Source of the DNA: Lachnospiraceae bacterium
GTDB taxonomy: Bacteria > Bacillota > Clostridia > Lachnospirales > Lachnospiraceae
Length of the DNA stretch: 48,462 nt
Assembly (NCBI GenBank): GCA_017484135.1
Contig: JAFUTQ010000098.1
Coordinates: forward strand, 1 to 48,462
Reading direction: 5' to 3'
Positions 1 through 48,462 of this stretch are shown piece by piece. Both the position numbers and the translations under genes were made by a program. Positions within the stretch are counted from its first letter, which is position 1. Each line of letters begins with the position of its first letter. The notes below the pieces were generated by a model that was given only the letters and a program-made list of their open reading frames with translations, had not been told where the DNA came from and searched no databases.

Positions 1-126
1 ACTGGCACAGTCATTTGTACTGTGATCTATTTGCTGACCTCTAATTTATGAATTTTTCGAGCTTCAATGCCAAACGGGCACTGTCAATGGGGCAAAATAA
101 CATGCCTCAAATATTTGAGGTAAGGT
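1..126. other. Non-coding edge of window with short palindromes
   Basis: No gene is seen here. There is a perfect 16-bp palindrome CCTCAAATATTTGAGG at 105-120, just beyond the stop of the leucine-rich-repeat gene, and a 6-bp inverted repeat CACAGT/ACTGTG at 6-24. Neither is followed by a clear T-run, so a terminator is not convincing. The stretch could be the junction of a rearrangement that shortened the neighbouring gene. Confidence 0.3.
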
Positions 127-873
127 TCACGGATTCAGGTCCTTATTAAACAACACATCATCTTCGGATGTGTATAAAGTATTGTTTTTCCCTACCGTGA
201 TACTCTCTAAACTGCTGCAGTTACGAAATGTACTCCAGTCAATTCCTGCTGTATCACCGTCTGATATCGTTACACTTTTTAAATTGCTGCAACCCTCAAA
301 GACACCAAAGCTAATGTCCGTCACACTGTTCGGTATGGTAATTTCAGTCAGGCTTGTACAACCAGCAAATGCCTCATAGCCAATTGTCTGTAGCCCCTCC
401 CGTAAAGTTACTTTTTCCAAATTTCTGCAATTGATAAAACCATACATACTGATTTCTGTCACAGTGTCTGCGATATCTACACTTTCTAATTCTCTACAGT
501 TACGAAAGTTATTCGCCCCAATCATTGTAACTCCGCTATTTATGATTACTTTTTTTATAGTATCATTATAATATTGATACGCTTGTTCATCATATTGCAT
601 CCACGGCATCGTCGTTCTCTCAAAATTCATCATTCCTCCCGTTCCACTGATCGTCAACAACCCATTAGCATCCAACGTCCATTTCACGTCGTCAGCATAA
701 GATTGTGTTTCGAAAACGTATGTACCGCAGTTTCCCTGTGCCACAATCTCCGGCTCATCCGCAAAAGCCGTCACGTCCACGACTCCAAAGAGCATGAGAC
801 ATGCCAACAGCATCGCCGCCGCCCTTTTCCATATACCTTGTGTTGTTCGCTGTTTTGTTTTTTCTTTCATCAT
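127..873 (-). CDS. BspA-type leucine-rich-repeat surface protein, probably shortened
   Basis: A secreted protein of 248 residues. Residues 1-38 are a long signal peptide with a basic start, a hydrophobic core and an AFA-type cleavage region. Residues 60-240 hold about six LRR_5 (BspA/Treponema) repeats of the kind ITIPNSVTDISFGVFEGCSN, which in related surface proteins mediate protein binding. The last repeat breaks off at VLFNKDLNP; the family usually continues VLFNKDK-x-x-L and goes on for several hundred residues with a C-terminal anchor, neither of which is present. The 3' end therefore looks lost by frameshift or rearrangement. The gene is divergent from the XRE regulator and its promoter overlaps a dyad that the regulator may bind. 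Confidence 0.8.
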   Translation of the reverse strand: MMKEKTKQRTTQGIWKRAAAMLLACLMLFGVVDVTAFADEPEIVAQGNCGTYVFETQSYADDVKWTLDANGLLTISGTGGMMNFERTTMPWMQYDEQAYQYYNDTIKKVIINSGVTMIGANNFRNCRELESVDIADTVTEISMYGFINCRNLEKVTLREGLQTIGYEAFAGCTSLTEITIPNSVTDISFGVFEGCSNLKSVTISDGDTAGIDWSTFRNCSSLESITVGKNNTLYTSEDDVLFNKDLNP

Positions 874-938
874 CTGATCTCCTTTTTTATTTTAATAATT
901 TTTTTTAACGCTACCATTTCCTCCCATAAAACCAGCTC

Positions 939-988
939 ATTATATCACAAAACTTCCATTTTGGAAACTAAAAACTTCTATTTTGGAT
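939..988 (-). promoter_or_regulatory. LRR-gene promoter overlapped by tandem operator-like dyads
   Basis: On the minus strand an extended -10 (TGATATAAT, core 939-944) lies 16 bp from a weak -35 TTCCAA (961-966). Two near-identical 17-bp copies, AAAACTTCCATTTTGGA (949-965) and AAAACTTCTATTTTGGA (971-987), are spaced exactly 22 bp apart; the first contains the palindrome TTCCATTTTGGAA (954-966), covering the -35. Two helical turns of spacing and the divergent XRE gene suggest cooperative binding by that regulator. The promoter is seen; the ligand is inferred. Confidence 0.5.
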
Positions 989-1064
989 AAAATATTTTAC
1001 AAACGCGCCGAAACAAGGGCTTTGCCGCGTTTCCAAATATTTATTTTTTGAGGAGGGATTCCAC

Positions 1065-1307
1065 GTGGAAAGACTCACGCAGACCCGAAAACCTATCATA
1101 GGTTCTAATATCGAAAGATTGTGCAGGGAGCGGAATCTGCGCCATATCGATGTGATCGCGCAGCTCAATGTGAAGGGCGTGGACTATGTGACCACCGGCA
1201 TTTTCAGCAAGGTCGTCCATGGCTACAACAACCCCAGCGTTGAGATGCTCATTGCACTATCAGAAATTTTCAAATGTGATTTCAACGAGTTTTTCAAAGA
1301 GACATAA
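1065..1307 (+). CDS. Small XRE/Cro-CI family transcriptional regulator
   Basis: An 80-residue protein that is essentially one helix-turn-helix domain: IGSNIERLCRERNLRHIDV, then a recognition-helix region around YVTTGIFSKVVHGYNNPS and the closing EMLIALSEIFKCDFNEFF typical of Cro/CI-type regulators. The start is GTG at 1065, chosen because AGGAGG lies at 1051-1056, eight bases upstream. It is divergent from the leucine-rich-repeat gene, with a pair of 22-bp-spaced dyads between them, so local autoregulation and control of that gene is likely. The leader also contains an AAACGCG/CGCGTTT hairpin (1001-1032). No effector domain is present. Confidence 0.8.
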   Translation: MERLTQTRKPIIGSNIERLCRERNLRHIDVIAQLNVKGVDYVTTGIFSKVVHGYNNPSVEMLIALSEIFKCDFNEFFKET

Positions 1308-1321
1308 TCCGGCAAAGCCGC

Positions 1322-2926
1322 TCATTCCTCCTGCCGGATCAGCACCTGCCCCTGCAGGTTAAATATCGGTCTTAAATGTTCTTTGATGACCGGGATATCT
1401 TCGTTTTGTATGGGCAAAAATGCCCCATCCCGCTTTCTGCAGCAGAGAATATCGCCCGCCAAAATATCCTGTATACCGCCATCGGCAACCAACGCCCGGT
1501 TCATCGGAAGACTTTGCTTTTTTCCGTCTTCGTTGAGAATACACACGACCTCTGATGTCAGGGGCAGCACCTTCATGGTTCCCCCTACGAACCGCTGCAT
1601 GGCCTCCTTCGTATTTTCGATTTCTTCTATGCAGCCGTCAAAAACTACTCCGGCTTCGTTTACGGTAAGACAATATACTTTCATCTCTTGTTCCCCCATG
1701 GATAAATCTATCATTTTCGGCAATGCATGCCAGAACGGCGCGGAAAGCTGCTCCGCAAGCCCGTCGGACTCTTTTTTCCATTGCAGCTCGGGATTTGTTC
1801 CCAGAATAAAATCCTTTTGAAGGATCTTTAAATAGCTGCTGACAGTCTCTGCCGCATTCTCAGCGTTCACGGAGTCTCCCGCCGAAGGAAGCAGATTTTC
1901 TTCCTTACAGACTCTCAGAAGTCTCTGCTGAAGCACCGAAAGATTGTGTTTCTCGCTCATACACGGCACAAAGGAGCCCTCCTTCAGATCCCGGTTGATC
2001 TGCTCTGCAATCGGTCGGTAGAAGCTCCGGTCATTCTCATACTGCAGATTCACGCTTCCCGGCTCTCCGCCCAGCTTCAGATATCCGAAGCACTCAATCA
2101 TCGCCTTCATGCGCAGCATGGCATACACATGGTTCTGGTGCGACAGGATATCCCGCAGCTGCCAGCAGGACAGCAGCACATATTCTGTGCACTGACGGTG
2201 TTTTTTGACAAGCCGCTTCATTTCTCTTTGCACTGCCTGCCGTTCTTCCCCCACCGCCTCCAGATTCAGCTCCAGCAAGTCCTTTTCCGTTTCCTCCATC
2301 ATCTGATATACCGTGGAGCCGTAGATGCTCTCAAGCTTCTGACGCAGTGCCGCTTCGTCTGCTCCGTCAGGCTTCTCCCCGATCTCCAGGGTATTCATCA
2401 GTTCTAAAAAGGTGTGGCGGACAAGGATCTCATATGCCGCAATTCCGATGGTAAGCCTCATGTACAAAGCATTTTTGGGATCTTTCTCCTCTGCCACGCC
2501 GCCTTTCTGCCGCAGATATTCCCACCACAGCTCTGCCACCCTTGTCTGCACCTTCTGCAGAACCAGATATGGATAGCGTCCGAGTTTTCCGTCGTAAACG
2601 TCCCGGGAAAGCCCGGGTGTGATCCTGCTCCACTCCTCATTATGGTGGCTCAAAAGGGTATGAATATTTTCTTTCGGCGAGAAAGACAGGACAAAATCAC
2701 GATTATCGGCAAAACACTCCGCATAAAACTCCTTGATTTTTTTCCCGGGGTTTCGAATCGGATACGCGACGTCTGAATAGACCGACACCTCGCGCACCAG
2801 CAATCCCCGCAGTTTTCGGATTCCCGCATCCTGTCCCGGCTCCTGCCCCGGTTCCACATACTGATCTACCATATCGCTGCTCTGTTTTTTCAGTTTTGCA
2901 TTGAATCTCTTTCGCTGCTCTGCCAT
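1322..2926 (-). CDS. Hypothetical protein with a DUF3846-like C-terminal domain
   Basis: A soluble 534-residue protein without signal peptide or membrane spans. Residues 1-420 are helix-rich and charged and I do not recognise them. Residues about 425-500 resemble DUF3846: FVGGTMKVLPLTSEVVCIL followed by NEDGKK, LPMNRAL, and DILAGDILCC, matching the family pattern of a VGG start, NEDGK, LP-x-NR and D-I-x-AGD. DUF3846 is usually a short stand-alone protein of clostridial plasmids and conjugative elements, so its fusion to a large helical protein is unusual. The start ATG 2926 has AGAGGG upstream. It converges on the XRE gene with only 14 bases between stops. Function unknown. Confidence 0.65.
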   Translation of the reverse strand: MAEQRKRFNAKLKKQSSDMVDQYVEPGQEPGQDAGIRKLRGLLVREVSVYSDVAYPIRNPGKKIKEFYAECFADNRDFVLSFSPKENIHTLLSHHNEEWSRITPGLSRDVYDGKLGRYPYLVLQKVQTRVAELWWEYLRQKGGVAEEKDPKNALYMRLTIGIAAYEILVRHTFLELMNTLEIGEKPDGADEAALRQKLESIYGSTVYQMMEETEKDLLELNLEAVGEERQAVQREMKRLVKKHRQCTEYVLLSCWQLRDILSHQNHVYAMLRMKAMIECFGYLKLGGEPGSVNLQYENDRSFYRPIAEQINRDLKEGSFVPCMSEKHNLSVLQQRLLRVCKEENLLPSAGDSVNAENAAETVSSYLKILQKDFILGTNPELQWKKESDGLAEQLSAPFWHALPKMIDLSMGEQEMKVYCLTVNEAGVVFDGCIEEIENTKEAMQRFVGGTMKVLPLTSEVVCILNEDGKKQSLPMNRALVADGGIQDILAGDILCCRKRDGAFLPIQNEDIPVIKEHLRPIFNLQGQVLIRQEE

Positions 2927-3020
2927 AGCTTTCCCTCTGACATCATTGTGTACTTGACTGCTCTACGCTCATATCATACTACATATTTCCAAAAAATGCT
3001 TCAACGCAAATAGGCTTAAC

Positions 3021-3065
3021 GCAAAAAAACGAGCGGCTTCACAAATATTTGTGTTGCTGCTCGTT
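3021..3065 (-). terminator. Rho-independent terminator after the DUF445 gene
   Basis: On the minus strand an AACGAGC/GCTCGTT stem encloses the palindrome CACAAATATTTGTG (3040-3053) and is followed by seven T residues. The last codons of the broken DUF445 frame lie inside the upstream arm. Confidence 0.65.
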
Positions 3066-3523
3066 CGTGTCCATGTCCACATGGGCGCTTTGGAGGATTT
3101 CCCGAATCTGTTTCTCTCCCAAAATATCGATCTGTTCCGAAATGATTCTTTGGATTGGCTCTCTCCCTTTCTGTCCGGCGTAGTCCTGTACCGCTTTTCC
3201 CAGTTTTTCATAAATGCTTTTCTTCACATTTTCACTCAGAAACATGGCAAGCATCGGATTTTTCAAAATGTTTTCCAGTGCAGCTCCGCCTGTGTTATTT
3301 TCTCTACGATGATATCCGTCAACGCCGCACTGACTGCATTTGCCACCGCACCGGCGATTCTTTTTTGGTTCTTTGGGATGATTCCGGGTGTAAACGGAAG
3401 CCTCCACGTTCCAATGCGAATCTCCCTGTGCGGGTGAAACAGCATCTTGATTGCAAGATAGTTTGTACAATATCCGATGACCGCACCGATTAAAATCGGC
3501 AAAATGATATGCAAAAGCTTCAT
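3039..3523 (-). pseudogene. Frameshifted DUF445 (YheB-like) membrane-associated protein
   Basis: Two overlapping frames encode consecutive parts of one protein. The first (3263-3523, 86 residues) starts MKLLHIILPILIGAVIGYCT, then NYLAIKMLFHP and PFTPGIIPKNQKRIA, the hallmark N-terminus of DUF445, and ends out of frame at ELHWKTF. The second frame continues from about 3290 with ALENILKNPMLAMFLSE and ends near DMDTNEQQHKYL at 3039. A one-base shift within or near GCGGAGCTGCACTGG (about 3285) would join them into roughly 160 residues, shorter than the 200-390 typical of the family. Either a true frameshift mutation or a sequencing error. The start ATG 3523 has AGGAGAAC upstream; a terminator follows directly. 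Confidence 0.7.
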
Positions 3524-3693
3524 CCTTGTTCTCCTGCCTGTCCCCTCAAATCATATCATGCTATGCTTTCTCAATCTTGCAGTTATTCTAAATGCACCAA
3601 TGAATCAGATTAGATTTCAGTTTATCATAGCAACGCTTTTTTATCAATCCTATTCTAATATCTTAATTTTGTAATGTTTTTGCACAGATTCTG

Positions 3694-3702
3694 TGATATA
3701 AT
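3694..3702 (+). promoter_or_regulatory. Extended -10 promoter for the HD-GYP gene
   Basis: TGATATAAT is an extended -10 (core TATAAT 3697-3702) 81 bases upstream of the TTG start. No good -35 is seen at the right distance, as is usual for extended -10 promoters. The same GTGATATAAT string occurs at the Fur-type and LRR promoters in this window. Confidence 0.5.
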
Positions 3703-3783
3703 TATGATTTGAGGGGCAAAAGGCTCACATCATAATTATTTGTTGTTCATTTGCACAATCTCAACGCAAAGGAGAAGAGATCA

Positions 3784-6700
3784 TTGAAACATAAAAAACT
3801 TAAATCTTGTACCTGTTTTTGCCTGGCACTTTTGACGGTGCTGACTTTCGGGCTTTTAAACAAAACAGCCGATGTTTTTTCGGTTCTGGCTGCGACAGAC
3901 CTGGAAGCAGAAGCTCCCAAAACCACGGTTGATCCGACCGGAGATGGCGAGGGATACTCGGCAGTCCTCTACGATAACACAAACGGACTTCCCACCTCGG
4001 AAGCCAATGCTATTGCGGAAACCTCCGACGGCTTCATCTGGATCGGCAGCTACAGTGGTCTGATCCGCTATGACGGCAACACCTTTGAGCGCATTGATTC
4101 CACCACGGGAATCGCCAGTGTCGTTACACTCTTTGTGGACAGCCGGGAACGCTTATGGATCGGCACCAATGACAGCGGTGTGGCCGTGATGGAAAATAAT
4201 GAATACCACATGTACCACAAGTCCGATGGACTGAAATCCTCCACGATCCGCTCCATCGTGGAAGGTTCTGACGGCAACATTTATATTGCCACGACCCGCG
4301 GGATCGCCATGGTGGATCAGGAGTTGACCCTACATACGGTAGACGAACCTCTGATCAACGAGGAATATATCCGCGTGCTGCGTCTGGGTGCGGATGATGT
4401 CATCTATGGCGTGACGACCAGCGGCGCGGTCTTTACCATGCAGGACGGCAAGCTGACCGGATACTATGACAGCGACAAAATGGGCGTTTCAGATATCCGC
4501 ACCATTCTTCCCGACGCCTCCAACCCCGGCTATGTGTATTTCGGAACGGCGCAGTCCGAGATTTATTACGGCAAACTCCAGAACAACCTTTTAGAGTCCA
4601 CGGTCATTGATGTGTCACCGCTGGAATATATCAATTCGATTGATCAGGTCAATGAAGAGATTTGGATTTCCTCAGATAACGGCATCGGCGTAATAAGAAA
4701 CGGGAAAATCATTGATTTGGAAAATATCCCTGTTGACAGCGCCGCCGAAGGAATGATTGCCGATTATCAGGGAAATCTCTGGTTTGTCTCTTCCAAACAG
4801 GGCGTCATGAAAATCGTCCCCAATCAGTTTACGGATATTTTTGAGCGGTACGATTTGCCCACAACTGTGATAAACACCACCTGTATGTATCAGGATATGC
4901 TCTTTATCGGCACGAAAAGCGACGGTCTGATTGTGGTCGATCAGAATGGTCCGGTAGAAAGCCTGCCCCTTGTGCGCGCATCGTCCGCATCGGGAGAGAC
5001 CATAGACGCAACCGACCTGATAGAAATGCTGCAGGAATGTCGTATCCGCTCGATCGTCCGCGACAGCAAAAACCGCCTTTGGATTTCCACCTTTGGAGAA
5101 AACGCACTGCTTCGCTATGACAACGGCACGGTAACCCGCTTTACCATGGAGGACTGTCTGCCCTCTGACCGCGTGCGAACGGTTTGGGAATGCCAAGACG
5201 GTACCTTCCTCGTAGCCTGCACCGGCGGACTTACAATCCTAAAGGACGACGTAGTCACAGAAATCTATGGGGAAACCTCCGGCATCCGTAACCCGGAGAT
5301 TTTGACCGCGATTGAAGCGAAAAACAAGGATTTGGTTATCGGAACGGACGGAGACGGCATTTATGTGATCCGGGATTCTGAGGTTACCCACATCGGTACA
5401 GAATCCGGACTCGCCTCAGAGGTCGTGATGCGCCTCAAATATGATCTCTCCCGAGATATCATATGGATCGTTACCAGCAATTCACTTGCCTATATGGATG
5501 CCGATTACAATGTGACAACGATAAAGGACTTCCCCTACTCCAACAATTTTGACTTGTATCAAAACAGCAAGGGCGAGATGTGGGTTTTCAGTAGCAATGG
5601 GATTTATGTCACAACGGTGGATGAACTGCTGGCCAACGAAGAAATATCGACCGTGTATTACGGCAGGGACAACGGGCTTTCCTGCATCACGACATCAAAT
5701 TCCTACAGTGAGCTGACGAAGGACGGCGATTTATATATTTCCGGAAGCACGGGCGTGGCAAAGGTCAATATCGAGCAGCCCTTTGAAAGTGTCGACGAGG
5801 TAAAAATGTCAGTTCCCTATGTCGAGACAGACGGCACCTTGATCCAACCCGATGATACCGGAACGATTACCATTCCTTCCAACGTGAAAAAGCTGACTAT
5901 TTACAGCGAGGTGTATAATTATACCCTGATGAATCCCCAGGTCACTTACTATCTGGACGGATTTGATGACACGCAGACAACCGTCCGGCGAAGCGAGCTT
6001 GTACCGATCGACTACACAAATCTCCGCGGCGGATCCTATCACTTTGTCATGCTGCTGAGCGATGCTCAGGGACGCGGAAACAAAGAGTATTCCGTTTCTA
6101 TTGTAAAAGAAAAGGCGCTGTATGAGCTGCTGTGGTTTCGAATCCTCTGCGGTGCGGCGGTCATTCTGCTGATTGCATCGATTGTAATGCTCTATATCCG
6201 TCACAAAACCAATGTCTTTGAGAAAAAAGAAAAACAGCAAAAGCAATTGATCCGCGAAATCGTAGAGGCATTTGCAAAAGTAATCGATATGAAGGACACT
6301 TATACCAACGGTCACTCCTCACGCGTGGCAGAGTATACAGTTATGCTGGCAAAGGAACTGGGCTACGATGAAGAGACGGTGGAACAGTATTACAATATTG
6401 CCCTCATGCATGATATCGGAAAGATCGGTGTAGCACCCGAAGTGCTCAATAAACCCGGCAAGCTGACGGATGAAGAATACGCCATCATCAAATCCCATGC
6501 GCAGCTTGGCTATGACACACTCAAAGGCATCAGCATTATGCCGGAATTGGCGATTGGTGCAGGCGCACATCACGAGCGCCCCGACGGCAAGGGCTACCCC
6601 AGAGGCTTAAAGGGCGATGAAATCCCACGGGTGGCACAGATCATTGCAGTGGCAGACACCTTTGATGCGATGTATTCCACCCGCCCTTACCGGAAGCGCA

Positions 6701-6888
6701 TGAATTTTGAGAAAGCTGTTTCCATCATCAAGGAAGTCCGCGGCACGCAGCTGACCGAGGATGTAGTCGATGCGTTCCTCCGCCTGGTGGAAAAAGGCGA
6801 ATTTCGCGATCCGGACGATCACGGAGGCGGCACAACGGAAGATATCGACAATATACACAAAAAATATGATACGGAGTCAAAGCCGTAA
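3784..6888 (+). CDS. Membrane HD-GYP phosphodiesterase with two-component-type propeller sensor
   Basis: A 1034-residue transmembrane signalling protein. The start is TTG 3784, with AAAGGAG at 3768-3774; it gives a clean signal sequence. Residues about 50-700 are Reg_prop beta-propeller blades (NGLPTSEANAIAE, DGFIWIGSYSGLIRYDG), residues 700-777 a Y_Y_Y domain, and residues 781-805 a membrane span. Residues about 830-1010 are an HD-GYP domain with HSSRVAEY, LMHDIGKIG and HHERPDGKGYPRG, so all metal and GYP residues are present and cyclic-di-GMP hydrolysis is expected. The sensor is extracytoplasmic, usually binding saccharide-like ligands in this architecture. It converges on two hybrid histidine kinases and shares a terminator with them. 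Confidence 0.9.
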   Translation: MKHKKLKSCTCFCLALLTVLTFGLLNKTADVFSVLAATDLEAEAPKTTVDPTGDGEGYSAVLYDNTNGLPTSEANAIAETSDGFIWIGSYSGLIRYDGNTFERIDSTTGIASVVTLFVDSRERLWIGTNDSGVAVMENNEYHMYHKSDGLKSSTIRSIVEGSDGNIYIATTRGIAMVDQELTLHTVDEPLINEEYIRVLRLGADDVIYGVTTSGAVFTMQDGKLTGYYDSDKMGVSDIRTILPDASNPGYVYFGTAQSEIYYGKLQNNLLESTVIDVSPLEYINSIDQVNEEIWISSDNGIGVIRNGKIIDLENIPVDSAAEGMIADYQGNLWFVSSKQGVMKIVPNQFTDIFERYDLPTTVINTTCMYQDMLFIGTKSDGLIVVDQNGPVESLPLVRASSASGETIDATDLIEMLQECRIRSIVRDSKNRLWISTFGENALLRYDNGTVTRFTMEDCLPSDRVRTVWECQDGTFLVACTGGLTILKDDVVTEIYGETSGIRNPEILTAIEAKNKDLVIGTDGDGIYVIRDSEVTHIGTESGLASEVVMRLKYDLSRDIIWIVTSNSLAYMDADYNVTTIKDFPYSNNFDLYQNSKGEMWVFSSNGIYVTTVDELLANEEISTVYYGRDNGLSCITTSNSYSELTKDGDLYISGSTGVAKVNIEQPFESVDEVKMSVPYVETDGTLIQPDDTGTITIPSNVKKLTIYSEVYNYTLMNPQVTYYLDGFDDTQTTVRRSELVPIDYTNLRGGSYHFVMLLSDAQGRGNKEYSVSIVKEKALYELLWFRILCGAAVILLIASIVMLYIRHKTNVFEKKEKQQKQLIREIVEAFAKVIDMKDTYTNGHSSRVAEYTVMLAKELGYDEETVEQYYNIALMHDIGKIGVAPEVLNKPGKLTDEEYAIIKSHAQLGYDTLKGISIMPELAIGAGAHHERPDGKGYPRGLKGDEIPRVAQIIAVADTFDAMYSTRPYRKRMNFEKAVSIIKEVRGTQLTEDVVDAFLRLVEKGEFRDPDDHGGGTTEDIDNIHKKYDTESKP

Positions 6889-6930
6889 GCTTCTGGTTCT
6901 GAAATTTTACGAAACAATGAAATAGCGTGA

Positions 6931-6977
6931 TTTGCGTAACAAAAAGTCTATGCCAACTTTGCCGACATAGACTTTTT
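6931..6977. terminator. Bidirectional terminator, reduced copy of the nested-hairpin element
   Basis: AAAAAGTCTATG (6941-6952) pairs perfectly with CATAGACTTTTT (6966-6977), giving a T-run on both strands between convergent genes. Read on the minus strand, the sequence GGCATAGACTTTTT followed by ACGCAAA matches the elements at 19948-20130 and 35632-35776, but with the central long hairpin missing. Confidence 0.75.
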
Positions 6978-7009
6978 TCCTAAGAAATGGTATTTCCGTT
7001 ATATGTGTT

Positions 7010-9049
7010 CTATTTTTGTTTACTTGCAGCAATATGATCATTTACCGTGTTGATCAGGTGTGCGATGTCAAACGGCTTTGCCACATGGGAATTCATACCA
7101 CTTTCCATACTCTCTTTCTTATCTTCATCGCGTGCATTTGCAGAAAGGGCAATAATCGGAATCCGGTCCGTATCTTCCCTTCCCATCGCGCGAATCGCTC
7201 TGGTGGCTTCATAACCATTCATAACCGGCATCTGGATATCCATAAGTACAAGATCATAGTACCATACCGGCTGCTTTTTCATCGCCTCAACTGCATCACT
7301 GCCATCGGGGACGGAATCCACCAGAAATCCGGCATCCCTCAAGATATTTTCAGCAAGCATCCGGTTGATGTCAATATCCTCAACCAACAGAATCCTATGC
7401 TCTCCGGATGCTTTATGAACATCCCTTGTGACCTCATTTGCTGCAACTCTCTCCGATGAGAATCCTACCAGCTTCAAAGGCATTCCAACGGTAAAAACAG
7501 AACCTTCCCCCCGTTTACTCTTTACAGAGATGGAACCGCCGACAACATCCAGCATCTTCTTTGTGATCGCAAGGCCAAGTCCGGTTCCGATATATCCGCT
7601 CTGCGTGGAGCTCTCCTCCCGTTCAAACGCCTCATACATCCGATGCATGAATTCCTCAGTCATCCCGATTCCTGTGTCGGACACGGAAAATTCATATCTG
7701 GCATATCCTGAATCCGAGGTCTGCTTCCTGCGTGCCGAAATCTTGATCTGACCACCCGGCGGAGTAAATTTCACAGCATTGGAGATCAGATTTCCCATAA
7801 TCCTCTGAAAACGTGATTCATCGATATATACCTTCTGATCCGGCAGCTCCAGTTCCTCCACCAGTGCGAGATGCTTCTCTTCTGTCTGCGCACGGAACAT
7901 ATCAATTGTGGCTTCCAGTGTCTCCTTTAAGTCACACGCATCTTCCCTTACCTCGATCTTTCCATAATCCAGCTTGCTCATCTCAAGCAGGTCATCTATG
8001 AGAGAAAGAAGATGGCGGTTGGATTCATCCTCTTTTCCGAGATAATCCCTTAGCTTCTCCGGTTCGTCAAGGTGCATCAGCGCAAGGTCGGTAAAGCCCT
8101 TGATCGCATTCATGGGCGTCCGGATATCGTGGGAAATATTAAACAGAAAGGAGGATTTGATCTCGTTTGCATGCTTTTCCTTCTGCAGCTCCATCTCCAT
8201 ATTCAATTTATCCGCAATGTCCTGCTGCGCCTTCAGGATATGCTCCGTCTCATTCCGAAAGCCCATCACCGCATACCTTCCGGCATGCGCTCCGTGCGTC
8301 CGCACAATGGACATCTGCATATACAGATAGGAATCCCCCTCTCCCCGGATCCTGTAATTGACAGAATACGCTTCCTGCTCAGCAAGCTTCTTTTGTATCC
8401 GCTCGATATTCACCTCGCTTAGGAAGCGGTCTTGATCCTCTTTGAGCACAAAACGTTCCGCATACATCGGCACAATCGTCCCCAGCGCTGTCCGTCCCGG
8501 CACATCCTCTGCCATGCCGCTGATGATTTCCTGAAAATGGCTGTCCAAAAGCCGGTAAGGACGCAGCTGCCCGTTCGCAAGATCGATCAGATAAATTGAC
8601 GCGTAGTCGGCGCTTAATCCCTCGATCACATCCGCGCGCCGTATGCTTTCTTCCCGTTCATCGTGAATCTCCGTAATGTCACGGATCAGCACATAATACA
8701 CATCGCCGTACTCTTTTGTATGCACCAGTCTTCCGTAATCGTCCACCCAGCGGATGCTTCCATCCTTCCTCACAATGCGGTATTCCACATAATCAAGCTG
8801 CTTCTCACTGTTTCTGATCTGCCTTAAAATAGACTCCTCTACCACCGAAAGATCCTCCGGATATACCAGACCATGAAACGTAGCGCCTGTCAGCTCCTTA
8901 AATTCATCAATCGTATGACATCCGAAGATGTCCAGCATTACCTCATTGGCATACAGAATTTCTCCCCCGCCATCCGCATGATAGACAAAGAAGCCTCCCG
9001 GTATACTCTCTCCGATTTGTCTGATGGAATCCATTAATGTGTCATTCAT
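7010..9049 (-). CDS. Hybrid sensor histidine kinase (PAS - HisKA - HATPase - REC)
   Basis: A cytoplasmic 679-residue hybrid kinase with no membrane span. Residues about 10-130 are a PAS domain (GGFFVYHADGGGEILYANEV) and residues 135-270 a second PAS-like region. The HisKA box FNISHDIRTPMNAIKGFTD carries the phospho-acceptor His near residue 307. The ATPase has N (NLISNAVKFTPPGG), G1 (DTGIGM) and G2 (GTGLGLAITKK) boxes. Residues 550-670 form a receiver with the acidic pocket VEDIDIN and acceptor Asp near 602 in LMDIQMPVMNG. No Hpt or DNA-binding domain follows, so a separate phosphotransfer partner is needed. Start ATG 9049 has GGAGGG eight bases upstream. It lies 45 bases after the next kinase and is probably co-transcribed with it. 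Confidence 0.9.
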   Translation of the reverse strand: MNDTLMDSIRQIGESIPGGFFVYHADGGGEILYANEVMLDIFGCHTIDEFKELTGATFHGLVYPEDLSVVEESILRQIRNSEKQLDYVEYRIVRKDGSIRWVDDYGRLVHTKEYGDVYYVLIRDITEIHDEREESIRRADVIEGLSADYASIYLIDLANGQLRPYRLLDSHFQEIISGMAEDVPGRTALGTIVPMYAERFVLKEDQDRFLSEVNIERIQKKLAEQEAYSVNYRIRGEGDSYLYMQMSIVRTHGAHAGRYAVMGFRNETEHILKAQQDIADKLNMEMELQKEKHANEIKSSFLFNISHDIRTPMNAIKGFTDLALMHLDEPEKLRDYLGKEDESNRHLLSLIDDLLEMSKLDYGKIEVREDACDLKETLEATIDMFRAQTEEKHLALVEELELPDQKVYIDESRFQRIMGNLISNAVKFTPPGGQIKISARRKQTSDSGYARYEFSVSDTGIGMTEEFMHRMYEAFEREESSTQSGYIGTGLGLAITKKMLDVVGGSISVKSKRGEGSVFTVGMPLKLVGFSSERVAANEVTRDVHKASGEHRILLVEDIDINRMLAENILRDAGFLVDSVPDGSDAVEAMKKQPVWYYDLVLMDIQMPVMNGYEATRAIRAMGREDTDRIPIIALSANARDEDKKESMESGMNSHVAKPFDIAHLINTVNDHIAASKQK

Positions 9050-9094
9050 GACTGTCCCTCCTGACGCAAAACCTGTCGTAAAACCATGATCCGG

Positions 9095-12000
9095 TCAATC
9101 CTGTCGGATCAATGTCTCTAATGTTTCAAAAAGATGCTCCGGTTCCACCGGTTTGGAAAGATGTGCGTTCATTCCTGCCTGCAGCGACCGCTGTACATCC
9201 TCGTCAAAGGCATTTGCCGTCATCGCAATGATTGGTATTTCCTTCGCATCCGGCCGGTCCAGTCTGCGGATCGCACTGGTTGCTCCAAGGCCGTCCAGCA
9301 CCGGCATACGCACATCCATCAGGATTGCATCGTAATATCCGATCTCGCTCACCTGAAACTTGTCTACGGCGATCTGTCCGTTCTCTGCCCGATCTGCTTC
9401 CATCTGTTTTGTGCCAAGCAGCATCCCCATGATCTGTGCATTGATGTCGATATCCTCCGCAAGCAGGATCCTTCTTCCGGCCAGATTTGCCCGTCTGGGT
9501 TCTTCCTGTAATGCCCGTCTGTTTTCACTTGCTGTCTTATAGGCAGAGAGCACATTTGCGGAGAAAAGAGGTTTTGCCATGAAATGATCGACGCCCGCCT
9601 CCTTGGCCTCACTCTCAATATCCTCCCAGTTGTATGCGGTCAATACCACCACCGCGGACTCCGCTCCGACAATCTTTCTGATTTCTCTTGTGACCGCAAC
9701 TCCGTCCTGCTCCGGCATTTTCCAATCCACAAGGATCAGATTATACGCCTCATGCCGTGCAGCCTTGACTTCAATGTGCTCAAGCGCCTCCTTCCCACTC
9801 ATGCACAGATCCGGCGTAATGCCGATTTCCTCAAGCGCGATTTTTGCATGCTCGCAATCCACGGGATCATCATCAATCACAAGAACCTTCAGATTATGTA
9901 CATCGATATCATCCTTGATCCCGTTCTCCCGATCGCTGGATTTTAATGTAACCGTCACGGTAAAGGTCGTGCCCTTACCCTTTTCACTGTCTACGGTAAT
10001 ATTTCCGTTCATCATATCCACGATATTCTTCGTGATCGCCATGCCAAGCCCCGTGCTTCCGTACTTGTTTGCCTTTCCCTCATCCTCCTGGCTGAAGGCA
10101 TCAAACAGCTTCGGCAGATATGCCTTATCCATACCGATACCGGTATCCCGCATCTCAAATCGGAGGGTCGCCTTCCCGTCAAACCTCGCCATCTGCTCTA
10201 CCGTAAATGTGACCGTTCCGCCCTCCGGCGTAAATTTCACCGCGTTTCCGAGAATATTGATGATGACCTGCTTCAACTTCATATCATCACCGATAAAGTA
10301 TTCGTCAATGCTGTTTTTAATCCGGCAATCATAATTCAGCCCTTTGTCTCTGCACTGACCACCGATCATCGTATTGATCTGCTCAAGCATCTGCGAGAAA
10401 TCAAATTCTTCCTTCCGGATCGTCATTCTTCCGCTCTCAATGCGACTCATATCCAGAATATCATTGATCAGATTCAAAAGATGTCTTGCACTTCCTCCTA
10501 TTTTTTCGAGATATTCCCTGATTTTCGGAGGCATCTCCGGCTCTTGCAACGCAATTTCGTCCAGTCCGATAATCGCATTCATCGGGGTCCGGATCTCATG
10601 GCTCATACTGGAAAGGAACGCTGTTTTCGCCACATTCGCCCGCTCCGCCTCATCCAGGGCGTTTGCCAGCAGCTCGTTTCGGTTCGCCTGCTCCCGGATC
10701 ACCTCCGTAATATCCGATTTGAGCAGGATATAATATTTCGCCTCGCGGTCAACCACAAAGTACATGAATCGTTTGTTAAAAATTTCTCCGTCAATCTCGC
10801 AGTTCACATCCACCGTATAGAATTCCGCGTGCTCCAGCTCTCTGCTGATATTTTCCGGAAGAAGCGCCTGGCGAACCTTTTCTTTTTCTTTCTCCGTCCC
10901 GGCAACAACCGGCCATACCTGGTTGCGGACATAGTCCATATAGACGCCGTTCTTTTCTTTCGGGAAAATGCTCCCCTTCTCAATATTTGCGGCATCGCCG
11001 ATCACGACACCATAGTAGTCCCCTACCAGATATGTCACCATATCATATTGCTGTGCCAGAATCTTATTATCAAGCACATCATTGATCATCTCGGTATTGC
11101 ATTCTGTTTCTACCCCGAAAGCGATCACATCCCCGGTAACCGGATTTTTGCTGGCGGACAATGAAAATTTCACAAAGCATTGTCTGCCGGACTGCCTGTG
11201 GCAATATCCGACGAAAACCACCGGCCCTTCTCCCTTATTTGCCAGTTGAATCAGATTGTCTCTTGAAAACACCTCCTGATACCGCGTCTCATCTCCCTGC
11301 ACCAGAAAGCTTTCGGCTCGCTTCCGGATACTTTCCGCTACGTTTCCGCCCACATGGTCTGTGTCATAAAGATCACGCCCGCGTACATCCTCGATAATTC
11401 CGGTTGTCAGGTTAAAGCGTGTGACCGTCAGGCTCTCATCCGCAATCGCATTAAACTGTTCGAGCATACTCCGATAGACAGTCTGTGTTTCGTCTTTCTT
11501 TCTCTGATCCAGCAGAACCTCGGTAATGTCCGACTTCAGGAGGATAAAGAAACGCGTCTCCATATCGACCGCATAGTAGGTAAACCGTTTCGTAAAACTC
11601 TCCCCATCAATCAGACAGTTCACATCCACCGTATAAGAATCGTTCTTTGCCAGCTCTTCTGCCACCCTTTCCGGCGACAGCGCTTCGCCAATGTCCGTTT
11701 TCTTGTTCGTGGACTCATCGAGCGCCGGCAGTACCTGACTTGCAACATAATCCCGATAATTGCCGTTCCGTTCCTTCGGAAAGATACTGCCCTTCTTGAT
11801 ATTGGCCGCATCCCCGATCACCACGCCGTAACCGTCTCCTACAATGTAGCAGACCATGTCATATTGCTGGGCGAGTACCTTGTCATTTAAGACCTCCGTC
11901 ACCTTTTCGGAGGTATACTCCGTCTCAACCCCCAGCACGATCACATCGCCCGTAACCGGATCCTTTCTCATGGATGCCGAGTATTTGATGAAGCATTGAC

Positions 12001-12700
12001 GACCGGACTGCCGCCTTGAAAATATCACGAGAGAAGTCGGTCCCTCTCCGAGATAATATTTTTCTTTCAATTTTTCTAAGTCAAAAACCTCCACATAGTT
12101 CCTGCGATCCGACTCAATCGGCATGTTTTCCATACGCGCCTTGATCAGCGTTTCAACATCTGCCCCGACCCGGTCGACATCATACAGGTCCGTGCCCCTT
12201 ACCTCCTCAACCACGCCCTTTGTCAGGTTCGATCGGATTGCCGCGAGGCTGTTGTCGGCCAGCGTATTCAGCTCCTTGTTCAACTCCGTATACCTCGCCT
12301 GCGTCTGGGCCTGGCTTTCCTTCAGCTCCGTAATATCCTCATAGGTGCAGTAAGCGTATTTTTCCCCTTCGTTATCCAGAAAGGCATATCTGACCTTGAC
12401 CCACTTCCAGTTTCCCTTGACAGTCTGCTTGCGCACGTCCAGATGATTGGTTCCGTCCATGGTTCGCAAATTCTTAAAGAGATACGCGACCTCCTCCTTA
12501 TCCTCCGGATGGATCGTGTTCATGACGCCGCCGCTCTCCAATGCGAAGTATTCTTCCTCGGTCCCTTCGACCATGTTAAGAAATTCCTCGGAACACCAGA
12601 TGGGAAAGTAATCTCCATCTTTTCCGACCTTCATCATCACGGCATTACTGTCCATTGTTGCAAACAGCCTTTCGTAAAATTCCGATTTAAAATTCATCAT
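9095..12700 (-). CDS. Large hybrid histidine kinase with duplicated sensor unit and two receivers
   Basis: A 1201-residue soluble hybrid kinase. Residues 1-125 are a PAS domain. Two copies of a roughly 275-residue unit follow (about 130-405 and 407-680); both contain RRQSGRQCF or HRQSGRQCF, GVVIGDAANI, KGSIFPKE, YTVDVNC-x-IDGE and ILLKSDITEV. HisKA (SSMSHEIRTPMNAIIGLDE, His near 702) and a complete HATPase (NILGNAVKFTPEGG, DTGIGMD, GSTGLGMAITKN) come next, then receiver 1 (Asp in LILVDWKMPEQDG) and receiver 2 (Asp in LMDVRMPVLDG). I chose ATG 12700 rather than an upstream TTG because AAAGG lies ten bases before it. The duplicated unit is unlike the named PAS or GAF families I know; the ligand is unknown. 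Confidence 0.88.
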   Translation of the reverse strand: MMNFKSEFYERLFATMDSNAVMMKVGKDGDYFPIWCSEEFLNMVEGTEEEYFALESGGVMNTIHPEDKEEVAYLFKNLRTMDGTNHLDVRKQTVKGNWKWVKVRYAFLDNEGEKYAYCTYEDITELKESQAQTQARYTELNKELNTLADNSLAAIRSNLTKGVVEEVRGTDLYDVDRVGADVETLIKARMENMPIESDRRNYVEVFDLEKLKEKYYLGEGPTSLVIFSRRQSGRQCFIKYSASMRKDPVTGDVIVLGVETEYTSEKVTEVLNDKVLAQQYDMVCYIVGDGYGVVIGDAANIKKGSIFPKERNGNYRDYVASQVLPALDESTNKKTDIGEALSPERVAEELAKNDSYTVDVNCLIDGESFTKRFTYYAVDMETRFFILLKSDITEVLLDQRKKDETQTVYRSMLEQFNAIADESLTVTRFNLTTGIIEDVRGRDLYDTDHVGGNVAESIRKRAESFLVQGDETRYQEVFSRDNLIQLANKGEGPVVFVGYCHRQSGRQCFVKFSLSASKNPVTGDVIAFGVETECNTEMINDVLDNKILAQQYDMVTYLVGDYYGVVIGDAANIEKGSIFPKEKNGVYMDYVRNQVWPVVAGTEKEKEKVRQALLPENISRELEHAEFYTVDVNCEIDGEIFNKRFMYFVVDREAKYYILLKSDITEVIREQANRNELLANALDEAERANVAKTAFLSSMSHEIRTPMNAIIGLDEIALQEPEMPPKIREYLEKIGGSARHLLNLINDILDMSRIESGRMTIRKEEFDFSQMLEQINTMIGGQCRDKGLNYDCRIKNSIDEYFIGDDMKLKQVIINILGNAVKFTPEGGTVTFTVEQMARFDGKATLRFEMRDTGIGMDKAYLPKLFDAFSQEDEGKANKYGSTGLGMAITKNIVDMMNGNITVDSEKGKGTTFTVTVTLKSSDRENGIKDDIDVHNLKVLVIDDDPVDCEHAKIALEEIGITPDLCMSGKEALEHIEVKAARHEAYNLILVDWKMPEQDGVAVTREIRKIVGAESAVVVLTAYNWEDIESEAKEAGVDHFMAKPLFSANVLSAYKTASENRRALQEEPRRANLAGRRILLAEDIDINAQIMGMLLGTKQMEADRAENGQIAVDKFQVSEIGYYDAILMDVRMPVLDGLGATSAIRRLDRPDAKEIPIIAMTANAFDEDVQRSLQAGMNAHLSKPVEPEHLFETLETLIRQD

Positions 12701-12782
12701 CTCTGTCCAGCCTTTCTGTATCAGGATTACGCCCAAATCCTGCCATTTTTATTTTTTCTCCCATTGTTTCTGACACTGTCTG

Positions 12783-12847
12783 TGTATCTGATACAAATAC
12801 ACCCCTTATGCTTAATATAATAAACACATAAGGAGTGTATTTGTCAA
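12783..12847 (-). promoter_or_regulatory. Promoter region of the large kinase with nested dyads
   Basis: On the minus strand a consensus -35 TTGACA (12842-12847) faces AT-rich -10 candidates at 12817-12824 (spacing 17-19). The 18-bp arms ACAAATACACCCCTTATG (12793-12810) and CATAAGGAGTGTATTTGT (12827-12844) form an inverted repeat with one mismatch enclosing that -10. A second palindrome, TGTATCTGATACA (12783-12795), abuts it. This looks like an operator. It also lies past the stop of the pilus operon, but no T-run supports a terminator. Confidence 0.5.
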
Positions 12848-12866
12848 ATCATTCTACATATATTTT

Positions 12867-15554
12867 TCAAGACGATGGCTGCCTCAATGCCTGCCTCAGC
12901 ACATGAACATACTCCGGATCGTTTCTCCATCTGGAGTCCGCTGCGAGCGTGTCCAGATACCGCTCACTGATAAAACGCAGTGTCCACTGACGTTTGTCCA
13001 CTGTTTCCGGGGTTGTGTCAGCCAGAAAAACCCGAATTTGTTTTCTGGTAATGTTTCCGCCGCTGTCTGTAGCCTGATAGGTAACCGACACGCTGCCGCC
13101 ATGTTCAAAACAGCGAAAATCCTGCGGAGCGTAATCCACCACACAAAAATCCGTATGGGCTTCCTCATCATATCCCCGCTTCAATTCTCCCTCCGGATTC
13201 TTTCCACTGCGCTGTTCCCTGTCATAAGCAGATGCAGCGGCAAGCAGACGCTCCTGTGTGATCCTCCCGTCTTGCGCCTCCTGAAGCGTATAATACAAAT
13301 TCTGCGCCACAATGCCGGGCTGATCATCCCAGATCGCATACAAGGTAATGGTTACCTGATCCCCGGTCGTCAGATTCGATACCGACTGCCCCTCCTGATA
13401 CTCCACCTGATCAAATCTGGTTCCGGAATCCATACTCCATCCGCAAAAGATGCTTTCGTCGTTATCCGTGCTCCGGAGAAATCCATTTTCCGGCAGCCGA
13501 TAACTTTCATCATAAACAGCGGATATGCTCGCATCCTCCATCGTTCCTTCCGTTGCTCCGTTTCCGTCAAACACAATCCGGTAATGATGCGGAGTCGCCT
13601 GCGCCTCAAAGATCACAGGATGTGCCGGCATGGAAAACGTAAGTTCCGTATAGGGGCTGTCCCAGCCGCTGCTTCCTCTCCATCCGATCCACTCATAACC
13701 CTCTGCCGCTTCTCCCTGCACCTGTACCTGTTCCCCGTAGTAGTAGGTTCCCTCCCCGGACAGCCGGGCGATTCCTTTCCCGTAATCGGCACACCGTCGA
13801 AGCTCCACCACATATCGATCCCGCCGGAAAAAGAGACCGATTACCCCGTTCTGCTCTGCTTCCAGAATTGTCCGCTCCGTTTTTTCTCCCTGCACCTGCC
13901 CATATGCATAGGTAAATCCCTCTGCAGGATATCCTGCCGCAAGCTCTGACAAAATCAGGTCCTCTCCGCGGTTTCCGCGTATTTTTTTACTGCTGATTTG
14001 TTCATAACCATTTCCGGTCACATTCATCCGGTAAATCTGCAGGGTATAATCTGCATGCAGACGCTCCCACTGCGCATACAGTGTGATTACACTCCGCTCC
14101 TTGGCGCTCCAGTTATGCACCACCGCAAGATCCGAATACTCCACCGGTCCTCCGGGCGTCCGGGACCAGCCTATAAATTTGTAGTAGGTTTTCGTATATT
14201 GATTGGCTGCCAGCTTTCCCTGCTGATCATAGATATAACCGGAATCAGCCATGCCTCCTCCATCCGCCCCGTTTCCCATGTACCGCACGGTATATCGGAC
14301 GGGTTCATAATCAAATACGATGTTATGTGCATTCGTTACCGCATACGAGTCCGATGAGAGCTCTGTCCCATCCTTTCTCACAACAGTCTGTCTGTACCCA
14401 TTGTAGCTTTTCCGATATCCGGACAGGGAAACTTCATTTCCGTAATAGACCCAAAAGGCTTTTGTATCCTGATCCTGCGCGATCAGAGTTCCATTTTGCC
14501 GTTTGCGGTATTGGATCGTCTGCAGATATCTGCTTCTCCCTACATAGCATTGAAATGCATCAATGCTGATACTCTGCCAGTCCCGGTTTTCCAGATACAC
14601 CCTTTTTGCACTTCCGCAATCTCCTCTGGCCGTATCATGATAAAACCCGGAAGCCTGATAATATGCCGCCGCCGCGGAAGCAGCATATCTGACACAGCTC
14701 CCCGAATTCAACGGCGGCACACGCTCCGGCGGGACATGCTCCAGCACACTGTGCTGATAATCGGCAGAGTAGTTTCCCTTAAGATCCATAATGTAAAGAT
14801 TGGTTCTTACCGTCACACCATCGTAGCGATACAGTCCATAAGAATGACTGGCTTCGTTCCCCGCCCGGATCTCCTTCCAGCACACGGTAGACTTGTCTGC
14901 ATCATAGGAAACGCCTGTTTTTACACTTGCACCATCCTCATTTGCAGCATGATCGATCTTAAAATAGTACCAGTTACCGACTGTATCCCGATTCCATCCC
15001 GTCAGCATATGCCCGCTTTTGTCCACATAAAAATATCCCAGACGCTGCGGGTTTTTGTCGCTGATCGGCACATGGATCCAGCTGTCCTGATAGACGACCC
15101 CCTCCTGATTCGTAAAATACCAGTATGCCCCACCGGAATAGCTGCCCCCGGGTTCACTCGGCTTCGTACTGTTCCCGATATAGTTCCAATGGTTAAAATA
15201 AAGCGAATACTTCCCTCCGCCATTGACAAGCATGGGGCTCCAGTAAACCGCATGATATTTTGTAAACGCGCACCAGCAGATATCGCTTACCTTACTGTGC
15301 AGATCATTGCCTGATACCTCCACCTCATAATAACAGCTGCTATAGGTATAGCCATGAGCGGAAAAAAAAGCAACCCATTCTCCCCAGCTTTTTGTCACAT
15401 AACGATAGGATACGCTCCCCACATCCGTGATCGCATCGGCACTCTCCGGCACCTTCAGCTGCAGATCCGCTGCATAAAGCTTCCTCTGTCCCCCCGATAC
15501 TACGAAAAAAACGAACAAAAAGCAAAATAAACCGATTTTAAGTATTTTTTTCAT
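12867..15554 (-). CDS. Large secreted repeat protein, last gene of the pilus operon
   Basis: An 895-residue secreted protein. Residues 1-29 are a signal peptide (ILKIGLFCFLFVFFVVSGG, cut after LYAA). Residues about 30-350 are a Tyr/Trp/Gly-rich region I do not recognise, with one stretch like a cell-wall-binding repeat (YFYVDKSGHMLTGWNRD). Residues about 420-500 and 660-745 are Listeria-Bacteroides (InlB B-type) repeats, seen in YMGNGADGGGMADSGY, FIGWSRTPGG and FDGNGATEG. A last beta-sandwich-like stretch reads VTYQATDSGGNITRKQIRVF. No LPXTG, membrane anchor or S-layer domain follows. It starts nine bases after the TadE-like gene with AGGAGG, so it is translated with the pilus genes. A pilus-associated adhesin is inferred. 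Confidence 0.7.
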   Translation of the reverse strand: MKKILKIGLFCFLFVFFVVSGGQRKLYAADLQLKVPESADAITDVGSVSYRYVTKSWGEWVAFFSAHGYTYSSCYYEVEVSGNDLHSKVSDICWCAFTKYHAVYWSPMLVNGGGKYSLYFNHWNYIGNSTKPSEPGGSYSGGAYWYFTNQEGVVYQDSWIHVPISDKNPQRLGYFYVDKSGHMLTGWNRDTVGNWYYFKIDHAANEDGASVKTGVSYDADKSTVCWKEIRAGNEASHSYGLYRYDGVTVRTNLYIMDLKGNYSADYQHSVLEHVPPERVPPLNSGSCVRYAASAAAAYYQASGFYHDTARGDCGSAKRVYLENRDWQSISIDAFQCYVGRSRYLQTIQYRKRQNGTLIAQDQDTKAFWVYYGNEVSLSGYRKSYNGYRQTVVRKDGTELSSDSYAVTNAHNIVFDYEPVRYTVRYMGNGADGGGMADSGYIYDQQGKLAANQYTKTYYKFIGWSRTPGGPVEYSDLAVVHNWSAKERSVITLYAQWERLHADYTLQIYRMNVTGNGYEQISSKKIRGNRGEDLILSELAAGYPAEGFTYAYGQVQGEKTERTILEAEQNGVIGLFFRRDRYVVELRRCADYGKGIARLSGEGTYYYGEQVQVQGEAAEGYEWIGWRGSSGWDSPYTELTFSMPAHPVIFEAQATPHHYRIVFDGNGATEGTMEDASISAVYDESYRLPENGFLRSTDNDESIFCGWSMDSGTRFDQVEYQEGQSVSNLTTGDQVTITLYAIWDDQPGIVAQNLYYTLQEAQDGRITQERLLAAASAYDREQRSGKNPEGELKRGYDEEAHTDFCVVDYAPQDFRCFEHGGSVSVTYQATDSGGNITRKQIRVFLADTTPETVDKRQWTLRFISERYLDTLAADSRWRNDPEYVHVLRQALRQPSS

Positions 15555-15563
15555 GGCATCCTC

Positions 15564-16169
15564 CTATTCGAATACAGCGTAATAGGCCTGGTTTTCGCTG
15601 ACTCTTCGGGAAAAATCTGCCGGATCATCAAATGCATCCCGCCACTCCCGAAAAACTCCCCGTCCATAGGACGCAGACGGAGCCACAGGCTGCGCAATCA
15701 CATCTCCATCTGCCACGGAATAGGTTTTATAGCAATCCTTTTTTTCCCGCAGATCCGCCTTATCCAGATAAAAGTCCACCTCATAACGGTCTGTTTTCTC
15801 AGACATATGTTCCTCCCTGATCATGGTTCTTTTACAGGAAACACTGCCCGTTTTTCCATTTGGATACCGATACATTTCCTTTACCTCCGCTGATAAAATT
15901 CCCTTTTCCGCGTCCGCACACAACATCGTAATGTCAAGCTCCGATTCGGAGGTGATCTGCTCCGTCAGCGCATCCTGAAAATATGCAGAAAACTCCTCCC
16001 CGTCGGAAAACATCCCTGCAGCAGCCTGCTCCATGGCAAGATCCATGGCCTCTGCCACACTCTGTTTCAGTTCTTCCTCTCTCACACTGCGATTCTGCAG
16101 GGTAAGCAAAAGCACTGAAAACAGCAGAATCATCATTCCTCCGCAACATCCGAATACAACATGCTTCAT
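15564..16169 (-). CDS. TadE-like anchored protein ending in a Listeria-Bacteroides repeat
   Basis: A 201-residue protein with a short N-terminal tail, one membrane span at residues about 5-25 (GGMMILLFSVLLLTL), then a helical stretch REEELKQSVAEAMDLAMEQA typical of TadE/TadG-like pseudopilins. The end (residues 145-201) has the layout of a Listeria-Bacteroides repeat: DGDVIAQPVAPSASYG, FREW, then DPADFSRRVSENQAYYAVFE, matching the usual G-x-x-V-x-P, FxGW and DF-x-x-x-V-x-x-N-x-x-L-Y-A. The downstream secreted protein carries the same repeat type. The start has GGAGGTGAGAGGACG before ATG. It lies seven bases after the preceding gene. The TadE assignment is by topology and context, not by a signature. 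Confidence 0.6.
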   Translation of the reverse strand: MKHVVFGCCGGMMILLFSVLLLTLQNRSVREEELKQSVAEAMDLAMEQAAAGMFSDGEEFSAYFQDALTEQITSESELDITMLCADAEKGILSAEVKEMYRYPNGKTGSVSCKRTMIREEHMSEKTDRYEVDFYLDKADLREKKDCYKTYSVADGDVIAQPVAPSASYGRGVFREWRDAFDDPADFSRRVSENQAYYAVFE

Positions 16170-16176
16170 CGTCCTC

Positions 16177-16611
16177 TCACCTCCCGTTTACCGGCACGTC
16201 AATGGACACCACTGCACGCTTTCCCATACGATCCAAAGCCCTCAATACGATCCGGTAGATCCCATCCTGTTGAAAGGGATAGGTGCAGGGTTCCCCACTG
16301 TCATCTGTGATCGAAAGAATCTCCACTGCAAGAGGTGTTCCCTCCTGATCCACTGCCTCAAAAAAGGATTCCAGCGTCTCCCCGCTTCCCAGCTTTAACT
16401 CCTTTCCCTGCTGCCAGGAAATCTCCGGTGCCTTTCTGCTGTATATCTGCCGGGCAGTCCATGCATCCTGATACACAGAAAAATTCCGGTTGTCCAGAGA
16501 CTGCTCACGTTCTCCCCTCTGCGTCAGCATGATCCATATCAAGCTAATCAGTGCCGACACCAGAAGCACCGCTGCCGCCGTCTTTCCATATTCACGAAAT
16601 ATCATCTTCAT
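16177..16611 (-). CDS. Anchored protein with Flp-like N-terminus in the pilus operon
   Basis: A protein of 144 residues. The start chosen is ATG 16611, eight bases after GATGAGG, rather than GTG 16620. It begins MKMIFREYGK followed by one hydrophobic span (TAAAVLLVSALISLIWIML) and a roughly 110-residue extracytoplasmic part. The outer part has a beta-rich end, FQQDGIYRIVLRALDRMGKR and AVVSIDVPVNG, resembling an Ig-like or polycystic-kidney-type fold that closes bacterial surface proteins. The first ten residues share I4, Y8 and G9 with three micropeptides of this operon. Not assigned to a family; a minor pilin or assembly factor is inferred. Confidence 0.6.
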   Translation of the reverse strand: MKMIFREYGKTAAAVLLVSALISLIWIMLTQRGEREQSLDNRNFSVYQDAWTARQIYSRKAPEISWQQGKELKLGSGETLESFFEAVDQEGTPLAVEILSITDDSGEPCTYPFQQDGIYRIVLRALDRMGKRAVVSIDVPVNGR

Positions 16612-16621
16612 CGCACACACC

Positions 16622-16765
16622 TCATCCTAACGCTGCCGCAGTATTGGACAAAAGCTCCTGCAGCCAGCCGCCTGCTCCGAATATATGAGCCAGTAACGCC
16701 AACATCAGAATGCCCGCAAAGGCACCTGCTGTCACCCCTCCATATTCCTCCATGATACTCTCCAT
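16622..16765 (-). CDS. 47-residue Flp-pilin-like micropeptide
   Basis: A reading frame of 47 codons with AAAGGAGG nine bases before ATG 16765. The product starts MESIMEEYGG and then has one hydrophobic segment (AGAFAGILMLALLAHIFG) and a short amphipathic tail (GGWLQELLSNTAAALG). E-Y-G followed at once by a hydrophobic helix is the hallmark of Flp-type pilins (IEYGLIAA). The peptide lacks a separate leader before the motif. It ends two bases before the SD region of the next gene. Strong ribosome binding site, tight packing and the motif shared with its neighbours make it a real gene; its role as pilin is inferred. Confidence 0.65.
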   Translation of the reverse strand: MESIMEEYGGVTAGAFAGILMLALLAHIFGAGGWLQELLSNTAAALG

Positions 16766-16781
16766 GCTTTTCCCTCCTTTT

Positions 16782-16886
16782 CTATATTGAAACGTAATTT
16801 AACATCCACCATATCACGGCAATGACCGTGTTTCCCATCAGTAAACACAAAATCGCCTGTCCGTAATCCTCCAGTATCTGTCTCAC
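16782..16886 (-). CDS. 34-residue Flp-like membrane micropeptide
   Basis: A frame of 34 codons from GTG 16886, preceded by GGAGGTAGAATGCA. The product reads MRQILEDYGQ and then a hydrophobic stretch through ILCLLMGNTVIAVIWWML to NYVSI. It shares I4, Y8 and G9 with the 57-, 47- and 144-residue products of the operon. It starts six bases after the TadE-like gene and stops 16 bases before the next micropeptide. The GTG start and tiny size make it the least certain of the set, but the conserved start motif is hard to explain otherwise. Confidence 0.5.
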   Translation of the reverse strand: MRQILEDYGQAILCLLMGNTVIAVIWWMLNYVSI

Positions 16887-16892
16887 TGCATT

Positions 16893-17264
16893 CTACCTCC
16901 CATATCCTCTGATACTGTGCTGTTTGCTGCTGCTGAACGGTCCCATACTGTAGGAATAAGACAGTACGATTTCCGCAAGTCTTACCCCGTCCTTCGGAAG
17001 CTCCACGCCCTCCTGATAGGAGATGATACTTCCGTCATTTCCGAACAGGGTAATCTCCAGTCCATAGCCGATGTCCTTTGCCTGCTTGATGCATGCATTC
17101 AGCACGTTTACATTGTAATCGCTGTTTTCCATTTCCACGATTATATCCGATTTGAAATCTCTTGCTCTGGTTATCTCCACCTCTGCTGATACGATTCCGA
17201 TTCCGATTACCGTCATCATCATGATCAGAAAGATTCCCAGATAGGTTTTGATCATCTGTTCCAT
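16893..17264 (-). CDS. TadE-like pilus protein
   Basis: A 123-residue protein with a short N-terminus (MEQMIKTY), one membrane span (LGIFLIMMMTVIGIGIVSAE) and a soluble part that begins VEITRARDFKSDIIVEMENS, the usual shape of TadE-like minor pseudopilins. The tail ends GPFSSSKQHSIRGYGR. Start ATG 17264 has GAGGGG upstream, 14 bases after the platform gene. In Tad systems TadE proteins lie directly after the TadB/TadC platform genes, as here. The call rests on topology and position. Confidence 0.65.
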   Translation of the reverse strand: MEQMIKTYLGIFLIMMMTVIGIGIVSAEVEITRARDFKSDIIVEMENSDYNVNVLNACIKQAKDIGYGLEITLFGNDGSIISYQEGVELPKDGVRLAEIVLSYSYSMGPFSSSKQHSIRGYGR

Positions 17265-17278
17265 ATTTTCCCCTCACT

Positions 17279-18544
17279 CTATGTGTGCATTTTTGTCAAA
17301 AACACCACCAGAAACATGGTCATATCCACCAGCATTTTTCCCGCGCCGGTCAATGCCGGGGTCAGAAACAGTGCATATAAGCCTGCCAGAGAGTCCTCAT
17401 TGCGGCTGCGCTCCGCCTTATCCAAAAGCTCCTGATTCCGCATCATAATCTGAGTCAGATGCTGATTTCCGTTTCCATAGCCTCCGTTGGACAAGGCATA
17501 GAGCATCCGCATGGCGGACTGGACATCCGGGATCTGATACTCCTTCAGGAAATTCATATAGGGCTCCAGACTCTCGGGGTTCTGATTCAGCTCCTCCACC
17601 AGTTCTCCGATTGCCGGCCGCAAAATGGGCGGGGCGGTCTGTTTGCTCTTGTGGAGTGCCACCTGTACATTTTCGCTTTGTAAGAGCAATGCCATTTCCA
17701 TCAGCCATTGGGGAAATGCCAGCTGTACCTTCTTTTTCATATCTCTCTGGTATACCACACGCAGAAAACCTCTGCTCTTTTTGTAACGCGCATATTTTTT
17801 GTCCCAGTCGATCTTCTCATCCATCTGCCCGGTTTTCAGCCAGTCTCTGGCAGTCTTTCTCTCGGTTCGTCTGCAGATCAGCATATCCAGACAAACAAGA
17901 AGGACAGAAGCCGCCTGACAAAGCGTATAACCCGCGATCTCCAGATCCCCCGGCAATAATGCATTGGTAATGGCGCAGATGATGACCGACAGGACTGCTG
18001 CAATCCATACGTTGCGTCTGTATTTTCTGCAGTCCGCCTGATAGACGCTGACGCGCTCCATAAATTTATGAATGTCCTCAAGCAGAAATTCGATGGTTTC
18101 CTCAAAGGCTCCTCCGTACCGCTCCACATAGAGCAGATAGGAATGAATCTGCCGGATACGTGCGCAGTCATAGTCTTTTTCTATGAGGTATAGCGCTTCC
18201 CGACTGGTCGCATCATGCTCCGCCTTCATGCGGTCGATGGCCTTTCGGATACACTCCGCCATGTTTCCCTCCCGAAATAACGTCCGAATATCCTCCAACG
18301 CGGCCAAAATCTGCTGATTCTGCATAAATGCATACAAAAGCTGCTCCATATACAGTCCGGCTTCCTCGAGACGCTTCTGCTGCCGTTTTTCCTCCTTCCG
18401 GATCCGCTTCCAGCCAATACTTAGCACCGCATAACATGCGATACACACAAGGATGCTGTACCACTTCAGCTGCAATAAAAATGCCGCAAGCAAAAGCAGA
18501 AGCACGGCTCCGGCATGTGTCCTGATTTCCGATTTTTGCTTCAT
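17279..18544 (-). CDS. TadB/TadC-type pilus assembly platform protein (T2SSF family)
   Basis: A 421-residue inner-membrane protein. The ATG at 18544 overlaps the ATPase stop (ATATGA) and has GGAGG before it, so it is preferred to a longer in-frame extension. Two spans occur near residues 10-45 (GAVLLLLLAAFLLQL), two in the middle (VWIAAVLSVIICAITNAL and AASVLLVCLDMLI) and one at the C-terminus (GKMLVDMTMFLVVFLTKM), with two cytoplasmic domains between them: the layout of T2SSF/TadB/TadC platforms. The first cytoplasmic domain (residues 60-190) is helical; the second carries the ALLLQSENVQVALHKS region. Only one platform gene is present, whereas classical Tad loci have two. It works with the upstream ATPase. 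Confidence 0.75.
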   Translation of the reverse strand: MKQKSEIRTHAGAVLLLLLAAFLLQLKWYSILVCIACYAVLSIGWKRIRKEEKRQQKRLEEAGLYMEQLLYAFMQNQQILAALEDIRTLFREGNMAECIRKAIDRMKAEHDATSREALYLIEKDYDCARIRQIHSYLLYVERYGGAFEETIEFLLEDIHKFMERVSVYQADCRKYRRNVWIAAVLSVIICAITNALLPGDLEIAGYTLCQAASVLLVCLDMLICRRTERKTARDWLKTGQMDEKIDWDKKYARYKKSRGFLRVVYQRDMKKKVQLAFPQWLMEMALLLQSENVQVALHKSKQTAPPILRPAIGELVEELNQNPESLEPYMNFLKEYQIPDVQSAMRMLYALSNGGYGNGNQHLTQIMMRNQELLDKAERSRNEDSLAGLYALFLTPALTGAGKMLVDMTMFLVVFLTKMHT

Positions 18545-19611
18545 ATCCGACCTCCCATCCGTTTCTGTACCACTGCACTGGCAAAGGGATCCCTGATTCC
18601 ATAGCGTTGCAGACGCTCCACAACAGAAACCGGAAGCTCCTTTAACAGCATACAGCCATCCTGCTGCAGCATATGAATCTGATTCTGTTTTCCCTCTCTT
18701 AAGAAAAAGCATGCCTGATCGATATAGCGACAGATTTTTCCGTCATGTTTCTGCTTTCTCCGAAGAAGAATGCCTACATCCACATAGCTGTACACGTCAT
18801 TTTCCATACGGTCTGCGTCCATACGATTTTCCATCATATTCAGAATGCGATCCGGTATCTTTCTCACATCATCGGTGTGCAGGGTCGTAAATCCGCGAAT
18901 TCCGGTAGACCAGCATTCCAGCAGGGATTTTACCTCTGTGGAACGCGCTTCCGAGAGCATGATCCAGGATGGATTCTGACGAAGACAGGTCTTGATTGCC
19001 TTCGTATAATCAAAATCCGGTCCGATCCGAAGCTCCACGCAGTCCTTTCCCGGATTAATCTGTCCGTAATGCCATTCCGGATTGTCCTCAATGGTAATTA
19101 CCCGCTCTCTGGCAGAAATAAACTGCGAAAAAAACTTGGCACACTCGGTTTTTCCGACTCCCGGCTCGCCGCAGAACACAAAATTCATTTTTGCCTGCAC
19201 ACAATTGACCAGAAGCTCCAGCAGCGGAAGCGGACAATAATCAGATTCCACCATCTCCTCCACCTCCATCCTAAGTACCGGCGGAGATTTGCGAATACAG
19301 ATGCTCCGCCCGGAAACCGCCACAGACTCGTGAATGATGCTGATTCGCAGCATATCTGTCTCAGCCTCTAAAAGATTACATTTTTTGTTGAAGGGCTTGC
19401 TCACTTCATTGGCAATTCTGTGGGAAAACTGTTCCACGAATTTCTCCGTGATACCCGAACGTTCGACCAGATAGCGTTCGTTTTCCACATCGGTAATCCA
19501 GAGCTGGTGTCCGTTATAATCCACATCCGTAATCTTCGGATCCTTCACATAGCGCCACAGGGGGCCAAAATATTCCGGTTCCATACGAATTCCAATATCT
19601 AATTTTTCCAA
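18541..19611 (-). CDS. CpaF/TadA-type pilus assembly ATPase
   Basis: A 356-residue secretion ATPase of the VirB11/CpaF family. Residues 1-120 form the N-terminal domain; Walker A is FCGEPGVGKTE (near 150), followed by the Asp box VITIEDNPEWHYGQ, a Walker-B-like SWIMLSEARSTEVKSLLECW and the His box GFTTLHTDD. It powers assembly or retraction of pili by driving the platform protein, whose gene overlaps its stop codon. The start is TTG 19611, with AGGAGG seven bases upstream and only 11 bases after the pilin-like gene. It is shorter than many CpaF proteins (about 450), lacking a long N-terminal extension. Confidence 0.85.
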   Translation of the reverse strand: MEKLDIGIRMEPEYFGPLWRYVKDPKITDVDYNGHQLWITDVENERYLVERSGITEKFVEQFSHRIANEVSKPFNKKCNLLEAETDMLRISIIHESVAVSGRSICIRKSPPVLRMEVEEMVESDYCPLPLLELLVNCVQAKMNFVFCGEPGVGKTECAKFFSQFISARERVITIEDNPEWHYGQINPGKDCVELRIGPDFDYTKAIKTCLRQNPSWIMLSEARSTEVKSLLECWSTGIRGFTTLHTDDVRKIPDRILNMMENRMDADRMENDVYSYVDVGILLRRKQKHDGKICRYIDQACFFLREGKQNQIHMLQQDGCMLLKELPVSVVERLQRYGIRDPFASAVVQKRMGGRI

Positions 19612-19622
19612 TGGATGCCCTC

Positions 19623-19796
19623 CTACGGATTCTTGAGCCCGACATTGCCGGTAAAGTTCTCAATCAATCCCTTAAAGGCCTCGTAAACCGGTCCGCTGTT
19701 TCCGTTTCCCATGAGTGCCGTAATCAGAGCCGCCAAAGCCACAATTGCGATAACCGTCACAATCACACCGCCGTACTGTTCAAATATTTCCTTCAA
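19623..19796 (-). CDS. Flp1-like pilin, first gene of the pilus operon
   Basis: The product is 57 residues from TTG 19796; AGGAGG (19803-19808) lies six bases upstream, so the in-frame ATG 30 bases earlier is not used. It starts MKEIFEQYGG, followed by one long hydrophobic helix (VIVTVIAIVALAALITALMG) and a 26-residue polar tail (PVYEAFKGLIENFTGNVGLK). This is the size and layout of Flp/type IVb pilins, whose EYG motif sits at the start of the helix, though no leader with a Gly cleavage site precedes it. Its position just ahead of the ATPase suits a major pilin. No prepilin peptidase gene is in the window. Confidence 0.7.
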   Translation of the reverse strand: MKEIFEQYGGVIVTVIAIVALAALITALMGNGNSGPVYEAFKGLIENFTGNVGLKNP

Positions 19797-19947
19797 AAAA
19801 ATTCCTCCTAAATGCAAATTTTTCATGTGGGAATTTCAGGTTTGAACCGCCTGAATCAAAAGATAAAAAAGATGATTTGAATCATACACGGATTGGGTGC
19901 GTTTGTAAAGGGGGATTTTGAGGATTTAAGATTTCTTAAATTTGCAT

Positions 19948-20130
19948 AAGGATTTCAAAGCCGGAGGGTGACGGGGGACGGAGGTTCACATCGTGAAACG
20001 ATGTGAACACTTTGCGTAAAAAACCGCTTAGGAAAGCTAGCTTTCCTAAGCGGTTTCTTGCGCAAAAGGTCTATGCCGACTCCGTCGGCATGACCTCCGT
20101 CCCCCGTCACCCTCCGGCTTTGAAATCCTT
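19948..20130. repeat. Nested-hairpin intergenic element, copy 1
   Basis: Outer arms of 38 bp (19948-19985 and 20093-20130) are perfectly complementary. Inside are a 10-bp hairpin (TTCACATCGT, 19985-20007), a long hairpin at 20011-20066 centred on GGAAAGCTAGCTTTCC, and a third at 20068-20095 (ATGCCGAC/GTCGGCAT). Read on the minus strand, the last two match copy 2 at 35668-35756 over about 90 bp, with paired changes in the stems. It fills most of the 409-bp gap between the pilus operon and aspS, in which no gene is seen. Confidence 0.85.
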
Positions 20131-20152
20131 CCACAACCTTCCCCTTTTCCCC

Positions 20153-20172
20153 AAAAGTTAAGATTCCTTAAC
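20153..20172 (-). terminator. Possible weak terminator after aspS
   Basis: On the minus strand GTTAAG-GAAT-CTTAAC is followed by TTTT, 34 bases past the aspS stop. The stem is only 6 bp, so termination may rely on the larger hairpin element beyond it. Confidence 0.35.
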
Positions 20173-20205
20173 AAAATATGAACTCACACTTCCCGCGATT
20201 CCGTT

Positions 20206-21990
20206 CTATTCCTCCGGCACCTTAATCGCGAGCTCCTCCAGCTGCTTTTGCTCCACCCGATCCGGTGCGCCGCACATCAGACAGGAGGCATCCTTTACCT
20301 TCGGAAACGCAATGACATCCCGGATAGAATCCGCATGTACCATATGCATGACCAGACGATCCAGTCCGTAGGCCAGCCCTGCATGAGGCGGAACTCCATA
20401 CCGGAACGCATCCAGCAGAAATCCAAACTGTTCATGCGCCTGCTCCTTCGTAAAGCCCAGCACCTCAAACATTTTCTCCTGAATGTCGTCCTGATGAATA
20501 CGGATGGAACCGCCCCCAAGCTCCGTCCCGTTCAGGACAATGTCATACGCCTCGGCGCGAACCGCCCCGGGATCGGTATCAATCTTCTCCCAATCCTCCT
20601 CCATGGGCATGGTAAAGGGATGGTGCATGGCCGTAAACCGATTTTCTTCATCCGACCATTCCAGCAAAGGAAATTCGGTAATCCAGAGGAAATTGTAACG
20701 GTTCGGATCCGCAAGCTCCAGCTCCTTTGCCAGCTCCACGCGGAGGGCTCCCAGCACATTCCAGACAATCTTGTTTTTGTCCGCCGCAAAGAGCAGCAGG
20801 TCACCGGGCTCTCCTGCCATAGCGGCAGTCAGATTCTTTAATTCCTCTTCGGTCATAAATTTTGCAAAGGAGGACTTTACGCTGCCATCCTCATTGATAC
20901 AAAGATAAGCCAGTCCGCCAGCCCCATAGCCTTTGGCAAACTCCACCAGCCGATCAAGCTTTTTGCGGGACATGGCTCCCTGCCCCTTCACATTGATTCC
21001 ACGGACAGAGCCGCCCTTCTGCAAGGCTCCTGTAAATACGGAAAATCCGCAATCCCGCACAACCTGTGATACATCCTGAAGCTCCATGCCAAAGCGGGTA
21101 TCCGGCTTGTCTGAGCCAAACCGATCCATCGCCTCCTGCCACGTCATTCTGGGAAACGGGATGGCTACCTCCACGCCGATGGCCTCCCGGAAGATATACT
21201 GAAGCATTCGCTCATTGACCGCAATGACATCATCGATATCCACAAACGACAATTCCATATCCGCCTGCGTAAATTCCGGCTGTCGGTCTGCACGCAGATC
21301 TTCGTCACGAAAGCATTTTGCGATCTGGAAATATCTGTCATAGCCGGATGCCATCAAAAGCTGCTTATAAAGCTGGGGAGACTGCGGAAGCGCGTAAAAG
21401 CTTCCGGGATGTACGCGGCTGGGCACCAGATAGTCCCTCGCCCCCTCCGGTGTGGATTTACAAAGAATCGGTGTCTCAATCTCCAAAAATCCCTCCCGGC
21501 TCATAAATTCCCGCATGAGATTTGCCACTCTGCTTCTCAACATCAGATTCCGCTGAATGTCCGGTCTTCTCAGATCCAGATACCGATATTTCAACCGCAC
21601 CTCATCCTTTGTCTGACTGTTTTCTTCGATCTGAAACGGCGGGGTGTCCGCTTCCGAGAGAATCCGAAGACTCGTTGCATTTACCTCGATGGCTCCTGTT
21701 TTCAACTGCTCATTGACCGCTGCCGACCGCTTCTGCACTGTTCCCACAACGGCAATCACGAACTCATTTCGGATGGTTCCGGCCTTTTCAAACCCGTCCT
21801 TTCCCACGCTGTCTTCATCAAACACGATCTGCAAAATGCCGGAACGGTCTCTCAAATCCACAAAAATCAGGCTGCCCAGATTTCGCCTCCTCTGCACCCA
21901 TCCCATGACGGTCACAGTGCTTCCAACATTCTCTTCCGATACCTCCGCACACCTGTGTGTCCGATGCAATCCTCTCATCGATTCTGCCAT
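20206..21990 (-). CDS. aspS: Aspartate--tRNA ligase
   Basis: Class IIb synthetase of 594 residues, the usual length of bacterial AspRS, that charges tRNA-Asp in the cytoplasm. The N-terminal OB-fold anticodon domain shows VTVMGWVQRRRNLGSLIFVD. Motif 2 is FRDEDLRADRQPEFTQADME, and the motif 3 region is GLAYGLDRLVMH near the end. The central insertion (GAD domain) typical of bacterial AspRS is present. I chose ATG 21990 (MAESMRGLHRTH) because AGGAGG lies just upstream; a longer frame starts at 22056. It is the last gene of relA-MBL-hemZ-hisS-aspS. No T-box leader lies in front of it. Confidence 0.97.
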   Translation of the reverse strand: MAESMRGLHRTHRCAEVSEENVGSTVTVMGWVQRRRNLGSLIFVDLRDRSGILQIVFDEDSVGKDGFEKAGTIRNEFVIAVVGTVQKRSAAVNEQLKTGAIEVNATSLRILSEADTPPFQIEENSQTKDEVRLKYRYLDLRRPDIQRNLMLRSRVANLMREFMSREGFLEIETPILCKSTPEGARDYLVPSRVHPGSFYALPQSPQLYKQLLMASGYDRYFQIAKCFRDEDLRADRQPEFTQADMELSFVDIDDVIAVNERMLQYIFREAIGVEVAIPFPRMTWQEAMDRFGSDKPDTRFGMELQDVSQVVRDCGFSVFTGALQKGGSVRGINVKGQGAMSRKKLDRLVEFAKGYGAGGLAYLCINEDGSVKSSFAKFMTEEELKNLTAAMAGEPGDLLLFAADKNKIVWNVLGALRVELAKELELADPNRYNFLWITEFPLLEWSDEENRFTAMHHPFTMPMEEDWEKIDTDPGAVRAEAYDIVLNGTELGGGSIRIHQDDIQEKMFEVLGFTKEQAHEQFGFLLDAFRYGVPPHAGLAYGLDRLVMHMVHADSIRDVIAFPKVKDASCLMCGAPDRVEQKQLEELAIKVPEE

Positions 21991-22062
21991 TTTCTCTTCC
22001 TCCTGCCTGTCGTTCTTACGGCACATCCGCAAACACCCGCTGTCTGCATCGTGCAAATATGT

Positions 22063-23319
22063 CTATTTCTTATAAAACTCTGCAAAATCCGAATACCCCT
22101 CTGCAGTCAGCTTTTCCTTCTGGAATTTTTTATTTTTATTCATGCGCACCACCAGAATCTGCTTCCCTTGGGCACGCTCCGCCTGCGCCTGGGCGATGAC
22201 CTCGCAAAGCTGCTCTGCCGGATACCCCTTTTCGATCAGGTATGCCTTCTTCGGCGGCTGCTTCGGAATCCGGAATCCGCTTTCCATGAGTAACAGAATA
22301 ATCCGCTCAAAGCCGATGGAAAACCCGCAGGCCGGCACATCGTTTCCGGTAAACCTGCCCACCATTTTGTCATAGCGTCCGCCGCCGCCGCAGCTGCCGC
22401 CGAACTCCGGCATGGCGATCTCAAAAATCGTCCCTGTATAATAGCCCATTCCACGTACCAGCGTGGGATCAAACACCATCCGAAAATCGGCAGTTTTCGT
22501 CTGCTCCACACTCCGGATAATCTCTGTCAGATTCTGTCTGACCTCCTCCTCCAACACGCCAGCGGCTGTCAGCGTATCACAGAGGGCATTCAGCCCATCT
22601 TCTGACTGCCCGGCAAGTTCAAAAAGTGACAGGTACTTCTCCACGGCAGCCTTGTCAAAGCCTTCCTTTTGCAGCTCTCCGGCAACGCCGTCCCTGCCGA
22701 TCTTGTCCATTTTATCCAGGATAATACAAACCGTATCAAAGCTCTCCTCGCCAAATCCACTGTATGTGGCCATCGCCTTAAGGATCCGCCGCTCATTGAT
22801 GCGGATCTCAAAATTTTTGAAGCCGATTTTTCCCAGCGTGGTAGTGGTGGCAAGAATCAGCTCGATTTCCGCCAGATTGGTGGGTTCCCCTAAAATGTCG
22901 ATATCACACTGCATAAACTGCCGATATCTTCCGCGCTGCGGGCGATCCGCACGCCATACACTGCCCATCTGAAGCGCCTTAAACGGAGACGGCAGATCAT
23001 TGGAGTGATTCGAATAATAACGCACCAGCGGTACGGTAAGGTCATAACGCATCCCGAAATCCACAAGATCCGCTTCCGTCTCCGCAGTTTCAAGATTCAG
23101 CTTCTCTCCGCGCTTTAAGACCTTAAAAATCAGCTTTTCATTTTCTCCGCCCTGCCGATCGGTAAGATTGGAAATATTTTCCATACAGGGTGTTTCAATC
23201 GGCGTAAACCCAAAGCTTCGATAGGTCTCTTTGATCACGCCCTGTACATAATCCCGAAGCTGCATTTCCTCCGGCAATATATCCTTCATGCCCGTAACGG
23301 GCTTTTTGCTCAGTGCCAT
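22063..23319 (-). CDS. hisS: Histidine--tRNA ligase
   Basis: Class II synthetase of 418 residues that charges tRNA-His. The N-terminus KKPVTGMKDILPEEMQLRDY matches the HisRS start (GxxDxLP). Motif 2 contains QMGSVWRADRPQRGRYRQF and motif 3 CGFSIGFERI; the histidine-binding loops appear as RGMGYYTGTIFE and SCGGGGRYDKMVG. The C-terminal anticodon domain ends at SDFAEFYKK. The start overlaps the end of hemZ by ten bases, so the pair is translationally coupled. The GGRYD and FER boxes favour HisS over the regulatory paralogue HisZ. Confidence 0.95.
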   Translation of the reverse strand: MALSKKPVTGMKDILPEEMQLRDYVQGVIKETYRSFGFTPIETPCMENISNLTDRQGGENEKLIFKVLKRGEKLNLETAETEADLVDFGMRYDLTVPLVRYYSNHSNDLPSPFKALQMGSVWRADRPQRGRYRQFMQCDIDILGEPTNLAEIELILATTTTLGKIGFKNFEIRINERRILKAMATYSGFGEESFDTVCIILDKMDKIGRDGVAGELQKEGFDKAAVEKYLSLFELAGQSEDGLNALCDTLTAAGVLEEEVRQNLTEIIRSVEQTKTADFRMVFDPTLVRGMGYYTGTIFEIAMPEFGGSCGGGGRYDKMVGRFTGNDVPACGFSIGFERIILLLMESGFRIPKQPPKKAYLIEKGYPAEQLCEVIAQAQAERAQGKQILVVRMNKNKKFQKEKLTAEGYSDFAEFYKK

Positions 23320-24791
23320 GAAAGCTCCTCCATTTTCTTTCTTTTTCGTTCAATCATCTCGTCGGTCCGTGCCAGATAGCCCGCAAGATCCTTTACGTTT
23401 TCCACCCGCACGGTTCCCGCCGGCTGATCACAGACAAACTTCGTGACTGCACCGGCTCCAAGAGCCATTATAGTCTGTTTCTCCTCCATGATCAAGACAT
23501 TATAAATCCCCGCCTTGTCCGGTCTTGCATAACCCACGTTCTCAAAATTTCCGACCATGTTCTTCTGCCGATACAGATAATAGGGTGTCATGCCCATCTC
23601 CTCCGCCACACGGGCGGTGAGTGCAATATGCCCTTCTGTATTTTCGATATGCAGATCCTGATACCGCTCCCTCTCCATCTGCAGACGGGAGCCCCGTTTG
23701 ATGGCAAGGGAATGCACGGTAAGGTTGTCCGGCATCAGCGTCCGTATCTCCCGCATGGTATCCTCCATGTCGGAAAGCGTCTCGCCGGGAAGTCCTGCGA
23801 TTAAATCCATATTGATGTTGTCAAAGCCTGCTTTTCTCGCCAGCAGGAAGCTTTCAACCGTCTGTTTTACTGTATGGCGTCTGCCGATCAGGTCAAGGGT
23901 CGCCTGCTTCATGGTCTGCGGATTGATCGAAATCCGGCTGACTCCATGCCGTTTCAGAACCTCCAGCTTTTCTGCGGTGATGCTGTCGGGTCTCCCCGCC
24001 TCTACGGTAAATTCCAGCAGAAACGACAGATCAAAGCTGCATTTTATTTTTCGCATCAGTCGATCCAGCTGTCCGGCAGACAATGTAGTAGGTGTCCCGC
24101 CTCCGATATAGATCGTATTCAGCCTTCTGTGTGCACATGTTACCGCGGTAAAATCAATCTCCCGCTCCAATGCATCCAGATACTCATCTACCCGTTCTCT
24201 CCACATCGCCAGAGAATAGGACGGGAAGGAACAGTACAGACAGGTAGTTGGACAAAACGGAATCCCGATATAGAGACTGTAGCCGTTTTCATAATCCAGT
24301 CTGTGCAAAAGCGCCAGTTCCCGTTTCGCAATCCGGATTGAAAGCACAGATTTTTCGCGGGAGGCATCATAAGTCTCTCTCATATAGGATAGGATGTCCT
24401 GATCGCTGTGCCCTTCCTCCAGCATTTTCATGGCGATCTTTGTGGGGCGGATACCCGTAAGACTGCCCCAGGGAAGCGTCTTCCCCGTATAAGCAGAGAG
24501 CATGTGATACAGGGTGTGCTTCAGGCGATTTTTGGTGTCACGCCGATCGTCATAGTCCACCTCACACGCATCCTCTCCGCAAAGCTTCGGACGCTCTTCG
24601 GGATCCACCTCGTAAAACATGAAATGAAGCTGTTTCCGCTCAAAGAATACATCCATGTGATGGGAAACCGCTTCCTGTAGTTTTGCTTTGGGATGATCTG
24701 CTACATATACATTTTCAGTGGGGAAAAATGCTTTGATCAGGGAATGGATATCATATTCAAAATCCGGTCGGTTTAATAATACGGTAATCAT
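23310..24791 (-). CDS. hemZ: Oxygen-independent coproporphyrinogen III oxidase-like radical SAM protein HemZ
   Basis: A 493-residue radical SAM protein similar in length to Bacillus HemZ. A roughly 165-residue N-terminal domain is followed by YIGIPFCPTTCLYCSFPSY, where CxxxCxxC binds the 4Fe-4S cluster, and by the SAM-binding region IYIGGGTPTTLS. HemN-family proteins decarboxylate coproporphyrinogen III; HemZ homologues in Clostridia lacking full haem synthesis may have another role. The gene sits between the MBL hydrolase (two bases upstream) and hisS (ten-base overlap), the order usual for Clostridia. Confidence 0.88.
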   Translation of the reverse strand: MITVLLNRPDFEYDIHSLIKAFFPTENVYVADHPKAKLQEAVSHHMDVFFERKQLHFMFYEVDPEERPKLCGEDACEVDYDDRRDTKNRLKHTLYHMLSAYTGKTLPWGSLTGIRPTKIAMKMLEEGHSDQDILSYMRETYDASREKSVLSIRIAKRELALLHRLDYENGYSLYIGIPFCPTTCLYCSFPSYSLAMWRERVDEYLDALEREIDFTAVTCAHRRLNTIYIGGGTPTTLSAGQLDRLMRKIKCSFDLSFLLEFTVEAGRPDSITAEKLEVLKRHGVSRISINPQTMKQATLDLIGRRHTVKQTVESFLLARKAGFDNINMDLIAGLPGETLSDMEDTMREIRTLMPDNLTVHSLAIKRGSRLQMERERYQDLHIENTEGHIALTARVAEEMGMTPYYLYRQKNMVGNFENVGYARPDKAGIYNVLIMEEKQTIMALGAGAVTKFVCDQPAGTVRVENVKDLAGYLARTDEMIERKRKKMEELSWH

Positions 24792-24793
24792 AG

Positions 24794-25426
24794 TTACAGA
24801 TACGGATTGTGCATCCGCTCATAGCCGATCAGGGTGCTCTCGTCGTGCCCGGTGTATACCGTCACATCATCCGGCAGCGGCATCAGCTTTTCCTGAATGG
24901 AGCGAATCAGCTCCGACATGCTGCCTCCGGGAAAATCGGTTCTTCCCACCGACTCCTGAAATAATGTATCCCCACTGAATAAGAGCTTTTGATCCTCCAG
25001 ATAATAGCACACGCCGCCGGGCGTATGTCCGGGGGTATGAAATACCCGGATCGTAAAGCCTGCCAGCTTTAGCACCTCTTCGTCCTTTAAGTACCTGTCT
25101 GCATGATACTGCTGCCGGACTCCCACCATCCCGCACAGATTCCGCTCCGGATTCTCCAATGTCTCCCGTTCTGTCTCGTGGGCATAAACCGGTATCTCAT
25201 AATGTGCTTTGATTTCCTCCACTGCCATAACATGATCAAAATGACCATGGGTCAGCAGAATCGCTATCGGCTTTGCCTGTGTCTGATCAATCTGCCGGAT
25301 CAGAAGCTCTGCCTGATCTCCGGGGTCAAACACGAGAAGCTCCTGTCTGGCTTCATTGACCAGCAGATAACAATTCGTACACACCGGCCCGACAATATAG
25401 CGCAATACCTTTGTCTGTTCTGTCAT
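24794..25426 (-). CDS. MBL-fold metallo-hydrolase (glyoxalase II-like)
   Basis: A 210-residue metallo-beta-lactamase-fold hydrolase. The motif LTHGHFDHVMAVEEI (HxHxDH) binds two metal ions, helped by the His in HTPGHTPGG and the Asp in LFSGDTLFQESVGRTDFPGG, the pattern of the small glyoxalase II/YcbL group. These cleave thioesters such as S-lactoylglutathione analogues, but the true substrate is unknown. I chose ATG 25426 (MTEQTKVLRYIV), since the family begins there and GAGGG precedes it; an in-frame start at 25462 would add 12 residues. It lies between relA and hemZ in one operon. Confidence 0.85.
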   Translation of the reverse strand: MTEQTKVLRYIVGPVCTNCYLLVNEARQELLVFDPGDQAELLIRQIDQTQAKPIAILLTHGHFDHVMAVEEIKAHYEIPVYAHETERETLENPERNLCGMVGVRQQYHADRYLKDEEVLKLAGFTIRVFHTPGHTPGGVCYYLEDQKLLFSGDTLFQESVGRTDFPGGSMSELIRSIQEKLMPLPDDVTVYTGHDESTLIGYERMHNPYL

Positions 25427-25462
25427 AATTCCCTCTCTATGCAAAATATCTCCAACCCGCAA

Positions 25463-27814
25463 TCAGCCGGTTGTGCGCTCAATGTCTATGACACTTTCCA
25501 CCTGACGCACCTTCTGAATCAATGCCTCCATTTCGCCCTTTCCTCTGGTATTAAAGGCAATAATAATGGTTGCAATGCCCTGTTTGCTGGTTTTGGAATG
25601 AATGGCGCGGATATCAATTTCCCGTTCCGTAAAGATTCTGGTAATATCCACCAGAAGTCCTGTCCGGTTATTTCCGAAAATCTTGATCTCGCCCAAATAA
25701 AAGCTTTCCGTTTCCTCCTCGGCTCCCTGCTGCCACTCCGCATCAATCAGCCGGGGCTTCTCCAGATCAGACAGATTCAGGATATTGATACAATCTGTTC
25801 TGTGAATGGAAACTCCCCGCCCTCTGGTCACAAAGCCCACAATCTCATCTCCCGGAACCGGACTGCAGCATTTGGAAAAGTGCACCGCCACATCGTAGAG
25901 CCCTTTTACAATAATTCCGCTCTTGGATTTCTGGGGTGTCGCCCAGACTCTCTCCTCATCAACCGCCGCAAGCACGTCCTCATCCGAAATCCGAATCGGA
26001 TGATCCCTGCGGTACTCATCCAGCATTTTCCCGACAACCTGTCCTTCCTTCAGTCCGCCGTGTCCGATGGTCGCCAGCACGGCCTCCCAGTCATGGAAGC
26101 CGTATTTCCGCATCACTGCCGCCTGATATTCCGGCTTGCTGATTTCCCACAGATTGATGGCCTTTGCCTTGCAATATTGAGCAATCATTTCCTTGCCGCG
26201 AATGATGTTCTCTTCCTTTAATTCGCTGCGGAACCACTGGTTAATTTTATTTTTTGCCTGTGTACTTTTTACAATATTCAGCCAGTCATGACTGGGACCT
26301 CTGGAATTCTGCGAGGTCAGCACCTCGATCCGGTCTCCGTTGTGCAGCACATAATCAATGGGCACCAGCTTGCCGTTGACCTTCGCACCGATCATCTTAT
26401 TTCCCACCGCCGAGTGAACGCTGTAGGCAAAGTCAATCGGTGTAGATCCGGTAGGAAGATTTTTCACCTCCCCCGTAGGCGTAAAACAGAATACGGTGTC
26501 AGAAAAGAGATCCAGGTCGCTTTTCAGCAAGCTCATGAACTCTTTATTATCCGACATGTCCTGCTGCCATTCCAAAATCTGACGAAGCCAGCTTAACTTT
26601 TCCTCCTCCGTAACTGTGGTGGAGGTAGCCGTGCCGTTATTTGCTTCCTTGTATTTCCAATGAGCTGCAATTCCGTACTCTGCCGTGCGGTGCATCTCAA
26701 AGGTACGAATCTGGATTTCAAAGGGGCGTCCGCCGGGTCCGATCAGTGTGGTGTGCAGCGACTGATACATATTCGGCTTTGGCATGGCAATATAATCCTT
26801 GAATCTGCCGGGAATCGGCTTGTACGCCTCATGCATAATTCCCAATGCCGCATAGCAGTCCTTAATGCTGTCAACAATAATCCGGATTGCAAAAATGTCA
26901 TAGATCTGGTCAATGGTTTTGTTCTGATTGACCATTTTCTTGTAGATGCTGAAAAAATGCTTTGCGCGTCCGTAGATCTCGGCCTGAATCCCTGCCTGTT
27001 CAATCTGGGTACGCACAACATCTACCAATCCCTGCACGTAGTCATCTCTGACCTGCTTGCGCAGTGCGATGTTTTCCACCAGATCATAATATGCTTCGGG
27101 ATTGAGATATTTTAAGGACAAATCGTCCAGTTCAATCTTGATCTTGCTGATTCCGAGCCGCTGGGCAATCGGACTGTAGATTTCCTGTGTTTCACGGGCA
27201 ATGCGAAGCTGTGCCTCCGCAGACTGATACTTCAGCGTGCGCATATTGTGAAGCCTGTCCGCCAGCTTGATCATGATTACCCGGATATCCTTGGCCATCG
27301 CCAGAAACATTTTGCGCAGATTCTCTGCCTGCATTTCCAGCCGCTGGGCATTTTTTTCCTTGGGATCCTTGCTCTGCCCGTCCGTCAGATGCACATGCTG
27401 CAGCTTGGTCACTCCATCCACCAGCAGCAGCACCTCCGGACCAAACTCCTGCTCCAATTCCTCCTCGGACATGACGGTATCCTCCAGAATGTCATGAAGG
27501 AGTCCGGCTGCTATGGTTTCCTTGTCCAATTCCAGCTCTGCCAGAATCTCTGCCACACAAAGCGGATGGATAATATACGGTTCTCCCGACTTCCGCTTCT
27601 GCCCGCGGTGCGCCGCCTCTGCCACGCGATATGCCTTTTCGATCAGCGAAATATCCGCCGACGGGTGATATTTGCGCACACTGGTAATCAGTTCTTCATA
27701 CAGGCTCTCCGGACTTGAAAATTCTTTCATGCTCCGCAGCCTGTTATCCTGGTTCATGACTGAGTTTTCAATCTGTTCGAATTTCTCTGATGTAATATCC
27801 GCCATAGCATGCAC
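25463..27814 (-). CDS. relA: Bifunctional (p)ppGpp synthetase/hydrolase, RelA/SpoT family
   Basis: The stringent-response enzyme, about 783 residues. The HD hydrolase domain shows HRGQKRKSGEPYIIHPL and LLHDILEDT, with metal ligands intact. The synthetase domain has YDIFAIRIIVDSIKDCY and MPKPNMYQSLHTT. TGS (VFCFTPTGEVKNLPTGSTPI), zinc-finger (VHFSKCCSPVPGDEIVGF) and C-terminal ACT (GLLVDITRIFTEREIDIRAI) domains follow. GTG 27814 is preferred because AGGG lies eight bases upstream; ATG 27805 is the alternative. A good promoter (27949-27977) and a leader hairpin lie ahead. It heads the operon with the MBL hydrolase, hemZ, hisS and aspS, linking amino-acid starvation sensing with tRNA charging. 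Confidence 0.95.
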   Translation of the reverse strand: MHAMADITSEKFEQIENSVMNQDNRLRSMKEFSSPESLYEELITSVRKYHPSADISLIEKAYRVAEAAHRGQKRKSGEPYIIHPLCVAEILAELELDKETIAAGLLHDILEDTVMSEEELEQEFGPEVLLLVDGVTKLQHVHLTDGQSKDPKEKNAQRLEMQAENLRKMFLAMAKDIRVIMIKLADRLHNMRTLKYQSAEAQLRIARETQEIYSPIAQRLGISKIKIELDDLSLKYLNPEAYYDLVENIALRKQVRDDYVQGLVDVVRTQIEQAGIQAEIYGRAKHFFSIYKKMVNQNKTIDQIYDIFAIRIIVDSIKDCYAALGIMHEAYKPIPGRFKDYIAMPKPNMYQSLHTTLIGPGGRPFEIQIRTFEMHRTAEYGIAAHWKYKEANNGTATSTTVTEEEKLSWLRQILEWQQDMSDNKEFMSLLKSDLDLFSDTVFCFTPTGEVKNLPTGSTPIDFAYSVHSAVGNKMIGAKVNGKLVPIDYVLHNGDRIEVLTSQNSRGPSHDWLNIVKSTQAKNKINQWFRSELKEENIIRGKEMIAQYCKAKAINLWEISKPEYQAAVMRKYGFHDWEAVLATIGHGGLKEGQVVGKMLDEYRRDHPIRISDEDVLAAVDEERVWATPQKSKSGIIVKGLYDVAVHFSKCCSPVPGDEIVGFVTRGRGVSIHRTDCINILNLSDLEKPRLIDAEWQQGAEEETESFYLGEIKIFGNNRTGLLVDITRIFTEREIDIRAIHSKTSKQGIATIIIAFNTRGKGEMEALIQKVRQVESVIDIERTTG

Positions 27815-27903
27815 CAACTTTTCCCTAACATTTCCGGCAGCCCCTCCGAAGCAACCACTCCGAAAAAGTACCATGATTTACAGAAAAATAACAATGAAAA
27901 TAA

Positions 27904-27943
27904 TTACAATTCGGCGATCAGCTGGCTGAGCGCTGAATTGTAA
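27904..27943 (-). promoter_or_regulatory. Hairpin at the very 5' end of the relA leader
   Basis: TTACAATTC (27904-27912) pairs with GAATTGTAA (27935-27943), with inner stems TCAGC/GCTGA and GCG/CGC around a tiny loop. From the promoter position, the transcript would begin only a few bases before it. It may protect the 5' end of the mRNA; no T-run follows, so it is not a plain terminator. Confidence 0.5.
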
Positions 27944-27948
27944 CAATA

Positions 27949-27977
27949 ATTATAATCAATTGCGCAAAAAAATGCAA
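27949..27977 (-). promoter_or_regulatory. relA operon promoter
   Basis: Minus strand TTGCAT (27972-27977), a 17-bp spacer and TATAAT (27949-27954): a near-consensus vegetative promoter, divergent from that of the DUF3783 gene. Confidence 0.65.
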
Positions 27978-27981
27978 TGCC

Positions 27982-28010
27982 TTGTCTTTTTTCTTGAAAA
28001 ACAGTATACT
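27982..28010 (+). promoter_or_regulatory. Promoter of the DUF3783 gene
   Basis: TTGTCT (27982-27987), exactly 17 bp, then TATACT (28005-28010), 37 bases before the GTG start. It begins only four bases from the relA -35, so the two promoters may compete for polymerase. Confidence 0.55.
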
Positions 28011-28047
28011 GTTCGTAATGATTTCGCATAGAATGGAGGATCTGCCT

Positions 28048-28437
28048 GTGACCCCGACGCTTTTATTATACAATCTGGACAATGAACACGGCAAAAAGCT
28101 CCGGCTGCTGTGTGCGAGTCTGAAAATCCGTGTAAAATCCATTTCTTCTTCCGATTACACACAGACCGTGGGTGCTCTCGCCGGGATTCCCGGTATGGAG
28201 CGGTCGGATGCAATCTATAACGAAACCGGATTTACGGACGCCATGCTGGTATTCAAAGATTTTAACGATCCCCTGCTGGATCGTTTCCTTGTGACCTACC
28301 GGAAAATGAAGCTTCCTCCGATTCCGCTGAAGGCCGTTCTGACCGGACAAAATATTGCCTGGACCTCTCTCGCCCTTCACGACGAACTGGTAAGAGAGTC
28401 CCGGGCAATCAAAGAATCGTCACCAGCCAGCCAGTGA
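28048..28437 (+). CDS. DUF3783 domain-containing protein
   Basis: A soluble 129-residue protein. GTG 28048 is chosen because GGAGG lies eight bases upstream and family similarity begins at PTLLLYNLDNEHGKKLRLLC. The DUF3783 core follows (FTDAMLVFKDFNDPLLDRFL, then MKLPPIPLKAVLTGQN and the end NIAWTSLALHDELVRE). DUF3783 proteins are short, common in Clostridia and of unknown function. It is transcribed divergently from relA from its own promoter and converges on the next gene with ten bases between stops. Nothing in the sequence suggests catalysis. Confidence 0.8.
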   Translation: MTPTLLLYNLDNEHGKKLRLLCASLKIRVKSISSSDYTQTVGALAGIPGMERSDAIYNETGFTDAMLVFKDFNDPLLDRFLVTYRKMKLPPIPLKAVLTGQNIAWTSLALHDELVRESRAIKESSPASQ

Positions 28438-28447
28438 ACGCCTGCGA

Positions 28448-28885
28448 TTAGTTCGCTGCGGCCTCAGCCTTTTTCAGCGCCTGGCTGATGGCATTGATCA
28501 GCACCATGGAGGTGTATTGATTCTCCTCCGAATATGTAAGATTTTCCGTAGACTGGCTTTCATAAATCTGCTCGGTCAGATTATCCAGTGCCGGCTGCAT
28601 CAGCGGATACATGGCAGTCACTGTCTCATCCAGATTTTTCAGGGAAATGCTCTGTATCTTTTCTTCGTCCACAATTACCTGCACGTCAATACTCTGATCG
28701 TTAAATGTGATGGAAGACGTATACACCCCTGCCGCGTATTTCATCGTCTCCGCGGTATCCTCCTGCTTTTCCGGTGCAAACATATAGATCAGCAGCAGAA
28801 TCAGCAGCACGCCCAGCACCGCAAATACCGTTGTGTAAATCAGCTCTTTCATATGAAAAACCACAATTTTTGTTCTTGAGCGCAA
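28448..28885 (-). CDS. Membrane-anchored hypothetical protein (FMN-binding-like shape)
   Basis: A 145-residue protein started from TTG 28885, with AGGAGG about eight bases upstream. A basic tail is followed by one membrane span (residues 15-35, TTVFAVLGVLLILLLIYMF). The outer part reads AAGVYTSSITFNDQSIDVQV, then IVDEEKIQSISLKNLDETV and ends in helices with AISQALKKAEAAAN. The GxYxxxI...V.V.V....I.SI layout resembles small FMN_bind domains, but the flavin-attachment motif (SGAT) is missing, so flavin binding is not claimed. Its leader contains an 11-bp hairpin (28917-28942). Confidence 0.65.
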   Translation of the reverse strand: MRSRTKIVVFHMKELIYTTVFAVLGVLLILLLIYMFAPEKQEDTAETMKYAAGVYTSSITFNDQSIDVQVIVDEEKIQSISLKNLDETVTAMYPLMQPALDNLTEQIYESQSTENLTYSEENQYTSMVLINAISQALKKAEAAAN

Positions 28886-28916
28886 GGGAATCCCTCCTGT
28901 TCCTCTCTTTACTCTG

Positions 28917-28942
28917 AACAGCTCCGCCGCAGCAGAACTGTT
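28917..28942 (-). promoter_or_regulatory. Leader hairpin upstream of the anchored protein
   Basis: In the minus-strand RNA, AACAGUUCUGC pairs fully with GCGGAGCUGUU, allowing G-U pairs, with a UGCG tetraloop, 20 bases before the ribosome binding site. The role is unknown. Confidence 0.35.
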
Positions 28943-29011
28943 ACTTTAGTTTATCATATGACAAATTTTCTGTTATATTCCTGTATCTTTTCCTGCGGCC
29001 GTTCTTTTTCT

Positions 29012-31930
29012 TTACCGCACCCATTCTCCATTGGCGTTGAACCGATAATTGCCGATTCTGGTGTTTGCCGCCATCACGCCGGAGGCATAACTGTAATACC
29101 ACTTTCCGTTTATCGTGTACCAACCGATCTGCATCGCTCCTCCGGTGCCCAGATAATACCAGTGATTGGCAGCCCTGAGCCATCCGGTCTGCATGGAACC
29201 GTCGCTGCTCAGATAATACCATCTTCCATTGACCATCTGCCATCCGGTCAACATGGTTCCGCCGATGCCGGTATAGTACCAGACACCGTTTACCTGTATC
29301 CATCCGGTCTGCATCGCCCCGCTCTCATTCATGTAATACCAGGTGCCGTTTATCTGCACCCATCCGGTCTGCATCGCTCCGCTCTCGTTCATGTAATACC
29401 AGGTGCCATTCACCTGTACCCAGCCGCTCTGCATCGCTCCGCCGATGCCGATGTAGTACCAGGTGCCGTTTACCTGTACCCATCCGGTCTGCATCGCTCC
29501 GCTTTCGTTCATGTAATACCAGATACCGCCCACATTGACCCAGCCGGTCTGCAGGACACCATCTGCATTGTAGTAGTACCAGGTGCCGTCCTTCTGTACC
29601 CATCCGGTCTGCTGAAATATTTCGGCAGTCGGCTTCGGGATTCCCGCCTCATTCGTCCCAGTGTCTGTCGGTTGCACGTTGGTGTTTGCTTTTTCTAACA
29701 CTTCAATGGACATCGTGTCAGAAATTCCACTGCTTGCGGCTGTCACCCTGATCACTGCGGCTCCCGCTTTGTTTGCGACCAGCTTCCCGGAGGTATCCAC
29801 CGACAGCACGGAAGAATCCGAGGAGGACCATGTCACTGACTGATTCGTGGCATTGGCGGGCGTAAGCTCTGCCCCCAGCTGCACCGTATCTCCCACCGTC
29901 ATCTGCCAGGGCGCATTCGAAATGCGTATGCGGCTGACCTTTACCTCATTGACCGTTATCTGGGAGGTTGCGAAAAACGTTCCACAGCTGGCAGTAATCG
30001 TCGCCTTTCCGGCAGCCAGGCCCGTTACCGTCCCTGCGTCGACCGATGCAACCTCAGGATCGGAGCTCGACCACTGGATCGTCGTATCATCCGTCGTTTC
30101 ATTCGGTGTATAAGAAACCGTCAGCTTTGTCGTTTCCCCGACTCTCATAGCCACCGAGCCATGATTCAGCCCGATTCCCTGCAGCGGAACAGTCACATCC
30201 ACCTGACAGGAAGCAGTACAACCTCCATCTGCCGCAGTTGCGGTAATGACTGCACTTCCCCCCGCCACCGCAGTGACAAGCCCGGTGCTGCTTACGGCTG
30301 CCACTGCCGGATTGGAGCTGGACCAGCGGATGTTGGTATTATATGCATTTTCCGGTGTGACCTCTGCCTGCAGCTGCAGGTTTTCTCCTGCCTTGAGTGT
30401 AGTCTGACTATGCGAAAGGGAAATTCCGCTGACTGCTATCCGGTTTTCCGGGTTTGCGTCCGTCGTATATGCCTTGATATGAAAATTCGTATTCATGGTC
30501 TTGCCGTAGTCATACCATCCCACCTCGCCAACGGCAACACTGTGACCAACGCCTCCCGCATTGGTACCGGGATGGCTTGTGCTGTTTTTGTCCACCAGAA
30601 TCGTGGCAGTGCTCCCCCCGGTTGTCAGCTCCACCATCACGGCAAACACATCGCCCTGCTCTACATACAAAGGCTCGGAAAGCGGCACGGTATACATCCC
30701 CTGATAATCCGTACTTCCGGAAGCGACTGCCTTTAATGTCCCGCTTTCGGGATTTACCGGATCGGCAGGATTCAGATAAATTCTGACCGTATAATCGACA
30801 TTGACACTGTAGGTTTCAAAGGAGACCGCCTGTATGTACTCCGCATCACTGCCGCTTGCCGTAAAAATATTGGTGGGCTTTGAGACATTGGCGCTCCCCT
30901 TCCAAAATGCGCCGTCGTATTGATAGTTATGCGTATAGTGATCGGCTGACTCGGGGATAAATGCTACCGCAGCGCTGTCCAGGGACTGATCCTCATAGGA
31001 AAGATAAAAATAGCCACTCTCTCCAAAGCTTTCTCCCCAGCTGTTTCGCACGATCCATGCCCCGTCATTCCCGGGACTCTTATTAAAGTTTGTCTTGCTA
31101 TAGCTGTCATCCCAGCCCACAATCGCAACCCCGTGATTGATGGCCTGACTGCTGCTGCAGTAATAGGCATGCGTAAGCGCGTTATAATTTGGCGAAGAGC
31201 TGACCGTACTCCCGGTAATGTCACTGTAATAGCTGATTGCCAGCGCACCGTAATCTACAATAGCTTTCTTTACATCCGCGGTATCCGACATGCTGATCCT
31301 GCGGTAACCCTGCAGATGATACACCGCATTGCTGTATGCCAGTTCATCCTCCAGTCCTGCCAGCCAGACCGCGTCCACCTGCGAGTAGGGAACTACCGTC
31401 TCTTCCACCGCTCCGACCCAGTCTGCCCAGGTATTTTCCACCATCTCATAATTGCCGCCGCTTGCCAGCCAGTCTCCCGTTGCGGAATAGGAATCCCCCT
31501 CTGTGCCGCCCAACGGGTCTACCACCGAATGATTGGCAAAATAAGCCAGATGCAGCTCGGAAAGATCCACGTCCTCCACCCCGTGATTGAGCAGATACGT
31601 CTCCATACATGCAACAGGCGCAAAGGCCCAGCAGGTATCATATCCTTTCTGGCTTCGAACGGGCGGCAGATTGGGCGTGCGATAGGAAGTCGCCTGCTCC
31701 GGGGAAGCCATAAAAAAGCGCATGCGGGAACCGTCATGTATACTCTTTACCGACTCAGACTCCATCGATACATAGCCGTTTCCGGCATCATATTCATCCA
31801 CCGGAAGCCCCGGATCGGCCGGAGCGGCAAACACCTTCATATTTGCCGGAACACACAGCAATGCTGCCGCAGCCAGCGCCGTAATTCTTTTTCCACACCT
31901 CCCGAATCGAATGCCCTGTCCCTTTCGCAT
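29012..31930 (-). CDS. Secreted papain-family (C1) protease with Ig-like and cell-wall-binding repeats
   Basis: A 972-residue secreted protease. ATG 31930 has AAGGAGG just upstream and gives a signal peptide (ITALAAAALLCVPANMKVFA). The peptidase part (residues about 80-310) holds the catalytic Cys in GYDTCWAFAP (near 99), His in INHGVAIVGWDD (near 265) and Asn in IVRNSWGESFG (near 293). A lectin-like beta domain follows, then three Big_2 Ig-like repeats (about 495-747, e.g. IRWSSSNPAVAAVSSTGLV) and about ten 20-residue CW_binding_1 repeats (770-972, e.g. GWVQVNGTWYYMNESGAMQT). These repeats bind choline- or carbohydrate-decorated cell wall, so the protease should stay on the surface. Substrate unknown. 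Confidence 0.9.
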   Translation of the reverse strand: MRKGQGIRFGRCGKRITALAAAALLCVPANMKVFAAPADPGLPVDEYDAGNGYVSMESESVKSIHDGSRMRFFMASPEQATSYRTPNLPPVRSQKGYDTCWAFAPVACMETYLLNHGVEDVDLSELHLAYFANHSVVDPLGGTEGDSYSATGDWLASGGNYEMVENTWADWVGAVEETVVPYSQVDAVWLAGLEDELAYSNAVYHLQGYRRISMSDTADVKKAIVDYGALAISYYSDITGSTVSSSPNYNALTHAYYCSSSQAINHGVAIVGWDDSYSKTNFNKSPGNDGAWIVRNSWGESFGESGYFYLSYEDQSLDSAAVAFIPESADHYTHNYQYDGAFWKGSANVSKPTNIFTASGSDAEYIQAVSFETYSVNVDYTVRIYLNPADPVNPESGTLKAVASGSTDYQGMYTVPLSEPLYVEQGDVFAVMVELTTGGSTATILVDKNSTSHPGTNAGGVGHSVAVGEVGWYDYGKTMNTNFHIKAYTTDANPENRIAVSGISLSHSQTTLKAGENLQLQAEVTPENAYNTNIRWSSSNPAVAAVSSTGLVTAVAGGSAVITATAADGGCTASCQVDVTVPLQGIGLNHGSVAMRVGETTKLTVSYTPNETTDDTTIQWSSSDPEVASVDAGTVTGLAAGKATITASCGTFFATSQITVNEVKVSRIRISNAPWQMTVGDTVQLGAELTPANATNQSVTWSSSDSSVLSVDTSGKLVANKAGAAVIRVTAASSGISDTMSIEVLEKANTNVQPTDTGTNEAGIPKPTAEIFQQTGWVQKDGTWYYYNADGVLQTGWVNVGGIWYYMNESGAMQTGWVQVNGTWYYIGIGGAMQSGWVQVNGTWYYMNESGAMQTGWVQINGTWYYMNESGAMQTGWIQVNGVWYYTGIGGTMLTGWQMVNGRWYYLSSDGSMQTGWLRAANHWYYLGTGGAMQIGWYTINGKWYYSYASGVMAANTRIGNYRFNANGEWVR
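29040..29625 (-). repeat. Tandem 60-bp repeats encoding cell-wall-binding units
   Basis: About ten head-to-tail units of 60 bp in the 3' part of the protease gene, each coding GW-x-x-x-x-G-x-WYY-x-x-x-x-G-x-MQT. Two subtypes alternate, with MNESGAMQT or IGIGGAMQS. The middle units are nearly identical at DNA level, a sign of unequal crossing-over; the outer units have diverged. Confidence 0.85.
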
Positions 31931-31966
31931 GTGTACCTCCTTGTTTATCCACCGTGTCTTTCTATC

Positions 31967-31995
31967 AGCATAGCAAAATTTCACGGTCAATACAA
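31967..31995 (-). promoter_or_regulatory. Promoter of the surface protease
   Basis: Minus strand TTGTAT (31990-31995), 17 bp, TATGCT (31967-31972), 37 bases before the ATG at 31930. Confidence 0.5.
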
Positions 31996-32047
31996 TCCTT
32001 TTTCCCAGTGTGATCATGGTTATTTATGGAAAAAATTTATATTTCTA

Positions 32048-32076
32048 TTGACATTCTTTTTTTTCTGTTGTAATAT
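32048..32076 (+). promoter_or_regulatory. tRNA-Gly promoter
   Basis: Consensus TTGACA (32048-32053), a 17-bp spacer and TAATAT (32071-32076), 22 bases before the mature tRNA. Confidence 0.8.
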
Positions 32077-32098
32077 ATGTCTTGTATTTCATATCTGT

Positions 32099-32171
32099 GC
32101 GATAGTGGCGTAGTTGGTAACGCGCGACCTTGCCAAGGTCGAGACCGCGGGTTCGAGCCCCGTCTATCGCT
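32099..32171 (+). tRNA. tRNA-Gly (anticodon GCC)
   Basis: A complete cloverleaf: acceptor stem GCGATAG/CTATCGC, D-arm with AGTTGGTAA, anticodon stem CGACC/GGTCG around TTGCCAA (anticodon GCC), and T-arm with GGTTCGAGCC. The discriminator base is T and CCA is not encoded. It is a single-gene transcription unit with its own promoter and terminator. Confidence 0.95.
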
Positions 32172-32173
32172 GA

Positions 32174-32214
32174 AAAAACGAAGCCTTACGCAAACCGGAA
32201 AGGCTTCGTTTTTT
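32174..32214 (+). terminator. Rho-independent terminator of the tRNA-Gly gene
   Basis: A perfect 15-bp stem, AAAAAACGAAGCCTT (32174-32188) with AAGGCTTCGTTTTTT (32200-32214), ending in six T residues directly after the tRNA. On the minus strand it also ends in T, so it may serve the lipoprotein gene on the other side. Confidence 0.9.
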
Positions 32215-32234
32215 AATGTGCTGAATTTTTCCGG

Positions 32235-33419
32235 CTATTGCGTCATGATGGTCAGCACCTGCAGCTCATCCTCCAGCAGATAGTAAAGCCTGTCTTCTCC
32301 GGAATAATAATCCCAGATGTGACCATCCTCCATGAAATATTGATATGCCTGCTGATACAGTGCATCATCCGAAAAGCGCACCGACACCGCCTGTTCCCCG
32401 ATTCCGGCAAACAGGGAACCGATCCCATCCGGATTCCATTCCGAAAAATACAGATTTTCATGCACAAAATAATTGTCCTTTCTACTATTACAGACAGGCA
32501 GCAAAAACATTTCTTCTGCTTTGTGCGTATGCGCCATTTCCTCAGAGGTCAATGCAAAGTATGCATAATTGATATACGCCGCATCCTCCCCCCGATAAGA
32601 GCTGCTGCCCCATGTCGTGTCCATATAATAATAATCTCCGTCCAGCAGCACCAGATTCCACGCATGCGGCACCCCATCTGCAGTTCCTCCGATCACAGCG
32701 CCGGTAATGCCCAGCTGTTCCAACAGATACTGTGTGGCACAGGCATATCCCTGACACACGGTTTTTCCCTCCAGAAACACGCTTAAAATATTCTGGTTGT
32801 TCGGGCTGGAGGTATCGTATTCCACCGTGCGGATCAGAGTGTCATACACATATTTCGCCTTGTTGAAATCCGAATCTACAATGGAGATTCCTTCTAAAAT
32901 CCGGGAAACCTTTTCATCCACCTGTTCTTTACAGGACTGCATTTCTTCCTGCGTCATGGTGTATTGGGGGGAAAACTTCAGGGAAACAACGGTATCTCCC
33001 CTTTTATATTCCGTATAGCCATACCCATCCACCCAGAACAATTCTCCGTAATCCGCAGTCACCGCATGATAGGCTTTTTCCAACACCCGCTTGTCCGTTG
33101 TGGAAACCACGACCGTGTCCGAGTATTCTGTCATTGCCTGATAGATTTCATCATAAACCAGCTTTGTGTCCTCATCCAGCACATTATATGCATATTTATC
33201 CGCAGATACATGAGGCACTTCATAATCCCTTACTACAGTCGGGGGCTCAGGCTCGGACTCAGATTCCGGAACCACCCGGATATCCGAAGTCTCCGGCTCC
33301 TCCATTGCCCGTATCAGCTTTTGCATGGTTTCGAACTGTTTTCTGCTGCAGCCTGTACATAACAGCAGCACAATCAGAAATCCTGCCATCATTCTGAATC
33401 CAAAATTGCGTTTTTTCAT
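32235..33419 (-). CDS. Transglutaminase-like lipoprotein
   Basis: A 394-residue lipoprotein. ATG 33419 has AGGAGG upstream and gives a signal peptide ending in the lipobox LLCTGC, so the protein is anchored on the outer face of the membrane. A spacer rich in Glu/Pro/Ser (DIRVVPESESEPEPPTVVRD) leads to a transglutaminase-like domain with Cys in GKTVCQGYACATQYL (near 221), His in GVPHAWNLVLL (near 252) and Asp in YMDTTWGSSSY (near 267). This fold contains proteases and peptide-modifying enzymes as well as cross-linkers. The next gene upstream is the divergent Fur-type regulator, but nothing suggests metal control of this one. Confidence 0.85.
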   Translation of the reverse strand: MKKRNFGFRMMAGFLIVLLLCTGCSRKQFETMQKLIRAMEEPETSDIRVVPESESEPEPPTVVRDYEVPHVSADKYAYNVLDEDTKLVYDEIYQAMTEYSDTVVVSTTDKRVLEKAYHAVTADYGELFWVDGYGYTEYKRGDTVVSLKFSPQYTMTQEEMQSCKEQVDEKVSRILEGISIVDSDFNKAKYVYDTLIRTVEYDTSSPNNQNILSVFLEGKTVCQGYACATQYLLEQLGITGAVIGGTADGVPHAWNLVLLDGDYYYMDTTWGSSSYRGEDAAYINYAYFALTSEEMAHTHKAEEMFLLPVCNSRKDNYFVHENLYFSEWNPDGIGSLFAGIGEQAVSVRFSDDALYQQAYQYFMEDGHIWDYYSGEDRLYYLLEDELQVLTIMTQ

Positions 33420-33454
33420 ACTTCCTCCTGAAAATGACTCCTGTTTATGTTTAT

Positions 33455-33482
33455 ATTTTACACCAAAACAGGAAAAACGCAA
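33455..33482 (-). promoter_or_regulatory. Promoter of the transglutaminase-like lipoprotein gene
   Basis: Minus strand TTGCGT (33477-33482), a 16-bp spacer and TAAAAT (33455-33460). Confidence 0.5.
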
Positions 33483-33553
33483 ATTCTGCTCCCTTCTCTT
33501 TGACTGCGAATTATAATCAGCCTGCTCCTTCCGAAATTTCGCCTGCGGCTTAC

Positions 33554-33592
33554 TTGACAAATCTTTGTCCTGTGATATAATCGGGAACGATT
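33554..33592 (+). promoter_or_regulatory. Promoter and operator-like dyad of the Zur-type operon
   Basis: TTGACA (33554-33559), 16 bp, TATAAT (33576-33581) within GTGATATAAT. An inverted repeat AATCG-GGAA-CGATT (33579-33592) overlaps the -10 and the likely start point, a place where a Fur-family repressor would block transcription. It does not match the Bacillus Zur box exactly. Confidence 0.55.
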
Positions 33593-33616
33593 CTCATATT
33601 TGTTCAGGAGGCGCCT

Positions 33617-34030
33617 ATGAGTGCAAGATCCACATATAAAACAAAACAGCGGGAAATCCTGCTTGATTATCTTGAAACGGTACCGGGAGTCCATATCACT
33701 GCCAGTGATGTGTGTGAGTACTTCAAAAAACAGGGTTCTCCCATCGGACAATCCACCGTGTACCGCCAATTGGAGCGTCTGGTCGATGAAGGGATCATCA
33801 ACAAGTACATTATCGACGGCAACAGTCCCGCCTGCTTTGAATATGTCGGTGCAGAAATTCACAGCGGACCGGAGACCTGTTTTCATTGCAAATGTGAAAA
33901 ATGCGGGAAACTGATCCATCTTCATTGCGAGGAACTGGCCGGAATGCAGGAGCATCTGCGAAAGGAGCATCAATTCACGCTGAATGCCATGCGCACGGTC
34001 TTTTACGGACTGTGTGAGCAATGCAGCTGA
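33617..34030 (+). CDS. zur: Fur-family metalloregulator, probably Zur-type
   Basis: A 137-residue Fur-family repressor. The winged helix shows TKQREILLDYLETVPGVHIT and the recognition region SPIGQSTVYRQLERLVDEG. The dimer domain has HSGPETCFHCKCEKCGKLIH and a C-terminal CEQC; two CxxC pairs (CEKC and CEQC) form the structural zinc site. ATG 33617 has AGGAGG upstream. The next two genes encode a metal ABC transporter in the same operon, the usual partner of Zur, so zinc is the best guess, but Mn or Fe regulators of this family have similar residues. An inverted repeat over the -10 suggests autoregulation. Confidence 0.85.
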   Translation: MSARSTYKTKQREILLDYLETVPGVHITASDVCEYFKKQGSPIGQSTVYRQLERLVDEGIINKYIIDGNSPACFEYVGAEIHSGPETCFHCKCEKCGKLIHLHCEELAGMQEHLRKEHQFTLNAMRTVFYGLCEQCS

Positions 34031-34055
34031 GTCAGTCAAACTTATGGAGGTTTTT

Positions 34056-34772
34056 ATGGCTTTACTTACCATCCAGAATCTGTCACTCGGATATGATTCG
34101 CACACCATTGTGGAAAATCTTTCGTTTTCCGTGAACGCGGGGGACTACCTTTGCATCGTAGGCGAAAACGGTTCCGGAAAAACGACACTCATGAAAACAC
34201 TGCTTCATCTGCAGGAACCGATCAGCGGTCGGATTCTGACCGGTGACGGACTAAAGCGCAATGAAATCGGATATCTGCCGCAGCAGACAATCGTACAAAA
34301 GGATTTTCCGGCATCTGTGAAAGAAATCGTTCTCTCCGGATGTCAGGGGCGTCTGGGGCTGCGTCCCTTCTACAACAAAACGGAAAAGCGGCTGGCAGAA
34401 GAAAACATGGAACGCATGGGCATCACAGACCTGTCCGACCGCTGCTACCGGGAATTATCCGGCGGTCAGCAGCAGCGTGTTCTTTTGGCAAGAGCACTCT
34501 GCGCAACCAGAAAAGTTCTGTTGTTGGACGAGCCGGTATCCGGGCTTGACCCCAGGGTTACGACAGAGATGTATGACCTGATCGCCCGACTGAACCGCGA
34601 CGGAATCACGGTAATCATGATCTCCCATGACATCTCTGCGGCCGTCCGTTTTGCAAGTCATATCCTGCATATCGGAGCATCCGTATTTTTCGGAACACGG
34701 GAGGAATATCTGGCAAGCGATGCCGGCAAACTCTTTTTATTGCAGCAGCAAACCATACAAAAACAGGAATGA
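34056..34772 (+). CDS. znuC: Metal ABC transporter ATP-binding protein (ZnuC-like)
   Basis: A 238-residue ABC ATPase. Start ATG 34056 has GGAGG five bases upstream, 25 bases after the regulator. Walker A is VGENGSGKTTLMK (near 36), the Q-loop lies in GYLPQQTIVQKDFPASVKE, the signature is ELSGGQQQRVLLARAL, Walker B is KVLLLDEPVSGLD and the switch His is in MISHDISAAVRFA. The sequence closely follows ZnuC/MntB-type transporters, importing zinc or manganese with the membrane protein encoded eight bases downstream. No substrate-binding protein gene (ZnuA-type) lies in the window; it must be elsewhere. Confidence 0.88.
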   Translation: MALLTIQNLSLGYDSHTIVENLSFSVNAGDYLCIVGENGSGKTTLMKTLLHLQEPISGRILTGDGLKRNEIGYLPQQTIVQKDFPASVKEIVLSGCQGRLGLRPFYNKTEKRLAEENMERMGITDLSDRCYRELSGGQQQRVLLARALCATRKVLLLDEPVSGLDPRVTTEMYDLIARLNRDGITVIMISHDISAAVRFASHILHIGASVFFGTREEYLASDAGKLFLLQQQTIQKQE

Positions 34773-34779
34773 GGTAAAA

Positions 34780-35625
34780 ATGATCACTAAACTCGGAATA
34801 TATTTGCAATATCCCTTCGTCCGCTATGCGTTGATTGTGGGAGTGCTCATTGCGCTCTGCTCCTCTCTGCTGGGCGTCACCCTTGTGTTAAAACGCTTTT
34901 CCTTCATCGGAGACGGATTGTCTCATGTTGCATTCGGCGCAATGGCAATCGCAAGCGTTCTGAATCTGACGAACGAAATGCTTCTGGTTCTGCCGCTCAC
35001 GATCCTCAGTGCAATCCTGCTGCTCCGAACCGGACAAAACGCCAAGATCAAGGGTGATGCCGCGATCGCAATGATTTCGGTAGGCGCACTGGCCTTCGGT
35101 TACCTGCTGATGAATATTTTTTCGACCTCTCCGAATCTGTCCGGCGATGTCTGCAGCACCCTGTTTGGCTCAACCTCCATTCTGACGCTGACACAGCGCG
35201 AGGTGGCCTTATGTACCGTCCTTTCCGTGACGGTGGTGGTGGTCTTTGTGCTGTTTTATCAGAAGATTTTTGCAGTTACCTTTGATGAAAATTTTGCAAA
35301 GGCTTCAGGAACAAAGGCAGATGCCTATCAGCTGCTGATTGCCGTTGTGATTGCAGTCATTATCGTTCTTGCCATGAATCTCGTGGGCTCTCTGTTGATT
35401 TCAGCGTTGGTAATATTTCCTGCGTTGTCAGCCATGCGGCTGTTTCACAGCTTTAAGAGGGTTACGATATGTTCTGCCGTGCTTTCTGTGGTCTGTGCCT
35501 TTTCCGGAATCATCCTGTCCATTCTGTCAGGAACGCCGGTGGGTTCAACCATCGTGGCCGTTGACGTGCTGGCGTTTGGGATTTGCTTTGGAGTTGGGCG
35601 AATCACCGGGGGGAGGCGAGGGTGA
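34780..35625 (+). CDS. znuB: Metal ABC transporter permease (ZnuB-like)
   Basis: A 281-residue ABC-3 family permease with about eight membrane spans. It begins ITKLGIYLQYPFVRYALIVG; the motif GDGLSHVAFGAMAIA and later LLISALVIFPALSAMRLF are typical of ZnuB/MntC-type permeases. ATG 34780 is preceded by GAGGTAAAA and lies seven bases after the ATPase stop. It forms the membrane channel with a dimer of the ATPase. A strong hairpin plus T-run (part of the nested-hairpin element) ends the operon 40 bases later. Confidence 0.88.
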   Translation: MITKLGIYLQYPFVRYALIVGVLIALCSSLLGVTLVLKRFSFIGDGLSHVAFGAMAIASVLNLTNEMLLVLPLTILSAILLLRTGQNAKIKGDAAIAMISVGALAFGYLLMNIFSTSPNLSGDVCSTLFGSTSILTLTQREVALCTVLSVTVVVVFVLFYQKIFAVTFDENFAKASGTKADAYQLLIAVVIAVIIVLAMNLVGSLLISALVIFPALSAMRLFHSFKRVTICSAVLSVVCAFSGIILSILSGTPVGSTIVAVDVLAFGICFGVGRITGGRRG

Positions 35626-35631
35626 AGGCCG

Positions 35632-35776
35632 GGATTTGAGAAATTTGAGGAATTTGAGGGGCACAAGGTCATGCCGACGTAGTCGGCATAGACTTTTTTG
35701 CACAGAAATCGTTTGGGAAAGCGAGCTTTCCCAAACAATTTTTGTGCAAAGTGTTCCCCTCAAATTTCTCAAATCC
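35632..35776. repeat. Nested-hairpin intergenic element, copy 2
   Basis: Outer arms GGATTTGAGAAATTTGAGG (35632-35650) and its exact complement (35758-35776) enclose hairpin ATGCCGAC/GTCGGCAT (35671-35689) and a long hairpin GTTTGGGAAAGC/GCTTTCCCAAAC (35711-35734) inside TTTGCAC/GTGCAAA. The left arm has an extra 9-bp unit AATTTGAGG. The order is that of copy 1 read on the minus strand. It fills the gap between znuB and the DUF5721-like gene. Confidence 0.85.
35665..35697 (+). terminator. Terminator of the zur-znuCB operon, formed by the element
   Basis: AAGGTC-ATGCCGAC pairs with GTCGGCAT-A-GACTTT and is followed by a T-run, 40 bases past the znuB stop. In copy 1 the same hairpin is followed by CCTTTTG, a weaker tract. 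Confidence 0.7.
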
Positions 35777-35815
35777 TTCATTACCATAGCGACTCCATAG
35801 AAAGGATCCATCCAA

Positions 35816-36322
35816 ATGACTATTATACACATTCACAACATCAAGGACTTTATGCACCGCATGCTGCGGACGGAGCTGTTTGATCATTTTCTGCTGACTG
35901 AGGCTACGATCAGGGGAAGGGTTTCTTATGTCATTGACGGGCATATCGTGAAGGAATCCTTTTCTGCGGAGGAATTGGAGGCGGAGCAGCTGGAGAATTT
36001 AAGCTGCATGCCTTATGCGCAGCTGCGGGAAAACTGCTATTCTCTGATTAAGGGGAAGCACACACCCTCCTATTTCAAATTTGTGTTTCAGCTTTCCCCG
36101 GAAAATTTAGAGCGCACCTTGGCCGCGGGCAAAAGTGCGCTTTCCTCCTCCGATCTGAATGCGGTTTTTCTGAATATCCGTTTTCAGGATGGGATGCTGA
36201 CCTGCACCAGCGGTGTCTCATACCACAATTTTGTCATGGATCGCACCTTTGAACAGGAATGGGATGCGCTGGTATACCGTTTTTTCCTGTCCCATGACAT
36301 TGCCTGCACGCAAATCCAGTAA
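35816..36322 (+). CDS. DUF5721-like hypothetical protein
   Basis: A soluble 168-residue protein with a mixed alpha/beta look. It begins MTIIHIHNIKDFMHRMLRTE, continues with RGRVSYVIDGHIVKESFSAE and MPYAQLRENCYSLIKGKHTP, and ends in DALVYRFFLSHDIACTQIQ. This pattern (a beta strand of self-reference, then YAQLR..C..LIKG and a C-terminal WDxxVxxFF) is, as I recall, that of the Lachnospiraceae DUF5721 family; I cannot verify it here. No catalytic motif or membrane span is seen. The start is preceded by AAAGGATCC. It stands alone after the element and converges on the subtilase gene. Confidence 0.65.
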   Translation: MTIIHIHNIKDFMHRMLRTELFDHFLLTEATIRGRVSYVIDGHIVKESFSAEELEAEQLENLSCMPYAQLRENCYSLIKGKHTPSYFKFVFQLSPENLERTLAAGKSALSSSDLNAVFLNIRFQDGMLTCTSGVSYHNFVMDRTFEQEWDALVYRFFLSHDIACTQIQ

Positions 36323-36340
36323 GCCGTCTCCCGGCGGATC

Positions 36341-38017
36341 TTACCTCAGCACATCAAAGGACTGATACAGATCCAGCTTTCCATAGCCCCATTCCTGATT
36401 GGGATAATCTCTTCCTACATCACGTCTTGCACCCCGGATCAGAAAATTCTTTACTTCGATGGAGTTTACACCGGGATTTCCGTATTTTACCGCCGCCCAT
36501 TCCATAAACAGCGCCGATGCTCCGGCAGTGATGGCCGCTGCGATGCTGGTTCCGGTGGCCTCCTCCTCATTCCCCTTCACGTTGATTCCTGTCAGATTCA
36601 CGCCCGGCGCACAAAAATCCGGTTTTACCGTTCCGTTCAAAGAAAACCCGCGTCCCGAATCCAGATAGAGACTCCCTGTACTGTCATTATAGGCACCTAC
36701 GGTAATCGGAATGCTGGTATTTCCGGGAATGGTGATCGTGTTGTCCGGATCGGAGCGCACAAAAAACACCTCTCCCTCCACCATTTCCTTTAACGGCAGC
36801 CAGATGTGGTATTCCCCGGTAAACAGATTGACCGGATACGTCTCAATGCTCCACAGACCCCGGGTCGGTTTTATCATCCGAATCAGTATCATCTGATCTC
36901 CGCTGATGGGATCGGAGATCCGAAAGTAGATCTGCACCACCGTCTGCTCGAAAATAAAACGATAGGTCAGACTCTCGGAGTGTCTGGGAGACATCATGGG
37001 GGTTTGTTCTCCGGTAGGCGAGGTAACCGTCACCGTGGCAAGCTCCGGCGCCTCGATCCACACCTCTGCGATCAGCCCATCCACATTTTCCCCGACATTG
37101 ATCTGGGCCATGTCAAAGGGCTGTTCCTCGGTCATGAAGCCCTTATAATGATGTCTGGCATTTGCCTCATTGCCTGCTGCCAGAACCACCACATATCCGG
37201 CTCTTATGCCGAGATCGTCCAAATAGGAGCCCAGCGCCGAATTTCCCTTATGGCTTCCCATGTTCGTGCCCAGGGCCAGACAGATCACCAGCGGTTCCCC
37301 GCGTACCTCTGCCAACCGCTGCAGATAATGCACACCGGCAGCAATATCGGTCTCCTCATAGACATCGATTTGATCGGACACAAAAAAATAGTCCTTCAGA
37401 TACTGCTTTGCCGTCTTCAGCTTTACCATGGCAATGTCCGCCCGTGGCGCTGCTCCCGTAAAATCCTTTGCCAGATCGGGACTGCCCGCCGCGATGCCTG
37501 CCAAAAATGTTCCGTGTCCCTCGGTATCTGTGGTCGGCACCAATTCCTGCGGTGCAGGACTCAACAACGCCGCATTGAGCTGCTCGCTCGTATACCCGGT
37601 ACCGTACAAAAAACCCTCCGGCGGAGCTCCGGGTATGCTCTGATCCCAGATTCCCACGATACGGCTGCTGCCGTCACTGTTTCGAAACATGGCATTCTCA
37701 TAGGCGATTCCGGTGTCAATAAATCCAACCAAAACACCCTGTCCCGAAAGAGACAGGGTGGGCTGATTCAGCACGCGGCTGATCCCGCTGACTTCCAACG
37801 CATTCTGATCCAGCAGCGCAAAGCATTTCGGAATGGTATTGTAATCATAATCTACCGCATTGAGCTCCGGCATTCCCTCCCGTTTGATATAAAGGTTTGC
37901 AATGGATTGATCGATGGGCTGTCTGCATACATCCTCGGGAATCACAATCCTTGGATCCGTCGTGCGGATGATAAAGTCATAGTAATCATTGGAATAAATT
38001 TGTTCTTCACAGGTCAT
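36341..38017 (-). CDS. S8 (subtilisin-like) serine protease, CspB-like
   Basis: A 558-residue subtilase. The full triad is present: Asp in VGFIDTGIAYENAMFRN (near 101), His in DTEGHGTFLAGIAAGS (near 165) and Ser in ATGTSIAAAITAGASALF (near 490), with oxyanion Asn in VVLAAGNEANARHHY. A roughly 90-residue N-terminal part may be a prodomain. A beta insertion occupies residues 290-440. There is no signal peptide, so it may act in the cytoplasm or spore compartment; CspB-type proteases of Clostridia share this build and length and act in spore germination. That link is only by similarity of architecture. It has its own promoter at 38045-38073. Confidence 0.85.
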   Translation of the reverse strand: MTCEEQIYSNDYYDFIIRTTDPRIVIPEDVCRQPIDQSIANLYIKREGMPELNAVDYDYNTIPKCFALLDQNALEVSGISRVLNQPTLSLSGQGVLVGFIDTGIAYENAMFRNSDGSSRIVGIWDQSIPGAPPEGFLYGTGYTSEQLNAALLSPAPQELVPTTDTEGHGTFLAGIAAGSPDLAKDFTGAAPRADIAMVKLKTAKQYLKDYFFVSDQIDVYEETDIAAGVHYLQRLAEVRGEPLVICLALGTNMGSHKGNSALGSYLDDLGIRAGYVVVLAAGNEANARHHYKGFMTEEQPFDMAQINVGENVDGLIAEVWIEAPELATVTVTSPTGEQTPMMSPRHSESLTYRFIFEQTVVQIYFRISDPISGDQMILIRMIKPTRGLWSIETYPVNLFTGEYHIWLPLKEMVEGEVFFVRSDPDNTITIPGNTSIPITVGAYNDSTGSLYLDSGRGFSLNGTVKPDFCAPGVNLTGINVKGNEEEATGTSIAAAITAGASALFMEWAAVKYGNPGVNSIEVKNFLIRGARRDVGRDYPNQEWGYGKLDLYQSFDVLR

Positions 38018-38044
38018 AAGGATTCATCCGTTTTTCACTATCCT

Positions 38045-38073
38045 ATGATATTGGTAAAAAAAAATAACTACAA
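38045..38073 (-). promoter_or_regulatory. Promoter of the subtilase gene
   Basis: Minus strand TTGTAG (38068-38073), 17-bp T-rich spacer, TATCAT (38045-38050), in the 67-bp gap after the CDF gene. Confidence 0.45.
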
Positions 38074-38084
38074 CATTGTAACTT

Positions 38085-39200
38085 TCAATCAGAGAAATCC
38101 TCATCCGGCTGGATTTCCACGCGATACTCCGGATACAGCTTCTGTATTTTTTCACAGATCGCGCGCCACAACGCCTGTCTGTCCGGTGCAAGAAAATCGA
38201 TCACAAGGTCAAAGCGTATGATCTTTTTTACAGGATCGCAATAAAAGCCGTGCATTTGAAGGATATATTTTTCCGCCATCACCGTTTCGGTAATTTTTGT
38301 CCGGATTTCCTTTACGGCGTCATCCGTCGAGTTTTGGGAATAGATTCCGATTGCCGCCATGATGACGTGATTTTTTTCTGCGACCCGGTAGGCAATTTCC
38401 CGACTGACCGTATCAATTTTGTCCGCCGTCCAGATATCGGGCACCTCAATATGTACGGAGCCCAGCCATCGGTCCGGCCCATAGCTGTTTAAAATCAGGT
38501 CATACGCCCCGATTACCCCCTCTGTTTCACAAATGGTCTTTTTGACTGCCTTTGACAGTTCACTGCCCACCCGCTCTCCGATCAGCTTGCTGGCGGAAAC
38601 CCGGATCATGTCAATACCGGACTTGATAATCACAAGGGAAATCACTAATCCAAGCCATGCCTCCAGACTGAGCCCAAAAGCCAGAAACAGGATTGCCGCA
38701 ACCAATGTGGCCGCAGAGATCAGGGCGTCCTGCAGGGCATCCTGTCCGGAGTTCTGGAGCGAATCCGAATTTACTTCCCTGCCCACGCGCTTGACATAGC
38801 TCCCCAGCACGATCTTTACAAGTACCGCGATCGCGACAATGACAAGTGTGACCGTCGAATACTCCGGCACATCCGGGGTAATGATACTGCGCACGGATTT
38901 TACAAACGCAGTAATTCCCGCATAGGAAACGATAATGGAAATGATCGCCGAGCTGATATATTCCACCCTTCCATGACCGTACGGATGCTTTTTGTCCGCC
39001 GGTTTTCCTGCCAGCTTTGTGCCAATGACCGTAATCACAGAGGACAATGCATCGCTCAGATTGTTGACCGCGTCCAGCACAATCGCAATGGAGTGTGACA
39101 GCAGTCCGACAACCGTCTTAAATATCGCAAGTACAATATTTGTCAAAATCCCGATCACACTGGTATGTATAATTCGTTTTTCCCGCATGTCTGGTGCCAT
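38085..39200 (-). CDS. Cation diffusion facilitator (CDF) metal exporter
   Basis: A 371-residue CDF transporter that exports divalent metals (Zn, Mn, Fe or Co) against protons. ATG 39200 is chosen because AAGGAGG lies upstream. Membrane spans occupy residues about 15-190, with the metal-site helix region SIAIVLDAVNNLSDALSSV and the loop KKHPYGHGRVEYIS. The NxxSD variant (NNLSD) instead of the Zn-type HxxxD hints at Mn or broader selectivity. A long C-terminal cytoplasmic domain (200-371) shows two ferredoxin-like units, longer than the usual single one. It is the last gene of the putative MarR operon, 13 bases after the MFS gene. Confidence 0.85.
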   Translation of the reverse strand: MAPDMREKRIIHTSVIGILTNIVLAIFKTVVGLLSHSIAIVLDAVNNLSDALSSVITVIGTKLAGKPADKKHPYGHGRVEYISSAIISIIVSYAGITAFVKSVRSIITPDVPEYSTVTLVIVAIAVLVKIVLGSYVKRVGREVNSDSLQNSGQDALQDALISAATLVAAILFLAFGLSLEAWLGLVISLVIIKSGIDMIRVSASKLIGERVGSELSKAVKKTICETEGVIGAYDLILNSYGPDRWLGSVHIEVPDIWTADKIDTVSREIAYRVAEKNHVIMAAIGIYSQNSTDDAVKEIRTKITETVMAEKYILQMHGFYCDPVKKIIRFDLVIDFLAPDRQALWRAICEKIQKLYPEYRVEIQPDEDFSD

Positions 39201-39213
39201 AGCATAACCTCCT

Positions 39214-40443
39214 TCATGAAACTTCTCTAATTCTATAGCTCGCTGCAGCGGCCGCCGCCGCAAGAATCATATTGACAATCCACAGAGGCGCATAGCCAAG
39301 TCCTGCCTTTACGAACTGCCCTCCCAACGCTGCGCTGGCAAAGGCTCCGATCTGATGTCCTACCAGGGCAAAGCCATACAGCACCGGCATTTTCTTTGCC
39401 CCGAAGGTTCTGCTGATGGTTCCCATGGTAGGCGGAACCGTAGAATCACCGGTCACTCCCAAAAGCCCCGTCATAACAAACGCAAATAAGACAGATTTCG
39501 GCAGCAACAAAAATCCCAGCGAGATAAGAACTCTCACAGCATAGACCGTTCCGAGCACATTTTTCATCTTGAACCTTGTGCCGAGATACCCGGTCAGAAT
39601 CGCACCGAGCATCGTGGTAATCCCATACACCGTCAGGGTAAGCGATGAAAGATTTCCCGGTATTCCATAGGAGACATACTGGGAAAACAGATGACTCTCT
39701 ATAATGGACATGTTAAAACCGCATGTGCCAAAGCCGATCAGGATCAGGCGGTAGTTTCTGTCCCGAAATGCCTCTGACAGGATTGTTCGAAGGGATTGTT
39801 CCTTCTGAGAGTCTGGTTTTTCGGGATTCCGTGTCAGCTCTGCTTGTCTGTCAAGCTTTCCGATCCACAGAGCAATCGGTATCATAACCAAAAAAGGAAC
39901 CGCCAATATTATCATCGTCATGGCAATCCCATGCCATGCGATCAAGCGTTCCATTCCGGGAGCCATCAGTGCATCTCCCACACCGGCACTTGCCTGCAAA
40001 AACCCGGATATGAGCACAGATCTTCTTTCTCCGACAATCGGCGTAATCGCACTCATCAAAATTCCCGATGCAAGTCCTGTGGTTCCCACCGGAAGAATGA
40101 TTCCAAAGGATATCAGAAGCGCAAAGAAATTCCTGCTAAAGGGTGTCAGAAGCAATCCCGCTGCAATCAGCGCAATGCCAAGCAGCATGACAAAGCTGTT
40201 GCTTTTTTTTAATGCCAGCATGCCGATAAACGGCTGTGCCACACCATACAGCAATGCCCCTACTCCAATCACAAAGCTGACGGATGCATAATCCAGACCG
40301 GTTCGCTCCACAAGTCCGTTCAGCATAATCCCGTAATTATCATGAACCCCCTGCATCATCGCAAATACCACACATACAGATGCAACTACGACCAACACCT
40401 GAATGGGATGATTCTTTTTTCTGCTTTGAACCTGACTTCTCAT
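39214..40443 (-). CDS. Major facilitator superfamily transporter
   Basis: A 409-residue protein with twelve hydrophobic spans. ATG 40443 overlaps the stop of the patatin gene (ATGA), so translation is coupled. It begins RSQVQSRKKNHPIQVLVVVA; the motif GYLGTRFKMKNVLG lies in the second half and GVAQPFIGMLALKKSN in the first. The pattern resembles the monocarboxylate/oxalate-formate-antiporter-like branch (VFAMMQGVHDNYGIMLNGL start), but the substrate cannot be read from sequence. It is followed by the CDF gene after 13 bases. Confidence 0.85.
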   Translation of the reverse strand: MRSQVQSRKKNHPIQVLVVVASVCVVFAMMQGVHDNYGIMLNGLVERTGLDYASVSFVIGVGALLYGVAQPFIGMLALKKSNSFVMLLGIALIAAGLLLTPFSRNFFALLISFGIILPVGTTGLASGILMSAITPIVGERRSVLISGFLQASAGVGDALMAPGMERLIAWHGIAMTMIILAVPFLVMIPIALWIGKLDRQAELTRNPEKPDSQKEQSLRTILSEAFRDRNYRLILIGFGTCGFNMSIIESHLFSQYVSYGIPGNLSSLTLTVYGITTMLGAILTGYLGTRFKMKNVLGTVYAVRVLISLGFLLLPKSVLFAFVMTGLLGVTGDSTVPPTMGTISRTFGAKKMPVLYGFALVGHQIGAFASAALGGQFVKAGLGYAPLWIVNMILAAAAAAASYRIREVS

Positions 40444-41294
40444 GAGTAATTTCCTTCCATCCATTGTATCGCCTGCTCCGCAGCCTTTTTCCCTTTGTCA
40501 TATAAGGCCTGCAGTGCTTCCGTATCCCGCTTTAAGGTCTTTAGACCGCTGATGTCATCCGGTGCGAGAATCAAGAGCCGCCCGCTCCGCTCCATTTCCA
40601 ATGCAAGGGAAAGCTCCCGGTTATAGGTCTCGGCCCGGTTTCTCAATGCCTCAGCGATGGATGGATATTTTCTATGAATCAATTTTGCAACACGTTCATC
40701 CTTTTGCGGCACGCGGGTTTGTGTTTTTGGTCTGGTAAGGATCAAAACCACTCTGTCACAGCCCTTTTCCAAAGCTCTCTCGATCGGGATCGGATCGCTG
40801 AGACCCCCGTCAAAATGATATGCCCCTTTCCAGAAATAGGGCTTTGAAGCCAACGGCAGGCAGGAGGAAGCCTTGATCGCCCCATAGTCATCGCGTGCCA
40901 TATCCTGCTTCTCGTAATACTTTACCTTCCCTGTACCCGCGTCAGTGGTCACAATCTCCATTTCGGTATCCGTACCTAAAGCGTGCTCAAAGTCTAAGGG
41001 ATATTCCCCTCCGCTGTTTGACAATTCCTCTCCGTAAACATATTCCAGATTCAGATAACTGCCGCATTTTATCAGGGAACGCAGACTCATATATTGCCAG
41101 CGCCCGCTGTACTCCATATAAAATTTATAGTTTCTTTCCTTTTGCCCTGCAAGAAAGGATATGATATTTGCGGAACCGGCCGAGACACCGATTGCGTAGT
41201 CAAAGGAAATTTTTTCCTCGACAAATTGATCCATGACCCCGGCGCCGTATATTCCGCGAAATCCGCCTCCGACATCAATCAGCCCCGTCTTCAT
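40440..41294 (-). CDS. Patatin-like phospholipase
   Basis: A 284-residue cytoplasmic lipid acyl hydrolase. The glycine-rich oxyanion loop DVGGGFRGIYGAGV, nucleophile GVSAGSAN (GxSxG) and the Asp of the dyad in FDGGLSDPIPI (DG[GA]) are all present, so it should be active on phospholipids or other acyl esters. ATG 41294 is chosen because GGAGG lies 11 bases upstream; an in-frame TTG at 41312 would place the SD inside the gene. It overlaps the MFS gene by four bases and follows the PII-like gene after 27 bases. Resembles the YjjU/RssA-type small patatins. Confidence 0.88.
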   Translation of the reverse strand: MKTGLIDVGGGFRGIYGAGVMDQFVEEKISFDYAIGVSAGSANIISFLAGQKERNYKFYMEYSGRWQYMSLRSLIKCGSYLNLEYVYGEELSNSGGEYPLDFEHALGTDTEMEIVTTDAGTGKVKYYEKQDMARDDYGAIKASSCLPLASKPYFWKGAYHFDGGLSDPIPIERALEKGCDRVVLILTRPKTQTRVPQKDERVAKLIHRKYPSIAEALRNRAETYNRELSLALEMERSGRLLILAPDDISGLKTLKRDTEALQALYDKGKKAAEQAIQWMEGNYS

Positions 41295-41321
41295 TGCAGT
41301 GAATGCCTCCAATCCGTTTTA

Positions 41322-42029
41322 TCAATTTTTTGTTTCACGCAATCCCATTACCGTGTCAATCGGAAAAGACATCACGATTCCCTGTGCCTCGGTGTGGACA
41401 CCGCAGCTCTCCCCGATGGCCTGCATGATTCCCAGCTTCTGTTCGATCGAGGCAACAATCAGGACAATCTCCTTTTTTTCTTGTACGTCAAAGCCCCAGA
41501 AGCTCAGCTGTTCTTCACTTCCGATCCGACGACACTGAATGATGGAACCGCCCCCGGCGCCCGCGTTTCTTGCGGCCTTCATCACATCCTCACTGTATCC
41601 CTGATTGATCACTGCGGCAATCAACACATGCTTTACGTCTGTCATCTTCATCCCATCCTTTCTCTCGCCTGCCAGACCATTCACCTCTCCAATATGGTTC
41701 ATCATCTTGAGTATCAGATTATTGGCACCCGACAACGGGATGGTAAATGCAATCCCGCTGTTGATCACTCCAAGCCTCAGTTCCTCTTTCAGCTTCTGAA
41801 GCATGCTGTCCGCAAACGGCTTTGGCATCGGCGTGGCAAGCAAAACCCGTTCCACATCCCCCAAACCGAGCAGCCCCGTCATTTCACCGGGTACCGTCCC
41901 CATGACCTGAGCCCTGCAGCTTACCGGAACGCCTCCTTCACGAAACATTTTCTCAGCTTTTCCCGCCAGCTTTGTCGATGCGATCAATATCAAAATTCTG
42001 TGAGACATGTCCTTTACACTGTTTTCCAT
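41322..42029 (-). CDS. Double PII-like signalling protein
   Basis: A 235-residue protein with two PII-like ferredoxin folds in tandem. The first (about 8-110) runs from HRILILIASTKLAGKAEKMF to RLGVINSGIAFTIPLSG; the second (130-235) from VKHVLIAAVINQGYSEDVM through NAGAGGGSIIQCRRIG and KKEIVLIVAS to VMSFPIDTVMGL. The RNAGAGGGSII motif is the PII-like T-loop base. The T-loop tyrosine of GlnB is absent, so nitrogen control through uridylylation is not expected. Its ribosome binding site lies within the last codons (Glu-Glu-Glu) of the DUF1538 gene, so the two are tightly coupled; PII-like proteins often gate adjacent transporters. Confidence 0.8.
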   Translation of the reverse strand: MENSVKDMSHRILILIASTKLAGKAEKMFREGGVPVSCRAQVMGTVPGEMTGLLGLGDVERVLLATPMPKPFADSMLQKLKEELRLGVINSGIAFTIPLSGANNLILKMMNHIGEVNGLAGERKDGMKMTDVKHVLIAAVINQGYSEDVMKAARNAGAGGGSIIQCRRIGSEEQLSFWGFDVQEKKEIVLIVASIEQKLGIMQAIGESCGVHTEAQGIVMSFPIDTVMGLRETKN

Positions 42030-42032
42030 GGA

Positions 42033-43559
42033 TTATTCCTCCTCAATTTCAACGATCAGATCGCTGTCATCCGGCAGCGCGTTTTCGTGCACTGTATCCT
42101 TTTCCCGTTTGCGAAGCTCCCAGCGGTATTGAAGTCCCATCATCTGCACTGCGATCAGCGGTGTCAAAGCGACGAGCGCAACAACGCCGAAGGCGTCGGT
42201 CATAAGATTCCCTCCCAGTGCACCGCAGGCTCCGATGCAAAGCGGCAAAAGAAAGGTCGAAGTCATGGGGCCACTGGCAACGCCGCCGGAGTCAAAGGCA
42301 ATTCCGACAAAAATTTTCGGCACAAACCGCGACATGATCAACGCGAGGATATACCCCGGTATCACAATCCACGCAATATGGATTCCTGTTATGACGCGCA
42401 GCATCGACAAACCCACACTGAACGCGACCCCGATGGACAGGCAAACATTCATGGATTTTTCGGAAATCGTGCCGCTCGTGACGTTTTGAACCTGTCTGTT
42501 CAGAATCCGAATCGCAGGCTCGGCTTTGACGATGAAATATCCGATCAGCATACCGATTGGAATCAGCAGCCATTTATAGCCTGACGCTGCAATATCCTGT
42601 CCCAGAGCCTGACCTACGGGAGCAAAGCCCACGTTTACCCCGCAAAGGAACAGAACCAAACCGAAATAGGTATAGAGAAAACCAATCACGATATGTAAAA
42701 ACTGAGTGCGGGAGTGCCGACGGTTTTTGATCTGCAGGATCACATACATCGAAAGAATCGGCAGAACCGAGATCATGACTTCTTTCGCATATTTGGGCAG
42801 TTCCACGGCAAAAGCATGCGCAACATCCTGCATGGTCGATACTGCGGTGAGCTCCGAGGCGGTGTAAACCGCATCCTTCGGACTATATACAAGTCCCAGA
42901 ATCATGACCGCCAGAACCGGTCCGACACTGGAGAGCGCCACGAGACCAAAGCTGTCGTCCGAAGCATTTTTGTCACTTCGCATAGAGGACAAGCCGATCC
43001 CGAGCGCCATGATAAACGGGACGGTAATCGGCCCCGTGGTTACACCGCCGGAATCGAATGCCACTGCAAGAAACTCTTCCGGAATGAAGATGGACAGGAT
43101 CATCAGAACCAAGTACAGTCCCATAAGAAGATATGACAGGTTGATCTTAAAAAGGATCCGCAGAATCGCTGCTGCAAGAAAGAGCCCTACTCCGAGGGCG
43201 ACCGTCAGGATCAGGACAATATTTGGGATCGCCGGAACCTGCTCTGACAACACCTGAAGATCCGGTTCCGCTACGGTAATCAGTATTCCCATCGCGACCC
43301 CGAACAGAATCGTTCCCATGATACTTTTTGATTTTGCAATCTGAACGCCGATCCCCTCGCCCAGCGGTTCCATCGTCATTTCTGCTCCCAGCTGGAACAT
43401 CCCCATGCCTACGACAAGCATGAGTGCGCCCGCCAGAAAAATAACGATGGTTCCGACCTCCAGCGGAACGAGAAAGATGCTGAGAAACAAAACAATTCCG
43501 GTGACCGGCAAAACGGCGGAAAGAGATTCCTGTGTTTTTGATTTCAGTTTTGGATTCAA
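42033..43559 (-). CDS. DUF1538 membrane protein (duplicated permease)
   Basis: A 508-residue integral membrane protein with about 14 spans and two DUF1538 halves. The signature loop occurs twice: VAFDSGGVTTGPITVPFIMA (near 175) and FDSGGVASGPMTSTFLLPL (near 425), each followed by DSFGLVALSSVGP or DAFGVVALVALTP, so the protein is an inverted- or tandem-repeat transporter. The start is TTG 43559 with AAAGGAGG upstream. DUF1538 proteins are uncharacterised and commonly found next to PII-like proteins, as here (three bases apart). Function as an ion or solute channel controlled by the PII-like partner is inferred. Confidence 0.85.
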   Translation of the reverse strand: MNPKLKSKTQESLSAVLPVTGIVLFLSIFLVPLEVGTIVIFLAGALMLVVGMGMFQLGAEMTMEPLGEGIGVQIAKSKSIMGTILFGVAMGILITVAEPDLQVLSEQVPAIPNIVLILTVALGVGLFLAAAILRILFKINLSYLLMGLYLVLMILSIFIPEEFLAVAFDSGGVTTGPITVPFIMALGIGLSSMRSDKNASDDSFGLVALSSVGPVLAVMILGLVYSPKDAVYTASELTAVSTMQDVAHAFAVELPKYAKEVMISVLPILSMYVILQIKNRRHSRTQFLHIVIGFLYTYFGLVLFLCGVNVGFAPVGQALGQDIAASGYKWLLIPIGMLIGYFIVKAEPAIRILNRQVQNVTSGTISEKSMNVCLSIGVAFSVGLSMLRVITGIHIAWIVIPGYILALIMSRFVPKIFVGIAFDSGGVASGPMTSTFLLPLCIGACGALGGNLMTDAFGVVALVALTPLIAVQMMGLQYRWELRKREKDTVHENALPDDSDLIVEIEEE

Positions 43560-43595
43560 ATATGGAAACCTCCTTTCGTCTTTTATATGTTACAT

Positions 43596-44054
43596 TCAGT
43601 CCTCGCAAATCTTGTCGAGGTTACCTGAAACCTTTGCCATAATGCTTTTTAAGATATCCATTTCCTCTTCCGATACTCCCTCGAATATCTTATTGTGAAT
43701 TTCCCCGCGCATCGCTGCAATTTCTTCTGCAACGGGCTTTCCCTTCTCCGTAATCTCATAATTTACATAACGTCGATCATGCCTGTCATGCTCTGATTGG
43801 AGATATCCCTTCTGACAGAGATCGTCCATCGCCATCGATACATGCCCCTTGTGCAGTGACAACTCCCGATATACATCGCTGGAGGTCGCCTTCGGATTTT
43901 TGTAAAGGCAAAACAAAATTTCAATCTCAATCTGTTTCAAATCATATTCTTCCCGGATCGTTCGGAATGTATGATCTGTGTATTTTTTTAATTTTCGACC
44001 CCGAAGTACCGTGTCCATTTCATCATCCATCATCGTGTCCTTTGTTCCGTTCAT
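43596..44054 (-). CDS. MarR-family transcriptional regulator
   Basis: A 152-residue MarR-type winged-helix protein. The DNA-binding part shows LKQIEIEILFCLYKNPKATS, the recognition helix region SSDVYRELSLHKGHVSMAMD and the wing DRHDRRYVNYEITEKG. Flanking helices form the dimer interface. It is the first gene of the operon with DUF1538, PII-like, patatin, MFS and CDF genes. A consensus promoter (44084-44112) and an inverted repeat GTTCAAATTAGAAC between promoter and start suggest autorepression, relieved by an unknown ligand. Confidence 0.88.
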   Translation of the reverse strand: MNGTKDTMMDDEMDTVLRGRKLKKYTDHTFRTIREEYDLKQIEIEILFCLYKNPKATSSDVYRELSLHKGHVSMAMDDLCQKGYLQSEHDRHDRRYVNYEITEKGKPVAEEIAAMRGEIHNKIFEGVSEEEMDILKSIMAKVSGNLDKICED

Positions 44055-44063
44055 TTTTTAACA

Positions 44064-44112
44064 GTTCAAATTAGAACAATTTTATTCTACATAATATTTT
44101 CGTACTTGTCAA
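44064..44112 (-). promoter_or_regulatory. Promoter and MarR-type operator of the six-gene operon
   Basis: Minus strand TTGACA (44107-44112), exactly 17 bp, TAGAAT (44084-44089). Downstream, 44064-44077 reads GTTCAAATTAGAAC on the plus strand, an imperfect dyad (6 of 7 pairs) between the -10 and the ATG. Confidence 0.65.
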
Positions 44113-44126
44113 GAGTGACCGGGGAT

Positions 44127-44273
44127 TTATTTCTGGTGATTAGTGTCCCAAACTCTTTTCGCTACAATCGAGACGGCAACTGCCAGAATTCCCAGAACTA
44201 CTTCCACAAGAACCACATGAAGTCCAATACCGGCGAGCAGCACGGAGCACGCATCGACTATGAAATGAATCAG
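44127..44273 (-). CDS. Possible 48-residue membrane micropeptide coupled to merR
   Basis: A frame of 48 codons overlaps the merR stop (CTGA). It has no ATG: the best starts are CTG 44273 or ATT 44270, with AGAGGAGG seven or ten bases upstream inside the last merR codons. The product is almost wholly hydrophobic, with two helices (FIVDACSVLLAGIGLHVVLV and EVVLGILAVAVSIVAKRVW) and a polar tail. A strong SD with no canonical start, placed exactly at the end of a membrane-bound regulator gene, is suggestive. It may also be chance. Confidence 0.35.
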   Translation of the reverse strand: MIHFIVDACSVLLAGIGLHVVLVEVVLGILAVAVSIVAKRVWDTNHQK

Positions 44274-44998
44274 AACTCAGCCTCCTCTCTTGCCACTTCC
44301 ACACAAAAGCCGTGATGTCCGCAGGATGTGCAGGTCAGCTTGCGTGTGGACGGCGTATGTCTCGCCCAGAATGCTTCTTTCTTCGACGGACAAAATACGG
44401 TATGGCACTGTGGGCAGATGTATGCCACACGCGCAAAATAATAGCGTGTCACCCAGATTGCATAGGGCACGGCAATTACCAGCCAGAGCAGAAACAGCCA
44501 CCAAAAGCCCTTCGTGATCCACAAAATGATGGACGACCACTGCAGGATCCCGATTGGGATACCGGTAATCAGCAGATTTTTGTGCACCTTTTTGAGTTTG
44601 TCTTTGTTTGTCATCGTATACGCTATGTCACCTATGGTTTCGAAGGAGAAATGCTCCGCATCCTTCAGCTCCCGCTTCATGGCTTCCAGCTTCTCCAGCT
44701 TCGTCTGACGTGCGCCGATTTCGTCTCGGAGCGTCTGCTCCTGCTGTTCTAATAAAAGTGCAATCACGCTGCCGGGATCCTCCTCGGAGAGTAACTGGGA
44801 AATGGAGTCAATCGGCAGTCCAAGCTCCCTCAGAAAACATATGATCTTCATGCGCTTCAGATCATCCTCTGAATACAGCCGCCTTCCTCCCTCGGAAAGC
44901 TCCGCCGGGACAAGAATGCCGCGGGTATCATAATACTGAACCGTCCTCACCGTCACTCCACAAAGCTTTGCTATTTCTCCTGTCGTATATTTTGACAT
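44270..44998 (-). CDS. Membrane-bound MerR-family regulator with zinc ribbon
   Basis: A 242-residue regulator. Residues 1-70 are a MerR winged helix (YTTGEIAKLCGVTVRTVQYY, then SEGGRRLYSEDDLKRM). A coiled coil (75-120) precedes two membrane spans (about 140-185, NLLITGIPIGILQWSSIILW and WWLFLLWLVIAVPYAIWV) and a C-terminal zinc ribbon (CPQC near 195 and CTSC near 223). One-component regulators tethered to the membrane are unusual. Its promoter has the 19-bp spacer and central dyad that MerR proteins recognise, so autoregulation is likely. AAGGAGG precedes the ATG. The signal is not evident. Confidence 0.85.
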   Translation of the reverse strand: MSKYTTGEIAKLCGVTVRTVQYYDTRGILVPAELSEGGRRLYSEDDLKRMKIICFLRELGLPIDSISQLLSEEDPGSVIALLLEQQEQTLRDEIGARQTKLEKLEAMKRELKDAEHFSFETIGDIAYTMTNKDKLKKVHKNLLITGIPIGILQWSSIILWITKGFWWLFLLWLVIAVPYAIWVTRYYFARVAYICPQCHTVFCPSKKEAFWARHTPSTRKLTCTSCGHHGFCVEVAREEAEF

Positions 44999-45020
44999 AG
45001 CTTTTCACCTCCTTGCGCCA

Positions 45021-45051
45021 AGAATAGCTTATAACGCAGCGTCACAAGCAA
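45021..45051 (-). promoter_or_regulatory. MerR-type promoter with 19-bp spacer and dyad
   Basis: Minus strand TTGCTT (45046-45051), 19-bp spacer, TATTCT (45021-45026). The spacer contains TGACGC-T-GCGTTA (45032-45044), an imperfect dyad centred in it, the classic layout for activation by DNA distortion. Confidence 0.6.
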
Positions 45052-45088
45052 GCCCTGACGCAGGGGGATTTTTTCAAAACAATTGGAT

Positions 45089-45697
45089 TCATGAATTTAC
45101 TTTTCCAAAATGTCTATATGCCAACACGCCTATCGGAAAGAAGTAGACGCACCAAACGAGTAGTGCAATCGTGCCTCCGTCCCCGGCTTCTCCGCTTGCC
45201 ATACCTGTGAACACTCCCGTCATCGGCATGACAAAGCAGCTAATAAAGAAAACGCCGTGTATCATCATCAGGTATTTGAGCCACCTGTCCACCATATTCT
45301 CTGCCTGAATGGACAGACCGATAAAAAACGTAGAAAGCGCCATCATGCCGTAGCCAAGTAAATCATAATTGAAGAGCAAGCCGCCTCGCTGATAATCTAA
45401 AATTCGTGCAGCTTGCTCATTCAAGTCCTCCAATCGGACGCTCGTCGTCTGTGCATAATAGACCAAGAGAATCAATCCTGCATAGATGGCGGCAAAAACA
45501 ACGCCGATATTGGCGGAAACCCGTCGATTTTCGCAGCTCTCATGTTGAAATCCCACTGCCATCATAACGTATCCCAGAGGCAAAAGCATACACACAAGGT
45601 ATGAGCCAAAGGAGAAACCAATGATCATGCATACGGCAAAAAGAAACACCGTGATTGTGACTATCACAGCGCCGATTCTGGAAATTGTTCTGTTCAT
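45089..45697 (-). CDS. Six-span membrane protein of unknown function
   Basis: A 202-residue protein with about six membrane helices (AVIVTITVFLFAVCMIIGFS, SYLVCMLLPLGYVMMAVGF, IGVVFAAIYAGLILLVYYA, LLGYGMMALSTFFIGLSI, LMMIHGVFFISCFVMPMTG, TIALLVWCVYFFPIGVLAY). The loop RLEDLNEQAARILDYQRG is the only charged stretch. No family motif is recognised. ATG 45697 has TTGAGGAGG upstream. It lies before the membrane-bound MerR gene, which has its own promoter, so a functional link is possible but unproven. The IS element inserted about 90 bases upstream may have cut its control region. Confidence 0.7.
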   Translation of the reverse strand: MNRTISRIGAVIVTITVFLFAVCMIIGFSFGSYLVCMLLPLGYVMMAVGFQHESCENRRVSANIGVVFAAIYAGLILLVYYAQTTSVRLEDLNEQAARILDYQRGGLLFNYDLLGYGMMALSTFFIGLSIQAENMVDRWLKYLMMIHGVFFISCFVMPMTGVFTGMASGEAGDGGTIALLVWCVYFFPIGVLAYRHFGKVNS

Positions 45698-45786
45698 TCG
45701 TTATACCTCCTCAAATCCACAGTCCTTTTTGAAAATCTTATATATTCTTGACCAGTTTCTTTTTAAGGTGGATATGCTAAAATTTA

Positions 45787-45814
45787 ACCCAGTGTACTGA
45801 CATGTTGATATTTA
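45787..45814 (+). repeat. Left terminal inverted repeat of the IS630 element
   Basis: AGTGTACTGACATG followed by TTGATATTTA; matches the complement of 47046-47074 with three or four changes. Confidence 0.65.
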
Positions 45815-45878
45815 GTTAAATATTTCTGGCTATCATTGCCGTTTTATGGTACAATAAAAGAAACGGCGGTGATTTCCT

Positions 45879-46388
45879 ATGGCAAGACCAAAAAAGTATA
45901 AAATCGAACTTACGGATGATGAATTAAAATACTTAAAATCTGTCATCCGAAAAAATAAAACATCAAAAACAATTCGATGCAGATGCCAGATCATTATTGA
46001 TCTGGATGAGGCTCACGGAAAAGTTTTGACCCATGAACAGTCTGCCAAATCCAATGGTGTATGTCTGGCAACTGTGACCAATACCGTGAAAAAATATTCC
46101 GAGGGTGGTATTGATGCAGTAACTGAGTTTAAACGTAATATCAATTCTGATAATGCAAGGCGTGTACTTGATGGACGTGCTGAAGCACGTATCATCGAAC
46201 TAGCCTGCGGTCCGGTGCCGGAAGGACATTCAAGATGGACCATTCGGTTGTTGGAAGAGAAATCAAGAATCATTCTTGATACCCCTGTCAGCCGTGAGGC
46301 GATCCGGAGAGCATTAAAAAAAACAAACTTCGACCTCACAAAAACGACTACTGGTGCATCCCCACAAAGGAAGATGCGGAATTTATAG
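45879..46388 (+). CDS. IS630 transposase, N-terminal frame (OrfA)
   Basis: A 169-residue frame holding the DNA-binding half: a helix-turn-helix with THEQSAKSNGVCLATVTNTV and VKKYSEGGIDAV, then PEGHSRWTIRLLEEKS and SREAIRRALKK. An A8 run at 46316-46323 (TTA AAA AAA ACA) lies at the switch point. A -1 shift there gives ALKKNKLRPHKNDYWCIPTK, the normal IS630 continuation, and enters the second frame for a fused transposase of about 383 residues. The unshifted frame ends in non-homologous residues. The ribosome binding site is weak (GGCGGTG). Confidence 0.8.
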   Translation: MARPKKYKIELTDDELKYLKSVIRKNKTSKTIRCRCQIIIDLDEAHGKVLTHEQSAKSNGVCLATVTNTVKKYSEGGIDAVTEFKRNINSDNARRVLDGRAEARIIELACGPVPEGHSRWTIRLLEEKSRIILDTPVSREAIRRALKKTNFDLTKTTTGASPQRKMRNL

Positions 46389-46393
46389 CATGT

Positions 46394-47029
46394 ATGGAAG
46401 ATGTTCTTGATGTATATGAACTCCCATACGCTCCTGAAAGACCGGTTGTCTGTATGGACGAAAAGCCTTATCAGTTATTGGACGACGCAAGGGAACCACT
46501 GCCTATGCGCCCGGGCGATAATCAGAAAATAGATTCTGAATATGTCAGGAATGGCACCTGCAGTATATTTGCTTTTGTCGAACCACTTGGCGGTGCCCAT
46601 CATGTCAGCGTACGAGAACATCGTACTGCCTTTGACTGGGCAGAAGAGATAAGATATCTCGTAGATGTCATGTATCCGGATGCGGAAAAGATAATTCTTG
46701 TAATGGATAACCTCAACACCCATAAACCAGCGTCCCTGTACAAAAGGTATCCGGCAGATGAGGCGAGAAGGATTATTAAGCGTCTGGAAATCCACTATAC
46801 ACCCAAGCACGGAAGCTGGCTTGACATCGCAGAAATAGAACTTAATGTAATGACCAGACAATGTTTGTCACGAAGGATTGAAAGTATTGAAAGTCTTCGT
46901 GAAGAGTTAGCTGCGTGGGAGGTCGAACGCAATACAGTCGCCGCAAAAGTTAATTGGCAGTTCCGAACTACCGATGCCAGAGTGAAGTTGAATTCATTGT
47001 ATCCTAAGTTTACAACAGCTTTCGAATAG
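46394..47029 (+). CDS. IS630 transposase, catalytic frame (OrfB)
   Basis: The -1 frame is open from the A8 slip (46322) to 47029. It carries the catalytic triad of the DDE superfamily: Asp in VVCMDEKPYQLL, Asp in IILVMDNLNTHKPASLY and Glu in HGSWLDIAEIELNVMTRQ. It cuts and joins the element ends at TA targets. The in-frame ATG at 46394 has no good ribosome binding site, so expression through frameshifting is more likely than independent translation. All key residues are intact, so the element may still be active. Confidence 0.85.
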   Translation: MEDVLDVYELPYAPERPVVCMDEKPYQLLDDAREPLPMRPGDNQKIDSEYVRNGTCSIFAFVEPLGGAHHVSVREHRTAFDWAEEIRYLVDVMYPDAEKIILVMDNLNTHKPASLYKRYPADEARRIIKRLEIHYTPKHGSWLDIAEIELNVMTRQCLSRRIESIESLREELAAWEVERNTVAAKVNWQFRTTDARVKLNSLYPKFTTAFE

Positions 47030-47045
47030 GAAGTTGTTGTAATGA

Positions 47046-47074
47046 TAAATATGAACGTGTCATTACACTAGGCT
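47046..47074 (-). repeat. Right terminal inverted repeat of the IS630 element
   Basis: Its complement reads AGCCTAGTGTAATGACACG, then TTCATATTTA. A TA follows at 47075-47076, which doubles as part of the stop codon of the neighbouring toxin remnant. Confidence 0.6.
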
Positions 47075-47196
47075 TATGATTCGCTCTCACCAAAAAGAAT
47101 TTTAAGATAGTCACTCTTTGATACTTCCAATACTCCGTCCCACACATCATCCATGTTTCTCTGCGCAGCAGGGGTGTAACGAATCTTGTACCTCAT
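47074..47196 (-). pseudogene. Truncated RelE/ParE-type toxin at the IS edge
   Basis: A 40-residue frame from ATG 47196. MRYKIRYTPAAQRNMDDVWD is the standard start of ParE/RelE-superfamily toxins, which are about 95-105 residues long. After GVLEVSKSDYLKIL it departs from the family and stops at the IS630 border. The remaining two thirds are not found on the far side of the IS, so the loss preceded or accompanied the insertion. No antitoxin frame is seen ahead; a 14-bp palindrome at 47267-47280 could be its old operator. Non-functional. Confidence 0.5.
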
Positions 47197-47566
47197 CCGT
47201 CGTACAGCAATAATTGATTGCCAGTTGTCTGCATAATATCTCTTTCCATTTCATTCTCCCTTGCAAATTAGAATTCTAATGTCCCTATTTTAACAGATAT
47301 TTTTAACAGTTACAAGGTATTATAGAATTCCTCTACAACCCTTGAAAACACTAAATTTATTGACAACAACTCACCTTTTCATACCACATCATATTATATC
47401 CGTTCAAGGTCTTTTCCGAATTCTCGCAAGGGAAAAAACAAGGGAAAGAAAATACGATAACATCAAATAACACAATATAATTTGATGGTCGGAATTAAAG
47501 ATATGCTCATATACAAAAACGCAAAAATAATCATTGTATGACGAGTAACATGAAAGGGCGGATAAA
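47197..47566. other. AT-rich stretch without a gene
   Basis: No convincing gene in 370 bp. It contains the perfect palindrome ATTAGAATTCTAAT (47267-47280) and a TATAAT (47476-47481) without a clear -35 that might serve the next gene. The lower G+C marks the start of an accessory segment. Confidence 0.4.
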
Positions 47567-47815
47567 ATGAGAATGATATATGCAACATACAACGCACAAT
47601 ATAACAGTATAGATGCGAACTTTTATGAGGGATATATACTGAGGATTGACTGCAATAAAGCAGAGGATGGATTACAAACACCACCGAACTCACAATGTGC
47701 TCTTAATGCACTTGCCATTGATGCTCCACTAGATTATGCAAGAGTGGTACTGAACAATGAAATGGCTGATTGGGTATGGGTGCAAGATAATTTGTTTACC
47801 CTGCCAAATTCTTAA
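47567..47815 (+). CDS. DUF6061-like small hypothetical protein
   Basis: An 82-residue protein with AAAGGGCGG before ATG 47567. The end CALNALAIDAPLDYARVVLN followed by NEMADWV resembles the closing region of the clostridial DUF6061 family (D-x-LIYN-x-PLEYA-x-LVLSG), and the start IYATYNAQYNSIDANFYEGY matches its strand-rich beginning. I base this on recall and cannot test it. Members are common on mobile elements. No catalytic motif is seen, and the neighbours give no functional hint. Confidence 0.5.
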   Translation: MRMIYATYNAQYNSIDANFYEGYILRIDCNKAEDGLQTPPNSQCALNALAIDAPLDYARVVLNNEMADWVWVQDNLFTLPNS

Positions 47816-47889
47816 AACGCAATAGTACCTAAGATAATTAAACGGCTCTATGCTCTATCACAAAAATGACAAATAAAAAGAAAAATGTA

Positions 47890-47918
47890 TTGAATAAAGC
47901 TTTGAACAGTGTTATACT
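47890..47918 (+). promoter_or_regulatory. Antitoxin RNA promoter
   Basis: TTGAAT (47890-47895), exactly 17 bp, TATACT (47913-47918): a strong promoter with no reading frame downstream, as expected for a regulatory RNA. Confidence 0.75.
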
Positions 47919-47928
47919 TTGAGATAGG

Positions 47929-47954
47929 AAAAGCACCCACTCCAAAGTGGATGC
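47929..47954 (-). terminator. Terminator of the toxin mRNA
   Basis: On the minus strand GCATCCACT-TTGG-AGTGGGTGC followed by TTTTCC. It would give the toxin mRNA a 3' untranslated region of about 90 nt spanning the antitoxin gene. Confidence 0.6.
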
Positions 47955-47987
47955 TCCCGACAGTGGTTTATGCTCTCATAGAGAGCC

Positions 47988-48022
47988 GCCTCTCCCGTTT
48001 GCAGACAGGAGAGGCATTTTTA
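47988..48022 (+). terminator. Terminator of the antitoxin RNA
   Basis: GCCTCTCC (47988-47995) pairs with GGAGAGGC (48008-48015), then ATTTTTATTT. Confidence 0.8.
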
Positions 48023-48139
48023 TTTGTGCTTATTATTTCTCTTGTCGAGAAAGTTCAGCAACGCAATTAACAGCATACCGAGCGATATCAGCAAGCCGAT
48101 CACTCCCAGCACAACCATAATGATTTCATAGACTGTCAT
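48020..48139 (-). CDS. Holin-like type I toxin (39 residues)
   Basis: A 39-residue membrane peptide: a short start MTVYEIIMVV, one hydrophobic helix (LGVIGLLISLGMLLIALLNF) and a basic tail DKRNNKHK. This is the classic small holin-like toxin of Firmicutes (Hol_Tox-like), related in build to TxpA and Fst, which inserts into the membrane and stops growth. AAGGGAGG lies eight bases before ATG 48139. Its promoter (48246-48274) leaves a roughly 100-nt leader with two regions that match the start of the antisense RNA. The stop overlaps the antitoxin terminator. Confidence 0.85.
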   Translation of the reverse strand: MTVYEIIMVVLGVIGLLISLGMLLIALLNFLDKRNNKHK

Positions 48140-48245
48140 ACACGCCACCTCCCTTCCTATGTATTCCGGCAAGCCGGTCAATTGGCTCGGGAGGCTACCA
48201 CCCTGTCATGGGTACTTTTCCTTGTGCAAATTCATGCACAAAGAT

Positions 48246-48274
48246 AGACTAACATTATTTGCTATATTTTTCAA
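48246..48274 (-). promoter_or_regulatory. Toxin promoter
   Basis: Minus strand TTGAAA (48269-48274), exactly 17 bp, TAGTCT (48246-48251). The RNA would start near 48239 with the hairpin TTGTGC/GCACAA, which could shield its 5' end. Confidence 0.65.
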
Positions 48275-48423
48275 TAAGAACTTGCCTTTATTGCTAACAA
48301 AAAGGTACTACGATTATTTATATTCGCAGCACCTTATCACTATATCCTGATTCCGTGGATCTAATCCCGCTTATTCATCGTTAAAACCGCCATTACAAGG
48401 GCTTTACAGCAACTTGACATTGA

Positions 48424-48462
48424 TTATATCTTTTCACCCATTGGGTTATACAGAATATTCAT
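48424..48462 (-). other. Possible 3' end of a gene entering from beyond the window
   Basis: One minus-strand frame is open from the window edge to TAA at 48424 (MNILYNPMGEKI). Twelve residues are too few to identify; the frame could be chance. Confidence 0.2.

Follow-up and report, generated by a model that had tools for sequence, protein, structure and literature searches.

REPs are dispersed extragenic palindromes, which are further defined by a RAYT (Y1) transposase. Prokaryotic MITEs, such as ERIC, RUP and Chunjie, are short, non-coding and multi-copy elements with terminal inverted repeats and target duplications. These three are named in a review of MITEs, which also reports truncated copies that resemble REPs (PMC10969869); its main text contains no word starting with 'Clostrid' or 'Lachno'. 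A further point of comparison is template-switch mutation at quasi-palindromes. As described in two papers, template switching at inverted repeats yields arm homogenisation and spacer inversion (PMC8604942), and it creates or repairs stems in one event (PMC8794818). The cases presented there are RNA genes and yeast coding genes.

The element described here resembles each of these in part. As in MITEs, it is short and non-coding with terminal inverted repeats, is dispersed and mostly intergenic, and is accompanied by a target site duplication. Like REPs and REPINs, it is a dispersed extragenic palindrome, and like quasi-palindromes altered by template switching it displays arm homogenisation, loop inversion and stem creation. 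It is unlike MITEs in that its three-hairpin core is kept across genera while the terminal repeats change, and in that its arms are rewritten in complementary blocks. It is unlike REPs or REPINs with a RAYT in its length (approximately 145 bp), its three hairpins, its terminal repeats and its target duplications. In contrast to those template-switch cases, many sites of one mobile family are affected here and host flank is copied across the element. No named family with a three-hairpin layout was found in the literature (open-licence papers, searched by titles and abstract openings), in agreement with the original prediction. The family is MITE-like and, as far as that search reached, unnamed. 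We consider it probable that this is a non-autonomous, MITE-like element that inserts into intergenic DNA with target duplication, and that its palindromes are then remodelled by replication template switching.

The two copies in the window and their family

The window is a stretch of 48,462 nucleotides from a Lachnospiraceae bacterium (contig JAFUTQ010000098.1). It holds two copies of the same multi-hairpin element in opposite orientation, as originally predicted, and their cores match at 83% over approximately 92 bp. Copy 1 is an entire palindromic element on the minus strand that adjoins aspS (19948-20130; model match 19979-20099, minus strand, 127.3 bits). Its outer arm, 19948-19985, forms a perfect 38-bp inverted repeat with 20093-20130 (24 of 24 bases compared are identical to the partner) and is unlike the usual terminal repeat of the family, an 18-bp sequence that this copy lacks. 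Three hairpins lie between the arms, all on the minus strand: hairpin 1 (20068-20095; GGTC..GCCGAC/GTCGGC..GACC), the long, central hairpin 2 (20011-20066), with GGAAAGC/GCTTTCC close to its apex, and hairpin 3 (19984-20008; GTTCACATCG/CGATGTGAAC). Copy 2 is a derivative without hairpin 3 on the plus strand (35632-35776; model match 35663-35769, 77.0 bits). Here, the 19-bp outer arm (35632-35650), in which ATTTGAG is reiterated, is a perfect inverted repeat with 35758-35776, and hairpins 1 (35667-35693) and 2 (35697-35750), both on the plus strand, were assigned by sequence and folding. The perfect outer arms and the nested hairpins had been foreseen; the third hairpin of copy 1, which is lost in copy 2, had been missed. 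The folding z-scores are -22.4 for copy 1 and -14.8 for copy 2, and none of 200 shuffles was equally stable.

Two remnants are also present in the window. One is a solo half-element (3704-3733, plus strand) comprising the terminal repeat ATGATTTGAGGGGCAAAAGG and a short remnant resembling the beginning of hairpin 3, located upstream of the open reading frame at 3751-6888. The other is a terminal-repeat remnant at 3542-3554 on the minus strand, which was read directly as CCCCTCAAATCAT on the plus strand. Among the fragments of the element (these two as well as L092-L100 and L104), many lie, by eye, just 5' of apparent gene starts. TATGAT, which by eye is like a -10 box, is often formed by the terminal repeat together with the adjoining bases, and some fragments may serve as promoters or leaders.

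Both window copies are members of a dispersed family that numbers at least 53 copies, some truncated or carrying an insert, in the host genome (2.55 Mb in 116 contigs, 83% complete). With BLAST alone, copy 2 gave 58 matches at 40 places, so that the family extends well past the pair in the window. A search with the terminal repeat (at most 3 mismatches) produced 60 forward and 55 reverse matches versus 3 and 8 for a reversed control; this route added 11 places, and two more copies have a hairpin that contains a second repeat. Reading 20 terminal-repeat places revealed 10 fragments and 10 further two-sided or nearly two-sided copies, of which three have a foreign insert and one lacks hairpin 2. 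The eleventh copy lies at the edge of L030.

A typical element has a core of approximately 115 bp, made up of the three hairpins, between complementary arms that usually contain the 18-bp terminal inverted repeat, although some copies are without it. In element orientation, the terminal repeat GATTTGAGGG[G/T]CAAAAGG is followed by hairpin 1, the long hairpin 2 (GGAAAGC/GCTTTCC), hairpin 3 and then the inverted repeat. The suggestion that copies be counted and placed relative to genes was followed: none of 50 copies checked is spanned by an open reading frame (at least 80 aa, simple ORF caller). Forty-three copies have both neighbours called, and these are in tandem (15 in each orientation), divergent (9) or convergent (4) contexts; the counts are approximate, as one neighbour of window copy 1 was mis-called.

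A second dispersed repeat of approximately 83 bp was also observed (L109:683-772, L139-L158), for which the host genome gave 49 matches, including short ones and ones in tandem. By eye, it starts with AGGAGG, which resembles a ribosome-binding site, and continues with a micro-ORF (MSEAHFRMASDDMAGDAKRRVPI..). It sits inside the hairpins of the three-hairpin element in L109, L141, L155, L090 and L102.

Mobility and spread across genera

The element is mobile. Target duplications were sought at 36 candidate terminal-repeat pairs in the host, with a few copies represented twice. Flush direct repeats are 7 bp long at four of these (0.11 expected), 8 bp at one (0.03 expected) and 6 bp at one (0.03 expected). 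In G206, which belongs to another genus, target duplications of at least 8 bp are present at seven of the eight copies read versus none of 56 cross-pairs, with the ends allowed a one-base shift. In addition, an empty operon site was identified for copy L107. The host, with this copy, has 213 bp between panB and panC, and all six relatives with a panC match lack the element and have 8 to 50 bp there; the 8-bp value was taken up to where a partial match begins, and one of eight genomes gave no match. For copy 1, the sequence 3' of aspS differs in G004, G001 and G005, and no empty site is readable there.

No transposase partner carrying the terminal repeats was seen among the matches listed for G000 and G206, nor in G005. 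In G000, a SpoIIP-like gene, scoring slightly below the family threshold, and an open reading frame with weak similarity to PPOX lie between the members of two close element pairs. Mobilisation by RAYT, as for REPs and REPINs, was considered and rejected: the Y1 transposase family PF01797 has no matches in three of the four carriers (G000, G005 and G206, the host genome being incomplete) and two in G270.

With model R1, four of 299 genomes in a family sample were matched, including the host, and three of 298 genera. With model R2 and strict filters, the host was the only match among 391 genomes sampled from the class. A DNA search of 61 relatives matched two, the host and G005, and a contig search added a single record, from a Lachnospiraceae rumen MAG, in which the element is partial (L040). 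Viral contigs gave no exact match to the hairpin-1 pattern. In G206, the core is flanked by a different terminal repeat, TTTGAGTTTCC. Some terminal-repeat pairs in that genome are only approximately 60 bp across (C1:275533-275593 and C4:198513-198573), and from their coordinates alone these are apparently mini-hairpins without a core.

Covariation of the hairpins and agreement of the arms

Differences between the stems of the two window copies had been described as paired, and this was upheld. The fold covaries across three genera. An unguided alignment was made of 22 chosen copies (21 distinct) from four genomes, with the structure derived from the same sequences. Here, 88.9% of 953 cells pair versus a shuffled mean of 74.2%, 31 of 46 pairs are changed on both sides versus 18.3, and 129 cells are double-changed versus 36.6, with slid versions giving at most 39. 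Each of these three values was reached by none of 500 shuffles. The number of further pair types was not exceptional, being reached by 56 of 500 shuffles. The existence of the copies and of the paired changes is firm.

The outer arms are unlike between copies and mostly agree within a copy, with exceptions, much as the original prediction proposed from two examples. In 44 of the 53 copies, local alignment, which favours matches, yielded 1000 Watson-Crick pairs out of 1045, with 15 G-U, 12 A-C and 18 other; the nine omitted copies are truncated, carry an insert, are cut at a locus edge or were found later. The paired length is at least 25 bp in seventeen of the 44 and at most 13 bp in five (L004, L010, L016, L023 and L036). 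When 24 ungapped bases of the left arm were compared in 45 copies, the median identity was 0.83 to its own partner versus 0.50 to the arms of other copies. For 26 of these 45, no right arm matched better than the partner, which was strictly best for 22.

Selection for a structural RNA or DNA would account for such paired changes as ordinary compensatory mutations in a functional fold, be it a leader, a terminator, a processing site or a protein-binding site. This explanation is unlikely, although it draws on the strong covariation of the three-hairpin layout across three genera and on half-elements that, by eye, often lie 5' of apparent gene starts. Of the originally proposed selection for structure, the RNA form is not supported by wobble counts or by orientation, but the layout is conserved across genera, so that the fold may be under selection. 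The sense strand has no excess of G-U, with 22 G-U to 35 A-C in the arms and hairpin 2 of 25 tandem-context copies (five further tandem copies fall outside this count), and orientation in tandem contexts is even, at 15 to 15. The corresponding counts are 15 to 12 in the arms of all copies aligned and, in element orientation, 40 to 33 in hairpin 2 alone. A known Rfam RNA was rejected, as nothing credible was found: at gathering score the window contains a tRNA only, and permissive settings below threshold with one copy (L007) returned eukaryotic families only. Finally, arms of 25-52 bp that differ wholly, and inversions of inner hairpins and of host coding sequence, are not single-base compensation. 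Mobility, or the fold at the DNA level, may be under selection, which would explain the survival of the three-hairpin layout across genera.

Apparent rewriting of the arms and template switching as its probable agent

Remodelling by template switching would leave inverted copies of nearby DNA, and these are found. At L034, a DJ-1 family gene (TIGR01383) continues at its 3' end into the terminal repeat, and 22 nt of this end recur inverted on the opposite side, with 19 matching; counting in ten bases of the repeat and two outer ones raises this to 29 of 34. This 3' end is ancestral coding sequence, because the homologues in seven same-genus relatives align to residue 181-183 of 185. When the last 40 nt of the gene were sought in inverted form in the 200 nt past the stop, the score was 33 in the host versus 12-16 in the seven relatives read (G001, G002, G003, G005, G006, G007 and G008). 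In G005 and G001, 7 and 12 bases, respectively, separate the DJ-1 stop from TTACCAACATA, a sequence that the host has on the far side of the inverted copy. Separately, a ACCAACATA motif after the DJ-1 gene is common to the host and to G005, G001, G003 and G008 (L130, L131, L132 and L133); as a guess, it may be the promoter of the next gene.

Over the 16 positions past the terminal repeat, L107 matches at all 16, L031 at 15 and L022 at 14. Matches at 12 or more positions occur in three of 28 copies versus 0.5% of cross-pairs, and L034, not included in that count, is a further case. The palindrome extends beyond the terminal repeat in a minority of copies only. In L003, the outer 52-bp arms agree at 52 of 52 positions, and both sides hold the terminal repeat and GGTCATGCCG, which is the left end of the element. 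L034, L107 and L003 each carry a reverse-complement copy of identifiable neighbouring source DNA, as expected of a template-switch product.

Apparent rewriting is also seen inside the element. By eye, L036 and L108 look converted at the base of hairpin 3, in opposite directions. Among 44 copies, the inner hairpin 2 is inverted in two (L032 and L039) against six in the other orientation, and the loop of hairpin 3 is inverted in three (L003, L022 and L108) against 30. Base composition agrees in one half only. Intrastrand switching predicts G over C and T over A in the 5' arm (PMC8794818). In the 5' arms of 11 odd-armed copies, G exceeds C by 140 to 47, which fits, whereas A exceeds T by 94 to 62, which reverses the prediction.

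Where flush target duplications are present, in six copies, the palindrome reaches only 2-3 bp past the terminal repeat, and five of these copies have 5-7 flank matches out of 16, where the chance mean is 4.7. Such short extensions suggest that remodelling follows insertion. We infer that replication template switching is the agent. A MITE-like, three-hairpin element, cloverleaf-shaped when folded, would be moved by an unseen transposase into intergenic DNA, with a target duplication of approximately 7 bp, or of at least 8 bp in another genus. The nascent strand would then fold back or switch strand and copy one arm onto the other. Both arms would thereby acquire one sequence, and the palindrome could be extended into neighbouring DNA. 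Loops and inner hairpins would also be inverted by template switching, which may give rise to half-elements.

The odd arms could instead belong to the target, if the element inserts into the middle of palindromes such as terminators or older elements. L109, L003, L039 and L030 do look nested, with a second terminal repeat inside or outside the first, and a second repeat sits inside the hairpins of the three-hairpin element. Even so, this is improbable: in L107 and L034 the terminal repeat runs without a break into the extra arm, no matching inverted DJ-1 end exists in the seven relatives read, and the panB-panC gap is at most 50 bp in the six relatives read. Equally doubtful is that the folded cloverleaf itself moves, with a single-stranded, self-primed hairpin intermediate that carries one arm and on which the second is synthesised. 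If so, each new copy would be born with perfect arms and could carry captured flank, and the core would be a conserved, structure-recognised mobile module that swaps terminal repeats between genera. That the inverted flank copy is made as part of insertion, as the original prediction offered in its second option, is the most improbable: inverted flank is present in some copies (L034, L107, L031 and L022), but the six with flush duplications of 6-8 bp have almost none, and conversions also occur within the element (L036, L108, L032 and L039).

Insertion followed by template switching does not explain why the core persists across genera despite different terminal repeats. It does turn dozens of parallel insertions in one genome into a natural test bed for bacterial template switching. 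Paired changes in stems are usually taken as proof of selected structure; here, DNA copying alone could give block-wise ones, which is a warning for RNA discovery based on covariation.
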